This document shows, piece by piece, positions 1 to 64,000 of a DNA stretch of 64,000 nucleotides. The translations under genes were made by a program, and so were the position numbers. Within the stretch, counting starts at the first letter, position 1, and the number at the start of each line of letters is the position of its first letter. Origin of the DNA: Pseudomonadota bacterium (GTDB taxonomy: Bacteria; Desulfobacterota; Desulfobulbia; Desulfobulbales; Desulfurivibrionaceae). The notes below the pieces were generated by a model that did no database searches, was not told the DNA's origin, and worked only from the letters and a program-made list of their open reading frames with translations. The stretch is from contig JAHJRQ010000015.1 in the NCBI GenBank assembly GCA_018830485.1, positions 310,001-374,000 on the forward strand, given 5' to 3'.

Positions 1-672
1 TATCTTCACCAACTTACCGCCGTCGATGAGTGTAATATCCTTATCTTCAGCAAAGCTCACTGCGTCATCGGTAAAGACGCCGGAGGTAACGACAAATCCC
101 CCTTTTGCATCATTGGCCACCATTACCCCAAAGAATTCCCGGACCACCTTCACCCCTACCTTAAAAGCCTTCCATTGCTTGCATTGCACCAGATACTTCT
201 GGCCGTTCAAACTCATCTCAAGATCAATGCCGCCGTCAGCACCGCCACCACCTGTTTCTTTTACCGTGTAGCCCTTGCGCCGGAAGGACTCTCCGACAAG
301 CATTTCGAATTCCTGCCAGGTTAACCGTTCAACTGCCTGCAAGGCGGAATTTTTCGTTTCCGTTGGTGAATGGGTGGCTATGGATTCGTAGAGTTGTTTG
401 TTTTTTCGCTGCTTAAAAAAAGACAGCACTGCGCCGAACAGGAATGCAAGAGGCAGAAGCATTTGGGCAAAAACGGCGACCGTCACAACTAATTGGGTGA
501 AAACAACATTGCCCATGTTACCAACAGTGGCTGGCTGGTCAACTGTAATCCCCGTGACAGCATGCAAAACTATATAAGATCCCACAGCCAGAAGCAGACA
601 AGTTTTCCATGAGAATTTTGATGCAATTTCAACAAGATCCTCAAAACCACTTTGTCTTTTTCGCCTAGCCAT
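1..672 (-). CDS. Membrane-anchored Mrr-like restriction endonuclease, 3' truncated by window
   Basis: The reading frame is open from ATG at 672 to the left edge (224 codons, no stop), so the C-terminus lies outside the window. Two hydrophobic segments (about residues 22-40 and 56-86) precede a charged linker. A restriction-endonuclease-like Mrr_cat fold follows: the GGGGADGGIDLEM stretch (Asp at about 150) and VQCKQW (Gln163, Lys165) match the D-(D/E/Q)xK nuclease signature. Proteins of this build are usually called restriction endonucleases and may cleave modified or invading DNA at the inner membrane. The substrate cannot be read from the sequence. No methyltransferase is seen nearby, which fits a modification-dependent or stand-alone enzyme. 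Confidence 0.8.
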   Translation of the reverse strand, partial: MARRKRQSGFEDLVEIASKFSWKTCLLLAVGSYIVLHAVTGITVDQPATVGNMGNVVFTQLVVTVAVFAQMLLPLAFLFGAVLSFFKQRKNKQLYESIATHSPTETKNSALQAVERLTWQEFEMLVGESFRRKGYTVKETGGGGADGGIDLEMSLNGQKYLVQCKQWKAFKVGVKVVREFFGVMVANDAKGGFVVTSGVFTDDAVSFAEDKDITLIDGGKLVKI

Positions 673-818
673 ACCCACCCCCAGCTTATTTTTTATCTAC
701 ATCCCATAGCGCCGGAATATCCTCGCTGGTTTTACCCTCTATACCAATACAGAAAGAATACGGATCGCCTATCCCATTCAGGGGTTGGGGCGAAACGCCA
801 AACCCAACTACCACTATG

Positions 819-905
819 GAAATCAGGGACATCCCCCATAGTTTTGTTTTTTGAATTTGCTCAAATAAAAACCGCCGGGAAATCAGGGGCGCTCCCCAGT
901 AGTTT
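819..905. repeat. Degenerate direct repeats with a higA 3'-end fragment
   Basis: Two imperfect 27-bp direct repeats (819-845 and 879-905, both starting GAAATCAGGG) flank 24 bp (855-878) that are identical to 2246-2269. The latter covers the last codons and stop of the higA antitoxin. This gap between the nuclease and Fic genes therefore holds a remnant or recombination scar related to the higBA locus 1.4 kb away. No gene is visible in 673-919. Confidence 0.5.
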
Positions 906-919
906 CCTGATAATTTCGT

Positions 920-2008
920 TTATTCTCCACGCAGGCTGTCACGCGTCAAAATCGCGTTGAGCGCCAGATTGATATAGTAGTTGGAGCGGCCGATTTTCCG
1001 TTTCTCAAGAAAACCTCCCTCGGTCAGGGCGTTAAGGTACTTGGTGGCGGTCAGCCGGGAGACCTTCAGATCGCGTTCGATGAATTCGATCTTGGTGTAA
1101 GGATGGGTAAAGAGATTATTGATGAGATCCTGGCTGTAAAACTTGTACCGGCTGCGAATACGGTGCTTGGCATCCAGCAGGGCAGCCTTGATGGCATGGA
1201 TGGTGGTGATGGTTTCCCCGGCGGTTTGCTCCACCGCGGTCAGCATGTAGGCGACCCATTCCTCCCAGGCATCCCGGTCGCGCACTGCTTGCAACAGGCG
1301 GTAATAGTCGGTTTTGGTCCGCACGATATGGCGGCTGAGGTAGAGCACCGGGATGTCCAGCAGCCCTTCTTTTACCAGGTAGAGGACATTGATGATCCGG
1401 CCGGTGCGGCCATTGCCGTCATAAAACGGATGGATGCTTTCAAACTGGAAATGGATGAGGGCCATTTTGATGAGCGGGTCGGCGTCAAAAATCGCCGGGT
1501 CGTTGATGAACCGCTCAAGGTCGCGCATCAGGGCCACGATGGTGGCGTGGCCCTGGGGCGGGGTATAGACGGTGTCGCCGGCCCCGTTTTTCAGGGCGGT
1601 TCCGGGCAGCCTGCGCATCCCGGCGCTGTTTTGTTCCAGCTCCGCCTGGATCGCCTCGATATGATTCAGGGTAATGATGCCATTCTGCCGCACGGCCTCA
1701 AAGCCGACCCGCAGGGCCTGGCGATAACGCAAAACTTCCTTGGTTGCCGGATTGGCAGGGCCTTCGGGGAAGGCATCGTCTTTGAACAGCTCGTCGTGGG
1801 TGGTGACAATGTTTTCGATGGCGGAACTGTCCTTGGCCTCCTGCATGCCCAGGGCATTGATGAGAATGCCCTGGTTGGGGATGGAAGCGGCCACTCCCTT
1901 GAGTTCGGCCAGTTTGCGACTGGCGGCAGCCATCTTTTTTAAGATGGTTGCCGTCTCGAAACGATCAGGCGGCAGGTGGTGTAAATGCGGAATCTCGATC
2001 ATGGCCAT
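920..2008 (-). CDS. Fic family protein (probable AMP-transferase), class II autoinhibited
   Basis: 362 aa. The Fic core carries HPFYDGNGRTGR at residues 193-204, the complete HxFx(D/E)GNGRxxR active-site loop with catalytic His193. Such enzymes transfer AMP from ATP to protein hydroxyls. The N-terminal domain contains SSAIEN (61-66), which fits the inhibitory [S/T]xxxE[G/N] helix with Glu65, so the enzyme should be autoinhibited in cis (class II, like Shewanella Fic). The C-terminal 70 residues look like a winged helix (KVSRLTATKYLNALTEGGFL). The target is unknown. ATG at 2002 is an alternative start two codons in. It lies between a nuclease and a TA pair, a typical accessory setting. Confidence 0.9.
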   Translation of the reverse strand: MAMIEIPHLHHLPPDRFETATILKKMAAASRKLAELKGVAASIPNQGILINALGMQEAKDSSAIENIVTTHDELFKDDAFPEGPANPATKEVLRYRQALRVGFEAVRQNGIITLNHIEAIQAELEQNSAGMRRLPGTALKNGAGDTVYTPPQGHATIVALMRDLERFINDPAIFDADPLIKMALIHFQFESIHPFYDGNGRTGRIINVLYLVKEGLLDIPVLYLSRHIVRTKTDYYRLLQAVRDRDAWEEWVAYMLTAVEQTAGETITTIHAIKAALLDAKHRIRSRYKFYSQDLINNLFTHPYTKIEFIERDLKVSRLTATKYLNALTEGGFLEKRKIGRSNYYINLALNAILTRDSLRGE

Positions 2009-2251
2009 ACCTTGTCATATCGAAAAAACATGTATAGAGAAATTGATTTTTGTATGCATGTTGTCTGCATCATGTATAGAACATGGCCGGATAATATGTT
2101 CAACAGGTTTCATCGGCGGACCAACCCGCTTCAACCCGTTACCCCCTGCCGCCACCCGCCACCCGCCACCGGGGAATTCCGGGGAAAGTTTACCTAATTA
2201 TTTCCAACCGCTGTAAAACCAGAGACCTCTCCCATCTTTTTTTGGATTTGC

Positions 2252-2683
2252 TCAAATAAAAACCGCCGGAGAAACCCCGAAGCGGGCCGCCAGGGCCTTG
2301 GCCTGCCTGGCGTTGATCTCGCGTTTGCCCGTCAGGATCTCGCTTACCACGGATTGCCCGCCGATCTCCTCGGACAGATCGGTCTGCTTGAGCCCGTGCT
2401 GTTCCATGAAGAACCGGAGAACGGCCCGTGGTTCCGCCTCCGGGACGGGATGATGTTGTGTCTCGTAATCCTCGACCAGTTGTCCGACCAGATCGAGAAA
2501 ATCAGCCAGCTCATGGCCTTCGTCGTCGCCGACTGCATCGATGAGGCTGTGCAGCAGCGCAACCACCTCTGCAAATTGTGCCTCGGTGCGGATGGGCGTA
2601 AGGCGAACCGGCAGCGCTTCTTGCAACGAGCGCCACGCCGGAGCGATTACCGCCGGATCAATGGCCTGGCCTGCGGGGATCAT
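2252..2683 (-). CDS. higA: HigA-type antitoxin (XRE helix-turn-helix)
   Basis: 143 aa. The C-terminal third is an XRE-type HTH (HGLKQTDLSEEIGG...VSEILTGKREIN). The N-terminal part is a helical extension as in the E. coli YgjM-type HigA (138 aa). It should bind and neutralise the upstream HigB toxin and repress the operon. ATG at 2683 overlaps the toxin stop by 4 bp (ATGA), with toxin first and antitoxin second, the characteristic higBA order. A copy of its last codons is repeated at 855-878. Confidence 0.88.
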   Translation of the reverse strand: MIPAGQAIDPAVIAPAWRSLQEALPVRLTPIRTEAQFAEVVALLHSLIDAVGDDEGHELADFLDLVGQLVEDYETQHHPVPEAEPRAVLRFFMEQHGLKQTDLSEEIGGQSVVSEILTGKREINARQAKALAARFGVSPAVFI

Positions 2684-2982
2684 TTTCCTTTACTCCTGTT
2701 CTGTTTGCACCAGCGGTCATACTCGGGATGGGTGAACACATGCCGGATGTAGACCTTTTGCCGGTTGTAGTGGATCACGGCGAGGATCCGGAAGCTGTTG
2801 CCGCCTATATCGAAAATCGTATACGCATCCGCGTAGTCGTCCGACCGGAATGTTTCCCGCACATCGCTGAAGCTGGAGAAGCTTGATCTGCTGACCACCC
2901 TGTACCAAGATTCCAGGGGAGACTTGGCAATGGGGTGAATTTTCCAGAAATCCTCCAGCGCTTTTTTGGCGATTACATGCAT
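2680..2982 (-). CDS. higB: HigB-type mRNA interferase toxin
   Basis: 100 aa, close to E. coli HigB (YgjN, 104 aa): MHVIAKKALEDF at the start, FDIGGNSFRILAVIHYNRQKVYIRHVFTHPEYD in three stretches near the C-terminus, and a basic tail. It belongs to the RelE-like superfamily and cleaves mRNA in a translation-dependent way. The frame is intact, unlike the second higB at 25.3 kb. The -10 box lies about 10 nt upstream of the ATG and no Shine-Dalgarno is visible, so the transcript may be nearly leaderless. Confidence 0.88.
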   Translation of the reverse strand: MHVIAKKALEDFWKIHPIAKSPLESWYRVVSRSSFSSFSDVRETFRSDDYADAYTIFDIGGNSFRILAVIHYNRQKVYIRHVFTHPEYDRWCKQNRSKGK

Positions 2983-2992
2983 GGCCCAATCC

Positions 2993-3021
2993 AGTATATC
3001 GCAATTTGCGATATTTGAAAC
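2993..3021 (-). promoter_or_regulatory. higBA promoter with palindromic operator
   Basis: On the minus strand a TATACT -10 (2998-2993) and a weak GTTTCA -35 (3021-3016) are 17 bp apart. Between and overlapping them is the odd palindrome ATATCGCAA-N-TTGCGATAT (2996-3014). This is a good candidate for the site at which HigA represses its own operon. Confidence 0.6.
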
Positions 3022-3157
3022 TGTTTTTCTCCGCAGATCGATTGCATGGTTGTCTTGGGGGTAATCAGGGCCACTCTCCCAGTTTCTTTGTGGGGCACAG
3101 CGCTCCTGTCATGCCGTCTTGACAGAATTTTTATGATAGGCGCTGCTGGGTGCGCCG

Positions 3158-3463
3158 TCAACATAGATGCCTTCCAGACAGGAGAGTTTTCTTGGCATTG
3201 CTGCACCGTGCCCCTGGCAATGAGGAAGGTTGCTTTTCATAAAAGGCTTTGCCCGGATCCTCGTTTTTCAGTGAGAGCGTGATGTCATCCAGGAGACGGT
3301 CGACGGACTCTTGGGAAATGCCTGGGAAGATGTTGGTGTCTTCGTCCCATGTAGCATTTTTGAGGGAAAGGTATTGCAATGACCAGATGCTGAATGCAGG
3401 GGCTTTTGACCCGCGAGCCTTCGCTACAAACCATGCAAAAAATTCTCCGGCAAACAGTTTCAT
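3158..3463 (-). CDS. Hypothetical protein downstream of mtaB
   Basis: 101 aa from ATG at 3463, 14 nt after the mtaB stop and on the same strand, so it could be the last gene of that transcript. It has a mixed composition (SIWSLQYLSLKN, ISQESVDRLLDDI) with no recognised domain and a Cys at each end of the tail. AAAAGG lies directly against the ATG, a poor spacing for a ribosome binding site. It is kept because the frame is open over the whole mtaB-higB gap and its composition looks protein-like. It may be spurious. Confidence 0.35.
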   Translation of the reverse strand: MKLFAGEFFAWFVAKARGSKAPAFSIWSLQYLSLKNATWDEDTNIFPGISQESVDRLLDDITLSLKNEDPGKAFYEKQPSSLPGARCSNAKKTLLSGRHLC

Positions 3464-3477
3464 CCTTTTGAAGTCAA

Positions 3478-4797
3478 TCAGACAATCCTGCCCAGAACCC
3501 CATCCTCGGTGAGCTCTTCCAACCGCACCGTAACCAACTGGTTCACCAGCCCGCTGTCCCCGGCAAAGGAGACCGGGATATAATTGCCGGTATAGCCCTT
3601 GAGCAAACATCCCTGCTTGCGTCCTTCCACCAGGATCTGGCGGAAGCTGCCCAGATGCTTGCGGTAAAAACCGCTCCGTTTTGCATGATGCAAATCCCGC
3701 AAGCGCGCAACCCTTTCCTCCTTGACCGGTTTGGGAACCTGATCCGCCATGGCGGCGGCCGGGGTTCCCGGCCTTTTCGAGTAGGGAAAGACATGGAGAT
3801 AGCTCACCGGCAATGATTCGAGCAGACGGTAGGTGTTGGCAAAGGCTTCCTCGTCCTCGCCGGGAAAACCGACCAGCACGTCCACGCCGATGGCTGCGTC
3901 CGGCAGGCGCGCCACGCTCCGTTCCACCACTTTAGCGAAGGCGGCGGCGGGATAACGGCGGTTCATCCGCTTGAGTATCCCATCATCCCCGCTCTGCAGG
4001 GGGATATGCAGATAGGGCATCACTGAGCCCGATTGGGCCATGAGATTCAGGAGCTCGTCCGTAATCTCGGTGGGCTCAAGGGAACTCAAGCGGTAGCGCA
4101 CCGGCAGGTTCCGGGCGACAAGCAGTTCGAGCAACTCGCGCAGATTGGTTTTGGGGGTAAGATCCAGACCATAATGGCCCAGGTGGATGCCGGTGAGCAC
4201 CTGCTCCTTGTAGCCCTGCGCGGCAAAAATCTCGGCCTGGGCCACCACCTTGTCCGGGTCAAGGCTGCGGCTGCGCCCCCGGGCATAGGGCACGATGCAG
4301 TAGGAACAGAAGCTGTTGCAGCCGTCCTGCACCTTCAGATACGCCCTGGTCCGCGCTCCGAAGCTGGTGACGGTAAGAGGGCAAATCTCCTTGTGGCCGG
4401 CGATATCGCCCAGATGCATTTCCAGATCACAGTGGCGGTCGGCCAGGGCCACTTCCACCAAGCGATGCTTGCAACCGTTGCCCACAATGCAGATGGGGCT
4501 GTCGGCGATCTCGAGAATCTCCTGGGCTCCAATCTGGGCATAGCAGCCGGTCACGATCAACCGGGCCTCGGGATTGGCGCGCAAGGCCCGCCGGATCAAC
4601 TGGCGGGACTGCGCCCCTGCCCTGGCCGTAACCGCGCAGGTGTTAATGATATAGACCTCCGCCGGATGGGAAAAGGGAACCAGCTCCACTTCCCGCTGGG
4701 CAAGTTCCGAAAGGAAGGCCGCCGACTCAAACTGGTTGACCTTGCAGCCGAGGGTGGCAACGGCAATCTTTTTTTTGTTCCGGCCTGTGATCTTCAT
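3478..4797 (-). CDS. mtaB: tRNA t6A37 methylthiotransferase MtaB
   Basis: 439 aa, full length. An N-terminal UPF0004 domain (GCKVNQFES near residue 18, then NTCAVTARA and TGCYAQ) binds one 4Fe-4S cluster. The radical-SAM domain has CNSFCSYC, the CxxxCxxC triad. A C-terminal TRAM-like region (ILVEGRKQGCLLKGYTGNYIPV) is present. The GCKVN start and DLHHAKRSGFYRKHLG stretch fit MtaB rather than MiaB or RimO. It converts t6A to ms2t6A at position 37 of ANN-decoding tRNAs. It lies downstream of pyk and mnmA on the same strand, so two tRNA thiolation enzymes are close together. Confidence 0.92.
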   Translation of the reverse strand: MKITGRNKKKIAVATLGCKVNQFESAAFLSELAQREVELVPFSHPAEVYIINTCAVTARAGAQSRQLIRRALRANPEARLIVTGCYAQIGAQEILEIADSPICIVGNGCKHRLVEVALADRHCDLEMHLGDIAGHKEICPLTVTSFGARTRAYLKVQDGCNSFCSYCIVPYARGRSRSLDPDKVVAQAEIFAAQGYKEQVLTGIHLGHYGLDLTPKTNLRELLELLVARNLPVRYRLSSLEPTEITDELLNLMAQSGSVMPYLHIPLQSGDDGILKRMNRRYPAAAFAKVVERSVARLPDAAIGVDVLVGFPGEDEEAFANTYRLLESLPVSYLHVFPYSKRPGTPAAAMADQVPKPVKEERVARLRDLHHAKRSGFYRKHLGSFRQILVEGRKQGCLLKGYTGNYIPVSFAGDSGLVNQLVTVRLEELTEDGVLGRIV

Positions 4798-4864
4798 GCC
4801 TGCGCCATACTGTGTGTGCTCCGGATTTGCAACAACAAGGCCGCTTTCCGGCGCCTCCGCTCTT

Positions 4865-4903
4865 GTAACGGTCAGCCGCCAAGCGGCGCTGTTGAACGGT
4901 TAC
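4865..4903. repeat. Hairpin overlapping the pyk stop; possible reduced copy of the structured element
   Basis: GTAACGGTCAGCCGCC (4865-4880) and GGCGCTGTTGAACGGTTAC (4885-4903) form an imperfect hairpin that includes the pyk TAA. Read from the pyk strand, GTAACCGTTCAACAGCGCC resembles the arm found after rapZ (GTAACTGTTCAGCAGCACC). There is no T-tract. It may act as a 3' end stabiliser or be a remnant of the larger element. Confidence 0.4.
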
Positions 4904-6336
4904 GAAACATCGATGATTTTGAGGCTGTTGGTGGTCCCCGCCACCCCGGTGAGACTGCCCGCGGTGATCACCAGCCGCCGCGTCCCGGACCGGATCAGCC
5001 CGGCGCTTTTCAGCAGCTCGGCCAGCTCGCGGTCCGACAGGGAGACGGAAGAGACGTACAGGGGAAAAACCCCGGAGGAAAGGGCGAGAATATTGCGGAC
5101 CGTCTGGTTATCGGTGACGGCCACAATCCAGGGCCGGGGCCGCAGCCGGGCGATGCGCCTGGCCGTGGCCCCGGTGGCGGTTGGGGTAACGGCCAGGTCC
5201 ACGGTGCGGTTCTCCAAAACATCACAGGTGGCGCTGCTGATCAGATCATCGATGCTGTCTTCGGAGCGGATCGCGGCCCGGACCTCCAAGGCGACGCCGC
5301 CGCTCTTGACCAGGCGGCGCTCGGTCTGCCGGGCAATTTTTTTGGCGATCCGGACCACCGCCACAGGATCATGGCCGATGGCCGTCTCCTCGGAAAACAT
5401 GATGGCATCGGCGCCGTCCAGGATGGCGTTGGCCACGTCGGTGACCTCGGCCCGGGTGGGCCGGGCGTTGTCCACCATGGACAAAAGCATCTGGGTGGCG
5501 ACGATCACCGGCTTGGCCGCCAGGTTGGCCCGGTGAATGATGTCCTTCTGGAGTCCGGGAATCTCCTCGATGGGCAGCTCGATGCCCAGATCGCCTCGGG
5601 CCACCATAACCGCATCGGCCTGCGCCAAAATGGAGTCCAGGTTGGCCACCGCCTGGCGCCGCTCGATCTTGGCCAGCAGACAGGGGCGGTAGTTCCCTGT
5701 TTGCGGCAGGAGAGCGCGGGCGGCCAGCATATCCTCGGAGCTGCCGACAAAGGAAATGCAGATGACATCGGCCTGGTGCTGTATGGCAAAGGCGATGCCG
5801 CGCTTGTCTTCCTCGGTGAGCGCCCCGGAAGGCGCATTATAGCCGGGGATATTGACCCCCTTGTTGGAGCGGACCACCCCGGCCACCAGGGCCTCGGTTT
5901 CAATGATCTCCCCTTCGATGGACTTGACCTTGAACTGCATCATGCCGTCGCCGACAAAGATGATGGAGCCGGGCCGCACCCCTTGGGCCAGCCCGGAAAT
6001 TTCATGGGGCAGAAAAATGCCCCTCCCCGGACGGGGCTGGCTTGCGGGCCAGAAACGGACCTTGGCCCCCCGCCGCACGGTGATCGGCTTCGGAACCATG
6101 CCCAGCCGCATCTTCGGGCCGGGCAGGTCAACAATGATGGCCACCGGCCTTCCCATCTCCCCGCTGATTTTCCGCAGGCTGGCGATCACCGCGGCATGTT
6201 CCCCAAAGTCTCCGTGGGAGAGATTCAATCGAAAGCCATCGACCCCGGCTGCCATCAGCCGCCTCTGCACGGCCGGCAAAAAAGAGGCCGGGCCCAGGGT
6301 GGCCACAATCTTGCTCTTGGAGATGAATGCGCTCAT
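4900..6336 (-). CDS. pyk: Pyruvate kinase
   Basis: 478 aa from ATG at 6336, chosen because AAGGA lies 5 nt upstream and SKSKIVATLGPAS then starts at residue 6; the longer open frame adds an unsupported leader. Motifs: RLNLSHG, DLPGPKMRLG, LLAKIERRQAV (the active-site Lys signature), VMVARGDLGIELP and FSEETAIG. The enzyme makes ATP and pyruvate from PEP and ADP. A B-domain region (MVPKPITVRRGAKVRF...) and a C-terminal regulatory domain are present. The usual ATQMLESM loop reads ATQMLLSM, losing the conserved Glu, so kinetics could be unusual. The stop codon is inside a hairpin. Confidence 0.93.
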   Translation of the reverse strand: MSAFISKSKIVATLGPASFLPAVQRRLMAAGVDGFRLNLSHGDFGEHAAVIASLRKISGEMGRPVAIIVDLPGPKMRLGMVPKPITVRRGAKVRFWPASQPRPGRGIFLPHEISGLAQGVRPGSIIFVGDGMMQFKVKSIEGEIIETEALVAGVVRSNKGVNIPGYNAPSGALTEEDKRGIAFAIQHQADVICISFVGSSEDMLAARALLPQTGNYRPCLLAKIERRQAVANLDSILAQADAVMVARGDLGIELPIEEIPGLQKDIIHRANLAAKPVIVATQMLLSMVDNARPTRAEVTDVANAILDGADAIMFSEETAIGHDPVAVVRIAKKIARQTERRLVKSGGVALEVRAAIRSEDSIDDLISSATCDVLENRTVDLAVTPTATGATARRIARLRPRPWIVAVTDNQTVRNILALSSGVFPLYVSSVSLSDRELAELLKSAGLIRSGTRRLVITAGSLTGVAGTTNSLKIIDVS

Positions 6337-6461
6337 GATGTTCCTTGATTTTTTCGGGTGATAGGGCTTGTTTGCGCACCTGGCAAACAAGGGCTTGGCA
6401 AACTCGGCATCGCTCTCAGTGTATCTTTTTTCCGCTGCGGCTGCCAGACACAAATTTCGCT

Positions 6462-7529
6462 TCAGCGCGCAATCTCGCCGCACCCCAGAACTTCCTCTCC
6501 CTCATAAAAGACCGCAAATTGGCCGGGGGTCACGGCCCGCTGCGGCTCGGCAAAAGTCAGCCGCACCCCGGTATCAAAGCCAACGATCTCTGCCTGGCAG
6601 GCTGGATGCCGGGAACGGATTTTCACCGCGCAGACATGGGGCAAGGGAGGGGGATAACCGCGCAACCAATGCACCACCGGCAACACCATCTCCCGCTGCC
6701 AGAGATCCGCGTCCTTGCCGACCACCACCAGGTTGCGCTCCGGATCAAGGGTTGCCACATACCAGGGGGTGGCGTCCGGCAAACCCAATCCCCGCCGCTG
6801 GCCGATGGTATAGTGATGGATGCCCGCGTGTTGCCCAAGTTCCTTGCCCTGCAAGGTCCGCATCGGGCCGGGTCGCCCTTGCCCCGGGGAATGGGCGGCG
6901 AGAAACTCCGCCACCGACTGGTGCTTGAGAAAACAGATATCCTGGCTCTCCGGGGTATCGCGAAACGCCAGGCCAAAACCGGCGGCCAGCTCGTAGACCT
7001 CCTCCTTCCGGAAATCTCCCAAGGGTAAGCAGAGGCGGGCTAGTTGCTCCTGACTGAGCAGCGCGAGAAAATAGGATTGATCCTTTGTGGGGTCAATCCC
7101 TTTGAGCAACCGATACCCGGCTTTCCCCTCCCCGCTGATCCGGACATAATGGCCGGTGGCCAGCAGATCCGCCCCGAGACCCTCCCGCGCCCGAGCCAGC
7201 AGGAGGCCGCACTTGATGGTGCGGTTGCAGACCACGCAGGGGTTGGGGGTTTTCCCGGCAAAATAGCCGGCGCAGAAATAGTCCACAACCTTCCGCTGGA
7301 AAGGTTCGGCCAGATCCACCACGGTCAGGGGAATCCGCAAGAAATCGGCCACCGCCCGGACCCGCTGCAGTTGCTCGGCCAGATCGGGCTGGGCCAGGGC
7401 CATGAAAACGCCCTGCACCCGCGCCCCCTGTTGTTGCAACAGGGCCGCGGCCACCGAGGAATCAACGCCGCCGCTCATGGCGACAACAATATTTTTTTGG
7501 TGTATAGTCGTTGCGAAACGCTCTGCCAT
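6462..7529 (-). CDS. mnmA: tRNA 2-thiouridine(34) synthase MnmA
   Basis: 355 aa from ATG at 7529. The PP-loop VAMSGGVDSSVAA is near the N-terminus. The catalytic cysteines are Cys in TPNPCVVCNRTIKC and Cys in ESQDICFL. HYTIGQRRGLGL and a C-terminal beta-barrel complete the family layout. It uses ATP and sulfur relayed from a cysteine desulfurase to make s2U34 in tRNA-Lys, -Glu and -Gln. The annotated start is preferred over an upstream in-frame ATG (7616) that would run into the divergent gene. Only 28 bp separate its ATG from that of trhP on the other strand. Confidence 0.94.
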   Translation of the reverse strand: MAERFATTIHQKNIVVAMSGGVDSSVAAALLQQQGARVQGVFMALAQPDLAEQLQRVRAVADFLRIPLTVVDLAEPFQRKVVDYFCAGYFAGKTPNPCVVCNRTIKCGLLLARAREGLGADLLATGHYVRISGEGKAGYRLLKGIDPTKDQSYFLALLSQEQLARLCLPLGDFRKEEVYELAAGFGLAFRDTPESQDICFLKHQSVAEFLAAHSPGQGRPGPMRTLQGKELGQHAGIHHYTIGQRRGLGLPDATPWYVATLDPERNLVVVGKDADLWQREMVLPVVHWLRGYPPPLPHVCAVKIRSRHPACQAEIVGFDTGVRLTFAEPQRAVTPGQFAVFYEGEEVLGCGEIAR

Positions 7530-7557
7530 CCGATCCCCAGCACGAAAAGGCTTGTTG

Positions 7558-8778
7558 ATGAAACTCCCGGAACTTCTTGCCCCTGCAGGCAATTTTGAAA
7601 AGATGCAGACCGCCATCCACTACGGCGCGGATGCAGTCTATCTCGGCGGCAAGAAATTCAGCCTCCGGGCCCATGCCACCAATTTCGGCGAGGAAGAGAT
7701 CGCCCAGGCCGTGGCCTATGCCCATGAGCGCGGTGTCCAAGTATACACCACCTGCAACATCTTTGCCCACAATGACGATCTTGCCGACCTGCCCGAGTAT
7801 CTGGCCGCTCTGCGCGAAGCCAAGGTGGACGGCTTGATCATCTCCGACCCGGGCATCCTCGCCGTTGCCAGGCGGGTGGCGCCGGAAATCCCGATCCATC
7901 TCAGCACCCAGGCCAATGTCACTAATCTCGAAAGCGTCCGCTTCTGGGTGGGCCAGGGGGTGAAACGGCTCAACCTGGCCCGGGAGCTTTCCCTGGCCGA
8001 AATCACCCAGATCCGGCAGGCCACCGGGGCGGAGCTGGAGATCTTCGTGCACGGGGCGCTGTGCATCTCCTACTCGGGCCGCTGCCTGCTCAGCCTCTAT
8101 CTTACGGGCCGTGACGCCAACCAGGGCAACTGCGCCCATCCCTGCCGCTACCACTACCGGCTGGAAGAGGAAAAACGGCCGGGCCAGTTCTTCCCGGTGG
8201 AGGAAGACAGCCGCGGCACCTATATCTTCAACGCCAAGGATCTCTGCCTCTTGAACCGGCTGCCCGAGCTGGTCCGGGGTGGGGCGGACAGCCTCAAGAT
8301 CGAGGGGAGGATGAAGAGCGTCTACTATGTCGGGGCCATCATCCGCCTCTACCGGGCAGCCCTTGATTACTGGAAGCAAGAGGGGTTTGACGGAGCTCTG
8401 CCCGAGACCTTCCGGGAAGAGCTGCTGAAGATCGGTTCCCGCGGCTACACGGAAAATTTTTTCGACCAGCCTCCCAGCACGGCAGACATGCTCTACGACG
8501 GCCCCATGATCAGCTACGACTATGCCCCGGTGGGGATCGTGCGCCAGGCAGGGCCTGAGCCGGTTATCGAAACCCGCAACCCCATCGTGAAGGGAGACCG
8601 GCTGGAATACCTGGGGCGCGGCCTCGTAAACACAGAGCACACCGTGCTCTCCCTGACCAGCCAGAGCGGAGCCAAACTCTCCCAGGCAAACCCCAACAGC
8701 CTCATCACCCTCAGCCTTGACCCCGTCCCCGCTGCCTGTGAGGCCAACGGCCTGTTCAGAAAAAAAATGGCTCCCTGA
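7558..8778 (+). CDS. trhP: U32 peptidase-like tRNA U34 hydroxylation protein TrhP
   Basis: 406 aa from ATG at 7558 (AAAAGG upstream). Family features: LPELLAPAGNFEKMQTAIHY at the N-terminus, HLSTQANVTN, and a cysteine-rich core ELEIFVHGALCISYSGRCLL and GNCAHPCRY, consistent with Fe-S binding. It ends near residue 406, slightly shorter than E. coli YegQ/TrhP (453 aa). TrhP uses prephenate to form 5-hydroxyuridine at tRNA position 34. The assignment to TrhP rather than another U32 member (RlhA, UbiU) rests on overall layout. It is divergent from mnmA, another U34-modifying enzyme. Confidence 0.82.
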   Translation: MKLPELLAPAGNFEKMQTAIHYGADAVYLGGKKFSLRAHATNFGEEEIAQAVAYAHERGVQVYTTCNIFAHNDDLADLPEYLAALREAKVDGLIISDPGILAVARRVAPEIPIHLSTQANVTNLESVRFWVGQGVKRLNLARELSLAEITQIRQATGAELEIFVHGALCISYSGRCLLSLYLTGRDANQGNCAHPCRYHYRLEEEKRPGQFFPVEEDSRGTYIFNAKDLCLLNRLPELVRGGADSLKIEGRMKSVYYVGAIIRLYRAALDYWKQEGFDGALPETFREELLKIGSRGYTENFFDQPPSTADMLYDGPMISYDYAPVGIVRQAGPEPVIETRNPIVKGDRLEYLGRGLVNTEHTVLSLTSQSGAKLSQANPNSLITLSLDPVPAACEANGLFRKKMAP

Positions 8779-8822
8779 ACAAAAAATGCCTATACTGAAA
8801 AAATATGATGGACGCGCAACAA

Positions 8823-8906
8823 CGGTGCTTCGACAGGCTCAGCACGAAGGGAAAAATCAATAATTTCAAGATAACTACCGTTCGTGCTGAGCCTGTCGAA
8901 GCACCG
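8823..8906. repeat. Perfect 26-bp inverted repeat (CTTCGACAGGCTCAG family)
   Basis: Arms 8823-8848 and 8881-8906 are exact reverse complements, with a 32-bp spacer. The unit (core GCTTCGACAGGCTCAGCACG) recurs at 12.7, 18.6, 20.6, 21.0, 31.1 and 33.5 kb, always between genes. It behaves like a REP/BIME-type repeat and could fold in the trhP 3' UTR. Confidence 0.9.
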
Positions 8907-8969
8907 TTCGGGTTGTTACAGATTTCATCTGGCATAGCATGATGCATCAAATCACGAGGAGCCTTCCCA

Positions 8970-9479
8970 ATGGCCATGCAGCACATCCTGAGCATCGTTA
9001 TGATCCTTGCCGGAGCAGTTGTCATGCTCTTCAGCCTTGTCAAGGCCAGGGAACTGCACGTCCTCACCCCCTTCATCCCCGAGGGCAACAAGCCGGAAAT
9101 CATCCGCTCCCTGCGGTTGCACCGCGGGCTGATGCTTTTCTTCCTGGTGGGCTACTGCGTTGTGGCCGGGGCCTTTGCCCTGCGCCTCCCATTTGTCGGC
9201 GAGTTCCTCGTTGGCCTGGTCTTTCTCTTTGGCGCCCTCTTCGTCCTCCTTGGCGTGCACACCCAGACCAGGATGCTGCTTGAGATAAAAAACACCCTGC
9301 ACGGCCTGCTGCCCATCTGCGCCTCCTGCAAAAAGATCCGCAACGCCGATGGCGACCCGCACGATCCGGCCGCATGGAGTAGCGTGGAAAAATTCATCTC
9401 CGCCAAGACCTCGGCCGATTTTACCCACAGCATCTGCCCGGACTGCCTGAAAAAGCTCTACCCGGACCTCTATGAATAG
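8970..9479 (+). CDS. Membrane protein with C-terminal LLPICASCKKIR / CPDC motif
   Basis: 169 aa. Three hydrophobic helices (about residues 6-22, 53-74 and 79-97) are followed by a cytoplasmic tail LLPICASCKKIRNADG...FTHSICPDCLKKLYPDL. This four-cysteine tail is widespread at the end of sensor kinases and diguanylate cyclases in Desulfobacterota, where it probably binds metal. Here it is attached only to membrane helices, with no kinase or GGDEF domain, so a small redox or metal sensor or partner role is possible. An ATG two codons upstream of MQHIL was used. The DUF309 gene starts 6 nt downstream, suggesting an operon. Confidence 0.75.
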   Translation: MAMQHILSIVMILAGAVVMLFSLVKARELHVLTPFIPEGNKPEIIRSLRLHRGLMLFFLVGYCVVAGAFALRLPFVGEFLVGLVFLFGALFVLLGVHTQTRMLLEIKNTLHGLLPICASCKKIRNADGDPHDPAAWSSVEKFISAKTSADFTHSICPDCLKKLYPDLYE

Positions 9480-9484
9480 TTGCC

Positions 9485-10033
9485 ATGGCTTCCCCTCGCT
9501 TTGAACCGTTTACAGATCGTCTGAGCCGCGATATCCGCAATGAACTGTCCGCGGCCCTGCCTTTGGCGCTGGCCCAAAATGATCTCGCGCCGGTCCGAGC
9601 CGTGGCTGATCGCTACCTGCGACACAACCTGCCTGCGCCGTATGCCGCCTACATCGAAGCGCGGCTGGCGGGCTACGCCAAGGCCCTGACTATAATCGCG
9701 CAAACCGATGCCGAGAACGCCATGGCCAAGGCGCTGGTACTGTGGGATCTGGGGCTTTTTTTCGAGGTCCACGAAATTCTGGAGCATGCCTGGCGTGGGG
9801 CGCACGGCGCGGAAAAAGAGATGCTCCAGGCCATGATCCGGGCGGCGGGCTTTTATATCAAGAGGGAGTACGGCTACTTCGAGGCTGGGAAGAAGATGGC
9901 TGGCAGGGCTGTGGCTGGGCTGGAAAAGAACCGGCAGGCCTGCACCGGTTTTGATCTGGATTCGCTTTTAGAAAGCCTGCGGAATCTGGACCCGATCCCG
10001 CCGAAACTCTTTCCGCCGAACTTGGCTCATTGA
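9485..10033 (+). CDS. DUF309 domain protein
   Basis: 182 aa. The DUF309 signature is clear: LWDLGLFFEVHEILEHAWR at about residues 86-104 (the HE...HxxW pattern), followed by the helical QAMIRAAGFYIKREYGYFEAG. The biochemical role of the family is not established; it is a small all-helical fold. It probably shares a transcript with the upstream membrane protein. Its 3' end overlaps the convergent response regulator gene by 7 bp. Confidence 0.82.
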   Translation: MASPRFEPFTDRLSRDIRNELSAALPLALAQNDLAPVRAVADRYLRHNLPAPYAAYIEARLAGYAKALTIIAQTDAENAMAKALVLWDLGLFFEVHEILEHAWRGAHGAEKEMLQAMIRAAGFYIKREYGYFEAGKKMAGRAVAGLEKNRQACTGFDLDSLLESLRNLDPIPPKLFPPNLAH

Positions 10034-10404
10034 ATAACCCGGATGATCTTCCGTTCGAGAATCTCCAGGGTGAAGGGCTTTAAAATCAACTCATCCACCT
10101 TGAGCTGTAGGGCCATGCTGATTCTGGCCGTGGTGGCCTCCGCCGTCACCATAATGAAGGGGATGTCTTTCAACAGCTCGCTGGTGCGGATCTCCCGCAA
10201 CAGCTCAAAGCCGTTCATCACCGGCATGTTCCAGTCGGAGATGACAAGGTCTATCTTCCGGGCATGCAGGATTTTCATGGCGGCGCTGCCATCCGGGGCT
10301 TCATGGATTCGCTCAAAGCCCATCCGCTGGAGCTGCATCTTCATGATGTTGCGCAGCACCGCCGTATCGTCCACAATGAGAATCTCTCGGTTGGCCTGGC
10401 GCAT
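10027..10404 (-). CDS. CheY-like single-domain response regulator
   Basis: 125 aa from ATG at 10404, supported by AAGGGAAA just upstream; an in-frame ATG at 10443 would add 13 residues without homology. Receiver features: acidic pair in ILIVDD, phospho-acceptor Asp in DLVISDWNMPVMNGFELL, Thr in IMVTAEA and Lys in LKPFT. There is no output domain, so it acts through protein contacts like CheY. No cognate kinase or chemotaxis gene is adjacent. It is convergent with the DUF309 gene. Confidence 0.92.
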   Translation of the reverse strand: MRQANREILIVDDTAVLRNIMKMQLQRMGFERIHEAPDGSAAMKILHARKIDLVISDWNMPVMNGFELLREIRTSELLKDIPFIMVTAEATTARISMALQLKVDELILKPFTLEILERKIIRVIQ

Positions 10405-10604
10405 TTTCCCTTTCCCCTGTTTGCGATTGCAGGATGCTTTCACTTATCTTCTCGGCATGGTCCGGGAAAAATATGAGCCGTATTTTTGGGAAATCCGCCT
10501 GCCTGCCCGATGCTCCATGGTTTACCAAAAGAAATGATTCTGGTATGATCAGCGCTTTTATTGCGCTGGCTGCTTGATCTTCATCCCCACCCCGGAGGCT
10601 TTTC

Positions 10605-11618
10605 ATGGCTGATTCAACCCTGCCGCCCTTTATCCAGGCACTGCTCAAGCCTGAGGCATACCCCCACCCCGCGCCGGAAATAACCCTGGTGCAGACCCAT
10701 ATTTCCTATGTGCTGCTGGCAGGGGATTGTGTCTACAAGATCAAGAAGCCGGTGGATTTCGGTTTTCTCAACTTCACCAGCCTGGAACAGCGCAAACATT
10801 TCTGCGAGGAGGAACTACTTCTGAACCGGCGGCTGTGCCCCTCCCTCTATCTTGGGTTGGCGGCGATCACCGGGCAGGACGGGGTTTTTTCCCTGGACGG
10901 CCCCGGCACCCCGGTGGAATACGCGGTGAAAATGGCGCGGATGCCGGAAGAGCGGATGATGGCCAAGGTCATCGCCCAGGGCGGGCTCAGCAAGGAAATC
11001 CTCGACCGGATCATCGGCATCCTGGTTCCCTTTTACGCCAAGGCAGAAACCGGGCCTGGAATTGAACAATTCGGCACTGCCCAGGCGGTGAGCGTCAATG
11101 TGCTGGAGAATTTTGAGCAGACCCAGGGATTTGTCGGCTGCGCAGCCCTGAGCCAAGGGCAGTTCGAGGCTATCAGCAGCTACGCCCGTGATTTTCTCGG
11201 CAAAGAAGACCTCTTTGCCGCCCGCATCGCAGCCGGCAGGGTTCGCGACTGCCACGGCGACCTCTATTCCGCCAACATCTGCCTGGCCGACGAGATCTAC
11301 ATCTACGACTGCATCGAGTTCAATCAGCGGTTCCGCTACTGCGATGTGGCAAGCGACGTAGCCTTTCTGGCCATGGATCTCGATTTCCACGGCCTGCCCG
11401 AGCTTTCCGGATATTTCATCGACCAGTTCTGCCGGGCTGCGGGCGACACCACCCTGCTTCCCATGCTCAATTTCTATAAATGTTACCGGGCGTATGTGCG
11501 CGGCAAGATCGGCCTGTTCACCGCCCATGCCCCGGAGGTTGATCCGGCCACTGCGGAAAATTGCCTGGCGTTAGCCAAAAAATACTTCGCCCTGGCTGAG
11601 CGCTATGCCGCGTCCTGA
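10605..11618 (+). CDS. COG2187-type aminoglycoside phosphotransferase-like kinase half
   Basis: 337 aa. A protein-kinase-like/APH fold is suggested by VYKIKKPVDFGFL (ATP-binding Lys), DCHGDLYSANICL (catalytic HGD-x4-N loop) and YIYDCIEFNQRFRYCDVASDVAFLAMDLD (metal-binding Asp). In most bacteria this domain is the N-terminal half of a protein whose C-terminal half is a P-loop kinase. Here the P-loop half is a separate gene overlapping by 14 bp in another frame. The substrate is unknown. Confidence 0.82.
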   Translation: MADSTLPPFIQALLKPEAYPHPAPEITLVQTHISYVLLAGDCVYKIKKPVDFGFLNFTSLEQRKHFCEEELLLNRRLCPSLYLGLAAITGQDGVFSLDGPGTPVEYAVKMARMPEERMMAKVIAQGGLSKEILDRIIGILVPFYAKAETGPGIEQFGTAQAVSVNVLENFEQTQGFVGCAALSQGQFEAISSYARDFLGKEDLFAARIAAGRVRDCHGDLYSANICLADEIYIYDCIEFNQRFRYCDVASDVAFLAMDLDFHGLPELSGYFIDQFCRAAGDTTLLPMLNFYKCYRAYVRGKIGLFTAHAPEVDPATAENCLALAKKYFALAERYAAS

Positions 11619-12171
11619 GCTGTTTATCTTTTTCGGCCTGATCGCCACTGGCAAGTCCACAGTGGCCGCTGCCTTTGCCGAAAAGCGGGGGCTTAGCTAT
11701 TACAACTCCGATGTGGTGCGCAAGGAACTGGCCGGGCTTTCCCCCCAAACCCGCCAGCGCGAAACCGCTGACCAGGGGATCTACACCGGCGAGTTCACGG
11801 CCAAGACCTACGCGGCCCTGCTCGAACGGGCCGAACATGATCTGGGCCAAGGCCAAGGCGTGGTGCTCGACGCCTCCTACCAGCGCAAGGCCGACCGCGA
11901 CCAGGTGCGGATGCTTGCGCAGCGTCTGGGTGTTCGGCTATACTATGTGCTCTGTGTCTGTCCGGAAGAGGAAATGAAACGCCGCATGGCGCAAAGGGCG
12001 CTCGACCCGAATGCGGTGTCCGATGGACGCTGGGAAATTTATTTAAAACAGAAAAAGCGGTTCGAGCCCCCCACGGAGCTTGCCCCGGATCAGCTCATAA
12101 CCCTGTCAACCGATCTGCCGGTGGAGACTGTTGTAGAGCAGCTTTCCGCCCACTTGGAGGCGCAGCCGTGA
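11605..12171 (+). CDS. P-loop kinase (COG0645-type), partner of the upstream kinase half
   Basis: 188 aa. Walker A GLIATGKST at about residues 11-19, a LID-like arginine region (MKRRMAQRA) and VVLDASYQRKADRDQV fit the AAA/adenylate-kinase-like family COG0645. Its start overlaps the preceding gene by 14 bp and its end overlaps the next start by 4 bp (GTGA), implying translational coupling. Normally this domain is fused to the preceding one. Possible substrates in the literature-level annotation range from gluconate to nucleosides, and none can be chosen here. Confidence 0.82.
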   Translation: MPRPELFIFFGLIATGKSTVAAAFAEKRGLSYYNSDVVRKELAGLSPQTRQRETADQGIYTGEFTAKTYAALLERAEHDLGQGQGVVLDASYQRKADRDQVRMLAQRLGVRLYYVLCVCPEEEMKRRMAQRALDPNAVSDGRWEIYLKQKKRFEPPTELAPDQLITLSTDLPVETVVEQLSAHLEAQP

Positions 12172-12602
12172 ATACGAGAATCTATGTCCTGAAGTTTCCC
12201 AAGGAAGTCATCGACCAGCCCATCATCAGCAATCTGGTCAAGAAATACGACCTTGAGTTCAACATCCTCAAGGCCACCATCCTGCTCCAGCAGGAAGGGG
12301 TCATGGTCCTCGAATTCATCGGCCACAAGGCCAATGTCAAGAAGGGCATCGCCTATCTCAACGAGATGGGGGTTACGGTGAAAAGCATGGCCGGCAATAT
12401 CCGCCGCGACGATGAAAAATGCTACCAGTGCGGGGCCTGCACCGGCGTCTGCCCCACCGGCGCCCTCTCCCTCCACCGGCCCGACATGGCGGTGCTGTTC
12501 GACGAGGAAAAATGCACGGCCTGCGGCCTCTGCGTCTCCGTCTGCCCGGCTCGGGCCATGGAGGTTTCCCTCAACGGCAGCGTGGCCGAACTGGCGGCTT
12601 AG
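12168..12602 (+). CDS. NIL-domain 2x[4Fe-4S] ferredoxin
   Basis: 144 aa from a GTG start overlapping the previous stop. The N-terminal NIL domain (about residues 3-77; LKATILLQQEGVMVLEF) is a ligand-binding fold also found on methionine transporters. The C-terminal half has CYQCGACTGVCPTGAL and CTACGLCVSVCPARAM, two complete CxxCxxCxxxCP motifs. NIL ferredoxins of anaerobes have been linked to sulfur assimilation and homocysteine synthesis; that role is inference here, as no such partner is adjacent. Confidence 0.88.
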   Translation: MNTRIYVLKFPKEVIDQPIISNLVKKYDLEFNILKATILLQQEGVMVLEFIGHKANVKKGIAYLNEMGVTVKSMAGNIRRDDEKCYQCGACTGVCPTGALSLHRPDMAVLFDEEKCTACGLCVSVCPARAMEVSLNGSVAELAA

Positions 12603-12616
12603 CATGAGATTGTCGG

Positions 12617-12670
12617 CAGGAGCGGCTTCAGCCGCGAAACCACAGGACATCGCGGCTAAAGCCGCTCCTG
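12617..12670. repeat. Inverted repeat of the AGCGGCTTCAGCCGCG family
   Basis: Arms 12617-12637 and 12650-12670 are near-perfect reverse complements (CAGGAGCGGCTTCAGCCGCGA). A single arm recurs at 21707-21729. It lies 15 bp after the ferredoxin stop. No long T-tract follows, so it is a palindromic repeat rather than a clear terminator. Confidence 0.8.
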
Positions 12671-12712
12671 CGGTGTCTTGATTTCACGGTTGAAATAGAA
12701 ATAGAATAACTC

Positions 12713-12770
12713 CCGTTCGCGGTGAGCCTGTCGAACCGCTGTTTTCCTTATCACGATTGGCCTTCGACAG
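12713..12770. repeat. Diverged copy of the CTTCGACAGGCTCAG repeat
   Basis: CCGTTCGCGGTGAGCCTGTCGAACC at the left and CCTTCGACAG at the right form a decayed inverted pair of the family seen at 8823-8906. Confidence 0.7.
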
Positions 12771-12810
12771 ACCGAATGAGTTCATCTCGTTGCCTACCCC
12801 CCCCTACATA

Positions 12811-14799
12811 CTAATCCCTGCGAATCTCCGCAATCCTCTCCGCCACGAGGGGGAAGCGGCCCAAGTCCGTATGGGGCAGAAAATGTGAGGCAATGTACTG
12901 CTCCTGAAACACCGGCATCTCCGAAAGCTCGAAGCTGGTCATCTTCCGCACCACCTCCACCACATCCTGCCTGATATGATTGCTCATCTCGCTCATCCAG
13001 GCGCCCATGAGCGAGCCGTTCCCCACATAGAGCACCCGGCTGGCATCCACCTGGGGCAGCAGCCCCACGGTCATGGCCGAATCCAGATCGATATAGCTGC
13101 CAAAAGCCCCGGCCAGGATAACCTGCTCGATATCGGTAATGGCCAGCCCCACCTGCTCCACCAAAGTGGTGATCCCCGCATAGATCGCCGCCTTGGCCCG
13201 GATGAAGTTTTCGATATCCACCTCGTTGATCACGATATCGTGGTCAACCCCAGCCTCTTCCCGCCAGACCAGGACATACTCATAGCCGCTGCGCCCTTCC
13301 CGGATCCTGTCCGTGCCCGGATCCCGGCGGAATTTGCCGCTTCTGCCCACCACCCCTTGCTCGAACAGGGTGGCGATGATGGCCAGCAGCCCAGAGCCGC
13401 AGATGCCCACCGGCGGTTTGTTGCCCAGGGTGATATTCATCGGCTCAAGGGTCTGGGGGTTGAGGCTGAAATCCTCGATGGCGCCAAGGGCCGCCCGCAT
13501 CCCGTGGGTAATGCCGCCGCCCTCGAAGGCCGGGCCGGCGGAGCAGGCCGCGCACACCAGCCATTCCCGGTTGCCCACCACGATCTCCGCGTTGGTGCCG
13601 ATATCGATATACAGGGTGACCAGTTCGGTGCGGTACATGCCCGAACCCATGACCCCAGCCACTATATCGCCTCCCACATAACTGGAAATGGACGGGTAGA
13701 CCAGGGCAACGGCGGAGTGCGGCAGATTGATGCCCAGGTCGGTGGCGCGGATGGGCGGCAGGAAGGTGGTCACCGGCACATAGGGGGCGCGGCGGATGTT
13801 GTCCGGCTCGAGCCGGAGAAGCAGATGGGTCATGGTGGTGTTGCCGGCCAGGGTAATGGAGGTGATCTCCTCCCGGCTGATGCCGCCTTTTTCCCCGCTC
13901 TCCGCCGGCCTGGCCGCAGTGAGCAAGGTGTCGAGGATGCTGTTGATGGTGGTCACCACCAGCTCCTGCATTTTTTCCAAGCCCTCCTTTTTTTCCGCAA
14001 AGATGATCCGGGAGATCACATCCTCGCCGTAGCCGAGCTGGCCGTTGTATTCCCCGGCCCGGGCCAGCACCTTGCCGGAGTTGAGATCCACCAGCACCCC
14101 GTAGACCGAGGTGGTGCCGATGTCAAAGGCCAGGCCGAAGCTGCGGTGGGTCCAGTCGCCGCCCTGGATGTTGGTGAGATAGGATTTGCCCGATACATTC
14201 ACCGGCCGGGCGCAGGTAACGGTGATCCTGAAATTGTCTTCCCGCAGGGCCTTGCGCAGCATCCGCAACACGGCAAGATTGAACACCACCCGGTGTTCGT
14301 TGTGCCGGCTGCTGAGCAGATGGATAACCCGGCCGGCGTCGGCCATATTGTCCCCCGCGGTTGGCGGAGGGACATCCAGGCAGAGCTTCTCCACCGGGGG
14401 AACGAAAATCCCTTGCTCGCGCAGCTCCTCTATGTCGTAGACATGCATCCGGGCCCGGTGCCTGAGCGGCACCGCTGTTCCCAAGCCTCCGCTTTTCAGG
14501 CCGGAGGATTCCGGCACCCGAATGATCGCATCGCCGGCAATTGTCGCGGTGCAGGCTTGCCGGTATCCCGTCTCCCGCTCCTGCAGGCTGAACTTTTCGC
14601 TCAGCCCCCCTGCAACCTCGCCTTTTTCTATGATCACCTTGCATTTGCCGCACACCCCGCTGCCGCCGCAGGAGGCATTGATATGGATGCCCGCCTCCCG
14701 GGCCGCCTTGATGATGGACATGCCCGTCCCGGCCTGCACGGTGCGGCCGCTGGGCTCAAAAACTATGGTGTGGGTCGCCTGACTCTCCGCCTCTTGCAT
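12811..14799 (-). CDS. 2Fe-2S / ASKHA (DUF4445) corrinoid-protein reactivase-like protein
   Basis: 662 aa from ATG at 14799, preferred over an in-frame ATG at 14871. The N-terminal plant-type 2Fe-2S domain has SCGGSGVCGKCKV and a fourth Cys in YRQACTA. The long C-terminal part is an actin-like ATPase of the DUF4445/RACo family: LAFDIGTTSVYGVLVDL, LYIDIGTNAEIVVGN, GPAFEGGGI and VGICGSGLL are the phosphate loops. Such proteins reduce inactive Co(II) corrinoid methyltransferase subunits using ATP. No methyltransferase or corrinoid protein is next to it, so its partner must be elsewhere. It is far from any typical operon mate. Confidence 0.87.
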   Translation of the reverse strand: MQEAESQATHTIVFEPSGRTVQAGTGMSIIKAAREAGIHINASCGGSGVCGKCKVIIEKGEVAGGLSEKFSLQERETGYRQACTATIAGDAIIRVPESSGLKSGGLGTAVPLRHRARMHVYDIEELREQGIFVPPVEKLCLDVPPPTAGDNMADAGRVIHLLSSRHNEHRVVFNLAVLRMLRKALREDNFRITVTCARPVNVSGKSYLTNIQGGDWTHRSFGLAFDIGTTSVYGVLVDLNSGKVLARAGEYNGQLGYGEDVISRIIFAEKKEGLEKMQELVVTTINSILDTLLTAARPAESGEKGGISREEITSITLAGNTTMTHLLLRLEPDNIRRAPYVPVTTFLPPIRATDLGINLPHSAVALVYPSISSYVGGDIVAGVMGSGMYRTELVTLYIDIGTNAEIVVGNREWLVCAACSAGPAFEGGGITHGMRAALGAIEDFSLNPQTLEPMNITLGNKPPVGICGSGLLAIIATLFEQGVVGRSGKFRRDPGTDRIREGRSGYEYVLVWREEAGVDHDIVINEVDIENFIRAKAAIYAGITTLVEQVGLAITDIEQVILAGAFGSYIDLDSAMTVGLLPQVDASRVLYVGNGSLMGAWMSEMSNHIRQDVVEVVRKMTSFELSEMPVFQEQYIASHFLPHTDLGRFPLVAERIAEIRRD

Positions 14800-14937
14800 T
14801 TCCCGGCCCCCTTGTGCCTGCCCGATGCTTCTTCCCGCGACACTCGCGCGTCGCTGCGCCTGATCTTTCATATCCTATACGGGGGCGCGACTTCCTGCAA
14901 CGACCGTTTACAACATCACCTCATCGCAATTGCCCAC

Positions 14938-14971
14938 AAAAAAAGGCTCCCGCGCTTTGACAGCGGGAGCC
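14938..14971 (-). terminator. Intrinsic terminator of the Cys-rich peptide gene
   Basis: Read on the minus strand, a 9-bp GC-rich stem (GGCTCCCGC 14971-14963 with its partner 14953-14945) has a 9-nt loop and runs directly into seven Ts (14944-14938). It lies 28 bp past the stop of the 51-aa gene. Confidence 0.9.
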
Positions 14972-14998
14972 TTCGCAGAAACCATTTTCAAGGGACGG

Positions 14999-15154
14999 CT
15001 ATTTTTTGGCCTTGCAACCGCAACCGCAGCCGCCTCCGGATGATTTCTCCTCTTGCTTGATCAGGCACTCGTTGCCGCCGCATTCGGAGCATTTCTTTGG
15101 CTTGCATCTGCATTCCTTGGTTGCCCCGCACTTTTCACATTTAAATATCGCCAT
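14999..15154 (-). CDS. Small Cys-rich metal-binding protein
   Basis: 51 aa, too short for most gene callers. The start at 15154 has a near-perfect AGGAGGT Shine-Dalgarno 6 nt upstream, and a strong terminator follows the TAG. It holds ten cysteines: CEKCG, CRC, CSECGGNEC and a tail GGGCGCGCKAKK, with many Lys. The layout suggests a zinc-ribbon-like or metallothionein-like protein for metal or metalloid binding. I do not recognise a named family. It is monocistronic between the ASKHA gene and a divergent peptidase. Confidence 0.85.
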   Translation of the reverse strand: MAIFKCEKCGATKECRCKPKKCSECGGNECLIKQEEKSSGGGCGCGCKAKK

Positions 15155-15439
15155 GATGCCACCTCCTGTTCCGTGTTAATCGTATACGGCGGAAAAGACG
15201 TTTTTTCTGCCGCAATATGCCTTCATTGTCCCGCCTTGTGCCCGGGATTGGACCTCCTGCCGTTTCAGGAGATAAATTTCTCGCTTGGGCGCGGCAGGTG
15301 CATTATTCTTTTTCTGAAAACTCCGGCAACGGTCGTGAGTGGATTATTTGCTTACTGTTCGCGACCTTGCCTTTACTAGGAATCATTATCAATAATAGCC
15401 TGTTTCCTGCTGCCGTGCAACAATAAATTGAGGGTCCCC

Positions 15440-16594
15440 ATGAACATCAACAGCGAACGCCTCGCCACGGTCTTTACGGCCATGTGCTCCATAGACAGTC
15501 CTTCCGGGCAGGAAGCCACGATGTCGGCCTTCCTTAAAAACCTCTTTGCGCAGGAATTTCCCGAAGCTACCATCGCCGAAGACGACTCCGCCCAAGCAAC
15601 GGGCTCCGACGCCAACAATCTGGTGATCCACTTCCCCGGCACCCTTGCAGGAAAACCGATTTTTTTCAATTGCCACCTGGACACCGTTGAACCTGCCAGG
15701 GGGGTCCGGGTCCTCCGGGAAGGCTCCCGTTTCTCCAGCGCGGGGGACACCATTCTCGGCGGGGACGACAAGGCCGGCATCGCAATACTCATTGAGGCCA
15801 TCCGGTGCATCAAAGAGGCAGAGCTTTGCCATCTGCCCTTCGATTTTGTTTTCACCACCAGCGAAGAGATCGGCCTGCGCGGCGCCAAGGCCCTGGACCT
15901 TTCACTGCTGCACGCCAAGGAAGGCTACGCACTGGACAGCACCGGGGTCGACCTGCTCATTGTCGGCGCTCCCGCAGCCAACCATTTCCGGTTCACCGTT
16001 ACCGGGGCGGCAGCCCATGCCGGCTTGCACCCGGAGCGGGGGATCAACGCCATTCAACTTGCCGCCCGCTGCCTTGCCGACCTCCCGCTTGGGCGCATCG
16101 ACGAAGAAAGCACCGCTAATATCGGCCGGATCTCCGGCGGCACGGCAACAAATATCATTCCGGAAACCGCTGTGGTGGAAGGCGAGATACGGAGCCATTC
16201 TCCGGAAAAACTCGCCCGATACTCCAAACAGATCCAAAACACCATCCAAGGCGTCATTGACGGATGGACCCCCGGGCCCGGCGCACACCTCGCTTCCGGC
16301 GTCCGCCCCCGCCTCGATTTTCAAATCAGCCAGGAATACCCGGCCATGCACCTGGACCGAAGCGCCTCGGTCCTGAGACGGGTTGACAAGGCTGCCGCCC
16401 TGCTGCAGCGGGAAATCCGCTACGAACGGGCCGGCGGCGGCAGCGACGCCAACATCTTCAACGGAAAAGGAGTGCAAACCGCCATCATCGGCATCGGCAT
16501 GGATCATGTGCACAGCACCGACGAAACCATTGACCTGCGCGACATGGAACGCACCGCCGAGCTGGTAATCGCCATCTTAACTACCCAGGATTAA
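15440..16594 (+). CDS. M20 family peptidase (PepT-like)
   Basis: 384 aa from ATG at 15440 (GAGGG upstream); a TTG four codons earlier is less likely. Di-zinc site residues: His-x-Asp in NCHLDTVEP, bridging Asp in LGGDDKAG, catalytic Glu pair in TTSEEIGL, Asp in ALDSTG and a C-terminal His in MDHVHSTDE. The dimerisation insert contains AAAHAGLHPERGINAI. This arrangement fits tripeptide aminopeptidase T-like M20B enzymes. It is cytoplasmic, with no signal peptide. It lies just upstream of parS-parAB but is probably not functionally linked. Confidence 0.86.
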   Translation: MNINSERLATVFTAMCSIDSPSGQEATMSAFLKNLFAQEFPEATIAEDDSAQATGSDANNLVIHFPGTLAGKPIFFNCHLDTVEPARGVRVLREGSRFSSAGDTILGGDDKAGIAILIEAIRCIKEAELCHLPFDFVFTTSEEIGLRGAKALDLSLLHAKEGYALDSTGVDLLIVGAPAANHFRFTVTGAAAHAGLHPERGINAIQLAARCLADLPLGRIDEESTANIGRISGGTATNIIPETAVVEGEIRSHSPEKLARYSKQIQNTIQGVIDGWTPGPGAHLASGVRPRLDFQISQEYPAMHLDRSASVLRRVDKAAALLQREIRYERAGGGSDANIFNGKGVQTAIIGIGMDHVHSTDETIDLRDMERTAELVIAILTTQD

Positions 16595-16610
16595 AGAATA
16601 AATCAACGAA

Positions 16611-16626
16611 TGTTCCACGTGAAACA
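16611..16626. promoter_or_regulatory. parS centromere-like site
   Basis: TGTTCCACGTGAAACA differs by one base from the canonical 16-bp parS TGTTTCACGTGAAACA, the ParB-CTP loading site. It lies 183 bp upstream of the parA start, the usual place near the chromosome origin. Confidence 0.92.
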
Positions 16627-16808
16627 TCCCCGGGCAAAAAAGAAGCGCGTTGCCGCAAAAAAGTAAGCGACCTCCCCATGCAGAGTATGGTACTATGCCC
16701 ACCAGGTGGGGCTGAAAAGAACATTTTCCGTGCCCCAAGCAACATGCCCGCGACGAAAAATCCGGCGAAACTCGGCCGGAAACCCGCACCAGGTGGAGGT
16801 TTTCAAGC

Positions 16809-17615
16809 ATGGGATATGAGGCAAAAATTGTTGCCCTGGCCAACCAAAAAGGAGGCGTGGGCAAGACGACCACCGCGATAAACCTGGCGGCCTCCGTGGC
16901 CCTGCTGGGGAAAAAAGTCCTGGTGGTGGATTCGGACCCGCAAGGAAACACCTCCAGCGGGTTGGGGGTGAGTCGCGCCGAAGGCGGAACCCATCTGTAC
17001 CATTGCTACATGGGGGAGGCCGAGACGGCAGCGGTTGTCCAGCCGGCAGCGGGGGTGAAAAAGCTTTCGGTTCTTCCCACCCACATCGACCTGATCGGGG
17101 TCGAGGTCGAGCTGATGAGCGCGGTGAAACGCGAACGCTACCTGGGCAATCTCCTGGCTCCGGTCCGGGGCGAGTATGACTACATCTTCATCGACTGCCC
17201 CCCCTCCCTTGGTTTGTTGACCATCAACGCCCTCACTGCGGCGGACACGGTGCTCATCCCCTTGCAATGCGAATATTTCGCCCTTGAAGGCTTGAGCCAG
17301 CTGGTTCGAACCATCCGGTTGGTGAAAAACTCATACAACAAGAACCTTGCCATCGAGGGTCTCCTTCTGACCATGTACGATGGCAGGAACAAGCTGACCC
17401 ACCAGGTCGTCACCGAGGTGAAAAATCATTTCCAGGATCGGGTCTATGACACGGTGATCCCCCGCAATGTCCGGCTTAGTGAGGCGCCGAGCCATGGCCA
17501 GGCGGCGATCGTTTACGATAAACGCTCAACCGGGGCACTGAGTTATTTGCAGCTCGGGAAAGAGTTTCTCCGCAAGCAGCCGAAGACTGCGGCAAAAGAG
17601 GGAGTGAAAGCATGA
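16809..17615 (+). CDS. parA: Chromosome partitioning ATPase ParA/Soj
   Basis: 268 aa. The deviant Walker A KGGVGKTTTAINLA (about residues 15-28), DSDPQGNTSSGLG and the Walker B region YIFIDCPPSLGLLTINAL mark a ParA/Soj ATPase. It binds DNA in the ATP form and moves ParB-parS complexes. There is no N-terminal HTH, so it is the short chromosomal type. It overlaps parB by 4 bp (ATGA) and follows a parS site. Confidence 0.96.
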   Translation: MGYEAKIVALANQKGGVGKTTTAINLAASVALLGKKVLVVDSDPQGNTSSGLGVSRAEGGTHLYHCYMGEAETAAVVQPAAGVKKLSVLPTHIDLIGVEVELMSAVKRERYLGNLLAPVRGEYDYIFIDCPPSLGLLTINALTAADTVLIPLQCEYFALEGLSQLVRTIRLVKNSYNKNLAIEGLLLTMYDGRNKLTHQVVTEVKNHFQDRVYDTVIPRNVRLSEAPSHGQAAIVYDKRSTGALSYLQLGKEFLRKQPKTAAKEGVKA

Positions 17616-18508
17616 TGAAAAAAACAACCTCGGCCCTTGGCAAGGGACTCGACGCCCTGCTGCCTTCCAGCGGTTCCGATGGGCGCGAATACTTCCTGTG
17701 CCCCATTGACGCCATTGAGGCCAACCCGAATCAGCCGAGAAAAGATATCAATGATACGGCCCTGGCCCAGCTTTCCGCTTCCATCCAGGAAAAAGGCATC
17801 CTGCTGCCCCTGGTCGTCTGCGAGCATGGCGAAGAGGGGCGTTACCAGATCATCGCCGGAGAACGGCGCTGGCGGGCCGCTAAAATGGCGGGGCTGGACG
17901 AGGTTCCGGTTCTGGTGAAAGACGTCACCCCCCTGGATCGCCTTGAGCTCGCGCTCATCGAAAACATCCAGCGGCAGGATCTGAACCCCCTGGAAGAGGC
18001 GGAAGCCTACCTCCGATTGGTAAAGGAATTTCACCTGACCCAGGAAGAGGTGGCGAAACGGGTGGGCAAGGAGCGCTCAACCGTGGCCAATGCCCTGCGG
18101 ATAAACCAACTGCCCGATTTTGCCAAGGAAGATCTGGCCCGCGGCACCTTGAGCATGGGGCATGCGCGAGTATTGCTCAGCGTCGGCGACGAGACATCCA
18201 TGCGCGAGGTCAGAAACGAGATTGTCGAACAGGGACTGAACGTTCGGCAGGCGGAGGCTTTGGCCCAGAAACAGAAAAAGAAAATGGCCGGTGCAGCCAG
18301 TGGGGCAAAACGTCCACCACGAAAATCAGCCAACGAATTGCCGGAATCCTATTGCAAGTCACTGGCCAACGGGCTGATCAACTACCTGGACACCAAAGCG
18401 CGGATCATCCAAAGCGGCACCCGCGGAAAACTGGAAATAGAGTACTATTCCCACGACGACCTGGAACGGGTGTTGTCGCTTATTCTTCCCGGGAAAAAAA
18501 TAAAATAA
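17612..18508 (+). CDS. parB: Chromosome partitioning protein ParB
   Basis: 298 aa. It starts with ALGKGLDALLPS, the ParA-activating segment. The CTPase motifs are NPNQPRKD (box I-like) and GERRWRAAKMAG (box II), followed by NIQRQDLNPLEEAEAY and an HTH (TQEEVAKRVGKERSTVANALR). The C-terminal 45 residues form the dimerisation domain. It loads at parS as a CTP-dependent clamp. It is translationally coupled to parA. Confidence 0.96.
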   Translation: MMKKTTSALGKGLDALLPSSGSDGREYFLCPIDAIEANPNQPRKDINDTALAQLSASIQEKGILLPLVVCEHGEEGRYQIIAGERRWRAAKMAGLDEVPVLVKDVTPLDRLELALIENIQRQDLNPLEEAEAYLRLVKEFHLTQEEVAKRVGKERSTVANALRINQLPDFAKEDLARGTLSMGHARVLLSVGDETSMREVRNEIVEQGLNVRQAEALAQKQKKKMAGAASGAKRPPRKSANELPESYCKSLANGLINYLDTKARIIQSGTRGKLEIEYYSHDDLERVLSLILPGKKIK

Positions 18509-18844
18509 TCATTATTTTCAAGCTGTTAAACGTTCATCAAGACCTGAAAGCATAGTGCAACCCTTCGACAAGCTCAGGGTGAACGGTTAACTGACAGGGA
18601 GCCTTGAAATATTCAAGGCTCCTGTGCGGCGCAAGGACGACCCGTCATTTTCAGCCACTTAAGTTGCTGAAAATGTGAGCAAAGGAAAAACTTGTTTTGG
18701 TTTTGCGGCTTGAAAAATCAACAGGAAGTTGATTTTCCAAGGTTCCCGATAGATTTCATCCGTTCCCCCTGAGCTTGTCGAAGGGCAAATACGCAAGCGA
18801 ATGGAAAAGCACCCCTCTTGGAAACAAAACGATTTGGAAGAAGC
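18509..18844. other. Intergenic region with two hairpins and repeat arms
   Basis: No gene is visible. It contains two arms of the CTTCGACA...CTCAG family (18560-18587 and 18760-18785, opposite orientations), an 11-bp perfect hairpin GGAGCCTTGAA/TTCAAGGCTCC (18598-18622) that may end the parAB transcript, and a 10-bp perfect hairpin CATTTTCAGC/GCTGAAAATG (18646-18675). No promoter for pyrK stands out. Confidence 0.7.
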
Positions 18845-19639
18845 ATGAACCAATATGAAGAACAGGCCGAGATCATCCGGCAGGACCAACTCACTGCGGA
18901 GATCTTCCGCCTCACCGTGAAAGCGCCGGAAATTGCAAGCCACGCCCTTCCCGGCCAGTTTGTCATGGTCCGAACCGCTCCCTGCTACGACCCCCTTCTC
19001 CGGCGGCCCCTGTCCATTCACCAGACCATCGGCAACCAGCAGGTTCAGCTCCTCTATAAGGTTGTGGGCAAGGGGACCCGGATGCTCGCCGCAATGAGGC
19101 CTGGTCACGCACTGAACCTGACCGGGCCCCTTGGCCGCGGTTTTGCTTTCCAAAACCGATCGGCGATCTGCCTGATTGGCGGCGGCATGGGGATTGCCCC
19201 CCTGTATTTTCTCGCCAGGGAGATCCTGCGCGTAAACGCGCCGCCGAAATGCGTCGTTTTGCTCGGCGGTCGCACAGCCGCGGAACTTGGCCCCCTGCCA
19301 ATGGATTTCAAGGATATCGGCATGACGGAAATCCATATTGCCACCGACGACGGAAGCCTTGGGCATCATGGCTTTGTGGCTGAGATACTCCCGCAACACC
19401 TGGACTCCGGCCATGACTGGACGGTGTGCACCTGCGGCCCGCATCCGATGATGAAGGCGGTGGTAGGCCAGTGCCGACAGCAGGGCTGGCAGTGCCAGGT
19501 TTCCCTGGAAACCATGATGGCCTGCGGGATCTCTGCCTGCCTCGGCTGCGCGATTCCCCGGGCCGACCTCTCCGGCCCCTATCTGCATGTCTGCAAGGAC
19601 GGACCGGTTTTCAACGCAGAGGAGGTGGCCTGGCTATGA
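18845..19639 (+). CDS. pyrK: Dihydroorotate dehydrogenase B electron-transfer subunit PyrK
   Basis: 264 aa from ATG at 18845 (GGAAG upstream). FAD-binding residues RRPLSIHQ, the GTRML loop, the NAD-binding GGGMGIAPLYFLA and a C-terminal 2Fe-2S site CMACGISACLGCAI (with a further Cys in HVCKDG) are present. It passes electrons from PyrD to NAD+. The coupling to pyrD by a 4-bp ATGA overlap supports a class IB enzyme, the PyrD2-PyrK2 heterotetramer. Confidence 0.94.
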   Translation: MNQYEEQAEIIRQDQLTAEIFRLTVKAPEIASHALPGQFVMVRTAPCYDPLLRRPLSIHQTIGNQQVQLLYKVVGKGTRMLAAMRPGHALNLTGPLGRGFAFQNRSAICLIGGGMGIAPLYFLAREILRVNAPPKCVVLLGGRTAAELGPLPMDFKDIGMTEIHIATDDGSLGHHGFVAEILPQHLDSGHDWTVCTCGPHPMMKAVVGQCRQQGWQCQVSLETMMACGISACLGCAIPRADLSGPYLHVCKDGPVFNAEEVAWL

Positions 19640-20556
19640 ACAAACCGGACCTGCGCGTCACCATCGGCTCCCTCGTTTTCAAGAATCCCGTGCTCACCGC
19701 CTCCGGCACCTTTGGGTATGCCAAGGAATTCGAGCCCTTCGTCAATCTCCATCATCTTGGCGGCGTGGTGGTCAAGGGCATCTCCCTCGTACCGCGCCGG
19801 GGGAATCCCCCGCCCCGCATCGTGGAAACCGCCGGAGGCATGCTCAACGCCATCGGCCTGGAAAACGTGGGGCTGGAACGCTTCATTGCCGAAAAGATGA
19901 ACTATTTGCGCGGGATCGGCACCAGGGTGATCGTCAATATCCTGGGCGACAGCCTGGAAGAGTACCAAACCCTGGCCCAACGGCTCAGCGAGGTGGAGGG
20001 GATCAGCGGACTTGAGGTGAACATCTCCTGCCCCAATGTGAAAAAAGGCGGGGTTGCTTTCGGCACCGACCCGGCAATGGCCGAGGCCGTTACCAGGGCA
20101 GTATGCGCGCACACCACCCTGCCGGTGATCGTCAAACTCTCCCCCAACGTCACCGACATCACCGCCATCGCCAAGGCTGTCGAGGCTGGCGGAGCCCAGG
20201 CGGTTTCCCTGATCAACACCCTGCTGGGCATGGCCATCGACGTCAAAAGCCGCAGGCCGAGGTTGGCCAATATCGTGGGCGGGCTCTCAGGCCCGGCGAT
20301 CAAGCCCATTGCCCTGCGCATGGTCTGGCAGGTTGCCCAGGCCGTGCAGATTCCGGTGATCGGCATCGGCGGCATCACCACCACCGAAGACGCCCTTGAA
20401 TTCCTCTTGGCAGGCGCCACGGCCATTGAGGTCGGCACCGCGAATTTCGTCAATCCCCGGGCAAGCCAGGAGATTGTCGAAGGGCTTGGGCGTTATGTGT
20501 TGGAGAATAGGCTTGAGGGGATCAGAGAGGTGATTGGGGGGCTTGTTCTGGGCTGA
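19636..20556 (+). CDS. pyrD: Dihydroorotate dehydrogenase class IB catalytic subunit PyrD
   Basis: 306 aa from ATG at 19636. FMN-barrel features: PVLTASGTFGYAKEF, GLENVGLERF, EVNISCPNVKKGG (catalytic Cys of class I enzymes), KLSPNVTDI and GIGGITTTEDALEFLLAGA. It oxidises dihydroorotate to orotate in pyrimidine synthesis. No other pyr gene is nearby. A repeat pair begins 20 bp after the stop. Confidence 0.95.
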   Translation: MNKPDLRVTIGSLVFKNPVLTASGTFGYAKEFEPFVNLHHLGGVVVKGISLVPRRGNPPPRIVETAGGMLNAIGLENVGLERFIAEKMNYLRGIGTRVIVNILGDSLEEYQTLAQRLSEVEGISGLEVNISCPNVKKGGVAFGTDPAMAEAVTRAVCAHTTLPVIVKLSPNVTDITAIAKAVEAGGAQAVSLINTLLGMAIDVKSRRPRLANIVGGLSGPAIKPIALRMVWQVAQAVQIPVIGIGGITTTEDALEFLLAGATAIEVGTANFVNPRASQEIVEGLGRYVLENRLEGIREVIGGLVLG

Positions 20557-20576
20557 TTTTCTGCTTGGGGAAAAGC

Positions 20577-20676
20577 ACCCTTCGACAGGGCTCTCCTGAG
20601 CTTGTCGAAGGGCTCAGGGCGAACGGAAGAATCAATCGATAAAAAATCCGTTCATCCTGAACCTGTCGAAGGATCG
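20577..20676. repeat. CTTCGACAGGCTCAG family repeat pair
   Basis: Three arms in alternating orientation (20577-20600, 20598-20626, 20648-20676) sit between pyrD and the GIY-YIG gene. The right part overlaps the 3' end of the GIY-YIG frame. Confidence 0.85.
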
Positions 20677-20957
20677 CCCTTTTTCCTTCGTCGCGCCAAA
20701 CGAGCAACCTCCTGCCAATCACCGCACATCATGGCCTCTTTCTTCTTGCGATTCCAACCCTTAATTTGCCGTTCCGCCGACAAAGCCTCTTCACGCGTGA
20801 CACATTCCTGAGACCAAGCAAGCTCCATCGGTAAAAGGGTCGCTGTGTATCCTTCACATTCTCCGTTCTGATGTTGAGCGATGCGATGTTCAAGATTGTC
20901 GGTGTGGCCTGTGTAATAGCTCCCGTCAGCACAACGCAGGATGTACACCCAAAACAT
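20652..20957 (-). CDS. GIY-YIG endonuclease-like protein
   Basis: 101 aa. VYILRCADGSYYTGHT near the N-terminus is the GIY-YIG signature with its conserved Tyr pair, followed by RIAQHQNGECEGYTATLLP and EALSAERQIKGWNRKKKEAM, typical of the short UPF0213-like family. The biological role of these small proteins is mostly unknown. The last residues (GDPSTGSG) are encoded by an intergenic repeat, so the repeat insertion set the present stop codon. Confidence 0.88.
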   Translation of the reverse strand: MFWVYILRCADGSYYTGHTDNLEHRIAQHQNGECEGYTATLLPMELAWSQECVTREEALSAERQIKGWNRKKKEAMMCGDWQEVARLARRRKKGDPSTGSG

Positions 20958-20980
20958 TTCAAGCCTCTAACTGGTTGCAT

Positions 20981-21057
20981 AGTGCTTCGACAAGCTCAGC
21001 ACGAACGGAAAACTCCATCGATGAAAAATTCCGTTCGCCCTGAGCTTGTCGAAGGGT
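20981..21057. repeat. CTTCGACAAGCTCAG inverted pair
   Basis: Arms 20981-21009 and 21030-21057 face each other upstream of the GIY-YIG gene and downstream of the phosphatase gene. Same family as 8823-8906. Confidence 0.85.
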
Positions 21058-21096
21058 TGCCTTAAAATCCCCCCAAAAATACAGAATACAAAAACC

Positions 21097-21684
21097 TCAA
21101 AATTCCACCTCCGTCCCACCCGAATCATCCCGAACCAACCTCGCCACCTGTCCATTGCCAACCTTGATGGCTCGAAAATCCGCAATGGGCCGGTCCAGAT
21201 AATGCAGCAGCAGCGCCCGGACCACTATCAAGTGGCTCACCACCAAAAGATTTTGTCCGGAATATTCGCGAAAGAGCGATTCAACACACGCAACCGCCCT
21301 CCCCTGCACCTGGGCGATGGTTTCGCAGGCCGGCACACAAAATCCTGCCGGGTCGGCGAGCCAGGTTGGATATTCCTCCCCGAACCTCGCCCGGATCGCC
21401 TCCTTGGTCAGTCCGTCCCAGTGGGGAATGCTGATCTCGTTCAGAGCCCCATCCGCAGTAACCTCCACACCAAGCAGATCCCCTACAATATCCGCCGACT
21501 GCCTGGTCCGAGCCAAGGGGCCGCAGAATATCCTGCCGATACCGAGTCCGGCCAGGACCCGCGCAACCTCGGCAAGCTGGACCTCACCCTCAGGATGCAA
21601 GGGCTCCTGGGTGCGCCCGGCAAAAACATCGTTCTTGTTCGCCGCAGTCAACCCATGCCGGATGAGATGGATGGTGGTGTTCAT
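21097..21684 (-). CDS. Histidine phosphatase family protein
   Basis: 195 aa. HLIRHGLTAANKNDVFAGR gives the RHG catalytic His and phosphate-binding Arg. SGPLARTRQSADI is represented by CGPLARTRQSADI, and NLLVVSHLIVVRALL carries the second His. It is a branch of the phosphoglycerate mutase-like superfamily; possible roles include alpha-ribazole phosphatase (CobC) or a general phosphatase. There is no cobalamin gene next to it, so no specific name is given. Confidence 0.86.
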   Translation of the reverse strand: MNTTIHLIRHGLTAANKNDVFAGRTQEPLHPEGEVQLAEVARVLAGLGIGRIFCGPLARTRQSADIVGDLLGVEVTADGALNEISIPHWDGLTKEAIRARFGEEYPTWLADPAGFCVPACETIAQVQGRAVACVESLFREYSGQNLLVVSHLIVVRALLLHYLDRPIADFRAIKVGNGQVARLVRDDSGGTEVEF

Positions 21685-21786
21685 GCGTGTCCTTTCACCC
21701 TGCCTGCACGAGCGGCTTCAGCCGCGATAAGTATTGACCCGGCGATTAAATAGGTCATGCCCGAATGCTTTCGTCGGGCATCCATC

Positions 21787-21818
21787 CCTCTGGATTCCCG
21801 CCTTCGCGGGAATGACGG
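21787..21818. repeat. TTCCCGCCTTCGCGGGAA palindromic repeat
   Basis: A palindrome centred on GCCTTCGC, of the same type as the CCGGCTTTCGCCGG pair at 23731-23813. It lies in the 292-bp gap upstream of the VCBS protein gene. One AGCGGCTTCAGCCGCG arm is also present at 21707-21729. Confidence 0.75.
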
Positions 21819-21976
21819 TTTACATATTTAGCCACCGAAGCAATAACCCCTCTCCCCACAACCTCGGAGCATGCCAGCTCTGCAAAAAACTCTTGCCCTA
21901 CCGCGTTTCTTCGGAGTAAGCTCCAGGCTTTAAACTCTACGGAAAATCACTCTTCTTTTCAATAAGGAAACCGGTC

Positions 21977-23662
21977 ATGCTCAAACAAACCAAGCGCTCA
22001 ATCCCAGCCTTGCTCGCCGCACTGCTTTTCGCCCTGCATCTTGCGCTGCCGACGATCGGGGCGGCGCAAGCCGGGCGCATAGCCTTTCTGCCCTTCAAGG
22101 CCAACGCCCCGCAAGACATGAGCTATCTCACCAGCGGCATCCGCGACATGCTTGCCAGCCGCCTTGCCTCGGAGGTCGGCCTCACGGTGATCGACAAGAC
22201 CGCGGTGGACAAGGCTCTGGCCGCAGCCGGAACCCCCACCCAGAACGAGGCGTTTATCAAGCTGGGCAAGAGTCTCCAGGCGGATTTTCTGGTGGTGGGC
22301 AGCCTCACCGCCATGGGCAGCAGCCTCTCGCTGGATGCCAAGGTTTTTGAGATGGCCAAGGGCGCGCCACGGAATTTTTACGCCACAGCCAAGAACGAAA
22401 GCGAAATCATCCAAAGTATCGACTCCCTGGCCTGGGATATAAGCGAAAAAATATTTTCCCACCAGCGCCCGGCAACGGCGCTTGTTCAGCCCCAAACCGC
22501 CGTCCAGCAATCCGCCCAACCCCAGCCGCAGTACGCCACCGCCCATCCGGAACGCGCCTTTGCCAGCCGGACGGGCATGGGCGGCGGCTCGCCCTTCATC
22601 TACCCGAAAGGCATCACCAGCGAGTTCCAGAAAACCCAGAACATGAAACTCTCCCTCCAGTTCATGGAAATGGCCGATCTTGACGGCGACGGCCAGGACG
22701 AAGTTATTTTTGCCGATATCGATTCGGTCCAGATCTTCAAGCGTGACAACACCCGGTTGAGCAAGGTCGGCCAGATCCCCGGCAAGGTTGGGTACCGCGT
22801 CCACGCCATCACCGTGGCGGACCTCAATAAAAACGGCAAGCCGGAAATTTATGTCAGCGCTGCAAATCATAACACCCCAAACTCTTTTGCCTTCGAGTGG
22901 CTTGGCGCGGACAAGGCCACCTATCTTTTCCAGGAGCAACAGTGGTATGTTCGGGCCATGCCCGTCCCGGGAGAGGGAATGGTGTTGGCCGGTCAGCGGG
23001 CTGAACTCGACAAGGCCGTGGCCCCCGGCATCTTCCGCCTCAATCTAAGCAATGGCGTTCTGAAAGCGAGCAGCTCCATGGAAGTCCCGGCCGGCGTCAA
23101 TCTGTTTGAATTCACCATTGCCGATCTGGACAACGACGGCAGCCGGGAGATCATCGCCATCGATCAGTATGACCGGCTCCAGGTTCTGCGCGCCGGCGGC
23201 ACCGCCCTCTGGAAAAGCGATGAATTTTATGGCGGCACCACCCGCTTCATCGGCGGGGAGGCAGCCACGAGTGCCCACGAACCCATAAATAACGACAAAA
23301 ATGAACGGGTCTATATCCCCTCGCGGATCATCGTTTACGATGTGAACGGCGACGGCCAGCAGGACATCATCCTCAACAAGAATCTTTCCACCTCGTCGCG
23401 GATATTCAAGAACATGAAGAACTACCCCTCCGGCGAGATTCATGCCCTGACCTGGAACGGCCTTGCCCTGTCCGAGCTGTGGCGGACCAGAAAGATCGAC
23501 GGCTACATCGTGGATTACCTGCTGCGCCCCAATGCGGACAAGAAGGGAGCGGAACTGCTGGTCGGCCTGATTTTGAGCAGCAGCTCCCTTGATCTGTTCT
23601 CCGAACAGACCTCCACCATGCTCATCTATCAATTGGATTTCAGCAAGAAGCAGGAGCAGTAA
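21977..23662 (+). CDS. Exported VCBS/FG-GAP repeat protein
   Basis: 561 aa. A signal peptide (about residues 1-31, cleavage near GAAQA-GR) is followed by a domain of the CsgG/TolB-N-like type: IAFLPFKANAPQDMSYLTSGIRDMLASRL in two parts, and ADFLVVGSLTAMGSSLSLDAKVFE. A low-complexity Gln/Pro linker (about 170-190) leads to FG-GAP/VCBS repeats with calcium-loop sequences DLDGDGQDEVIF, DLNKNGKPEIYV, DLDNDGSREIIA and DVNGDGQQDIIL. It probably forms a periplasmic or outer-membrane-associated beta-propeller. The function is unknown. It is preceded by 292 bp of repeats and appears monocistronic. Confidence 0.82.
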   Translation: MLKQTKRSIPALLAALLFALHLALPTIGAAQAGRIAFLPFKANAPQDMSYLTSGIRDMLASRLASEVGLTVIDKTAVDKALAAAGTPTQNEAFIKLGKSLQADFLVVGSLTAMGSSLSLDAKVFEMAKGAPRNFYATAKNESEIIQSIDSLAWDISEKIFSHQRPATALVQPQTAVQQSAQPQPQYATAHPERAFASRTGMGGGSPFIYPKGITSEFQKTQNMKLSLQFMEMADLDGDGQDEVIFADIDSVQIFKRDNTRLSKVGQIPGKVGYRVHAITVADLNKNGKPEIYVSAANHNTPNSFAFEWLGADKATYLFQEQQWYVRAMPVPGEGMVLAGQRAELDKAVAPGIFRLNLSNGVLKASSSMEVPAGVNLFEFTIADLDNDGSREIIAIDQYDRLQVLRAGGTALWKSDEFYGGTTRFIGGEAATSAHEPINNDKNERVYIPSRIIVYDVNGDGQQDIILNKNLSTSSRIFKNMKNYPSGEIHALTWNGLALSELWRTRKIDGYIVDYLLRPNADKKGAELLVGLILSSSSLDLFSEQTSTMLIYQLDFSKKQEQ

Positions 23663-23966
23663 GCTGCGGCAGCAAACAGTACAGGCCTGTAGGAGAGGGC
23701 TTATCCGCTCCGGCGGGCCTTGTACTCTTGTCGTCATTCCGGCGAAAGCCGGAAACCAGTAATCTCAGCAAATTGCAACACCTCTGGACCCCGGCTTTCG
23801 CCGGGGTGACGGCTTTTGCAAGACCATCACCTGCCAGTTTTTTGCCGCCACCTATCCCCTTCTTTTCCTGACCGCAAAACACCCGCAACATGATACGCAG
23901 AGTGCTTGACTATTTCACGAATGGTCACTATTATGACCATATAAATGTGCAAATGGGAGGTACGCT
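23663..23966. other. Intergenic region with repeat pair and TA promoter
   Basis: No gene. It holds an inverted pair CGTCATTCCGGCGAAAGCCGG (23732-23752) and CCCCGGCTTTCGCCGGGGTGACGG (23789-23812). Near its end is a strong promoter for the phd gene: TTGACT (23906-23911), 17 bp, TATTAT (23929-23934). The imperfect operator ATGGTC-N8-GACCAT (23921-23940) straddles the -10, as expected for Phd autorepression. GGGAGG precedes the ATG. Confidence 0.8.
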
Positions 23967-24245
23967 ATGTTGCATATCGAGGCGTATGTGCCGATCAGCA
24001 AGGCAAAAGCAAATCTTTTGGATCTTGTAAGAGCCCTGCATGATTCGCAGGACATCATCGCCATTACAAAAAACGGTGTCCCGGAAGCGGTTCTCATCAG
24101 CATGGAAGGCTATGAAGGGTTGATGGAAACGCTGGAGATTCTTGCCGACCCCGAAACCATGAAAGTAATGGCATCCTCGATCGAGGACGCAAAGGGTGAC
24201 AGATGGGTGGACGAGGCCGAGGTGCTGCGTGCCCTGCAGGCTTAA
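23967..24245 (+). CDS. Phd/YefM family antitoxin
   Basis: 92 aa. VPISKAKANLLDLVRALHD and IAITKNGVPEAVLISMEGYEGLMETLEIL are the standard Phd/YefM DNA-binding fold with a C-terminal toxin-binding tail. It should repress its own promoter and neutralise the overlapping RelE/ParE toxin. The pair looks intact, unlike several neighbours. Confidence 0.9.
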   Translation: MLHIEAYVPISKAKANLLDLVRALHDSQDIIAITKNGVPEAVLISMEGYEGLMETLEILADPETMKVMASSIEDAKGDRWVDEAEVLRALQA

Positions 24246-24510
24246 ATTCACGGAAACCGCCTTCAACCGCATTGCCCACTTCCCGCCGGAGCTGAAAAAA
24301 CTTTTCCGGGAGGCGCTGACGGAACTGCAAAACAACCCCGGGCTCGGCAAGTTTCTCAAGGAGGAGCTTGCCGGGTATCAGTCCTTGGCCCGCAAGCGCT
24401 ACCGGATCATCTACAAAGCAGACGACCGCCATAAAACAGTGTGGGTGTATTTCGCCGGGCATCGAAAAGACATCTATGAACTTTTCCGTGCGCACCTCGA
24501 AAAGGGATGA
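24229..24510 (+). CDS. RelE/ParE family toxin
   Basis: 93 aa from a GTG at 24229 (GAGGT upstream), chosen so that the KFTETAFNRIAHFPPELKKLF start matches family length; the longer frame is antisense-like filler. Fold markers: RKRYRIIYKADDRHKTVWVYFAGHRKDIY near the C-terminus in two strands. It overlaps the antitoxin end by 17 bp, so translation is coupled. It is probably an mRNA interferase. Confidence 0.85.
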   Translation: MPCRLKFTETAFNRIAHFPPELKKLFREALTELQNNPGLGKFLKEELAGYQSLARKRYRIIYKADDRHKTVWVYFAGHRKDIYELFRAHLEKG

Positions 24511-24555
24511 CAGCCGAGATACAGGAAGATTCACGTTAAATTTTCGGAAAAGCCC

Positions 24556-24843
24556 TCAATCGTCCGTACTGAGGCCGGCCAGTAATTCATCCACGCTGGC
24601 AAAGGATTTTCCTTTCCCCTCTTCAAGCTCACCCATTACCGCAACAGTTTCCGCATTCGGAACCCCGGTCGAAGCCCATGACAGTGCACCTTTTTTCGAC
24701 TCCCATTTGGCAAGAACCTCAGCGTGATCACTAAAAACCGCGTCCGGTTTCTCTGCTTCGTCTAAGGCTTGAGCAAGACCATCGACCTGCCATTCCTTCA
24801 CATCAAGACTCGTTTGGGGTGACGGTTTAACATGAACAGTCAC
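24556..24843 (-). CDS. Possible RelB-like antitoxin, third gene after higA2
   Basis: 95 aa from a GTG at 24843 (AGGGGGCG upstream), 11 bp after the higA2 stop. The C-terminal third (VPNAETVAVMGELEEG, FASVDELLAGL) resembles the toxin-binding tail of RelB/DinJ antitoxins. The N-terminal part (VHVKPSPQTSLDVKEWQVDGL, FSDHAEVLAKWESKKGAL in part) is unlike a standard DNA-binding domain. No RelE toxin follows it. It could be an orphan antitoxin or a new third TA component. The assignment is inference from short motifs. Confidence 0.5.
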   Translation of the reverse strand: MTVHVKPSPQTSLDVKEWQVDGLAQALDEAEKPDAVFSDHAEVLAKWESKKGALSWASTGVPNAETVAVMGELEEGKGKSFASVDELLAGLSTDD

Positions 24844-24854
24844 AACGCCCCCTT

Positions 24855-25160
24855 CTAAGCTGCCATCAATACGGCACGCTGCACCTTCGGTGCGCCATGA
24901 TTGCGTGCTTGCCATAGATCATAGGCCGCCTGCTGCGCAATCCACAGATCGGCGCGGCCGCCGTTCTCCACGCCCAGCCACCCTTCCAGCCGTAAAGCCA
25001 TTTCCGGGGAGATGGCAGCGCGTCCGTTCAGCACCCGGGACAAGGCAGCGCGGGTCACGCCAAGCTGTTTTGCCGCCGCAGTGACCGTCAATCCCAGCGC
25101 TGGCAAAACATCCTCTCTCAAGGTTTCTCCAGGGTGTGGAGGGTTGTGCATATTGGTCAT
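24855..25160 (-). CDS. higA: HigA family antitoxin
   Basis: 101 aa. NPPHPGETLREDVLPALGLTV, then the HTH TAAAKQLGVTRAALSRVLNG and the VENGGRADLWIAQQAAYDLWQAR tail are typical of the short HigA/VapI group, which pairs with RelE-like HigB toxins. The frame is complete. Its toxin gene upstream is frameshifted and separated from it by a 112-bp gap containing a dispersed repeat. Confidence 0.92.
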   Translation of the reverse strand: MTNMHNPPHPGETLREDVLPALGLTVTAAAKQLGVTRAALSRVLNGRAAISPEMALRLEGWLGVENGGRADLWIAQQAAYDLWQARNHGAPKVQRAVLMAA

Positions 25161-25205
25161 GATGTTTCTCCTAATGGGGTAGTCTCTTGCAAAATCCCCA
25201 AAAGT

Positions 25206-25242
25206 CCCCTCTCCCCCTGCGGGAGAGGGTTAGGGTGAGGGG
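25206..25242. repeat. CCCCTCTCCC...GGGAGAGGG repeat inside the higB2-higA2 operon
   Basis: A palindromic unit CCCCTCTCCCCCTGC followed by GGGAGAGGGTTAGGGTGAGGGG. A related unit is at 50239-50342. It accounts for most of the 112-bp gap between the two TA genes, which are normally almost contiguous. Confidence 0.8.
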
Positions 25243-25272
25243 TGGGCAATTTAGAAGAGCTTTGCAACAAGC

Positions 25273-25546
25273 TCAATGGTAGTCTTGATAATCAACCAGC
25301 ACCGCATTCTCGCCCTCAAAATCAAAGATAAGGCGCCAGTTCCCGTTTACCCATATCGACCAGTGTCCGGTTGATAATCGGTGCAATCTCCAGCCCGGAA
25401 CATTCATATCGGCGGCACTGCTGGCAAGATCAAGCCGCGCCAGTTGTCGGCTCAATTTCGATGCATGATGCGGCTGAATACCCGCCTTGCTGCCAGTTTC
25501 AAAAAAATCTTGCAATCCCTTGTGCCGAAATGTCTGTCTGAATCAT
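25273..25546 (-). pseudogene. higB: higB toxin disrupted by a 4-bp tandem duplication
   Basis: From the GGATTG codons on, the frame encodes the HigB/RelE fold (LQDFFETGSKAGIQPHHASK, PGWRLHRLSTGHWSIWV, GNWRLIFDFEGENAVLVDYQ). The expected start, ATG ATT CAG ACA, lies at 25546 but is out of frame because GACA is duplicated (25531-25538). Read from the ATG, a stop appears after 15 codons. Removing one GACA gives MIQTFRHKGLQDFFETG, the family N-terminus. Residual translation from the internal TTG is possible but lacks the first strand. A short tandem repeat at this place could also be phase-variable. Confidence 0.8.
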
Positions 25547-25554
25547 GAACATAC

Positions 25555-25581
25555 TGTATAGCGTAACGCTTCAGATGTCAA
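25555..25581 (-). promoter_or_regulatory. Promoter of the higB2-higA2 operon
   Basis: On the minus strand TTGACA (25581-25576) and TATACA (25560-25555) are separated by 15 bp that contain the palindromic GCGTTACGC. The short spacing and palindrome suggest a HigA-controlled promoter that is still intact although the toxin is frameshifted. Confidence 0.55.
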
Positions 25582-25680
25582 CAGTCTTACCTCGACAAAA
25601 GAAAGCTAATAGCACACAGCATAAGGCTAACAACCAATCCTCTTTCCAGTAAAAAAAATTACACCCCCGGTAAAAAAAAC

Positions 25681-25709
25681 TTGACTTTACTTTGGGAAAT
25701 TTGCTTTAA
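25681..25709 (+). promoter_or_regulatory. Possible porin promoter
   Basis: TTGACT at 25681-25686 and a weak CTTTAA at 25704-25709 with 17-bp spacing. The upstream 60 bp are A/T-rich. The gene has an AAGGAG ribosome binding site 7 nt before its ATG. Confidence 0.4.
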
Positions 25710-25755
25710 CGGTCTTGAGTCTTTTTTTTATTAACACTTATCAAGGAGATAAGAG

Positions 25756-27114
25756 ATGAAAAAAGTATTATCCACAGTCGCAGCACTGGGTCTGGTCGCG
25801 GGACTGGCCTCCACTGCAGCCGCCGTTGAGTTCAAGATGAGCGGCAAGTACATCGTTGAGGGCTATTCCATCAGCGATGCAAACACTACCTATGGCGCTG
25901 ATCTGGCTGGTCCGACCTCCAGCGACGCCTACTGGATGCATACCCTCCAGATCAAACCCACCATGAAGGTTAACGACAAAATCTCCATGCACGGCGACGT
26001 CCGCATCTTTAAGGAAGCGGTCTGGGGCGATCCCGATTCCGGTGTTTCCCAGGATGACGGCAACACCGACCTGGACTTCGACAAGGTGTGGATGACATAC
26101 CTCTCGCCCATCGGCGAGTTCCGGGTAGGCCGCCATGAGGCGAACATCTTCGGCAGCAAGTTCCTGGACAGCTCCACCAGCGCCGACCGCATCATGTGGT
26201 TCCCCTCCTTTGTCCCCAAACCCTGGAGCCTGCTTGTCCTGACCCAGAAAAACGAAGAAGACGACCTGGAGGCCAACGCGGCCGACCAGGATGACGACCT
26301 CTACAAACTGATGATCACCCACACCAGCGACGCCGGCAAGGCCGGGGTGGAGTACAAATATACCCGCTCCGCCAGCGCCGCCACCCTTGACGGTACTGGC
26401 GAACCCAACTCCCTGGACGCCCACAACCTGGCCCTCTGGGGCAAGTACAAGGTCATGGACAACTGGACCATTGAAGCCGAGGTGAACCACAGGTTCGGGG
26501 ATCAGAGCAACGCGGAAGGCACCACCACCGTTACCGACTGGGATGCATGGGCAGGTATGCTGGATGTGACCGGCAAGTTCGGCGCCCTGGATGCCGGCTT
26601 AATGTACTTCTATGCCTCCGGCGACAGCAACTCCCTGGACGGCGACAACGAGGCGGCCATGTCCGCCTACGGCGGCACCGGCGACGACTTCAAGCCGCTC
26701 TACATCCTCACCAGCGACCACACCGGCATCCTCAACGACGACCTGGCTGATTTCACCGATGCACAGTATGCCGGCGTTGCCGCAGCAGGTGTCCATGCTG
26801 TTGTTCTCCATGCGAAATACGCGGTTTCCGACAAGCTGACCCTGATGGGCGCCATCGGCTATGCCCAGGCCGACGAGGAGACCCAGGTAACTAATGCTGC
26901 CGGTACCAACTTCAGTGGTGGCGGCTACGCCAACCGTGACGATGAGTTCGGCTGGGAGTACAACATCGGCGCAGCCTACAAGCTGCTCGACAACCTGACC
27001 TACGAGGCGCATTTCGGTTACCTGGATACCGGCGACTTCTTCAAGTCTGCCGTTGCTACGGATGACACCAACAATATCACCCTGATGAGCCATCACCTGA
27101 CCATGAGCTTCTAA
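25756..27114 (+). CDS. Outer-membrane porin
   Basis: 452 aa. A clear signal peptide (MKKVLSTVAALGLVAGLAST, cleavage after AAA) is followed by alternating amphipathic strands, many aromatic and acidic residues (KMSGKYIVEGY, LYKLMITHTSD, GVEYKYTRS, LTYEAHFGYLDTG), and a C-terminal Phe (HHLTMSF), the Bam recognition signature. It has the look of a trimeric or monomeric 16-18 strand porin common in sulfur-cycling Desulfobacterota. Substrate unknown. It is monocistronic, with its own strong ribosome binding site and terminator. Clean codon usage contrasts with the TA genes on both sides. Confidence 0.88.
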   Translation: MKKVLSTVAALGLVAGLASTAAAVEFKMSGKYIVEGYSISDANTTYGADLAGPTSSDAYWMHTLQIKPTMKVNDKISMHGDVRIFKEAVWGDPDSGVSQDDGNTDLDFDKVWMTYLSPIGEFRVGRHEANIFGSKFLDSSTSADRIMWFPSFVPKPWSLLVLTQKNEEDDLEANAADQDDDLYKLMITHTSDAGKAGVEYKYTRSASAATLDGTGEPNSLDAHNLALWGKYKVMDNWTIEAEVNHRFGDQSNAEGTTTVTDWDAWAGMLDVTGKFGALDAGLMYFYASGDSNSLDGDNEAAMSAYGGTGDDFKPLYILTSDHTGILNDDLADFTDAQYAGVAAAGVHAVVLHAKYAVSDKLTLMGAIGYAQADEETQVTNAAGTNFSGGGYANRDDEFGWEYNIGAAYKLLDNLTYEAHFGYLDTGDFFKSAVATDDTNNITLMSHHLTMSF

Positions 27115-27165
27115 TTTCGTCTATGCCTTGCGCATAGCGGTTTTAGTCGGAAGCTGTTCACATCA

Positions 27166-27199
27166 AGCCCTGCCGGAAATTCCGGCAGGGCTTTTTTTG
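27166..27199 (+). terminator. Intrinsic terminator of the porin gene
   Basis: A 12-13 bp stem AGCCCTGCCGGAA/TTCCGGCAGGGCT with a tight loop is followed by a run of seven Ts. It lies 52 bp after the stop. Confidence 0.93.
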
Positions 27200-27351
27200 T
27201 TGTTTCACCAAGGGCTGACAGCGGACGACTTTAACTGACAGCTCCCAGCCACCAGCCTTTTTCACCTGCGGGTATAAGTTTCGTTTGAGCAGACAAGCTG
27301 CTCAACTCAGCTTTATCTTCCAAGTTCGCCTGAAAAGGTGTAAAAAAAGAC

Positions 27352-27633
27352 ATGGAATGTTCCGAACTGATATTCACTGGTCATGCGATACAACGGATAT
27401 TCGAACGACGGATATCCGTTGCTGATGTCAAAACAGTTATCGAAACCGGGCAAATTATTGACACCTATCCCGATGATAGACCGCACCCAAGCTTTCTCTT
27501 GCTCGGCTTCAGAAAGAATACGCCAATCCATGTCGTTGTTGCAAAAGACCAATCGGACGGAAAATGTTTCATTATCACGCTCTACATTCCGGATGATATG
27601 GTTTGGCAACCCGACTACCAAACGAGGAGATAA
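27352..27633 (+). CDS. DUF4258 putative toxin
   Basis: 93 aa. FTGHAIQRIFERRISVADVKTVIETGQIIDTYPDD in parts, and HVVVAKDQSDGKCFIITLYIPDD, give the DUF4258 pattern, a RelE-like fold. The gene is 2 bp upstream of a YgiT-type zinc-finger gene with which such proteins form type II TA pairs. Toxin activity is inferred from that context. Confidence 0.8.
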   Translation: MECSELIFTGHAIQRIFERRISVADVKTVIETGQIIDTYPDDRPHPSFLLLGFRKNTPIHVVVAKDQSDGKCFIITLYIPDDMVWQPDYQTRR

Positions 27634-27635
27634 CC

Positions 27636-27860
27636 ATGCACTGCACAGTATGCAAAACAGGTGACACCGCCAGCGGTCTGACCACGGTTGTCCTTCATCG
27701 TGGTGACACCGCCGTGATCATCAAGAAGGTTCCCGCCGATATTTGTTCCACTTGCGGCGAATACTATCTATCTGAAGCCATTGCCAGCCATGTACTGCGC
27801 CTGGCCGAGGATGCGGCCAAAAGAGGCGCCGAGGTTGAAGTCCTCCGTTTCGCGGCCTAA
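27636..27860 (+). CDS. YgiT/MqsA-type zinc-finger antitoxin
   Basis: 74 aa from ATG at 27636 (GAGGAG upstream). Two CxxC pairs (CTVCKTG and CSTCGEYYLS) form the YgiT/MqsA zinc finger. The sequence after them (AIASHVLRLAEDAAKRGAEVEVLRF) is the usual short tail, without the XRE domain found in full-length MqsA. It should neutralise the preceding DUF4258 protein. Confidence 0.87.
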   Translation: MHCTVCKTGDTASGLTTVVLHRGDTAVIIKKVPADICSTCGEYYLSEAIASHVLRLAEDAAKRGAEVEVLRFAA

Positions 27861-27895
27861 AAAATTTCTCCCCCCCGACGCTACGCGCACCCCCG

Positions 27896-27967
27896 TTGAC
27901 CATTGGCAAGACCGATGGCAACCGCACGTTGCATGTCAGTTTTACCTTGAGAGGCGAAGGAGCATCT
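27896..27967 (+). pseudogene. BrnT toxin remnant
   Basis: The 24 codons upstream of and in frame with the BrnA gene read TIGKTDGNRTLHVSFTLRGEG, which resembles the penultimate strand of BrnT toxins (G-x-L-x-V-x-F-T-x-R-G). The rest of BrnT, both N-terminal and the C-terminal ISAR...ER..Y part, is absent. A deletion appears to have joined this fragment to the antitoxin. The similarity is short. Confidence 0.5.
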
Positions 27968-28237
27968 ATGAAAACCAAAGCTAAAAAAACACCGCCACTT
28001 TTTGCTTCTGAAGCCCAGGAACGGGCATTCTGGGAATCCCACGACAGTACGGAGTATCTCGACTGGAGCGCGGCCAGCCAGGTCGTGCTGCCAAACTTGA
28101 AGCCGACAACCAAGACCATTTCATTGCGCTTACCAGCGCATCTGCTTGACAACATCAAGACGGTCGCCAATGCCCGGGATGTTCCATACCAATCGCTGAT
28201 CAAAATCTGGTTGCAGGAGAAGGTGGTGCATCCCTGA
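27968..28237 (+). CDS. BrnA-type (CopG/RHH) antitoxin, orphan
   Basis: 89 aa from ATG at 27968 (GGCGAAGGAG upstream). ERAFWESHDSTEYLDWSAASQ is the typical BrnA/CopG N-terminal segment, and TISLRLPAHLLDNIKTVANARDVPYQSLIK in two parts is a ribbon-helix-helix DNA-binding domain. Normally a BrnT toxin gene precedes it; only a fragment remains. Alternatively it may work as a stand-alone regulator. Confidence 0.83.
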   Translation: MKTKAKKTPPLFASEAQERAFWESHDSTEYLDWSAASQVVLPNLKPTTKTISLRLPAHLLDNIKTVANARDVPYQSLIKIWLQEKVVHP

Positions 28238-28297
28238 TCTCGATTTGCTTTTCAGAGGAAAACCCCTCAGCCACCGCTACGCACCACTCCTGTTGGA

Positions 28298-28350
28298 TTG
28301 ACTAATTTTTGAATTGAGCCTATGGTTAGTTTACAATCAAACTAACCATA
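28298..28350 (+). promoter_or_regulatory. Promoter and 12-bp palindromic operator of phd-vapC
   Basis: TTGACT (28298-28303), 17 bp, TATGGT (28321-28326). The -10 lies inside a perfect palindrome TATGGTTAGTTT (28321-28332) / AAACTAACCATA (28339-28350). This is a textbook autorepression site for the Phd antitoxin that starts 18 bp further on. Confidence 0.8.
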
Positions 28351-28368
28351 TCAACAAAGAGGTGATCC

Positions 28369-28617
28369 ATGCGCGTCGGCATTCATGAAGCAAAAACCAA
28401 TCTTTCAAAGCTGATCCCCGCAGTCCAGACCGGCGAGGACGTGATCATCACCAAAGCCGGAAAGCCGGTGGCCCGCCTTGTCCCCTTCATTGAAAAAACC
28501 GGCCCGCGTCCCCTGGGGCTCTATCTCGGCAAGGTAAAGCTCCATGGAGACCTGCTGGAACCGTTACCGGTCGAGATCGTAAACGATTTTTGGCCCGAAC
28601 GTGGAGGGGAGAAATGA
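28369..28617 (+). CDS. Phd/VapB-type antitoxin
   Basis: 82 aa. MRVGIHEAKTNLSKLIPAVQTGEDVIITKAGKPVARLVPF (in two parts) is the prevent-host-death DNA-binding fold, followed by a tail (GLYLGKVKLHGDLLEPLPVE) of the type that binds PIN toxins. It overlaps the vapC start by 4 bp (ATGA). The antitoxin is intact while its toxin is frameshifted. Confidence 0.9.
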   Translation: MRVGIHEAKTNLSKLIPAVQTGEDVIITKAGKPVARLVPFIEKTGPRPLGLYLGKVKLHGDLLEPLPVEIVNDFWPERGGEK

Positions 28618-29001
28618 CCTACCTCCTGGACACCCACGTTTTCCTCTGGCTCGCTGCGGCAACGGAGAAACTCTCTTCGGTCGTTCGGAAAACCGTCGAA
28701 CAAGGCTCGTGCGAACTGCTTTTGAGCGCTGCCAGCGGCTGGGAAATCGCCCTGCTTTGGGAAACTGGGGCGGATCGAGCTACCGGAACCGCCAAGCGCT
28801 TTTGTCCCTTCCGCAATGCAGGCCTTGAGCATTACACCTCTTCCCATTGGCTTTACCACCGCCATCGCCGCCGCCACTCTGCCGCTCATCCACCGCGACC
28901 CCTTTGATCGCCTTCTTGTTGCCGAGGCGATCAAAAACAACCTCACAATACTCACCAAGGACCAGACCATCCCTCAATATGGGGTGAGCATCCTCTGGTG
29001 A
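28614..29001 (+). pseudogene. vapC: VapC PIN-domain toxin with +1 frameshift
   Basis: The start MTYLLDTHVFLWLAAATEKLS and SAASGWEIALLW are in one frame; IELPEPPSAFVPSAMQALSI, PLIHRDPFDRLLVAEAIKN and LTILTKDQTIPQYGVSILW follow in another. Together they rebuild a normal PIN ribonuclease of about 128 aa with Asp-5/6, Glu and the DPFDR acidic residues. The break lies at TGGG (28758-28761): one G fewer restores LLWKLGRIELP. The toxin is therefore inactive unless the G run slips. Confidence 0.88.
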
Positions 29002-29103
29002 GACAAGGGACAGGTATTGCCCGTTTTCCCCTTGTCTTTCCGCAAGTTTTGTACTAGCATAGCCATATAGATACTTTTGTAGCAATTAGATTCGAGGTGA
29101 ACC

Positions 29104-29331
29104 ATGGGAATGCCAGTGCGTATCGACGACACCCTGTATAATCAGGCGCGGGCAACAGCGCAGGCCGAGCGCCGGACCATTGCCGGGCAGATAGAATTCT
29201 GGGCAGTGATTGGAAGAACAGCCCTGGACAATCCCGATCTGCCCATCGATTTCATTCGCGATTTGCTGGTTGCACGGGGAGAAGGGCCGACTCTTGCCAC
29301 GCCCTTTGTGCCTGAAGGCAAGCGCGACTGA
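29104..29331 (+). CDS. ParD-like antitoxin
   Basis: 75 aa. VRIDDTLYNQARATAQAERRTIAGQIEFWAVIGRTALDNPDLP (in parts) matches the TA_anti-ParD family (ribbon-helix-helix with the conserved IA.QIE.W...GR.A.dNPDLP). It overlaps the toxin ATG by one base (TGATG). An intact pair with the next gene. Confidence 0.88.
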   Translation: MGMPVRIDDTLYNQARATAQAERRTIAGQIEFWAVIGRTALDNPDLPIDFIRDLLVARGEGPTLATPFVPEGKRD

Positions 29332-29609
29332 TGGAAGCCGAAGTTCAGGTTCGGCAAAGCGCCACATTCAGACGGGCGTACAAACGCCTTCATCCGAAAC
29401 AGAAAGCGGATGTGGATGATGCCGTGGCCGAGATCGTGCGCGACCCGTCGGTTGGCGAGGCCAAGAAGGGGGATCTGGCCGGGGTGTATGTGTACACGTT
29501 TAAATGCCGTGGGCAGCTCACCTTGCTTGCTTATGGATATGACCCAGAAACCCGGCTGCTCTTGCTGCTGGGCTCGCATGAAAATTTCTACCGGGACTTG
29601 AAGCGATAG
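29331..29609 (+). CDS. RelE/ParE-type toxin
   Basis: 92 aa. VRQSATFRRAYKRLHPKQKADVDDAVAEI, the KKGDLAGVYVYTFKCRGQLTLLAY strands and GSHENFYRDLKR at the C-terminus fit a RelE/ParE superfamily toxin that pairs with the upstream ParD-like antitoxin. The frame is complete, making this the last intact TA pair of the island. Confidence 0.86.
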   Translation: MEAEVQVRQSATFRRAYKRLHPKQKADVDDAVAEIVRDPSVGEAKKGDLAGVYVYTFKCRGQLTLLAYGYDPETRLLLLLGSHENFYRDLKR

Positions 29610-29766
29610 CCAATCAGCAGGCCGCCGCCCAAAGCCTCTCCCTCCCTTGACTTCTCACGCCAATTCGGATAAGAATACCTGTTTTTCGGCCATTTTTCTC
29701 TGATTGGCGCATTTTCCCGGCGGAAACGCCCGGGTGTTTTTATCTTCGGTGCAGGTGAGGCAAGCG

Positions 29767-31053
29767 ATGACCATTCAGGCCCTGAAAGGCTTTAAGGATA
29801 TTCTCCCCGACGAGGTTGGGGTCTGGCAGCATATCGAGGCCACGGCCAGGGGTATCTTTCAGCGCTTCGGCTTCACCGAGATCCGGGTGCCGATCCTGGA
29901 AAAAACCGAACTCTTCGCCCGGTCCATCGGCGAGGCCACCGATATTGTCGAAAAAGAGATGTACTCCTTTACCGACCGCAACGGCGATTCGATCACCATG
30001 CGGCCGGAAGGCACCGCCTCGGTGCTCCGCGCCTTTATCGAGCATGGCTTGCAGGCAAAACTCCCGGTGCAGCGGCTCTACACCATCGGCCCCATGTTCC
30101 GGCACGAACGCCCCCAGAAGGGGAGATTGCGCCAGTTCCACCAGATGAGCGTCGAGGTGCTGGGGTTGGACCATCCCCGGCTGGATGCCGAGCTGATTGC
30201 CATGGGCTGGCTGATCCTTGAAGAGCTTGGCCTGACCACAAGCCTGCAGATCAACTCCCTGGGCTGCCCGGCCTGCCGCCCCGCCTACAAGGAGGCCCTG
30301 GTGACGTTCCTGGCCGAACGCAGGGCCCATATCTGCGAGGATTGCCAGCGGCGCAGCCAGACCAATCCGTTGCGGGTGCTGGACTGCAAGAGCAGCCATT
30401 GCCAGGAGCAGTATGTGAACGCGCCTGCCATTATCGACCATCTCTGCCCGGGCTGCGGTGAGCATTTCACGCAAACAAAGGCGAGCCTTGATCTCCTGGC
30501 GGTTCCCTATGCGGTGAACCCCTTCATGGTCCGCGGCCTGGATTACTATACGCGCACCACCTTTGAGCTGATCACCGATGCTCTGGGCGCCCAGAGCGCG
30601 GTGGGGGCGGGGGGCCGCTATGACGGGTTGGTGGAGCAACTGGGCGGGGCCAAGAACATGCCCGGCATCGGCTTTGCCATGGGCATGGAGCGGCTGGCCC
30701 TCCTGCTGAGTCAGCAAAACGCAAAAGCCTGCCCCGAGGCCGGCACGGACCTGTTTGTCGCCGCCCTGGGCGAGGAGGCTGCGGTCCTGGCCTTTCCCCT
30801 GGTGCATCTGTTGCGGCGCAAAGGAATGACCGTGGCCATGGACCTTGAAGGCAAGAGCCTGAAAAGCCAGATGAAGCAGGCGGACCGGGCCAAGGCACGC
30901 TTTGCGCTCATTTTGGGCGAGGAAGAGCTCGCCAAGGGCGAGGCGGCGCTGCGGGATATGACCAGCAAGGAACAGCGGCAAGTGGCGCTAGAGGGGCCGA
31001 AAGAGGCCCTGTGCGCGATGTTGATTGCAGCGGTGGCACAGAGAGAAAAATGA
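29767..31053 (+). CDS. hisS: Histidyl-tRNA synthetase
   Basis: 428 aa from ATG at 29767 (GTGAGG upstream); upstream in-frame codons lack family similarity. Class II motifs: LKGFKDILPDEV at the start, TMRPEGTASVLRAF, the motif-2 loop KGRLRQFHQMSVEVLG, histidine A box GLDYYTRTTFE and motif 3 GIGFAMGMERLALLL. A C-terminal anticodon-binding domain follows. It charges tRNA-His. It lies just upstream of aspS on the same strand, a common arrangement. Confidence 0.95.
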   Translation: MTIQALKGFKDILPDEVGVWQHIEATARGIFQRFGFTEIRVPILEKTELFARSIGEATDIVEKEMYSFTDRNGDSITMRPEGTASVLRAFIEHGLQAKLPVQRLYTIGPMFRHERPQKGRLRQFHQMSVEVLGLDHPRLDAELIAMGWLILEELGLTTSLQINSLGCPACRPAYKEALVTFLAERRAHICEDCQRRSQTNPLRVLDCKSSHCQEQYVNAPAIIDHLCPGCGEHFTQTKASLDLLAVPYAVNPFMVRGLDYYTRTTFELITDALGAQSAVGAGGRYDGLVEQLGGAKNMPGIGFAMGMERLALLLSQQNAKACPEAGTDLFVAALGEEAAVLAFPLVHLLRRKGMTVAMDLEGKSLKSQMKQADRAKARFALILGEEELAKGEAALRDMTSKEQRQVALEGPKEALCAMLIAAVAQREK

Positions 31054-31058
31054 ACAAC

Positions 31059-31138
31059 ACCCTTCGACAGGCTCAGGGCGAACGGTAGTTATCTTAAAAT
31101 CATAGACATTTTCCGTTCGTGGTGAGCCTGTCGAACCA
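31059..31138. repeat. CTTCGACAGGCTCAG inverted pair
   Basis: Arms at 31059-31085 and 31112-31138 between hisS and aspS; same family as 8823-8906. It begins 6 bp after the hisS stop and may function as its 3' hairpin. Confidence 0.85.
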
Positions 31139-31265
31139 CAAATAAGACTTTTGCAAGAGCGGCAACAGGTAATTTCTTGGTTACGCACACCGCGCTCTGC
31201 GCCTGTGTGTTAACTTTTTCACTTTTCACTCTACATTTTTCACTACCTAATAAAGGAGCAGTCCT

Positions 31266-33050
31266 ATGGAATCCATGGGAGGACTCAAACGCACCCACCA
31301 CTGTAACGCCCTGACCCACGCCGATGTCGGCAAGGAGATCGTCCTCATGGGCTGGGTGCTGCGCCGCCGCGACCATGGCGGGGTTATTTTCATCGATCTG
31401 CGCGACCGCTGGGGGCTCACCCAGGTGGTTTTCAACCCCGAGATCAACGCCGAGGTCCATGCCAAGGCGCATGGCATCCGAAGCGAATGGGTCCTTGCCA
31501 TCCGGGGCCTGGTGGAGGCTCGGCCCGACGGGATGGTCAACCCCAAATTGGCCACCGGCGGGATCGAGGTGCGGGTTCTGGAGCTGCGCATCCTCAACCA
31601 GAGCAAGACCCCGCCCTTCCCGCTGGACGAGGAAACCGAGATCTCCGAGGGTCTGCGCCTCAAGTACCGCTACATAGACCTCCGCCGCCCCAACATGGCC
31701 GAGGGGATCATCATGCGGCACAAGGCATCCCAGGCCATTCGCACCTACCTCAACAACGAAAATTTTCTTGAGATCGAAACCCCGGTGCTCACCCGCTCCA
31801 CCCCGGAAGGGGCCAGGGATTATCTGGTGCCGAGCCGGGTCAACCAGGGCAAGTTCTTCGCCCTGCCCCAGTCGCCGCAGCTGTTCAAGCAGCTCCTGAT
31901 GGTGGGGGGCATGGATCGCTACTACCAGATCGTCCGCTGCTTCCGCGACGAGGATCTCCGCGCCGACCGGCAGCCCGAGTTCACCCAGGTGGATATGGAA
32001 CTCTCCTTTGTCGAGGAGGAGGACATCTACGCGGTGGGCGAAGGGTTGATGCAACTTTTGTTCAAGGAAACCATAGGGTTGGAACTCAACCTGCCGTTTG
32101 CGCGCATGACCTATGAAGAGGCGATGAGCCGCTATGGCTGCGACAAGCCGGACACCCGCTTCGGCTTTGAGCTGACCAGCCTCACCGAGGAGGTGCGCAA
32201 CTGCGGCTTCCAGGTGTTCCGCACCGTGGTGGAAAAGGGCGGCATGGTCAAGGCCATCAACGCCAAGGGCTGCGCCCATTTCTCCCGCAAGGATCTCGAC
32301 GACCTCACCGCCTATGTGGCCAATTTCGGGGCCAAGGGGCTGGCCTGGGTCAAGGTCAAGCCCGAGGGCGAATGGCAGTCGCCCATTGCCAAGTTCTTTT
32401 CCGACGAGGAGCGGGCAGGGATGGCCAAAACCCTGAGCGCCGAGACCGACGACCTGCTCTTTTTCGTGGCCGATCAGCCCAATGTCGTGCACCAGGCCTT
32501 GTCCGAGCTGCGCCTTGAGCTGGGCCGCCGCCTCAACCTCATCGACAAGAAGCAGTTCAACTTCCTCTGGGTCTGCGACTTCCCTCTGTTAGAGTACGAC
32601 CACGAGCAGAAGCGGCATACCGCCGTTCACCACCCCTTTACCGCGCCCAACGAGGAAGACATCCCCCTCATGGACACCGAGCCTGGCAAGATGCGCAGCC
32701 GGGCCTACGATCTGGTGCTCAACGGCACCGAGATCGGCGGCGGCTCCATCCGCATCCACCAAAAGGAGATGCAGGAACGGGTCTTTGCAGCACTAGGGAT
32801 TTCGGAGGAAGAGGTTACCGACAAGTTCGACTTCTTGGTCAAGGCCCTTGAACTTGGCGCGCCGCCCCACGGCGGCATGGCCTTTGGCCTGGACCGCTTG
32901 ATGATGATCCTGCTGGGCCGCGACTCCATCCGCGACGTGATCGCCTTCCCCAAGACCCAGAAGGCAACCTGCCCGCTCACCGATGCTCCGTCCCCGGTGG
33001 CGAGAAAGCAGCTCACCGAGCTGGGTTTGCGGCCGGACTGGAAGGAGTAG
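31266..33050 (+). CDS. aspS: Aspartyl-tRNA synthetase (bacterial type)
   Basis: 594 aa. It starts with [17 protein letters not shown] (AAAGGAG upstream), an OB-fold anticodon domain ([20 protein letters not shown]), then class II motifs [38 protein letters not shown] and [14 protein letters not shown]. The large GAD insertion of the bacterial enzyme is present. Whether it also charges tRNA-Asn cannot be judged here, since no gatCAB or asnS is visible. Confidence 0.95.
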
Positions 33051-33072
33051 TAAAGCTGTAAGCCGGTAGCTG

Positions 33073-33462
33073 TCAGCTTACAGCTAAAATATCCTGAACC
33101 ATTTCCCGGATCTGCGGTTCCGGGTCATCGGCCAGGGGCTTGATATACGCCACCGCCTCGGGGGTGCCGATGATCCCCAGCAGGTTCACGGCCTCGCCGC
33201 GCATCCACGGGGTTTCCTCGCCAAGGATCGGGAGCAGGGCAGGGATGGCCAGGGCCACCTCCTGCCCCCGCATCGCCTTCAGCTCCTCAAACAGCACAGC
33301 CATACCCATGCGCACCATGAAGCGCTCATCACGCAACAGCTCGCCGCTCAGGGCGTAAAGCGAAGTATCCTGCTTGAACATGGCCATGATGTTCTCCACA
33401 TGGCCCATCTCCAGAAAATCGGCAATAACCGTAAGCAATTCCGCCTGTTCGTTTTCGTGCAT
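33073..33462 (-). CDS. HEAT-repeat protein
   Basis: 129 aa from ATG at 33462 (AAAGGA upstream), preferred over a longer frame that runs through a repeat. It consists of helical HEAT-like units (VRMGMAVLFEELKAM, MRGEAVNLLGIIGTPEAVAY, PQIREMVQDILA). Such proteins are scaffolds; the partner is unknown. It is convergent with aspS, ending 22 bp from it. Confidence 0.78.
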   Translation of the reverse strand: MHENEQAELLTVIADFLEMGHVENIMAMFKQDTSLYALSGELLRDERFMVRMGMAVLFEELKAMRGQEVALAIPALLPILGEETPWMRGEAVNLLGIIGTPEAVAYIKPLADDPEPQIREMVQDILAVS

Positions 33463-33497
33463 GGATGTTCCTTTGGATAAAATGGGCTGCAACAACA

Positions 33498-33575
33498 GCC
33501 CTTCGACAGGGCTCAGGGCGAACGGAAGTGTCTTAACGTATTGATGCTCCGTTCGTGCTGAGCCTGTCGAAGCAC
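33498..33575. repeat. CTTCGACAGGGCTCAG inverted pair
   Basis: Arms 33498-33525 and 33548-33575 in the gap upstream of the HEAT gene; same family as 8823-8906. Confidence 0.85.
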
Positions 33576-33630
33576 CTGCTTGAAACAAATCCCGAGCGAC
33601 TACAAATCCATCATTTTTTAAGCTTTCGCC

Positions 33631-34311
33631 TTACTCCTTGTCCGTCTCCGGGATAAGTTCCCTGAAGGTGACCACCGAAGGGTACTCCTCGGAGTGGGCA
33701 ACCGGCTTGCGGCTGCTGGGACGGGCGACAAAGATGAGAGCCCCCATGCCGTAAATCCGGGCGGAGGCCAGCACCTTTGCGGTATCGTCGGCCAGCATGG
33801 TCCGTTCCTTCTCATAGCCCAGCATCGCTTCCAGCCCTTGCCAGAAGACGGGGTCTTCCTTGGCCATCCCCACCTCCTCCGCGCAGATAATCCGGTCGAA
33901 ATAGCCTGCCAGGGCGGTTTTTTCCATCTTGATGGCCAGGGTCTTGCTGTGGGCGTTGGTCACCAGATAAATCTTCTTGCCGGATTTGCGGCAGAACCGG
34001 AGAAAGTCCACCACATGGGGATGCACCCCGATGAGGTGATTGATCTTCATCTTAAGGGACGGGATATCCAGGCCCAGCTCGTTGGACCAGAAATCCAGGT
34101 CGGTCCAGGCCAGGGTGCCCTCCCTCCCCTTGTACTTGTCCAAAAGCTCAAGCCTGGCCTCGTCGATGGAGAGGTCATGCTCCAGGGCATAATGCTCCGG
34201 CACATAATGCTCCCAGAAATAATCGTCAAAATGGCGGTCCAGCAGGGTGCCGTCCATGTCCAGCAGGACCGTGTCGATTGCCTGCCAGTTCAGAAGTGGT
34301 GTTTGTGTCAT
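33631..34311 (-). CDS. yrfG: HAD hydrolase, GMP/IMP nucleotidase YrfG-like
   Basis: 226 aa. It aligns over its length with E. coli YrfG from memory: AIDTVLLDMDGTLLDRHFDDYFWEHYVPE (in parts), LDFWSNELGLDI, LVTNAHSKTLAIKME, AKEDPVFWQGLEAMLGYEKERTMLADD. The HAD nucleophile is the first Asp of DMDGTLLD. YrfG hydrolyses GMP and IMP, so a purine salvage or housecleaning role is likely. It lies downstream of rapZ on the same strand, separated by structured element copy A. Confidence 0.83.
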   Translation of the reverse strand: MTQTPLLNWQAIDTVLLDMDGTLLDRHFDDYFWEHYVPEHYALEHDLSIDEARLELLDKYKGREGTLAWTDLDFWSNELGLDIPSLKMKINHLIGVHPHVVDFLRFCRKSGKKIYLVTNAHSKTLAIKMEKTALAGYFDRIICAEEVGMAKEDPVFWQGLEAMLGYEKERTMLADDTAKVLASARIYGMGALIFVARPSSRKPVAHSEEYPSVVTFRELIPETDKE

Positions 34312-34379
34312 ATGCGCTCGTCAGGCCAGGCCCTGTGGCTTTTTATTTGGTAACTACGGAAAGTAGCGAAACCAACGGA

Positions 34380-34512
34380 GGTAACTGTTCAGCAGTGCCG
34401 CAGATGCTAGGAAGAGACCGGCGAAGTGTGCTAGTGCACATGAGCCGGCCGATGACAGCTAAGCGAGCGTAGCGAGACTGCGACGCAGATGTGGTGCTGC
34501 TGAACAGTTACC
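34380..34512 (+). repeat. Structured element, copy A (after rapZ)
   Basis: 133 bp. Perfect 16-bp terminal arms GGTAACTGTTCAGCAG (34380-34395) and CTGCTGAACAGTTACC (34497-34512). The next 7 bp pair as UGCCGCA/UGUGGUG with G-U wobbles when read on the plus strand. An inner hairpin GACCGGC...GCCGGCC encloses GUGUGC-UAGU-GCACAU. It starts one base after the rapZ stop. Plus-strand reading, antisense to rapZ, is the strand on which all wobbles pair. See copies at 37029, 43391 and 59345. Confidence 0.85.
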
Positions 34513-35385
34513 CTACTTTTCAATATCCCGATGAAACAGCTTCACCACCCATTTTCCCCCGGCCAGATGGCGATGGAGCTCCTCGGCCACCGCCACGGAG
34601 CGGTGTTTCCCGCCGGTGCAGCCCACCGCGATGGTAAGGTAGGCCTTGCCTGCCTGTTCAAATTCGGGAAGCAGGAAATCGAGCAGGGCAAAGAGGTGAA
34701 CGAGGAACTGGCTGCCGCTCGCGTTGTCCAGGGCGTGGGCCGCCACCGGTGCATCCAGGCCGGTTTTTTCCTTGAGCTCCGCCACATAGTAGGGGTTTGG
34801 CAAAAAGCGCACATCAAATAACAGATCCGCCTCGCTGGGCAGTCCATGCTTATGGCCGAAGGAGAAAACGTTAATCCGCATGGCGGCAACCGGGGAGGCG
34901 TCATGCTGCAAAAGCTTGTGCCGCAGCTCCGTTGGGCTGAGGCTGCTGGTGTCGATCACCCGGTCTGCCACTTGGCGGAACCCGGCCAGCCGTTTCTTCT
35001 CCGAGGAGATCCCGTCCTGGACCAACCCGACCTGGGCCAGGGGATGGGCGCGCCGCAACTGACTGTAGCGGCGGAGCAGGACCGTGTCGTTGGCCTCGAG
35101 AAAAATGATCTGGACCAGGGCAGCCCTGATCCGCACCTCTTTGAGCACCCCTGCCAGGGCCGGGGCAAGCTCGGCATCCCGGGCATCCATGACCAGGGCC
35201 AACCGGTGCGGACCGTCCGCACGCCGAGCCATGCCATCGAGCAGGGGCAGAAGGAGAAAAACCGGGAGATTGTCGATGCACAGGAAACCGGCATCCTCGA
35301 AGACATTGAGGGCCGTGGACTTGCCTGCCCCGGAAAGGCCGGTGATGATGGTCAGGGTCAGTGGCGGGCTGCTGGTTTCAGACAT
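34513..35385 (-). CDS. rapZ: RNase adapter / nucleotide-binding protein RapZ
   Basis: 290 aa. Walker A GLSGAGKSTALNVFEDAGF near the N-terminus, EANDTVLLRRYSQLRRAHPL, DTSSLSPTELRHKLL, FGHKHGLPSEADLLFDVRFLPNP (in part) and the C-terminal GCTGGKHRSVAVAEEL are family hallmarks. RapZ binds nucleotides and, in enterobacteria, controls GlmZ decay and amino-sugar synthesis. The role in this lineage is not established. It follows rpoN by 22 bp, but the usual hpf and ptsN genes between them are missing. Confidence 0.95.
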   Translation of the reverse strand: MSETSSPPLTLTIITGLSGAGKSTALNVFEDAGFLCIDNLPVFLLLPLLDGMARRADGPHRLALVMDARDAELAPALAGVLKEVRIRAALVQIIFLEANDTVLLRRYSQLRRAHPLAQVGLVQDGISSEKKRLAGFRQVADRVIDTSSLSPTELRHKLLQHDASPVAAMRINVFSFGHKHGLPSEADLLFDVRFLPNPYYVAELKEKTGLDAPVAAHALDNASGSQFLVHLFALLDFLLPEFEQAGKAYLTIAVGCTGGKHRSVAVAEELHRHLAGGKWVVKLFHRDIEK

Positions 35386-35407
35386 GGCGGCGCGGGAGGG
35401 CTAACGA

Positions 35408-36871
35408 TCAGCTCAGCTTGGGTTTTTTCCGGAACTTGGACGGGAGAATCCCCATCTGCTCCCGGTACTTGGCCACGGTGCGCCGGGCCAGCTTGATATC
35501 CTCCTTGGCGAAGATGTCGGCGATGGCATTGTCGCTCAAGGGGTCTTGATGGTTTTCCCCGGCAATGATGGTGCGGATGCGATTCTTGATGGACTCCGAA
35601 GCCATGGCCTCCCCGCCGTCATGGCGGGTGATGGAGGAGTTGAAGAAGTACTTCAGCTCGAAGGTGCCCTGGGGGGTGTGCATGTACTTGTTGCTGGTCA
35701 CCCGGCTGATCGTGGATTCGTGCATGCCGAGATCCTCGGCCACATCGCGGAGGACCAAAGGCTTGAGAAAGGCGATCCCTTTTTCAAAAAAATCGTACTG
35801 GAACTTGAGCAGCGACTCCACCACCCGGTAGATGGTGCGCTGCCGCTGATGGATGCTTTTTATCAGCCACATGGCCGACTTGAGCTTGTCCTGCACATAG
35901 TTCTTGGTCTCGGCCGGGGCGCCGGAATCCTTTTTCAGGATGTCCTTGTAATAGTTGCTGACCTTGAGCCGGGGCAGCCCCTCGTCGTTGAGCAGAATGA
36001 CGTATTCGCCGCCGATCTTGTGCACGTAAACATCCGGGATGATGTACTGGGGCTCCTCTTCGGAGTAAATTCTGCCCGGATGCGGGTCAAGCTCGGTGAT
36101 CACCTTGATCGCCGCAAGGATATCCTCGATGGGGCGGCCCGTACCCCTGGCAATGGCGCCGAAATTCCGGTTTTCCAGGGTGTGCAGATGCTCGCGGACT
36201 ATGGTCGCGGCCAGGGAAGTCCCAAGCCCCAAGCGCCCAAGCTGCAAGAGCAGGCAATCCTTGAGATCCCTGGCCCCGACCCCGGCCGGGTCCATCTCCT
36301 GAACCACGCCGATCATCCGGTGGGCCAGCTCCGGCTCGCAGCCCGTGCCTTCGGCTATCTCCGCCTCGGTCACCACCAGAAAGCCGTCCCTGTTCAGGTT
36401 GCCGATGATGAACTGCCCGATCTCCTTTTCCTCCTCGGTGAGGCGGGAAAGGGTCAACTGCCAGGAAAGGTGGGAGTGCAGGTCCGGCTTGGCGGTCAGG
36501 ATGTCAAGGCGGGAGGGCAGATCGTCGTCGTCCTTGCCCCGGGTGGAGAAACCGCTTTCATAGTCGTTGCTGTAATTTTCCCAGTCGATCTCCCGCAGGG
36601 AGGAGTCGCTTTCCATCTGGACCTCGGTGGTCTTTTCCGGCTCGGGCAGGGGGACGTCAAGCGCCTCATGGCCATGCCCCTCCAGCTCTGCCTCAGGCTG
36701 ATCCGGACCGTCAAGGGCTTCTTCCAACACCGGGTTGATCTCAATTTCCTGCTGGATCGTTTCGGCAAGCTCAAGACGGGAAAGCTGCAGCAACTTGATG
36801 GCCTGCTGCAACTGGGGGGTCATCACCAGTTGCTGGCTGAGCTTCAATTGCTGTCTGAGTTCAAGAGCCAT
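35408..36871 (-). CDS. rpoN: RNA polymerase sigma-54 factor
   Basis: 487 aa from ATG at 36871 (start MALELRQQLKLSQQLVMTPQ). Region I is Gln/Leu-rich; an acidic linker (about 50-110) follows; then the core-binding domain (DILTAKPDLHSHLSWQL) and the C-terminal HTH plus RpoN box ARRTVAKYRE, which reads the -24 element. It directs activator-dependent transcription. It is part of lptA-lptB-rpoN-rapZ, a conserved order. A strong hairpin lies in its leader and copy B of the structured element separates it from lptB. Confidence 0.95.
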   Translation of the reverse strand: MALELRQQLKLSQQLVMTPQLQQAIKLLQLSRLELAETIQQEIEINPVLEEALDGPDQPEAELEGHGHEALDVPLPEPEKTTEVQMESDSSLREIDWENYSNDYESGFSTRGKDDDDLPSRLDILTAKPDLHSHLSWQLTLSRLTEEEKEIGQFIIGNLNRDGFLVVTEAEIAEGTGCEPELAHRMIGVVQEMDPAGVGARDLKDCLLLQLGRLGLGTSLAATIVREHLHTLENRNFGAIARGTGRPIEDILAAIKVITELDPHPGRIYSEEEPQYIIPDVYVHKIGGEYVILLNDEGLPRLKVSNYYKDILKKDSGAPAETKNYVQDKLKSAMWLIKSIHQRQRTIYRVVESLLKFQYDFFEKGIAFLKPLVLRDVAEDLGMHESTISRVTSNKYMHTPQGTFELKYFFNSSITRHDGGEAMASESIKNRIRTIIAGENHQDPLSDNAIADIFAKEDIKLARRTVAKYREQMGILPSKFRKKPKLS

Positions 36872-36900
36872 GTCCGCCGAAATCCTTTGCTGCAAAAGAT

Positions 36901-36937
36901 ACACAGGGTGCGGCGCGGGATTGCGCCGCCCTTGTGT
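36901..36937 (-). promoter_or_regulatory. Stable hairpin in the rpoN leader
   Basis: ACACAGGGTGCGGCGC (36901-36916) and GCGCCGCCCTTGTGT (36923-36937) form a 14-15 bp stem with one bulge, ending 30 nt upstream of the rpoN ATG. A TATTATACT stretch just upstream could be a -10 region. The hairpin may influence rpoN translation or RNA stability. Confidence 0.55.
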
Positions 36938-37028
36938 CAGTATAATACTCCATGACGGCAAGGTTTTTGCAAGAAGAATTTCAGAACTGAGGGAGATAAG
37001 GGCGATTTTGTTGCGATGTTCACAGGAA

Positions 37029-37159
37029 GAAACCGTGCCGCGGTGCCGCAGATGCTAGGAAGAGGCCGGCGAAGTGTGCTGTTGCACATGAGCCGACCGA
37101 TGACAGCTAAGCGAGCGTAGCGAGACTGCGAGGCAGATGCGGTGCTGCGGCACGGTTTC
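37029..37159 (+). repeat. Structured element, copy B (after lptB)
   Basis: 131 bp. Perfect 13-bp arms GAAACCGTGCCGC (37029-37041) and GCGGCACGGTTTC (37147-37159) whose sequence is unrelated to most of copy A's arms. The last arm base is also the last base of the lptB TAG. The adjacent 9 bp pair as GGUGCCGCA/UGCGGUGCU on the plus strand. The inner core is nearly identical to copy A. It lies inside the lptB-rpoN interval. Confidence 0.85.
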
Positions 37160-37881
37160 TATAGGGTAAAATTTTCTCCGAGGTACATCCGCCGGGCCTC
37201 CTCGCTGCCCACAATCGCTTCGGCATCGCCATGGATCAGGATCTTTCCCTGGCTGACGATATAGGCATGATCGCAGACGGAAAGGGTTTCCCGGACATTG
37301 TGATCGGAGATCAGCACCCCCAGACCGCGTTTTTTCAGATTGCCGATGATCTGCTGGAGATCGGCCACCGAGAGCGGATCGATCCCGGCAAAGGGCTCGT
37401 CCAGCAAAATAAAATGCGGATTGGTGGCCAGGGCCCGCATGATCTCCACCCGGCGGCGCTCGCCCCCGGAGAGCGAATGGCCCCGGTTGCCGGCCAGATG
37501 GCTGATCTTGAGGTCTTCCATGAGCTGGCCGACCCGGTTTTTGATCTCTTCCTTGGCAAGGCCCAGCGGCTCAAGGACGATGCGGACATTTTCCTCCACA
37601 GTGAGTTTTTTGAACACCGAGGACTCCTGCGGCAGATAGGAGAGCCCCTTGACCGCCCGCTGGTGGATGGGCAGGGAGGTGATATCCTCGCCATCGAGCA
37701 GAATAATACCTGCGTCGGGCCGGACAAAACCGGCAATGGCATAGAAGGTGGTGGTTTTCCCGGCCCCGTTCGGGCCGAGCAACCCCACCACCGTGCCGGT
37801 CTCGACCCGCAGGCTGATCCCGTCGACAACCGTCCGGTTTTTATAGCGTTTGACAATCTCTTGTGTTTCGAGAACAGACAA
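37159..37881 (-). CDS. lptB: LPS export ABC transporter ATPase LptB
   Basis: 240 aa. Walker [22 protein letters not shown]-loop [12 protein letters not shown], signature [16 protein letters not shown], Walker [14 protein letters not shown] and switch His in [11 protein letters not shown]. The length and sequence match LptB, which powers lipopolysaccharide transport with LptFG. Its operon partner lptA lies upstream. The stop codon is embedded in structured element B. Confidence 0.95.
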
Positions 37882-37995
37882 GGGGGCCTCCGGGAGAAAT
37901 AATGAAAAATTAACAATGGAGAGGGAAAAGCCGACACCTGACGATCATGTTCGCCGCACCTTTGCGCCTCAACGCATCTTGAAACTTTTCATTCT

Positions 37996-38559
37996 TCACT
38001 TTTCGCTTTTCACTTCTGTCTGCGGCCCTTCGCCGCCGGGATAGAAAAAGGCCTTGACCCGCTCGCCTTTCTTCTCGCCCCGCTCCACGATGCTCTTGCC
38101 CTGGTCGAGGAAAACGACAACGGTGTGGCCGGTAACCAGGTTGTTGTCCTGCCAGACCTTGCTGTTGCCGATGAGAATCATCTTGCGCTCGGCCTCGTAA
38201 TACTCCATTTCGTCGCCGGTGCCGGTCATCCCGTCATTCTGGATTTCCACGTTGCCCGAAGCAAAAAGCTTCTTGAGACTCCGTTCCTCGCTCTGGGGCA
38301 ATTTGGCTTTTTCCTCGTTGGAAAGATAATATACCGTCATTTCCGCGGCGCGGATCACCAACTGGCCCTGCTTGGCATCCACGTTTCCGGAAAAAAGAAC
38401 CGCGTTTTCATTCTTCATGGAAACCATGCGGTCCGCCTCGACATGGATCGGCGGCTTGTTGCCTGCCGGGGCAGAGGCCGGCGCGGCCAAACAGGGGCCG
38501 GCGAGCAGAAGGGGGGCAACAAGCGAAATCCGCCGGAAAAAACGCAACAATGGTTTCAT
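37996..38559 (-). CDS. lptA: LPS transport periplasmic protein LptA
   Basis: 187 aa from ATG at 38559 (AAGGAA upstream, long spacing); an ATG at 38592 would add 11 residues before the signal peptide. Signal peptide about residues 1-25 (RISLVAPLLLAGPCLA). The OstA/LptA fold follows: PIHVEADRMVSMKNENAVLFSGNVDAKQGQLVIRA (in parts) and GTGDEMEYYEAERKMILIGNSKVW. It bridges LPS across the periplasm. The 114-bp gap to lptB has no gene. Confidence 0.88.
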   Translation of the reverse strand: MKPLLRFFRRISLVAPLLLAGPCLAAPASAPAGNKPPIHVEADRMVSMKNENAVLFSGNVDAKQGQLVIRAAEMTVYYLSNEEKAKLPQSEERSLKKLFASGNVEIQNDGMTGTGDEMEYYEAERKMILIGNSKVWQDNNLVTGHTVVVFLDQGKSIVERGEKKGERVKAFFYPGGEGPQTEVKSEK

Positions 38560-40946
<2,387 letters not shown>

Positions 40947-41035
40947 CCCCTCATCTTTTTTCGTAACCGTTCAGAGATTGAGCCACGTTTTTCACGTTCC
41001 CGGTGAATGCATACCTTTTTTCAACGAAAAATCCC

Positions 41036-41135
41036 TTTGCAAAGAAAAAGTTTTTTTGTATGATTTGTAGTTTGGCCCAACCAGAGGGAGGCAGTGTCCG
41101 CCGCCCACTGGCAATGGTTGGGCTGACATTTTTTT
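41036..41135 (+). promoter_or_regulatory. argF promoter and structured leader
   Basis: TTTGCA (41036-41041), 17 bp, TATGAT (41059-41064) is a good sigma-70-type promoter inside the 289-bp argD-argF gap. Just after the expected start is GCCCAACC (41075-41082) / GGTTGGGC (41116-41123), enclosing an inner stem CAGTG/CACTG (41092-41096, 41106-41110). Seven Ts at 41129-41135 follow 5 nt later. This could be an attenuator or an ncRNA leader ahead of argF-argG. Confidence 0.6.
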
Positions 41136-41235
41136 GAGCCGGCCTTCTGAATCCTGCCGCAGTGTGCCGCCGGCAGGACCCTGAGCTACTTGCCGCGGTT
41201 TCATGTGCAGAAGGGCTGGCAGAGAGAACAACACA

Positions 41236-42147
41236 ATGACACAGCATCTACTGGCATTGCAGGACTTCAGCAAGGGGCAGCTTGGCGCCTACATCGAAAA
41301 GGGGCTGCTCCTTAAAAAAGAAGCCAAGGCAGGAATCCGCAACCAGCAATTGGCCGGAAAAACCGTGGCCCTCATCTTTGAAAAGCCCTCCACCCGGACC
41401 AGAGTCTCCTTTGAGTCGGCCATGTATGGCCTGGGCGGCCAGGTGATCTACCTCTCCGGCCGGGACACCCAACTGGCGCGCAACGAACCCCTCAAGGATA
41501 TGGCCCGGGTAATGGCCCGCTATGTGGACGGCATGGTGGTCCGCACCTACGGCCAGGCCATTGTCGATGAGCTGGCCGGATATTCCTCGGTGCCGGTGAT
41601 CAACGCCCTCACCGACCTGCACCATCCCTGCCAGGTGCTGAGCGACATCATGACCGTGATCGAGCACAAGGGGGAGGTGGAAAAGCTCCACATCGCCTGG
41701 CTGGGCGACGGCAACAACATGGCCAACTCCTGGATTCAGGCTGCGGCCCGCTTCGGCTTTTCCCTGACCCTGGCCTGCCCGGCGGGCTATGATCCCAACC
41801 CCGCCATTCTCGCCGCAGCCCAGGCCGTGGCAAGCAAGCCCATCCGGGTGGTGCGCGACCCGGCGGAAGCAGTGCGGGAGGCGGATGTGATCAACACCGA
41901 TGTCTGGGCCAGCATGGGCCAGGAGTCCGAGCAGGAAGAACGGATCGGAGTGTTCCGTCCGTATCAGGTGAATGCTGCCCTGGTGGCCCAGGCCCGGCCG
42001 GGGGCCATTGTCCTCCACTGCCTGCCTGCCCACCGCGACGAGGAGATCTCCGAAGAGGTATTGGAGGGTCCGCAATGCGTGGCCTTTGACCAGGCGGAGA
42101 ACAAGCTCCATATCCACAAGGCCATTCTGGCCATACATCTGGCTTAA
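41236..42147 (+). CDS. argF: Ornithine carbamoyltransferase
   Basis: 303 aa from ATG at 41236. Carbamoyl-phosphate loop EKPSTRTRVSFESAM, HPCQVLSDIMT (catalytic), and the ornithine-binding VLHCLPAHRDEEI are intact. It makes citrulline. It is preceded by its own promoter and structured leader and followed 39 bp later by argG. Confidence 0.95.
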   Translation: MTQHLLALQDFSKGQLGAYIEKGLLLKKEAKAGIRNQQLAGKTVALIFEKPSTRTRVSFESAMYGLGGQVIYLSGRDTQLARNEPLKDMARVMARYVDGMVVRTYGQAIVDELAGYSSVPVINALTDLHHPCQVLSDIMTVIEHKGEVEKLHIAWLGDGNNMANSWIQAAARFGFSLTLACPAGYDPNPAILAAAQAVASKPIRVVRDPAEAVREADVINTDVWASMGQESEQEERIGVFRPYQVNAALVAQARPGAIVLHCLPAHRDEEISEEVLEGPQCVAFDQAENKLHIHKAILAIHLA

Positions 42148-42186
42148 AATACTGAATAATTACTGCACACTGGGAGAACACGGCCA

Positions 42187-43395
42187 ATGGCTGCCAACAT
42201 AAACAAGATCGTTCTCGCCTATTCCGGCGGGCTGGACACCTCGGTTATCCTCAAGTGGCTGCGGGAAGAGTATCAGGTTCCCGTGGTGGCCTTTGCCGCC
42301 GATGTGGGCCAGGAGGAGGACTGGGATAAGGTCCGGGCCAAGGGCATGGCCACCGGCGCCGAGAAGGTGATCATCTCCGATCTGCGCGAGGAGTTTGTCC
42401 GCGACTATGTCTTTCCGGCCTTCCGGGCCAATGCCATCTACGAGGGCTCCTACCTCTTGGGCACCTCCCTGGCCCGACCGGTCATCGCCCGGGAACAGGT
42501 GCGCATCGCCGAGGCGGAAGGCGCCGACGCCGTGAGCCACGGCGCCACGGGCAAGGGCAACGATCAGGTCCGCTTCGAGCTGACCTATCTGGCCTTAAAC
42601 CCCAGGCTGACCATCATCGCCCCCTGGCGGATCTGGGATCTCAACTCCCGGACCAAGCTCATGGCCTATGCGGAAAAGCACGCCATCCCCGTACCGGTGA
42701 CCAAGGAGAAGCCTTACAGCTCCGACGAAAATCTGCTGCACATCAGCTTTGAGGGCGGCATCCTGGAAGATCCGTGGAACGAGCCGGAGGAGTCCATGTT
42801 CAAGCTCTCCGTCTCCCCGGAAAAGGCCCCGGATGTACCGACCTATATCGAGATGGAATTCGCGCAAGGCAACCCGGTGGCCATCAACGGCGAGAAGCTC
42901 AGCCCGGCGGCCATGCTGGCCCGGTTGAACGCCCTGGGCGGCGCCAACGGCATCGGCAGGCTGGACATGGTGGAGAACCGCTTCGTGGGCATGAAATCCC
43001 GCGGGGTGTACGAAACCCCGGGCGGCACCATATTGCGCGCGGCACACCGCGATCTGGAAACCATCACCCTGGACCGCGAGGTCATGAAGATCCGCGACAG
43101 CCTGATCCCCCGCTATGCCGAACTGGTCTACAACGGCTTCTGGTTCTCGCCGGAGATGAAGCTCCTGCAAAAGACCATGGACAACGCGCAGGAAACCGTA
43201 AACGGCGTGGTGCGCCTCAAGCTGATCAAGGGCAACTGCATCCCGGTGGGCCGCAAATCCGATCAGTCGCTCTACCAGGAAAGCTTTGCCACCTTTGAGG
43301 AAGACCAGGTCTACACCCAGTCGGATGCCGGCGGCTTTATCCGCCTCAACGCCCTGCGGTTGACCATCCAGGCCCTGGTGGAAAAGAAGAGGTAA
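42187..43395 (+). CDS. argG: Argininosuccinate synthase
   Basis: 402 aa. The N-type ATP pyrophosphatase loop [17 protein letters not shown] is at the start; [16 protein letters not shown] binds citrulline and aspartate. It couples citrulline and aspartate using ATP. The stop TAA lies inside the left arm of structured element copy C, which therefore separates argG from argH. Confidence 0.96.
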
Positions 43396-43549
43396 CTGCC
43401 CAGCAGCACCACATCTGCTTCGGAGTCTCGCAGGCTCGCTTACCTGTCATCGGCCGGCTCATGTGCAAATAGCACACTTCGCCAGCCTCTTTGTCGGCAC
43501 TTCTGCCGACGATTGACACGCGCATCTGTGGCACTGCTGAACAGTTACC
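43391..43549 (-). repeat. Structured element, copy C (after argG)
   Basis: 159 bp, in the opposite absolute orientation to copies A and B but the same relative to its gene. Arms GGTAACTGCCCAGCAG (43391-43406) and CTGCTGAACAGTTACC (43534-43549); the two mismatches become G-U only on the minus strand, antisense to argG. The next 7 bp pair as UGCCACA/UGUGGUG, an A-U where copy B has G-C. It carries an extra perfect hairpin GTCGGCA-CTTC-TGCCGAC type (43493-43510). The argG TAA is inside the left arm. Confidence 0.85.
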
Positions 43550-43596
43550 TTCCAGAGTTATGAAAAGAATTTTAAAAACTAACCAGGCAACGCCTT

Positions 43597-45003
43597 ATGT
43601 CTTCGGCAGGAAACACCCATAACCCGGCACTGTGGGGCGGCAGGTTCGCGGAAAAGACCGCCGCCTCGGTGGCGGCCTTCACCGCCTCCATCCACTACGA
43701 CGCCAGGCTGTACAGGCATGACATCGCCGGCAGCCGGGCCCACGCCAAGATGCTTGCCAAGCAGGGTTTGATCAGCGCCAAGGAACGCGACCAGATCGTC
43801 AAGGGGTTAGGCCAGATCGAGCGCGAGATCGAGGCTGGCACCTTTGTCTTTCGGCCGGAGCTGGAAGATATTCACATGAATATCGAAAAGACGCTGGTGG
43901 AAAAGATCGGCCCGGCCGGAGAAAAGCTGCACACCGCCCGCAGCCGCAACGACCAGGTGGCCCTGGATGTGCGCCTCTATCTTCGGGAGGAATGCCGCAA
44001 CCTCATCGAGCTGCTCGCCGGGCTGCAAAAAGCCTGCGTGGTGCTGGCCCGCAAATACCAGCATGCGGTGATGCCCGGCTACACCCACCTGCAGCGGGCG
44101 CAGCCGGTTTTGGTGGCGCACCACCTGCTGGCCTACTACGAGATGTTCGGCCGCGACCGGGAGCGGTTCAGCGATGCCTTGAAGCGGATCAATGTCATGC
44201 CCCTGGGCGCCGCAGCCCTGGCCGGAACCGGCTTGCCCATCGACCGCGAGTTTGTTGCCAAGGAGCTGGATTTCCCCAAGGTCACCGCCAACAGCATGGA
44301 CACGGTGGGGGACCGGGATTTCATCATCGAGTTCATGTCCGCAGCCAGCCTGGTGCAGATCCATTTGAGTCGGCTCTCCGAGGAGCTGGTCCTCTGGACC
44401 ACCGAGGAGTTTTCCTTCGTCACCCTGGCGGACAGCTTCTGCACCGGCAGCTCCATCATGCCCCAGAAGAAGAACCCCGACATCCCGGAGCTGATCCGGG
44501 GCAAGAGCGGCAGGGTGGTGGGCAACCTTATGAGCCTCCTGATGCTGCTCAAGGGCTTGCCCATGACCTACAACCGCGACCTCCAGGAAGACAAGGAGCC
44601 CCTGTTCGACACGGTGGATACGGTTTCCCAGTCCGTGGCGATCATGGCCCAGTTGCTCGGCAACCTGAAGTTCAACGAGGCGCGGCTGGCCAAAGGCCTT
44701 GGCGGCGGCTATATGACCGCCACCGACCTGGCGGATTATCTGGTGCGCAAGAACATCCCCTTCCGCCAGGCCCACGCCATTGTCGGCCGCACCGTGGCAT
44801 ATGCCATCGACAAGGGCAAGGAACTCACTGAGTTGAAGCTGGCGGAGTTGCAAAAATTCTCCGAGGTCATCGAGGGAGATGTTTTCAAGGTGCTCTCCAT
44901 CGAGGGCTCGGTTGCGAGCAGAATCTCCCTGGGCGGCACCTCGGGCAAGATGGTGGCCAAGGCCTTGAAACGGGCGGAAAAAGAGATGGGGATAACGGCA
45001 TGA
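43597..45003 (+). CDS. argH: Argininosuccinate lyase
   Basis: 468 aa. [20 protein letters not shown], the [12 protein letters not shown] loop, [11 protein letters not shown] (active-site His) and [17 protein letters not shown] (catalytic Ser loop) are all present. It completes arginine synthesis, releasing fumarate. It overlaps the following lipoprotein gene by 4 bp (ATGA). Confidence 0.96.
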
Positions 45004-46064
45004 AGCCTGAAACTGTCCGGATACGCATTGTTGCCCTCGCCTTGATCGCGCTCGTCGCTTTGTCCGGCTGCGGCAAGAAGACCCGGCCGGTGCCGCCCGA
45101 CACGGTTATGCCAGCGCCCATCAGCGACTTGCGCTGTCAGCTTGACGAAAAAGGGGTAACGCTCAACTGGTCCTATCCCCGGGCAACCGTCCAGGGCGAC
45201 CGGCTGCCGTACCGGATTGAAAAATTCGAGCTGCTGCGCGCGGTTATCCCGGTCAAGGATTACTGCGCCGACTGCCCCATCCCCTTTGGGCCTTCCATCG
45301 AGATCAGGGCGGAGAGCAGCGACAAGGGCAAGGTTTTCTATGAGGAAGCCCTGCTCAGGCCCAATCACCGCTATGTATACCGGGTGCGCAGCAAGGCGGG
45401 CTGGTTTGTCAGCAGCGATGATTCCAACACCGTTTCGGTGGTCTGGGACACCCCCCTCCTTGCGCCTCTCAATTTCTCGGCCGAGGAAGGCGACAAGGCC
45501 ATTACCCTGCGATGGCAACCGCCCGCCGGACTGCTGGATGGTACCCCGGTTGCCGACCCCATCCGCTATCAGGTTTTCCGCTCGACCGATGACGGCGAGA
45601 CGTTCAGCGAGATGCCGGGCGGGCTGAGCGAGGGTTTGGCCCTTACGGATAAAGGGTTGCGCAATGGCAAAGCCTACGTCTACAAGGTCCGGGCCATGCG
45701 GCTGCATGCGGGAACCACGGCGGCAGGGATGACCAGTGAGCCCTTGAGCGCAACGCCGCGCGACCTTACGCCTCCGGCGCCGCCCCGGAAGGTGCGCGCC
45801 GTGACCAGCGGCACCGGGGTCAAGATTCTCTGGGAGACGGTTGCCGAACCCGACCAGGCGGGTTTTCGCATTTACCGCCGCGCAGCCAAGAGCGCGACCC
45901 CGGAACTCATCGGCCAGGTGGACGGGGCAGGCCTTTCCTTTGAGGATACAAGCCCGCCCAGGGAAAGAGGGCTCTGGTATTACTCGGTCACAGCTTTTGA
46001 CCAGGCCAGGCCTGCCAACGAAAGCACCTTCTCCATGGAAGCCACCTACGAGGTGGCGGAGTAA
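45000..46064 (+). CDS. Fibronectin type III lipoprotein
   Basis: 354 aa. A lipoprotein signal peptide ends in the lipobox LSGC (Cys about residue 23). Three FN3-like beta-sandwich segments follow (ISDLRCQLDEKGVTLNWSYP; LNFSAEEGDKAITLRWQPP; PPRKVRAVTSGTGVKILWE), with the Trp and Tyr pattern of the fold. The residue after Cys is Gly, so outer-membrane sorting is likely. It is coupled to argH, a linkage seen in related genomes, but it has no obvious role in arginine synthesis. It may be a surface or cell-wall associated protein. Confidence 0.85.
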   Translation: MKPETVRIRIVALALIALVALSGCGKKTRPVPPDTVMPAPISDLRCQLDEKGVTLNWSYPRATVQGDRLPYRIEKFELLRAVIPVKDYCADCPIPFGPSIEIRAESSDKGKVFYEEALLRPNHRYVYRVRSKAGWFVSSDDSNTVSVVWDTPLLAPLNFSAEEGDKAITLRWQPPAGLLDGTPVADPIRYQVFRSTDDGETFSEMPGGLSEGLALTDKGLRNGKAYVYKVRAMRLHAGTTAAGMTSEPLSATPRDLTPPAPPRKVRAVTSGTGVKILWETVAEPDQAGFRIYRRAAKSATPELIGQVDGAGLSFEDTSPPRERGLWYYSVTAFDQARPANESTFSMEATYEVAE

Positions 46065-46079
46065 CAAGGCTGTTTTTTT

Positions 46080-46271
46080 GCCACGAAACCCACGAAAGAA
46101 CACGAAAATGGGTGGTGGAACTGGGAAGGTTGGTTTTTCACGGCTGGGAAAACACGGTTTTGCCAAGCAGGCGAAGAAAGAACCGGTCTACAACTACAGA
46201 ATCTGGCAGATCAGGCAATAAAACTGAATAATCCATAAAACCCTTTCGTGTTCTTTCGTGGGTTTCGTGGC
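46080..46271. repeat. Perfect 28-bp inverted repeat pair enclosing 136 bp
   Basis: GCCACGAAACCCACGAAAGA... (46080-46107) and its exact reverse complement (46244-46271) flank 136 bp without a convincing gene. It fills the gap between the FN3 lipoprotein and lysA. The exact match over 28 bp indicates a recent insertion or conversion. Confidence 0.92.
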
Positions 46272-46293
46272 AAAACGGACGGTATAACGAACC

Positions 46294-47556
46294 ATGCATG
46301 ATTTTCTGTACAAAAACGACACCCTCCATTGCGAGGATATTGCCGTGCCGACGGTGGCAGAGGCGGTGGGCACCCCGTTCTATCTGTACAGCGCCGCCAC
46401 CCTGACCCGGCATTTTACCGCCTTTGACCAGGCCTTTGCCGACATCCCCCATATCACCTGCTTTGCCGCCAAGTCCTGCGCCAACATCGCCATCCTCCGC
46501 CTTTTTGCAAGCCTGGGCGGCGGGGCGGACATCGTTTCCGGCGGCGAGCTGTTCCGGGCGCGCACCGCAGGGGTTGATCCCGGGAAGATCGTTTATTCTG
46601 GGGTGGGCAAGAGCGCGGCCGAGATCCGCGAGGCCCTTGCCGCAGGAATCCTCATGCTCAATGTGGAGTCCGAGCAGGAGCTGGCCATGATCCAGACGGT
46701 GGCGGCGGGCATGGGGCTCAAGGCCCCGGTCTCCTTCCGGGTGAATCCCGATGTGGACCCAAAGACCCATGCCTATATCTCCACCGGCTTGGCCAAGAAC
46801 AAGTTCGGCATCCCCATCGGCGAGGCGCTGCGGGTCTATCTCGCGGCCGGCAAGCTGCCCAATATCGAAATCAAGGGGGTAAGCTGCCACATCGGCTCCC
46901 AGCTCACGTCAGTTTCCCCCTTTGTCGAATCGCTGGCCAAGGTGAAGCGCTTTATTACCCACCTGGCCGAGCAGGGAATCACCATCACCCATCTTGACCT
47001 GGGCGGAGGGCTCGGCATCCGTTACAACAGCGAGGAGCCGCCCGAGCCAGCGGAGTATGCCCAGGCCATCAAGCAGGAGCTGGCAGGCCTTGCCTGCATC
47101 CTGATTCTCGAACCGGGCCGGGTTTTGGTGGGCAACGCCGGGGCGCTGGTGACCAAGGTGCTCTACACCAAGGAAGGGCTCAAGAAATTCATCATTGTCG
47201 ACGCAGGGATGAACGACCTGGCCCGGCCCAGCCTTTACGATGCATTCCATCACATCCAGGCCGTGAAGCGCCCAGGCCGGGAGCAGGCGGTGGCCGACGT
47301 GGTGGGGCCGATCTGTGAAACCGGCGATTTCCTCGCCCGGGAACGGTCCATGCCCACGGTGGAGGCCGACGAGCTCCTGGCAGTAATGAGCGCCGGGGCA
47401 TACGGCTTTTCCATGTCGTCCAACTACAACTCCCGGCCCAGGGTGGCCGAGGTGCTGGTGCACGGGGACGGTTTCCATGTGATTCGGGCCAGGGAAAGCT
47501 ATGAAACCCTGGTCCAGGGGGAAAGCATCCCCGAATTCCTCAAGCAGGACGCGTGA
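46294..47556 (+). CDS. lysA: Diaminopimelate decarboxylase
   Basis: 420 aa. The PLP lysine lies in TCFAAKSCANIAIL; HIGSQ binds the phosphate; DLGGGLGIRY and EPGRVLVGNAG are the next barrel motifs; GPICETGDFLA supplies the catalytic Cys from the partner subunit. It forms lysine from meso-DAP. It starts the lysA-dapF-dapA-dapB run, with a GTGA-type overlap to dapF. Confidence 0.95.
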   Translation: MHDFLYKNDTLHCEDIAVPTVAEAVGTPFYLYSAATLTRHFTAFDQAFADIPHITCFAAKSCANIAILRLFASLGGGADIVSGGELFRARTAGVDPGKIVYSGVGKSAAEIREALAAGILMLNVESEQELAMIQTVAAGMGLKAPVSFRVNPDVDPKTHAYISTGLAKNKFGIPIGEALRVYLAAGKLPNIEIKGVSCHIGSQLTSVSPFVESLAKVKRFITHLAEQGITITHLDLGGGLGIRYNSEEPPEPAEYAQAIKQELAGLACILILEPGRVLVGNAGALVTKVLYTKEGLKKFIIVDAGMNDLARPSLYDAFHHIQAVKRPGREQAVADVVGPICETGDFLARERSMPTVEADELLAVMSAGAYGFSMSSNYNSRPRVAEVLVHGDGFHVIRARESYETLVQGESIPEFLKQDA

Positions 47557-47558
47557 CC

Positions 47559-48395
47559 ATGCAGTTTCCCATCGAGTTCACCAAGATGAGCGGCACCGGC
47601 AATGACTTCATCCTCATTGACCACCGCACCCCGTTTCTAAGCCGGGAAGAGATGCCCGGTTTTTCCAGGGCGGTGTGCGAACGGCGGGTTTCCGCGGGCG
47701 CGGACGGCCTGATCCTCATCGAAAACAGCGAGGCCGCGGATTTCCGCTGGCAGTTTTTAAACGCTGACGGCAGCTGGGCCGAGATGTGCGGCAACGGCGC
47801 CCGCTGCGCCGCCCGTTTTGCCTTTGCCTTGGGCATCGCCCCTGCACGGATGCGTTTTGAGACCGTGGCCGGAATCATCGAGGCCGAGGTCACGGGCCAG
47901 TCGGTCAAGCTCAAGATGACCGCGCCCACCAATCTAAGGCTGCACGAGAAGCTCATGGTCAACGGAGAGGAACAGGTAGTGCACAGCCTCAATACCGGGG
48001 TGCCCCATGCCGTGCTCTTCATGGAGGACATCCGACAGGCTCCGGTTATGGAATGGGGCCGAACTATCCGCTTCCACGAGCACTTCCAGCCCGCCGGGAC
48101 CAATGTCAATTTCGTGCAACAGCAACCGGGCAACGGCCTTATCGTCCGCACCTATGAGCGCGGGGTCGAAGGGGAAACCCTGGCCTGCGGCACCGGCGCC
48201 GTGTCCGCCGCCATCATCGCCGGGATTCTCGGTCAGGTGCAGCCGCCGGTAACGGTCACCACCTCCGGGGGTGAGCGGCTGGTTATCCATTACGCCCTTG
48301 CCGGGCAGGAGATTGCCGAGGTCTTTCTGGAAGGACCGGCCAATTTTATCTACGCAGGCCAAATGCACGCCGAAGCGATACGGAAGAAATCATAG
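47559..48395 (+). CDS. dapF: Diaminopimelate epimerase
   Basis: 278 aa from ATG at 47559; a GTG at 47553 overlapping the lysA stop is an alternative. The catalytic cysteines are in AEMCGNGARCAARF and ETLACGTGAVSAA. FTKMSGTGNDFILID marks the N-terminal half. It interconverts LL-DAP and meso-DAP for lysine and peptidoglycan. Confidence 0.95.
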   Translation: MQFPIEFTKMSGTGNDFILIDHRTPFLSREEMPGFSRAVCERRVSAGADGLILIENSEAADFRWQFLNADGSWAEMCGNGARCAARFAFALGIAPARMRFETVAGIIEAEVTGQSVKLKMTAPTNLRLHEKLMVNGEEQVVHSLNTGVPHAVLFMEDIRQAPVMEWGRTIRFHEHFQPAGTNVNFVQQQPGNGLIVRTYERGVEGETLACGTGAVSAAIIAGILGQVQPPVTVTTSGGERLVIHYALAGQEIAEVFLEGPANFIYAGQMHAEAIRKKS

Positions 48396-48449
48396 GGCTG
48401 CGCGCCCTTTTCGTGTTTGAGCGATAATAAGGAAGCACAGGAGGAAGGT

Positions 48450-49334
48450 ATGAACAAGTTTCGCGGCGCCTATGTGGCCATTGTCACGCCCTTTACCAAG
48501 GACGGCAAGGTCGATGAAAAAGGATTGAAGGATCTCATCGAGTTCCAGATCAAGAACGGCACTCACGGCATCGTGCCCTGCGGCACCACCGGCGAGTCCG
48601 CCACCTTGAACCATGCGGAGCACCACCGGGTGGTTGAGCTGACCGTCAAGGCCGTCAAGGGGAGGGTGCCGGTGCTGGCCGGAACCGGCTCCAACTCCAC
48701 GAGCGAATCCATCGAGCTGACCCGGGCCGCCAAGGCTGCCGGGGCCGACGGCGCCCTGATGATCACGCCGTACTACAACAAGCCGACCCAGGAAGGGCTC
48801 TACCAGCATTTCAAGGCAGTGGCCGAGGCGGTGGACATCCCCATCATCCTCTACAACGTGCCCAGCAGGACCGCGGTGAACATGCTGCCCGAGACCGTGG
48901 CCCGCTGCGCCAAGATCAAGAACATCGTCGGGGTGAAGGAGGCCACTGCGGACCTGAACCAGATCAGCCAGGTCATCCGCCTCTGCCCCAAGAATTTCGC
49001 GGTGCTGTCCGGCGACGATTTTACCTCCATGGCCACGGTGGCCATCGGCGGCGCCGGGGTGATTTCCGTCACCTCCAACGTGGCGCCCAAGGACATGGCT
49101 GCCATGATGGACGCAGCCCTGGCCGGTGATTATACTACGGCCCGCAAGCTGCACTACAAGCTCTTCCCGCTCATGGGCGCAATGTTCATCGAAACCAACC
49201 CGACCCCGGCCAAGACGGCGCTGGCGCTGATGGGCAAAATCAAAAACAGCGCCCCGCGTCTGCCGCTGTACAAGATGAGCGAGGCAAGCACCGAGAAGCT
49301 CAGGAAGGTTCTGGCCGACTGCGGGCTGGTATAA
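48450..49334 (+). CDS. dapA: 4-hydroxy-tetrahydrodipicolinate synthase
   Basis: 294 aa from ATG at 48450 (AGGAGGAAGG upstream). PCGTTGESATL binds pyruvate, ITPYYNKPTQEGLYQHF contains the catalytic Tyr, and VGVKEATADL carries the Schiff-base Lys. It condenses pyruvate with aspartate semialdehyde, the committed step of the DAP pathway. Confidence 0.96.
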   Translation: MNKFRGAYVAIVTPFTKDGKVDEKGLKDLIEFQIKNGTHGIVPCGTTGESATLNHAEHHRVVELTVKAVKGRVPVLAGTGSNSTSESIELTRAAKAAGADGALMITPYYNKPTQEGLYQHFKAVAEAVDIPIILYNVPSRTAVNMLPETVARCAKIKNIVGVKEATADLNQISQVIRLCPKNFAVLSGDDFTSMATVAIGGAGVISVTSNVAPKDMAAMMDAALAGDYTTARKLHYKLFPLMGAMFIETNPTPAKTALALMGKIKNSAPRLPLYKMSEASTEKLRKVLADCGLV

Positions 49335-49344
49335 GGAGACTGTT

Positions 49345-50154
49345 ATGACCAAGGTTATTGTCGCCGGGGCCGCAGGCCGAATGGGCCGCCGGATCAGCTT
49401 TATGGTGCACCAGCAGGAAGGGTTGACCCTGGCCGCTGGCTTTGAACGGCCCGATACCCCGGAGCTGGGCAAGGATCTTGGCGAACTGGCCGGGATAGGC
49501 GCTTTGGGCGTGAAGGTGGCGGACAGCTTCGAGGCGGTCATGGACCAGGGCGAGGTGGTTATCGACTTCACCTTCCACGAGGCCACCATGGCCCTGGCCC
49601 GCAAGGCGGCCCAGGCAAAAAAGGCCATGGTCATCGGCACCACCGGCCTGACCGCTGACAATCTCGCCGAGCTTAAGGAACTGAGCAAACATTTCCCCTG
49701 CGTCCAGTCGCCCAACATGGCGGTGGGCGTCAATGTTTTGTTCAAGATCGCCCGCAAGATGGCCGCCCTGCTAGGCGATGCCTACGATATCGAAATCGTC
49801 GAGGCGCACCACCGGATGAAAAAGGACGCGCCCAGCGGCACGGCCCTGAAGCTCGGCGAGATGGTGGCCGAAGGCGTGCACCGCAATCTGGACGAGGTGG
49901 GGGTCTATTCCCGCCACGGCATGATCGGCGAGCGCACCGACAAGGAGATCGGCATCCAGACCATCCGGGCCGGGGACATCGTGGGCGAACACACCGTCTA
50001 TTTTGCCGGGGCAGGGGAGAGGCTGGAACTCAGCCACCGGGCCCACAGCCGGGACAATTTCGCCCGGGGCGCGGCCCTGGCCGCCGCCTGGGTGGTGAAC
50101 CAGCCCAACGGCCTCTACACCATGTTCGACGTGCTGGGTTTGCAGGATATTTAG
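49345..50154 (+). CDS. dapB: 4-hydroxy-tetrahydrodipicolinate reductase
   Basis: 269 aa. NAD(P)-binding VAGAAGRMGRRI, the FTFHEATM loop, IVEAHHRMKKDAPSGTALKL (catalytic His and Lys) and a C-terminal GERLELSHRAHSRDNFARG. It follows dapA by 10 bp. With dapF and lysA it gives the DAP branch; dapC/D/E or dapL are not in the window. Confidence 0.95.
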   Translation: MTKVIVAGAAGRMGRRISFMVHQQEGLTLAAGFERPDTPELGKDLGELAGIGALGVKVADSFEAVMDQGEVVIDFTFHEATMALARKAAQAKKAMVIGTTGLTADNLAELKELSKHFPCVQSPNMAVGVNVLFKIARKMAALLGDAYDIEIVEAHHRMKKDAPSGTALKLGEMVAEGVHRNLDEVGVYSRHGMIGERTDKEIGIQTIRAGDIVGEHTVYFAGAGERLELSHRAHSRDNFARGAALAAAWVVNQPNGLYTMFDVLGLQDI

Positions 50155-50190
50155 GGGCCGTACGAAATGATTATTTCGTTACGCGGCCCC
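50154..50190. terminator. Hairpin after dapB
   Basis: GGGGCCG (50154-50160) and CGGCCCC (50184-50190) enclose a second short stem GAAAT/ATTTC. It begins at the dapB stop. No T-tract follows, so it may stabilise or end the dap transcript with Rho. Confidence 0.5.
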
Positions 50191-50238
50191 TTATGCCGAC
50201 CAATGGCGGCCTAGGAGTTTCTTCCAAAAGTCCCCAAA

Positions 50239-50342
50239 ATCCCCTCCCCCTGTGGGGAGGGTTAGGGAGAGGGGTGAAACACCTGGAGCGGCAGGTTGCA
50301 ACTTCACCCTCCCCCCAACCCCCTCCCGTCAAGGGAGGGGGA
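50239..50342. repeat. CCCCTCCCC...GGGGAGGG repeat pair
   Basis: Two facing units, CCCCTCCCCCTGTGGGGAGGG and ACCCCCTCCCGTCAAGGGAGG, of the family also present at 25206-25242. They lie between dapB and folK. Confidence 0.8.
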
Positions 50343-50371
50343 GTCAATTTGGAAGAATTGCAAGAGGCTCC

Positions 50372-50890
50372 ATGGCAAACCGGCAACAAGCCTTTATCGG
50401 CCTGGGCTCTAATCTCGGCGACACCCAGGCCAACCTGCTCGACGCCTGGCAACGGTTGGGCCAAGTTGCGGCAATCAGCCTGATCCGGCTCTCCAGCCCG
50501 TACCGGACACAACCTGTCGGCCTGGCCACGGACCACTGGTTCACCAATGCCGTGGGCGAAATCTTCACCACCCTGTCGCCCCCCGAGCTTTTGGCCGCCA
50601 TGCTTGCCATCGAAACCAAACTGGGCCGCGATCGCACCCTGACCCGGGACCGGCCCGTTGACCTGGACCTGCTCTACTACGGAGACCTGATGCTAGAAAG
50701 CCACACCCTGACCGTGCCCCATCCGCGGATCGCCGAGCGGCTTTTCGTGCTGGCGCCCCTGGCGGAAGTGGCGCCGGAGCAAGTGCACCCGCTCCTTGGC
50801 CGAACCAGCCTGGAGCTCTGCCGGGCACTCGGGACACAGGCAGGGGTGGAGCGGCAGGAGTGGCGAAACAGGGGGCCGTCCGATGTTTAA
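50372..50890 (+). CDS. folK: HPPK, dihydropterin pyrophosphokinase
   Basis: 172 aa from ATG at 50372 (AAGAGG upstream). AFIGLGSNLGDTQANL, SSPYRTQPVG, the RDRTLTRDRPVDLDLLYYGD (in parts) substrate-metal loop and VPHPRIAERLFVLAPLAEV are standard. It pyrophosphorylates 6-hydroxymethyl-dihydropterin for folate synthesis. Its end overlaps the following small gene by 8 bp. Confidence 0.94.
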   Translation: MANRQQAFIGLGSNLGDTQANLLDAWQRLGQVAAISLIRLSSPYRTQPVGLATDHWFTNAVGEIFTTLSPPELLAAMLAIETKLGRDRTLTRDRPVDLDLLYYGDLMLESHTLTVPHPRIAERLFVLAPLAEVAPEQVHPLLGRTSLELCRALGTQAGVERQEWRNRGPSDV

Positions 50891-51164
50891 GTTTTTCATC
50901 TACGCGCTCTTGCTCTATGTCCTGTACCGGTTGCTGACGGGCGGCCGGAGAAAAAAAACCGTCGGCAACGGCCGGAAAACCACGGGCTCAGGCGCACTGG
51001 CCGCCCATGACCAACTGGTGGAAGACCCGGTCTGCCATATCTATATTCCCAAAAGGCAGGCAATTGTGTTACAAGATGGGGATACAGTGGTATATTTTTG
51101 CAGTGAGCAATGCAGGAAGATGTATTGCGATGCCCGGACAACAAATCGGCAGGAGAACGGCTGA
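50883..51164 (+). CDS. YHS/TRASH-like small membrane protein
   Basis: 93 aa. One N-terminal membrane helix (KFFIYALLLYVLYRLL), a basic linker, then DPVCHIYIPKRQAIVL and VYFCSEQCRKMY, the metal-binding Cys pattern of YHS/TRASH domains. Genes of this type are often annotated PP0621-like. A metal-sensing or metal-handling role is inferred. It overlaps folK. Confidence 0.78.
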   Translation: MFKFFIYALLLYVLYRLLTGGRRKKTVGNGRKTTGSGALAAHDQLVEDPVCHIYIPKRQAIVLQDGDTVVYFCSEQCRKMYCDARTTNRQENG

Positions 51165-51207
51165 TTTCGAATCCCGTTAAAAAAAATGATCCCGCAGGAG
51201 AGAATAG

Positions 51208-51855
51208 ATGAAGTTTTTCATTGATACCGCCAACCTGGAAGAAATCAAAAAAGCCGTGGACATGGGCATGGTGGACGGAGTTACCACCAACCCCTCGCTG
51301 ATCGCCAGGGAAAATAAGCCCTTTGTTGAGATCATCAAGGATATCTGCAAGATAGTCGATGGCCCGATCAGCGCCGAAGTAATCGCCCTGGACGCCGAGG
51401 GCATGGTCCGCGAGGGCCGCGAGCTGGCCGCCATCCATTCGAACATCGTGATCAAGATCCCCATGACCACCGAAGGCCTCAAGGCGGTCAAGACGCTGGC
51501 CGATGAGAAGATCAGAACCAATGTGACCCTGATCTTTTCCGCCAGCCAGGCCCTGATGGCCGCCAAAGCCGGGGCCAGCTACGCAAGCCCCTTTGTCGGC
51601 CGGCTGGATGACATCTCCCAGAACGGCATGGATCTGATCAGCGACATCATGAACATCTACGACAACTACGGCTATGCCACCGAGGTGATCGTGGCCAGCA
51701 TCCGCAACCCCATCCACGTGGTGGACGCGGCTCTGCTGGGCGCCCATATCGCCACGATCCCCTTCAAGGTCATTGCCCAGCTTGCCCGGCATCCGCTCAC
51801 CGATCACGGCATGGAACAATTTTTGGCCGACTGGGAAAAAAGGGCAAAAGCGTAG
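51208..51855 (+). CDS. fsa: Fructose-6-phosphate aldolase / transaldolase (short type)
   Basis: 215 aa. [28 protein letters not shown] and the Schiff-base Lys in [13 protein letters not shown] identify the short transaldolase family (TalC/FSA). [13 protein letters not shown] is also conserved. Biochemically such enzymes may be transaldolases or fructose-6-phosphate aldolases, which the sequence alone does not settle. Confidence 0.88.
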
Positions 51856-51895
51856 TATACTGTTGGTGCAGGCGCATCTGCCCGGAGACGAAAAC

Positions 51896-52564
51896 ATGGC
51901 GCGGACACGGAAAACAGACGGACACAAGGGGAAAACCCGGACCCGTACGGCAGGACCACTCCTGGCCGTGCTGGTCTGGGCACTGCTGCTGGTGCCGGAT
52001 TCCGCCCGGGCGACGATCTATACCTTTGTCGACAAGCATGGCACCGTGCATTTCACCAATGTGCCCAACGACCCTCGCTACAAGGCCGGGGTGATCCGCC
52101 CGCAGTCACGGGGGAGCAGGTCGCCGCGGCCCGGTGATCCGCGCCTCTATGAAGAGCATATCCAGAGGGCGGCCAGCCACTACGCAATGGACCCCCTGTT
52201 GATCAAGGCCGTGATCAAGACCGAATCCAACTTCGACTGCATGGCCGTTTCCTCCAAGGGAGCCCAGGGCCTCATGCAATTGATGCCGGGAACCGCCGCC
52301 GACCTGAATGTCTGGAACCCTTTCGACCCCAAGGAAAACATCTTCGGCGGCACCAATTACCTGCGCCAGATGCTGGCCCGGTTCGGCGGCAACCTCAGGC
52401 TTGCCCTGGCCGCCTACAATGCCGGACCCAGCAGGGTTGAGGCCGCCCAAGGAATTCCCCTGATCCCGGAAACCCAGCAGTACGTGGCACGGGTTCTTCA
52501 ACACTACCGGCAGATGTCAGCCGCGTCCTCCCCGTCCCCCCGCTGGCTGGGAGCGGCCAATTAA
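51896..52564 (+). CDS. Lytic transglycosylase with DUF4124 domain
   Basis: 222 aa from ATG at 51896. A basic N-terminus and hydrophobic stretch (PLLAVLVWALLLVPDSARA) form the export signal. DUF4124 follows (IYTFVDKHGTVHFTNVPND), then the SLT domain: AVIKTESNFDCMAVSSKGAQ with catalytic Glu, GLMQLMPGTAADLNV and ALAAYNAGPSRVEA. It cleaves peptidoglycan glycan strands in the periplasm. It is followed by pgsA after 4 bp. Confidence 0.92.
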   Translation: MARTRKTDGHKGKTRTRTAGPLLAVLVWALLLVPDSARATIYTFVDKHGTVHFTNVPNDPRYKAGVIRPQSRGSRSPRPGDPRLYEEHIQRAASHYAMDPLLIKAVIKTESNFDCMAVSSKGAQGLMQLMPGTAADLNVWNPFDPKENIFGGTNYLRQMLARFGGNLRLALAAYNAGPSRVEAAQGIPLIPETQQYVARVLQHYRQMSAASSPSPRWLGAAN

Positions 52565-52568
52565 GACC

Positions 52569-53138
52569 ATGAACCGGCACGCCATCCTCACCATTCCCAA
52601 CCTGCTCACCGGCTACCGCTTTGTGACAGCGCCGGTCCTGCTCTTTTTTCTCTATCCCCAGTCCAGCGTCGGGGTAAGCCTGTTCGCCTTTCTGCTTTTC
52701 CTCACCGGAGCGCTCACCGATCTTGCGGACGGCTATTACGCCAGAAAGCACAAAATCGAAACGGTCCTGGGCAAATTGATGGATCCGGTGGCCGACAAGG
52801 TGCTGGTCTGTGCGGCCCTGATCATGCTGATCCCCATGGACAAGATTCCGGCCTGGCTGGTGTTCATCATCCTGGCCCGGGAGCTGGTGATCACCGGGCT
52901 CCGCGGGGTGGCGGCCTCTTCGGGCATCGTCATCGCGGCCAGCGGCATGGGCAAATTGAAGAGCATTTTGCAGTACACCGCGCTCTGCGTGCTGATCTTT
53001 CCCCTGGGGGTGGTGGACATCCCTTTCCTGCACGAACTGGGCAAGGGAATCCTCTATATTTCCGCCTTCATGACGGTGTGGTCCGGGGTGGATTACTTCT
53101 ACAGGTTCCAGAAGATTTTCCTGGGAACCTCCCACTGA
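52569..53138 (+). CDS. pgsA: CDP-diacylglycerol-glycerol-3-phosphate 3-phosphatidyltransferase
   Basis: 189 aa membrane enzyme. The CDP-alcohol phosphatidyltransferase signature D-x2-DG-x2-AR-x8-G-x3-D-x3-D is complete in TDLADGYYARKH and VLGKLMDPVADK. About five membrane helices. It makes phosphatidylglycerol phosphate. It ends the plus-strand biosynthetic block. Confidence 0.93.
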   Translation: MNRHAILTIPNLLTGYRFVTAPVLLFFLYPQSSVGVSLFAFLLFLTGALTDLADGYYARKHKIETVLGKLMDPVADKVLVCAALIMLIPMDKIPAWLVFIILARELVITGLRGVAASSGIVIAASGMGKLKSILQYTALCVLIFPLGVVDIPFLHELGKGILYISAFMTVWSGVDYFYRFQKIFLGTSH

Positions 53139-53171
53139 AACATCATCGAGGCCACTGGTTCTTTAGGGCTT

Positions 53172-53200
53172 GACAGCTCTCGGCAAGGCTTCTATAGTGT
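53172..53200 (+). promoter_or_regulatory. Consensus promoter of tRNA-Leu
   Basis: TTGACA (53172-53177), 17 bp, TATAGT (53195-53200), an almost ideal sigma-70 promoter 38 bp before the tRNA. Confidence 0.9.
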
Positions 53201-53238
53201 TCGTCCTATGCCGCTGTCACGGGGCACATCGCCATTCA

Positions 53239-53325
53239 GCCGGAGTGGTGAAACTGGTAGACGCACGGGACTCAAAATCCCGCGGGGGCAACCCCATGTC
53301 GGTTCGATTCCGACCTCCGGCACCA
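53239..53325 (+). tRNA. tRNA-Leu (anticodon CAA)
   Basis: 87 nt with encoded CCA. Acceptor GCCGGAG/CTCCGGC; anticodon loop CTCAAAA gives CAA; a long variable arm (CGGGGGCAACCCCAT region) marks a class II tRNA; T-arm GGTTCGATTC. It decodes UUG. It has its own promoter and terminator. Confidence 0.97.
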
Positions 53326-53333
53326 TACACGAC

Positions 53334-53371
53334 AAGGGTTTTCAGGGTTTAACCTGAAAACCCTTTTTTTT
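53334..53371 (+). terminator. Intrinsic terminator of tRNA-Leu
   Basis: 13-bp stem AAGGGTTTTCAGG/CCTGAAAACCCTT with a 6-nt loop, then a run of eight Ts. Confidence 0.95.
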
Positions 53372-53492
53372 GCCCACCGCTGTTCTTTGGCAAAATGTGG
53401 TATAAGAAAAGAGAGAAAATCCAGCGCAACTGAAGAACCTTCCCCTGGCCGCCACACCATCTGGCCAGGAAATCCGAGGAGGAAAACCGCGC

Positions 53493-56033
53493 ATGCTTGA
53501 CCAAGTTTTTCCGGCGCTGATCCAAAACGCCGCCCTGCTGCTGGCCATGGCCTTTATCTATGACGTGACCACCACGCGCTACAGGTTGAAACAGCCGGGT
53601 TTGCCGATGCAACTCTCCATCGGCATGGCCCTCGGACTCCTCGGCGTTATCATCATGCTCTCCCCCTGGCGCTATGTGCCCGGGATTGTCTTTGACACCC
53701 GCTCGGTGCTGCTCGGCATCTCGGGCCTTTTTTTCGGGGTGGTGCCAACCGCCATGGCCATGGCGATGACCGCAGCCTTCCGCCTCTTCCAAGGCGGCGC
53801 CGCAGCCTGGACAGGGGTGGCGGTCATCCTGAGCACCGGCGCCATCGGCCTCGTCTGGCAACAGCACCGCCGCCGACCGCTGAAAGACCTTACCTGGAAG
53901 GAACTGTATCTCTTCGGATTCTTCATCCATCTGAACATGCTGGCAATGATGCTCACCCTGCCGTGGAACACGGCCCGGCAGGTGCTTGCCCAGATCAGCC
54001 TGCCGGTGCTGACAATATATCCTCTTGCCACGGCCTTGCTGGGACTCCTCATGGTCAACCGGCTGCGGCGGGAGGATTTCATCACGCAACTGCAAGCAGG
54101 GAAAGAACAGCTTCGCCTGGCGCTCATGGCTGCCAACCAGGGACTCTACGACCTCAATGTCCAGACCGGCGAAGCCACGGTCAGTCCGGAATACGCCACC
54201 ATGCTCGAATACGATCCGAATGAATTTCATGAGACCAACGCCAAATGGATCGAGCGGCTGCACCCCGCTGACCGGGACTCCGTAGCCGCGGCGTATCGCG
54301 ATTACATCGCGGGCAAGACTCCGGAGTACCGTGTGGAGTTCCGGCAACAAACCAAAGCGGGAGAGTGGAAATGGATCCTCTCCCTCGGCAAGGTGGTGGA
54401 ATACGATACTACCGGCCGCCCCCAGCGCATGCTCGGCACCCACACCGATATCACCAAGCGCAAGCAGGCCGAAGAGGCGCTTAAGGAAAGCGAAAAACGA
54501 TTCCGTTCCCTGCTTGAGGATGTTCCCAATATCGCGGTGCAAGGCTATGACCGGCAACGCCGCGTTGTTTTCTGGAATACGGCAAGCGAGGGGCTGTATG
54601 GTTTTTCGCGGGAGGAAGCGCTGGGGCGGCACCTTGAAGAGCTCATCATTCCTCCGGAGATGCGGGACGGGGTCATTGAGGCGATCAACTCCTGGCTGAG
54701 TCAAGGAATCGCGATTCCACCCGGAGAATTGGTGCTGCAAAAAAAGGGGGGGCAACCCGTCAACGTTTTCTCAAGCCATGCCATGCAACTCAATATCCAC
54801 GGTGAACCCGAGATGTACTGCGTTGATATTGACCTCACCGAACGCAAACGGAGCGAAGCGGAAAGGGATAAACTGCAGGCCCAACTGCTCCAATCCCAAA
54901 AGATGGAGCTGGTGGGCAGACTGGCCGGCGGGGTGGCCCATGACTTCAACAACATGCTGCAGACGATAATCGGGTACAGCGATCTCGCCCTCGCCCAGAT
55001 TGAGGCGGCAAGCCCCGTGCATGATGGGCTTCTGGAAATCCGCAAGGCAGCCATGCGTTCCGCCGATCTCACCCGGCAGCTCCTCGCCTTTGCCCGCAAG
55101 CAGGCGGTGAGCCCTAAAATCCTCGACCTGAACGACACCGTTGCCGGCATGCTGAAAATGCTCCAGCGGCTCATCGGCGAGGATATCGATCTTGCCTGGG
55201 TGCCCGGCCACTCCCTGTGGCCCGTGAAAATTGACCCTTCCCAGCTCGATCAGATCCTGGCCAACCTGGCGGTCAACGCCCGTGACGCCATTGCCGACAC
55301 CGGCAAAATCACCATCGAAACGGAAAATATCTCCCTGAATGCCGCCTATTGCGCCGACCACCCGGAACCCATTCCCGGCGAATATGTCCAGTTGGTGGTG
55401 AGCGACAACGGCTGCGGCATGGACAAGGAAACCCTGGCCCAGATCTTTGAGCCTTTTTTCACCACCAAGGCGCAGGGCAAGGGCACCGGCCTGGGGCTGG
55501 CCACCGTCTACGGCATCGTCAAACAGAACAACGGCTTTGTCAACGTATACAGCGAGCCCGGCCAGGGCACCACCTTCCGCATCTATCTGCCCAGCTTTGC
55601 CGACGAAATGGTGACTGCGGAGATCCGCCGGGAAGAAGAAGCCCGCGGGGGCACGGAAACGGTGCTGCTGGTGGAAGACGATGCCGCGATACTCAATCTC
55701 GGCACCACGATCCTCCGCCGCCTGGGATACACGGTGCTTGCCGCCAACACGCCCATGGCGGCCCTTGAGCTGGCCGCGGAATATGCCGGGGAAATCCACC
55801 TGCTCATCACCGATGTGGTGATGCCCGAGATGAACGGCCGGGAGCTGGTGCAACGGCTCTCAGCCCTCCGCCCGGCGATGCACTGCCTCTACATGTCGGG
55901 TTATACGGCAAACGTCATTGCCCACCACGGCGTGTTGGATCCGGGCATCCACTTTATCCAGAAGCCTTTTTCCATCGACGACTTGGCCCGCTCGGTTCGT
56001 GACACCCTGCGGGACGAGAAAAAAAACCCGTAA
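53493..56033 (+). CDS. Hybrid sensor histidine kinase with 5TM-LYT, two PAS and a receiver
   Basis: 846 aa. N-terminal LytS-like 5TMR domain (about residues 1-195; [33 protein letters not shown]). PAS 1 (about 205-330, ending [10 protein letters not shown]) and PAS 2 (about 335-465). HisKA with [15 protein letters not shown] (catalytic His), HATPase_c with NARDAI, DNGCGMD and [16 protein letters not shown]-terminal receiver ([28 protein letters not shown]) holds its own Asp. This is a multi-step phosphorelay kinase with no adjacent output regulator. The 5TM-LYT domain suggests sensing a membrane-linked signal, unknown here. Confidence 0.93.
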
Positions 56034-56152
56034 CCCGTGCGGCGGCAAAACCGTTGATTACCCTTTCCTTCCTGCGCGAGAAGGTGATAAACTTTTCTGG
56101 CTCGCTTGGAACCTCGTGGCCGGTCAGCGCAAGAACAACCAACAGGCTGGCT

Positions 56153-56195
56153 GCTTCATGTAAATTTAAAATTAAAGTTGAAATTTACATGAAGC
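56153..56195. promoter_or_regulatory. Perfect 15-bp palindrome upstream of the ATPase gene
   Basis: GCTTCATGTAAATTT (56153-56167) and AAATTTACATGAAGC (56181-56195) with a 13-bp A/T-rich spacer, ending 18 bp before the ATG. It is a candidate operator or promoter element for the ATPase gene. Confidence 0.65.
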
Positions 56196-56213
56196 ACGGG
56201 TTGTGGTTTGAAC

Positions 56214-57065
56214 ATGGAACTCATTTCCCGTACAGCAGAGAGCTGTCTTCTCCAGGTTGCCGGTCACTATCCGGTGATAACAATTACCGGCCCCCGGCAG
56301 AGCGGCAAAACAACCTTATGCCGCAAGGTCTTTGCCGACAAAAAATATGTCAGCCTGGAAAACCCCGACACTCGTCAGTACGCCAGGGAAAACCCCCGCG
56401 GCTTTCTTGCCGGGCTGCCTGATGGCGCCGTCCTGGATGAGATTCAGCATGCCCCGGATCTTCTCTCCTATATTCAGACCATTGTTGATGATGACAAGCG
56501 TAACGGTCTGTTCATCCTGACCGGTAGCCAGCAGTTCGAGGTGACAAACGGTATCAACCAGTCCCTTGCCGGTCGCGCGGCCCTCCTCAAATTGCTCCCG
56601 TTCAGCATTGAAGAACTGAACGCATCCTTGGCCGGGGTTTCCATCGACAGGCTCCTTCTCACCGGGTTTTATCGCCGTATCTGGAAAGATGATCTGCCGC
56701 CGGCGCAAACTCTTGCCGCTTACCTGGAAACCTATGTGGAAAGGGATATCCGGCAGTTAATCAACATAAAGGATCTCGTTCTGTTTCAGCGTTTTGTCAC
56801 CCTGAGCGCTGGAAGGGTCGGGCAGATGCTCAATTGTAACAATCTGGCGGCGGATGCCGGGGTCTCGCACCAGACCGCCCGCAACTGGTTGACTCTGCTT
56901 GAGGCAAGCTACATCGTTTTCCGGTTGCCTCCTTATGACGCCAATATCTCCAAGCGGCTCGTCAAATCGCCCAAGCTCTATTTTAATGATGTGGGCCTGG
57001 CCGCTCATCTCTCGGTTTGCCCGGCAACCAGGTTTCATGTTTTGCTGGCAGGGTTGGCGAAATAA
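56214..57065 (+). CDS. COG1373-type AAA ATPase, C-terminally truncated
   Basis: 283 aa from ATG at 56214 (a TTG two codons earlier is less likely). Walker A ITGPRQSGKTTLCRKVF, Walker B AVLDEIQHAPDLLSYIQ, sensor ILTGSQQFEV, and then the DUF4143 region starts (AAYLETYVERDIRQL, LAADAGVSHQTARNWLTLLE, VKSPKLYFNDVGLAAHL). Family members run to about 380-400 residues; here the frame ends abruptly after an unrelated tail HLSVCPATRFHVLLAGLAK, so roughly the last 100 residues are lost. It may be a pseudogene. These ATPases are often in accessory DNA and have no settled function. Confidence 0.78.
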   Translation: MELISRTAESCLLQVAGHYPVITITGPRQSGKTTLCRKVFADKKYVSLENPDTRQYARENPRGFLAGLPDGAVLDEIQHAPDLLSYIQTIVDDDKRNGLFILTGSQQFEVTNGINQSLAGRAALLKLLPFSIEELNASLAGVSIDRLLLTGFYRRIWKDDLPPAQTLAAYLETYVERDIRQLINIKDLVLFQRFVTLSAGRVGQMLNCNNLAADAGVSHQTARNWLTLLEASYIVFRLPPYDANISKRLVKSPKLYFNDVGLAAHLSVCPATRFHVLLAGLAK

Positions 57066-57376
57066 GCGACCTCCGGCGCCAACGCATAATTCGATACCAC
57101 CCGGTATCGCCCTGAAAGCCCTGAGAAATCAGGGCGTTGTCCGCGCACAACTTATCCAGATATGTCATGGTCATGCATTTCGCGCCGCATGGTCGCCTGA
57201 AAAGGCTGAACGAGGGGCAGCAGGCGGCATAAAAAATCAAAAAACCGTATTTCTTCGGACAATTACTTGGGTCTCCCTATTCCCAATCGCGGGAAGAAGT
57301 GCTACGCTTTTAACAAAGCAAAGGATTTTTCACGCGTGACTGATTTCCGGTTGGCAAAGCAGGCCCGGGCGGTGGC
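57066..57376. other. Intergenic region after the truncated ATPase
   Basis: I see no gene here. Its length (311 bp) could hold the missing DUF4143 C-terminus, but translations in three frames show no recognisable remnant, so a deletion or replacement is more likely than a simple frameshift. No terminator stands out. Confidence 0.5.
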
Positions 57377-57880
57377 ATGGCTGACGAGATAATACAAAAG
57401 GTTTTCGTGAAAGAGGACAGCGGCGCGACAATACGCTGCGACTCATGCGGGCTGGTAAAAACGATAGACACGCAGAATTTTACCTCCCTCCCGCCGGTGG
57501 TCCGGATCCGTTGCGCCTGCGCCGCTGTTTTTCCGGTGCGGTTCGAATACCGGAAATTTTACCGCAAGGCCACCAATCTTGAGGGAACCTACCGGATGCT
57601 TTACGATGAGAGGGATATCCCCGACTTTTCCCAGGCCAAAAAAACCATAAACTGCCGGATTGAAAACATCTCCATGCATGGCGCCGGAGTCACGGTTCTG
57701 GGCCGGCACAGGATCGTGGCGCAGGCCCGGCTCATCCTGGGCTTTACCTTGGATAACCCAAAAAGAACCTGGATAGAAAAAACCGGCGTGGTGCAACTGG
57801 TCGAAGGGGCTTACCTTGGGCTGCGTTTTGACGAACCCGCAAACACCGACAGAGAACTGGGCTTTTACCTGATGCCATAG
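57377..57880 (+). CDS. PilZ domain protein with N-terminal Cys motifs
   Basis: 167 aa. The N-terminal part has CDSCG and CACA, a possible zinc site. The PilZ core begins with YRKFYRKATNLEGTYRML and contains CRIENISMHGAGVTV, the D/NxSxxG-type c-di-GMP motif (here NISMHG). The RxxxR element is less clear (FEYRKFYRK). It probably senses c-di-GMP. Alternatives are degenerate PilZ domains that do not bind. It lies alone before mtaD. Confidence 0.8.
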   Translation: MADEIIQKVFVKEDSGATIRCDSCGLVKTIDTQNFTSLPPVVRIRCACAAVFPVRFEYRKFYRKATNLEGTYRMLYDERDIPDFSQAKKTINCRIENISMHGAGVTVLGRHRIVAQARLILGFTLDNPKRTWIEKTGVVQLVEGAYLGLRFDEPANTDRELGFYLMP

Positions 57881-57978
57881 CCTGCTCTCCTGGGTCGAAA
57901 CCGCGGCACGGCCTCCCTTGTCCACGGCGCCTTCATCCCTTGTCCCCATCGCCATGACCATTGCCAGGACTTTTCTTT

Positions 57979-59310
57979 GTGCCGACCCATGACCTGCTCA
58001 TAATCAATGCCGCGCTTCTGGCGAATCCGGCCCACAGCCGGGTGCAGGAGGCGGCCTATCTTGCCGTGCGGGACGGGGCCATTGCCGGAATCGGCGCCAT
58101 GGCCAACCTGCCCGTCACAGCCCCAGCCATGGCGGAGCGGATCATTGACGCCGCGGGCAACCTGGTCATGCCGGGGCTGATCAACTGCCACTGCCATGGC
58201 GCCATGACCCTCTTCCGGGGGCTGGCGGATGACCTGCCGCTCATGACCTGGCTCACGGAGCACATCTTCCCCAGCGAGGCCCGGCTGGTCGATGCGGAGA
58301 TGGTCTATTGGTGCAGCAAGCTTGCCGCCGCCGAGATGATCCTGGCCGGCACCACCACGGTGGCGGACGCTTATTTCCATGAGGATGCGGCGGCGCAAGC
58401 CTTTTGCGAATCGGGGATGCGGGCGGTGGCCGCCCAGGGGATCATCGATTTTCCCGCCCCGGGCGTGCCGGACCCGAAAGAAAACATCACCCGGGCAGAA
58501 AGGTTCCTCTCGGCCTGGCAGGGAAAAAACCCCCTGCTCACCCCGGCCCTGTTCTGCCATTCCCCCTATACCTGCGGCGCGGACACCCTGCAAAGGGCCA
58601 AGGAATTGGCCCGCGAGGCCGGCAGCCTTTTTTTCATCCATCTTGCCGAAACCAGAGGGGAAGTGGCGCAGAGCACGAAACAGCACGGCCGCACCCCGGC
58701 GGGGTTGCTCCACTCCCTCGGGTTGCTGGATGCACAGACAATCTGCGTGCACTCCGTCTGGCTGGAAAAGGAGGATATCGAACTGCTGCGGGAGAGCGGG
58801 GCCAAGATGGTCACCTGCCCGGAGAGCAACATGAAGCTCGGCTCCGGCATCGCTCCCCTGGCCGCGCTCCTCGCCGCCGGGGTTCCGGCGGGCTTGGGCA
58901 CGGACGGCTGCGCCAGCAATAACGATCTGGATCTGTTCCGGGAAATGGCAAGTTGCGCCAGGCTGCACAAGGTTGCAGCCCACGAGCCCACCCAGATGCC
59001 CGCCGCCGGAGTGCTGGGCATGGCCACGGAAGGGGGCGCCGGAATTTTGGGGTTGGGGCGGCAGACCGGCCGCCTTGCCATCGGGATGCGGGCGGATTGC
59101 CTGATCATCGACAGCAAGCAGCCCCACCTGACCCCCTTTCATAATCCCGAGACCCTGGTCTACGCGGGGCGGGGCAGCGATGTCGCCACGGTGCTCATTG
59201 ACGGCAGGGTGGTCATGGAGAACCGGCGGCTTCTTTCCTTTGATCTGGGAGAAACCCTGGACGAGGTCCGACGATTGGCCAAGAGGGTGAGGGCAGGGGG
59301 AGTGCCGTGA
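57979..59310 (+). CDS. mtaD: 5-methylthioadenosine / S-adenosylhomocysteine deaminase
   Basis: 443 aa from GTG at 57979 (CCAGGA upstream); a TTG at 57961 is in frame but weaker. Amidohydrolase metal motif INCHCHGAMTLFRGLAD, HLAETRGEVAQS, VHSVWLEKED, TCPESNMKLGSG and GTDGCASNNDLDLF all match the MtaD family. It deaminates MTA and SAH to inosine derivatives, a purine and methionine recycling step. The chain ends 34 bp before structured element D. Confidence 0.9.
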   Translation: MPTHDLLIINAALLANPAHSRVQEAAYLAVRDGAIAGIGAMANLPVTAPAMAERIIDAAGNLVMPGLINCHCHGAMTLFRGLADDLPLMTWLTEHIFPSEARLVDAEMVYWCSKLAAAEMILAGTTTVADAYFHEDAAAQAFCESGMRAVAAQGIIDFPAPGVPDPKENITRAERFLSAWQGKNPLLTPALFCHSPYTCGADTLQRAKELAREAGSLFFIHLAETRGEVAQSTKQHGRTPAGLLHSLGLLDAQTICVHSVWLEKEDIELLRESGAKMVTCPESNMKLGSGIAPLAALLAAGVPAGLGTDGCASNNDLDLFREMASCARLHKVAAHEPTQMPAAGVLGMATEGGAGILGLGRQTGRLAIGMRADCLIIDSKQPHLTPFHNPETLVYAGRGSDVATVLIDGRVVMENRRLLSFDLGETLDEVRRLAKRVRAGGVP

Positions 59311-59344
59311 AGTGGAGCTAGGCACGACTCGGGCGGGTAAACTT

Positions 59345-59463
59345 CACAGGATAAGCAGAAGTGTCCGACAAAGAGGCCTGTGAAGTGTGCTGTTGCACAC
59401 GAGCAGGCCGATGACAGCTAAGCGAGCGTGAGCGAGACTGCGAAGCAGATGCGGTGCCCTGTG
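59345..59463 (+). repeat. Structured element, copy D (between mtaD and pcm)
   Basis: 119 bp. Short terminal arms CACAGG (59345-59350) and CCTGTG (59458-59463). The core shares GAAGTGTGCTGTTGCACACGAGC and CGATGACAGCTAAGCGAGCG with the other copies (longer matches exist). The inner stem is GGCCUGU/GCAGGCC, with U-A replacing the G-C of other copies, and the apical stem closes with G-C instead of G-U. ACTTCACAGG (59341-59350) can alternatively pair with CCTGTGAAGT (59377-59386). It ends 13 bp from the pcm stop. Confidence 0.8.
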
Positions 59464-59476
59464 GCCGATTACAGGT

Positions 59477-60130
59477 TCAGGCCGCCTTCCAGCCGTAGGT
59501 GCCGACCAGCTTGACAAAGCGAACGCTTTCCACCTCGGTGGTTGTCACCACGCCCCCTTCTTTTCTGACAACCATGAGGGTTTGCCCCTCCAGATCGCCC
59601 ACCGGCAAAACCATGATCCCCGGGTCTGCCAACTGATCCACCAGCGGCTGCGGAATCAGCGGCCCGGCAGCGGTGACGATGATCGCCGCAAAGGGGGCAT
59701 TTTCCGGCCAGCCTTCAGTACCGTCCGCGACCTTGCTTATGATGTTGTAGAGCTGGAGCCGGTCGAAGGTGCGCCGGGCGCGGGCCAGCAGGGGCTTGAT
59801 CCGTTCGACCGTATACACCCGCTCGCAGAGCGCGGCGAGAATGGCGGACTGATAGCCGCAGCCGGTGCCGATCTCAAGCACCTTCTCCTGCCCGGTAAGC
59901 TGGAGCAACTGGGTCATGAGGGCCACCACATAGGGCTGGGAAATGGTCTGGCCGTGGCCGATGGGCAGGGGGAAATCGCCATAGGCCTGGGCGTGCAGGG
60001 CATCGGAGACAAAAAGGTGGCGGGGAACCACCTCCATGGCATGGAGCACCGCCGGATCATCGATGCCCCGGGGGAGCAATTGCTCCTCGACCATGCGGGT
60101 CCTAAATTTTTCGTACTTGTTACTCCGCAC
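59477..60130 (-). CDS. pcm: Protein-L-isoaspartate O-methyltransferase
   Basis: 217 aa from GTG at 60130, which keeps NKYEKFRTRMVEEQLLPRGI, a segment common in relatives; ATG at 60094 (AGGA upstream) gives 205 aa and is an alternative. IGHGQTISQPYVVALM and the SAM motif LEIGTGCGYQSAILAALC are typical. It repairs isoaspartyl residues with SAM. It overlaps the lipoprotein gene upstream by 11 bp and is followed by structured element D. Confidence 0.92.
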   Translation of the reverse strand: MRSNKYEKFRTRMVEEQLLPRGIDDPAVLHAMEVVPRHLFVSDALHAQAYGDFPLPIGHGQTISQPYVVALMTQLLQLTGQEKVLEIGTGCGYQSAILAALCERVYTVERIKPLLARARRTFDRLQLYNIISKVADGTEGWPENAPFAAIIVTAAGPLIPQPLVDQLADPGIMVLPVGDLEGQTLMVVRKEGGVVTTTEVESVRFVKLVGTYGWKAA

Positions 60131-60512
60131 GCGGTCCACTAACGTCAATGCCGCTTTCCTTGAGTTCCTCTTCGTTGTAGGCGCGATAGAGGCAGGTGGA
60201 AACCGTGTCACCGGCAAAGGTTATGGTCACCACATCATAGTTTTCCGAACCGAGCTTGGCCCCGATGTACGGGGTTTTTCTCAAAAGGCTTTGCTTCACC
60301 TCGCGGTAGACCCAGACCTCGCCTTGCTCTCCTGTCTGTTTGTAATCGGGGGCGCCAAGGGTGGCAAGCACCTCCTTCTGGGTCAGGTTGGGCGTAATCA
60401 GACAGATATCCGAGGAAAGATGCCGCACCGGTTCCCGGTAAAAACAGCCTGAACCGAGAAACCCCAGCAAACAGAGGCACACGACAAAACGCACGGGGAA
60501 ACCACATCTCAT
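60120..60512 (-). CDS. SmpA/OmlA-like small lipoprotein
   Basis: 130 aa. Signal peptide with lipobox LGSGC (Cys about 23) after a GGAGGAG ribosome binding site. The body LTPNLTQKEVLATLGAPDYKQT-like stretch (ITPNLTQKEVLATLGAPDY), then VWVYRE and VTITFAGDTV, matches the BamE/SmpA fold. As an outer-membrane lipoprotein it may be a BamE homologue, but other SmpA-fold proteins exist. It is coupled to pcm. Confidence 0.83.
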   Translation of the reverse strand: MRCGFPVRFVVCLCLLGFLGSGCFYREPVRHLSSDICLITPNLTQKEVLATLGAPDYKQTGEQGEVWVYREVKQSLLRKTPYIGAKLGSENYDVVTITFAGDTVSTCLYRAYNEEELKESGIDVSGPRAE

Positions 60513-60770
60513 TTTTTTCTCCTCCGAGAAAAGGGTTGGCGCAAACGCACGGGCGGGGAAAAAGTAGCGCGATTGGCTCTATTGTGCCGGGAACCGTCCG
60601 CCGGGTTTTACCCTGCCGGCAACACTGCAATTGCTTTTTTGCAACGGATACGGGAGAATGTCTTGACCATCCGTGAAGATATATAATAAAGTTGTAGCGT
60701 TATCCATACTTTTTTTCTTGACGGGCCAGCAGTCTGAGCGCCGGCCCCACTGTAAGAAGGGAGATCCACC

Positions 60771-61580
60771 ATGCGTTGCCCGAAATGCGGCTATATCTCG
60801 TTTGACCGGCAAAGATCCTGCGGCAAGTGCAGCAATGACTTAACCGCGGTGGCGGAGCAGCTCCAAGGCACGGCGGGCAAGGCTGCGGCCCCGTTTTTCC
60901 TTGGCGCGGTGCTGGGGCAGCAACAAACACCCGTCTACAATGAACACAGCTCTGCGCTCCACGAGGATGAGGAAGAAGAGGCTCTGGCCTTGGACGAGCT
61001 GGAGGCGGAAGCTCCGGTGGCGGATGAAGAAGAGCTCGATTTCGCAGGAGCCCCCCTGGACGAGGACGACCTGCAAGACCAGCCCCTGCCATCCCTCGGT
61101 CTCGAAGATATCGATGTTTCAGACCTTGTGCCGCCCAGGGAGGAGGAAGAAGAACTGGTGCTGTCGCTGGGAAGCGAGGAAGCGGAACCGGTCGAGCCCC
61201 TTGCTCCAGAGGAGGAAGAAGCCTCGCTCACCGGCATCGAATTTTCTGGTTTTGATTCCGGCGATACCCTGAACGTTGACGAAAAAGAAAGCGACCTTGA
61301 CGATTTCAAGGAGACAACGCTGCCGCATCAGGACAATACGGAGGATGAAGAGATTATCGACCTCTCTTCCCTGATGAGTTTTGATGAGGAGCCGGCGAAA
61401 CCCTCGGACAGGGAAGAGGACCAAGACCTTTTTGATCTTTCCCTCGGAGGTGAACCCGACGCGCTGCGCCTCGATTTGGAAGATGACGAGAGTCCTTCCG
61501 CCCCGGCGGCAGCTCCCAACAAGCCGGCAAGCACTGACATCCCTGACCTCGGCCTGACCCTGGAAAATGATGACAAGTAG
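60771..61580 (+). CDS. Zinc-ribbon protein with long acidic region
   Basis: 269 aa. MRCPKCGYISFDRQRSCGKC is a four-Cys zinc ribbon (two CxxC pairs), followed by about 240 residues that are extremely rich in Glu and Asp (HEDEEEEALALDELEAE, PREEEEELVLSLGSEEAEP). The tail repeats a DLSL/DLSSL-type short hydrophobic motif. No known domain is recognised. It may recruit partners through its acidic tail. It overlaps the RDD gene by 14 bp. Confidence 0.8.
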   Translation: MRCPKCGYISFDRQRSCGKCSNDLTAVAEQLQGTAGKAAAPFFLGAVLGQQQTPVYNEHSSALHEDEEEEALALDELEAEAPVADEEELDFAGAPLDEDDLQDQPLPSLGLEDIDVSDLVPPREEEEELVLSLGSEEAEPVEPLAPEEEEASLTGIEFSGFDSGDTLNVDEKESDLDDFKETTLPHQDNTEDEEIIDLSSLMSFDEEPAKPSDREEDQDLFDLSLGGEPDALRLDLEDDESPSAPAAAPNKPASTDIPDLGLTLENDDK

Positions 61581-62058
61581 TAAGGAGAACAACACCCCCA
61601 ACAAGGCTGGGGAGGCCACTCCCCAGCCCCAATACGCAGGATTCCTGGCCCGCGGCATGGCCCTGGGCATCGACCTCCTTCTGATCCACCTTCTCTATTT
61701 CTGCTGCCTGGGCGCGGTGGCTGCGGCCCTGTGGGCGCATTCCCCTCACTGGCTGGCCCTGATTCCCTCCCTCCTCATGTGCCTGCTCCTGTTCCTGCTT
61801 TCTTTTCCCCTGTTCGTGGCGGTGTATTTTCTGGCGCTGCATGGTTGGCAGGGGCAGACCCCGGGCAAGATGTTTTTGGGCCTCCGGGTGGTGCGGGACG
61901 ACGGCGGGGAGGTGACTCCGGGCCTGGCCTTTCTCCGCTTTATCGGCTTTTGCCTCTCGATCCTTCCCTGTGGGCTCGGGCTTTTCTGGAGTATTATCGA
62001 CCGGGAAAAATGCGCCTGGCACGACCATCTGGCCGCCACCCGGGTGGTTATGAAATAA
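61567..62058 (+). CDS. RDD family membrane protein
   Basis: 163 aa. YAGFLARGMALGIDLLLIHLL is the RDD signature (Arg and Asp in helix 1). PGKMFLGLRVVRDDGGEVTPGLAFLR and DREKCAWHDHLAATRVV complete it, with three or four hydrophobic helices. Some RDD proteins transport ions, but the role here is unknown. It shares a transcript with the acidic zinc-ribbon gene. Confidence 0.9.
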   Translation: MMTSSKENNTPNKAGEATPQPQYAGFLARGMALGIDLLLIHLLYFCCLGAVAAALWAHSPHWLALIPSLLMCLLLFLLSFPLFVAVYFLALHGWQGQTPGKMFLGLRVVRDDGGEVTPGLAFLRFIGFCLSILPCGLGLFWSIIDREKCAWHDHLAATRVVMK

Positions 62059-62077
62059 GCCTGCCCGTGAAATTAGG

Positions 62078-62108
62078 TTGACAAGCAGGACAGATTTCAA
62101 TATATGAT
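62078..62108 (+). promoter_or_regulatory. Promoter of tRNA-Phe
   Basis: TTGACA (62078-62083), 17 bp, TATATG (62101-62106), with TATGAT two bases further as an alternative -10. It lies just after the RDD gene. Confidence 0.85.
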
Positions 62109-62120
62109 AGCTACTTTTTT

Positions 62121-62196
62121 GCCGGGATAGCTCAGTCGGTAGAGCATCGGACTGAAAATCCGAGTGTCCCTGGTTCGAATCCTGGTCCCGGCACCA
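62121..62196 (+). tRNA. tRNA-Phe (anticodon GAA)
   Basis: 76 nt with encoded CCA. Acceptor GCCGGGA/TCCCGGC, D-loop CTCAGTCGGTAGAGC, anticodon loop CTGAAAA giving GAA, T-arm GGTTCGAATCC. The only copy in the window. Confidence 0.97.
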
Positions 62197-62204
62197 GTAA
62201 AATC

Positions 62205-62240
62205 AAAAGGGTTGCAGCTACAAGCTGCAACCCTTTTTTT
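62205..62240 (+). terminator. Intrinsic terminator of tRNA-Phe
   Basis: A 15-bp stem AAAAGGGTTGCAGCT/AGCTGCAACCCTTTT with a 3-nt loop and a T-run. Confidence 0.95.
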
Positions 62241-62570
62241 ATTGTTGCACGGATTCAAGTTCCAAGTGCAACAGTAAGGTAACAACCTATATTTTCCAGC
62301 ATTTTTTGGGATCGTCGCCGAGCAGAAAAGTTGGCTCATAATCATTCCTCCGGCATTTCACTTTACTTTTGTCGCCAAGAGCTCATAAGATTGGGGACCG
62401 CCTTTCGTAATTTTAACCTAACCTTCTAGCAGGGAATATTTAAAGCGGTCGGGGTTAGTGAGACAACCTGATGTGTGAAATAAAACAGCTCTTTTTTTTG
62501 GCGGACCGTCCGCGAGAGGGGGTGCGGCGGGTATGCCGCCTGCGCATAACGTACAGGCGGACCACCCACT
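62241..62570. other. Intergenic region between tRNA-Phe and the broken membrane-protein gene
   Basis: No gene is supported. It has two small GC-rich palindromes, GCGGAC-C-GTCCGC (62501-62513) and GCGGCGGGTATGCCGC nearby, and a run of eight Ts before the first. Nothing else recognisable. Confidence 0.5.
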
Positions 62571-62961
62571 ATGAAGCCACAGCACACAAACACCCTTTCC
62601 CAAATCTTCATCCTGCCGATCATTGTCGCCGCCTGGGCTATTTCTTCAACATCCACGACCCGGTGCTTTTCAGCATCGGCCGGGCGCCGAGCCTCAAGGC
62701 CCTGGATTTTTCCTGCCAGGCGCTTATCGATAACTGCGTCTTTCTTTTTCACATACAGATGGCCGGGATACTGGCAGGCTGGATTCTCCGGGGTATTCTC
62801 GGGGATAACAAGGGGAGGCTCACGATCATGTTCAGACCCTGGCGGCGGAACAGTTGGGCCGCAACTCCCTCAGCCTGAAGTCCAGCGCCTTGCTGATCGG
62901 CGCAGCATGCCTGGTGGCAGCCTTCCACAAGGATCTGGATTATTTCGAGGAGTTTCTCTAG
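62571..62961 (+). pseudogene. Small membrane-protein gene with two frameshifts
   Basis: Three consecutive frames join into one plausible protein of about 130 aa: MKPQHTNTLSQIFILPIIVA; then YFFNIHDPVLFSIGRAPSLK, DNCVFLFHIQMAGILAGWIL and RGILGDNKGRL; then DHVQTLAAEQLGRNSLSLKS and FHKDLDYFEEFL ending at TAG 62961. The first break is a missing G at TGGGC (about 62635), the second near 62825. Two or three membrane helices are visible. No family is recognised. A sequencing error is possible but two independent breaks favour decay. Confidence 0.65.
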
Positions 62962-63096
62962 CCGACAGCCATCCTCCGGCCTACAATCGGAGGGACTTCT
63001 TCGCCAGGCGTTGACACACCACCCGCTTGCTCCTTCACCCCATCTTTCTCTCTCGCCACCGCAAGTAACTGCGTGCGAATGCGCCGAATTTTTCCC

Positions 63097-63125
63097 TTGA
63101 CAGCCGCAAGGCTTAAGAGTAAATG
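63097..63125 (+). promoter_or_regulatory. Strong promoter upstream of the EF-G gene
   Basis: TTGACA (63097-63102), 17 bp, TAAATG (63120-63125). Its start site would be about 20 nt before the terminator at 63152. Confidence 0.75.
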
Positions 63126-63151
63126 TTCTTGTTCTGAAAAAGACTGTCCAT

Positions 63152-63176
63152 ACGGCCCCGGTGCGGGCCGTTTTTT
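63152..63176 (+). terminator. Intrinsic terminator in the EF-G leader
   Basis: ACGGCCC/GGGCCGT 7-bp stem with a 6-nt loop and six Ts, 82 bp before the EF-G ATG. Because a promoter lies just upstream, it may act as an attenuator for the EF-G gene or end a short RNA. Confidence 0.85.
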
Positions 63177-63258
63177 AATGCCGGTTTCCCAAGGTATGGT
63201 GCCTTGACCGGCGCCAGGCGTAACCGCGCAACTGCATAAATGGAGTGGAAGATTTACC

Positions 63259-64000
63259 ATGAAAGACCTTTCGAAAGTCCGCAATATTGGAATCAGCGCC
63301 CATATCGACTCGGGAAAAACCACCCTGACCGAGCGCATCCTCTTTTATACCCAGCGTATTCATGCGATCCATGAAGTGCGCGGCAAGGACGGCGTCGGCG
63401 CCAAGATGGACTCCATGGAGCTGGAGCGGGAGCGCGGCATCACCATCTGTTCCGCCGCCACCTACTGCGACTGGAAGGACCATTCCATCAACATCATCGA
63501 CACCCCCGGCCATGTGGATTTCACCATCGAGGTTGAGCGGGCCCTGCGCGTACTCGACGGCGCGGTGCTGATCCTCTGCTCCGTGGGCGGCGTACAATCG
63601 CAGTCCATCACGGTGAACCGGCAGATGACCCGCTACCGGGTTCCCCGCGTCGCCTTCATTAACAAATGCGACCGCACCGGCGCCAACCCGGACAAGGTCA
63701 TCAAGCAGCTTCGCGAGAAGCTGGGCCTCAACGCGGTGCCCATCCAGGTGCCCATGGGCCTTGAGGGCGACATGCAGGGGCTCATCGACCTGGTCAAAAT
63801 GAAGGCTGTCTATTTTGACGGGGAAAACGGCGACAAGCTCCGCGTTGAAGAAATTCCGGCCCAGTACAAGGATGAATGCGACGCAAAGCGGGAAGAGCTG
63901 CTGGACGCGGTTTCCATGTTCTCCGACGAATTGATGGAGGCCGTGCTCGAAGGCACCCCCACCGAGGAGATGATCATGGCTGCGATCCGCAAGGGCACGC
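63259..64000 (+). CDS. fusA: Elongation factor G, truncated at window end
   Basis: 247 codons, no stop before the edge. G1 [18 protein letters not shown], switch II region ERERGITI with [24 protein letters not shown], and G4 [10 protein letters not shown] identify a translational GTPase of the EF-G type. [19 protein letters not shown], instead of the GEVHDG-type loop of E. coli EF-G, resembles the EF-G lineage of spirochaetes, planctomycetes and some Desulfobacterota. Release factor 3 and TetM are less likely. A promoter and a terminator-like hairpin lie in its leader. Confidence 0.88.

Follow-up and report, generated by a model that had tools for sequence, protein, structure and literature searches.

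In the window, by which we mean the whole 64,000-nucleotide stretch of a Desulfurivibrionaceae genome analysed here, genes of arginine biosynthesis lie in the order argB, argD, leader, argF, argG and argH. Why should argF have a leader of its own within this series, and what would such a leader do? The preliminary description, made from the letters of the window, proposed a separate promoter between argD and argF, followed by a two-tier stem and a T7 tract, and suggested that the segment could be an attenuator, a riboswitch-like leader or a small RNA. The observation of a promoter and a structured hairpin leader ahead of argF is real and is confirmed here. The features used in the following argument are listed below.

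38869-39747: argB; open reading frame, named by recognition of its translation
about 39747-40946: argD; open reading frame, named by recognition of its translation
41036-41064, + strand: argF promoter from the promoter scan; −35 TTTGCA at 41036-41041, 17-nt spacer, −10 TATGAT at 41059-41064
41070-41073, + strand: predicted start region GTTT; TTT occurs near this distance from the −10 box in placed promoters
41074-41124, + strand: 5'-terminal hairpin; outer stem 41074-41082 with 41116-41124
41086-41092 with 41100-41106, + strand: inner stem GGGaGGC/GCCgCCC, the genus-level inner helix, from the minimum-energy fold and the 12-member genus alignment
41129-41135, + strand: T7 run, 4 nt past the stem and followed by G (41136); proposed pause or partial termination zone 41129-41136
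41130-41228, + strand: genus-only second structure (RNAalifold, 12 genus members); 41130-41135 (U-run) with 41223-41228 and 41138-41146 with 41212-41220, enclosing a hairpin at 41152-41178
41236-42147, + strand: argF, ornithine carbamoyltransferase, the gene served by the leader; open reading frame with an internal ATG as start, OTCace_N match over the cut-off
42187-43395: argG; open reading frame, named by recognition of its translation
43597-45003: argH; open reading frame, named by recognition of its translation

A promoter scan of 6 kb returned 5 promoter-like sites, against 1.5 expected from shuffles, and two of the five are the argF promoter in two registers. The promoter claimed earlier (TTTGCA-17-TATGAT) is thus recovered by the scan, and it is kept in relatives. 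Our comparative set comprised 81 argF upstream regions, namely the window and the best 80 loci encoding relatives of the window ArgF. A promoter, consisting of a TTTGCAA-like −35 box (one of nine variants) and a −10 box, could be placed in 64 of these regions, the 17 unplaced ones being excluded. Of the 64 placed promoters, 59 have a TTT close to the predicted start, versus 481 of 1546 12-nt windows from the same regions, a difference that does not translate into a probability because the loci are related. From this pattern, we infer that the argF transcript starts at the T-run, at about 41070. In some relatives (L025, L033, L040, L044 and L059), an inverted repeat of the GAGCCCACAGAG/CTCTGTGGGCTC kind was noticed between the argF promoter, with its TTCCCAAA-type −35 box, and the gene.

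Downstream of the predicted start, the GCCCAACC/GGTTGGGC arms of the proposed stem were found at 41075-41082 with 41116-41123, and one further base pair extends this outer stem. The outer tier of the two-tier stem is therefore present as described. The CAGTG/CACTG arms assigned to the inner tier also exist, at 41092-41096 and 41106-41110, but they are displaced by the conserved GGG-GGC type helix, which both the minimum-energy fold and the genus alignment favour. In the 12-member genus alignment, this inner helix (helix 3) is 91.7% paired, with two-sided change in two of its seven pairs. The T7 tract was located at 41129-41135. Folding of the window sequence is modestly above that of shuffled sequence (z of −1.52 over 71 nt and −2.15 over 173 nt), and a terminator scan gave 7 sites against 6.3 expected, with the argF-leader hairpin absent from the list. 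It is conservation, and not window folding alone, that raises the window element above chance. A short open reading frame running from an ATG at 41114 into the T-run was discarded, as it is not kept in relatives (by eye). A dispersed-repeat reading was likewise rejected; the own genome holds no other copy of the window element, and the 11 other matches span 14-27 nt, none with an E value below 1.58. The idea that GCCCAAC/GTTGGGC might be an integron attC-like site was also abandoned, given that covariation, single copy and argF linkage explain the element better.

Comparison upstream of argF in relatives bore out the conservation of this leader. The covariance model R1 was made from 26 hairpins (alignment A2, i.e. 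the 28 matched sources among the 81, minus L010 and L039, which are near copies of L009 and L038) and was searched against 146 genomes belonging to the order Desulfobulbales. It matched 45 of the 146, exactly once each, in 18 of 54 genera, and in all 45 cases argF lies downstream on the same strand, 0-145 nt from the match end. Under the stricter filters of this search and of a second one over a phylum sample of 247 genomes (at least 10 of them in this order, ~237 outside), with which weak matches can be lost, R1 had no match in 101 of the 146 genomes, including 5 of the 17 of the same genus, and matched only the own genome in the phylum sample. Within the own genome, where the sequences ahead of pyrB and carA were also read, there was no R1 match besides that at argF. 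In the window, as in 37 of the 45 matched genomes, argD precedes the hairpin; in the other eight, no argD was found in at least 1.5 kb upstream while promoter and hairpin persist, which indicates that the element goes with argF. What had been described as a leader for the downstream arginine genes is thus a conserved structured leader with a separate promoter, dedicated to argF. The argF-only leader element is real and occurs in about a third of the searched genomes of the order.

In L012, where the hairpin is partly deleted, and in L014 and L020, where it is replaced, the promoter is kept and the ArgF protein is 91-95% identical to that of the window; since these are close relatives, the hairpin is not essential. 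In L032, L037, L049, L112, L114, L119, L125 and L131, 79-185 nt separate a −35-like box from the model match downstream of it, compared to 30 in the window, and the sequence inserted in these eight loci implies that the hairpin need not be at the very 5' end. In L119, L125 and L131, an insert separates the hairpin from the promoter; it looks alike in L119 and L125 and may be a separate structured element.

The stem itself shows the marks of a conserved RNA structure. Alignment A5, which was fitted to the model and hence leans towards the modelled structure, holds 46 members (43 distinct) from an input of the window and 97 of 154 loci; in it, the nine pairs of the outer stem are paired in 97.7% of cells, with 20 two-sided cells, each value being reached by 0 of 500 shuffles, while the three pairs with two-sided change and the nine pair types were reached by 60 and 45 of 500, respectively. 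When the partner is shifted by one column, pairing in A5 falls to 53-61%. In the MAFFT alignment A2, pairing was 97.9% and 11 cells had changed on both sides, neither value being attained in 500 shuffles, and the two weaker measures (pairs with two-sided change and pair types) were reached by 299 and 339 of 500 shuffles. MAFFT misregistered a C-run in alignments A1 and A4, and no pair counts were taken from either. Moreover, the stem sequence (consensus GGCUCAAUC/GAUUGGGCC) is conserved across families beyond what pairing needs. The loop varies freely in A2, neither its length nor its sequence being conserved outside the genus; the loop of L081 is of 5 nt and closed by a bare 9-bp stem (z −4.48), and L050 has a long bulged hairpin (z −2.73). 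Within the genus, pairing of the loop with GGCAATG was noticed by eye, and covariation cannot test it because GGCAATG is nearly invariant there.

In the genus of the window, the U-run takes part in a further helix. Among the 12 genus members, this second helix (helix 4) pairs the U-run and GCCGGYCUC with GAGGCYGGC and a purine-rich stretch, so that the partner of the U-run, at 41223-41228, is the purine-rich stretch before the argF start. It is paired in 98.3% of cells, and two of its 15 pairs are changed on both sides. For the whole 48-pair genus structure, drawn from 12 sequences that are close relatives, the pairing was reached by 1 of 500 shuffles, the covariation score by 3, the two-sided cells by 8, the two-sided pairs by 34 and the pair types by 110. 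The nine-pair outer stem of the hairpin is itself extendable, in the genus, by a U-G and a U-A pair. As modelled, the genus-only second helix could hide the ribosome site.

Several alternative readings can be weighed against this evidence. The segment might be a plain argBD terminator that overlaps the argF promoter by chance, which would account for its place after argD in most matched genomes; given that it is kept where argD is missing, sits after the argF promoter rather than before it, and has a poor terminator score, we regard this reading as scarcely credible. A promoter followed by a hairpin and a T-run would also yield a transcript of about 65 nt, as expected of a small RNA that acts in trans and has its 3' end at the T-run. 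Since compact loci hold nothing but the hairpin between promoter and argF, the same RNA is the argF leader, and with one match per genome and 45 of 45 at argF no trans-acting family emerges, so that the small-RNA suggestion of the preliminary description appears highly improbable. The single match per genome, its place at argF and the eight genomes without argD within 1.5 kb together favour a dedicated cis-acting argF leader over both. The riboswitch-like suggestion, i.e. an aptamer that binds arginine, ornithine or some similar ligand, is improbable to a lesser degree: the leader is dedicated to one biosynthetic gene, and the second structure of the genus involves sequence ahead of the start codon in its pairing, but the loop is free outside the genus, as in the bare stem of L081, and compact loci have no room for the genus structure, which follows the T-run. 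A search of Rfam 15 with 21 sources (the window and 20 relatives' loci) gave no family over the gathering threshold, riboswitches and the T-box included, except the window's two tRNAs; a known riboswitch is thus not supported, and no ligand site was identified in the argF leader.

How, then, might a dedicated cis-acting leader work? Our searches revealed no member of the ArgR family in any of the 146 genomes of the order, the own genome included (E ≤ 0.001), with the control positive in 9 of 14 named genomes. A comparative study (PMC5343134) reports that gammaproteobacteria have kept ArgR and that the remaining classes it covered lack it. The leader therefore shares its target gene with the ArgR/AhrC control of arg genes, but stands in genomes where the ArgR family was not found. 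Comparison of sequences establishes a promoter and a covarying hairpin, whose matches, as far as found, all lie at argF, in genomes that gave no ArgR match; that polymerase pauses or terminates in the leader, and that this is subject to regulation, we infer. The best-supported mechanism is control at the transcript start by pausing or partial termination, with a protective 5' stem-loop as its main rival. RNA polymerase would start at the T-run, at about 41070, and the first RNA made would fold into the hairpin, with its GGCUCAAUC/GAUUGGGCC outer stem and a U-rich stretch usually 4 nt behind. Hairpin and U-rich stretch together would then cause polymerase to pause, or to terminate in part, before it has moved more than about 70 nt from the start, and this step would set the amount of argF mRNA in an order where ArgR was not found. 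We give about even chances to this reading, in which an argF-dedicated cis-acting 5' leader sets the argF mRNA level by pausing or partly terminating polymerase, and the leader may be how these bacteria control argF.

The preference for pausing over ordinary termination derives from the geometry of the hairpin and T-run. With the d'Aubenton-Carafa d score (threshold 0; own implementation), only one of the 46 members scored above 0, and the window scored −9.4, whereas one control terminator, upstream of argF in L036, scored 32.2. The T-run has at least 6 T in 31 of the 46 and is shorter or broken in the other 15, mostly as TTATTT or CTATTT. The first TTT begins 4 nt beyond the nine-pair stem in 27 of 46 members and 7 nt beyond it in 15 of 46. 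From the stem to the first G after the T-run, the distance is 10-13 nt in 45 of 46, a constancy that may partly reflect the T-run end and the purine-rich ribosome site beyond. In a hairpin-stabilised pause, about 11-12 nt lie between the duplex and the 3' end of the paused RNA, and the next base is a G. The label of intrinsic terminator is accordingly weak for the argF hairpin, and a promoter-proximal pause or partial terminator would fit the geometry better. No antiterminator fold was found by eye, and no leader peptide with regulatory codons precedes the hairpin in the window or, by eye, in relatives, insert lineages aside; with only about 4 nt between the predicted transcript start and the hairpin, the window could not accommodate such a peptide there. 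The attenuator proposed earlier is possible but unproven: a promoter-proximal stem followed by a T-run stands ahead of one gene, as in the intrinsic-terminator attenuators of 5' untranslated regions, but the argF leader differs from these in its usual 4-nt gap between stem and T-run, its sub-threshold score in 45 of 46 members and the lack, by eye, of an antiterminator fold.

Likenesses are also found among pause signals. Like the hisL/trpL-type pauses and the NusG-dependent TTNTTT pauses of B. subtilis, the argF leader has a near-5' hairpin, a U-rich stretch and, 10-13 nt beyond the stem, a G, and belongs to a biosynthetic gene; unlike them, it comes without a known leader peptide or binding protein. 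Compared with the NusG geometry of PMC12288461, which names N81 and T82 as the pro-pausing NusG residues of B. subtilis, its T-run is a few nucleotides more distant from the stem. At these motif-reading positions, two genus members have D-T (L156, from an alignment) and G-T (L164, by eye), and not N-T. The D-T of L156 aligns with the S-V of solved NusG chains, which we take to be those of E. coli. The genus members L156 and L164 have a housekeeping nusG; none was found in the 97.9% complete assembly of the own genome. The sole NusG-family match in the own genome (L155, contig C12:9129-9410) looks, by eye, like a specialised paralogue of the RfaH/LoaP kind. B. subtilis NusG assists terminators with weak basal pairs, according to PMC8060035, and such help would be one way in which a poor argF terminator could still work.

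Two further readings deserve consideration. The 5'-terminal stem-loop could simply protect argF mRNA against degradation, and the AU-rich stretch behind it, being unstructured, would serve ribosome loading, with no need for termination or sensing. A near-5' helix is present at 67 of the 75 placed starts (the 81 regions minus 6 without a placed start) versus 53.2 expected from shuffles, with a mean z of −1.31 and z above 0 in 18 of 75; L024, L055 and Desulfocapsa-like loci, which have other leaders, still fold such a helix, and L028, L035, L055 and others have different folds at the 5' end. In addition, the outer stem is better conserved than the T-run, and the T-rich stretch of compact relatives (L026, L030, L043, L050) ends about 4-20 nt before the argF start codon. 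Protection alone would nevertheless not explain why a T-run of 6 to 8 T is kept in 12 hairpin-bearing genus members at a distance of about 100 nt from the start codon, nor why the stem is conserved in sequence and not in pairing alone. We consider this reading a serious possibility, though a distinctly less probable one than pausing or partial termination.

The start site itself invites another comparison. The argF product uses carbamoyl phosphate, and polymerase might slip on the T-run (GTTTGGC) at high UTP, tying argF to the pyrimidine branch that shares this compound. E. coli carAB P1 starts with GUUUGC and slips on the UUU at high UTP to yield non-extended transcripts, according to PMC6245113, and TTT near the predicted start recurs across different leader types. 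Among systems with start-site control by reiterative transcription, E. coli carAB P1 shares with argF a T-run at the start and a gene at the carbamoyl phosphate fork, and the leader of B. subtilis pyrG also carries a terminator-like hairpin. In pyrG, this hairpin is close to the start. Unlike in these systems, there is no apparent way for an extra 5' U to open the argF hairpin; three T make a weak slip site, and it is hard to see the use of making less argF when UTP is high. Furthermore, the starts are predicted, 17 of the 81 regions are unplaced and the loci are related. The likeness of GTTTGGC to carAB is therefore a lead and not evidence of slippage, and UTP sensing at the start appears unlikely. 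A somewhat more doubtful conjecture retains the pause: the argF transcript might sense nucleotide supply through its T-run start together with the hairpin and U-run, needing no repressor protein, with low UTP prolonging the pause, increasing termination and sparing carbamoyl phosphate for pyrimidines, and with AUUGGGC as the common contact of an RNA-binding factor.

The AUUGGGC motif, the promoter and the T-run start are common to the window type and to a second argF leader, found in Desulfocapsa-like loci among others, which has the form UUUCCCC...RGC-GAUUGG-GCY..GGGG followed by a second hairpin before argF. Loci such as L046, L060 and L074 have this type in the last ~90 nt before argF, with two hairpins and a conserved GAUUGG-type loop; of the 21 loci listed, 19 have 87-91 nt from TTT to the start codon. 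The covariance model R2, made for this type, matched 17 of the 146 genomes, 16 of them in one family; 16 of its 18 matches are at argF, and the other two (E 0.001-0.002) have neither argF nor argD within 3 kb. Neither R1 nor R2 matched in 84 of the 146. RNAalifold on an automatic alignment of the second leader (A1) gave no pairs, for which a misregistered C-run is the suspected cause; the structure is reproduced when three members are folded singly, though their z values of −1.20, −0.13 and −1.53 are unremarkable. In L051 (2852-3003) and L072 (2823-3003), long inserts lie inside the first hairpin and the CCCC/GGGG stem is kept.

Searches of an open-access library, at the level of its listings, and a term search of the main text of PMC2864571 found no earlier description of this leader; a table of PMC2864571 lists an uncharacterised motif, Desulfotalea-1, for Proteobacteria, without an Rfam number. 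If confirmed, the leader would represent an undescribed cis-regulatory RNA family. Its interest lies in being a single-copy, argF-only and directly testable leader at the branch point of arginine and pyrimidine synthesis, in an order where ArgR was not found. On the pyrimidine side, a T-rich upstream region and a GAGGC/GCCTC hairpin were noticed by eye ahead of pyrB in the own genome (L135).
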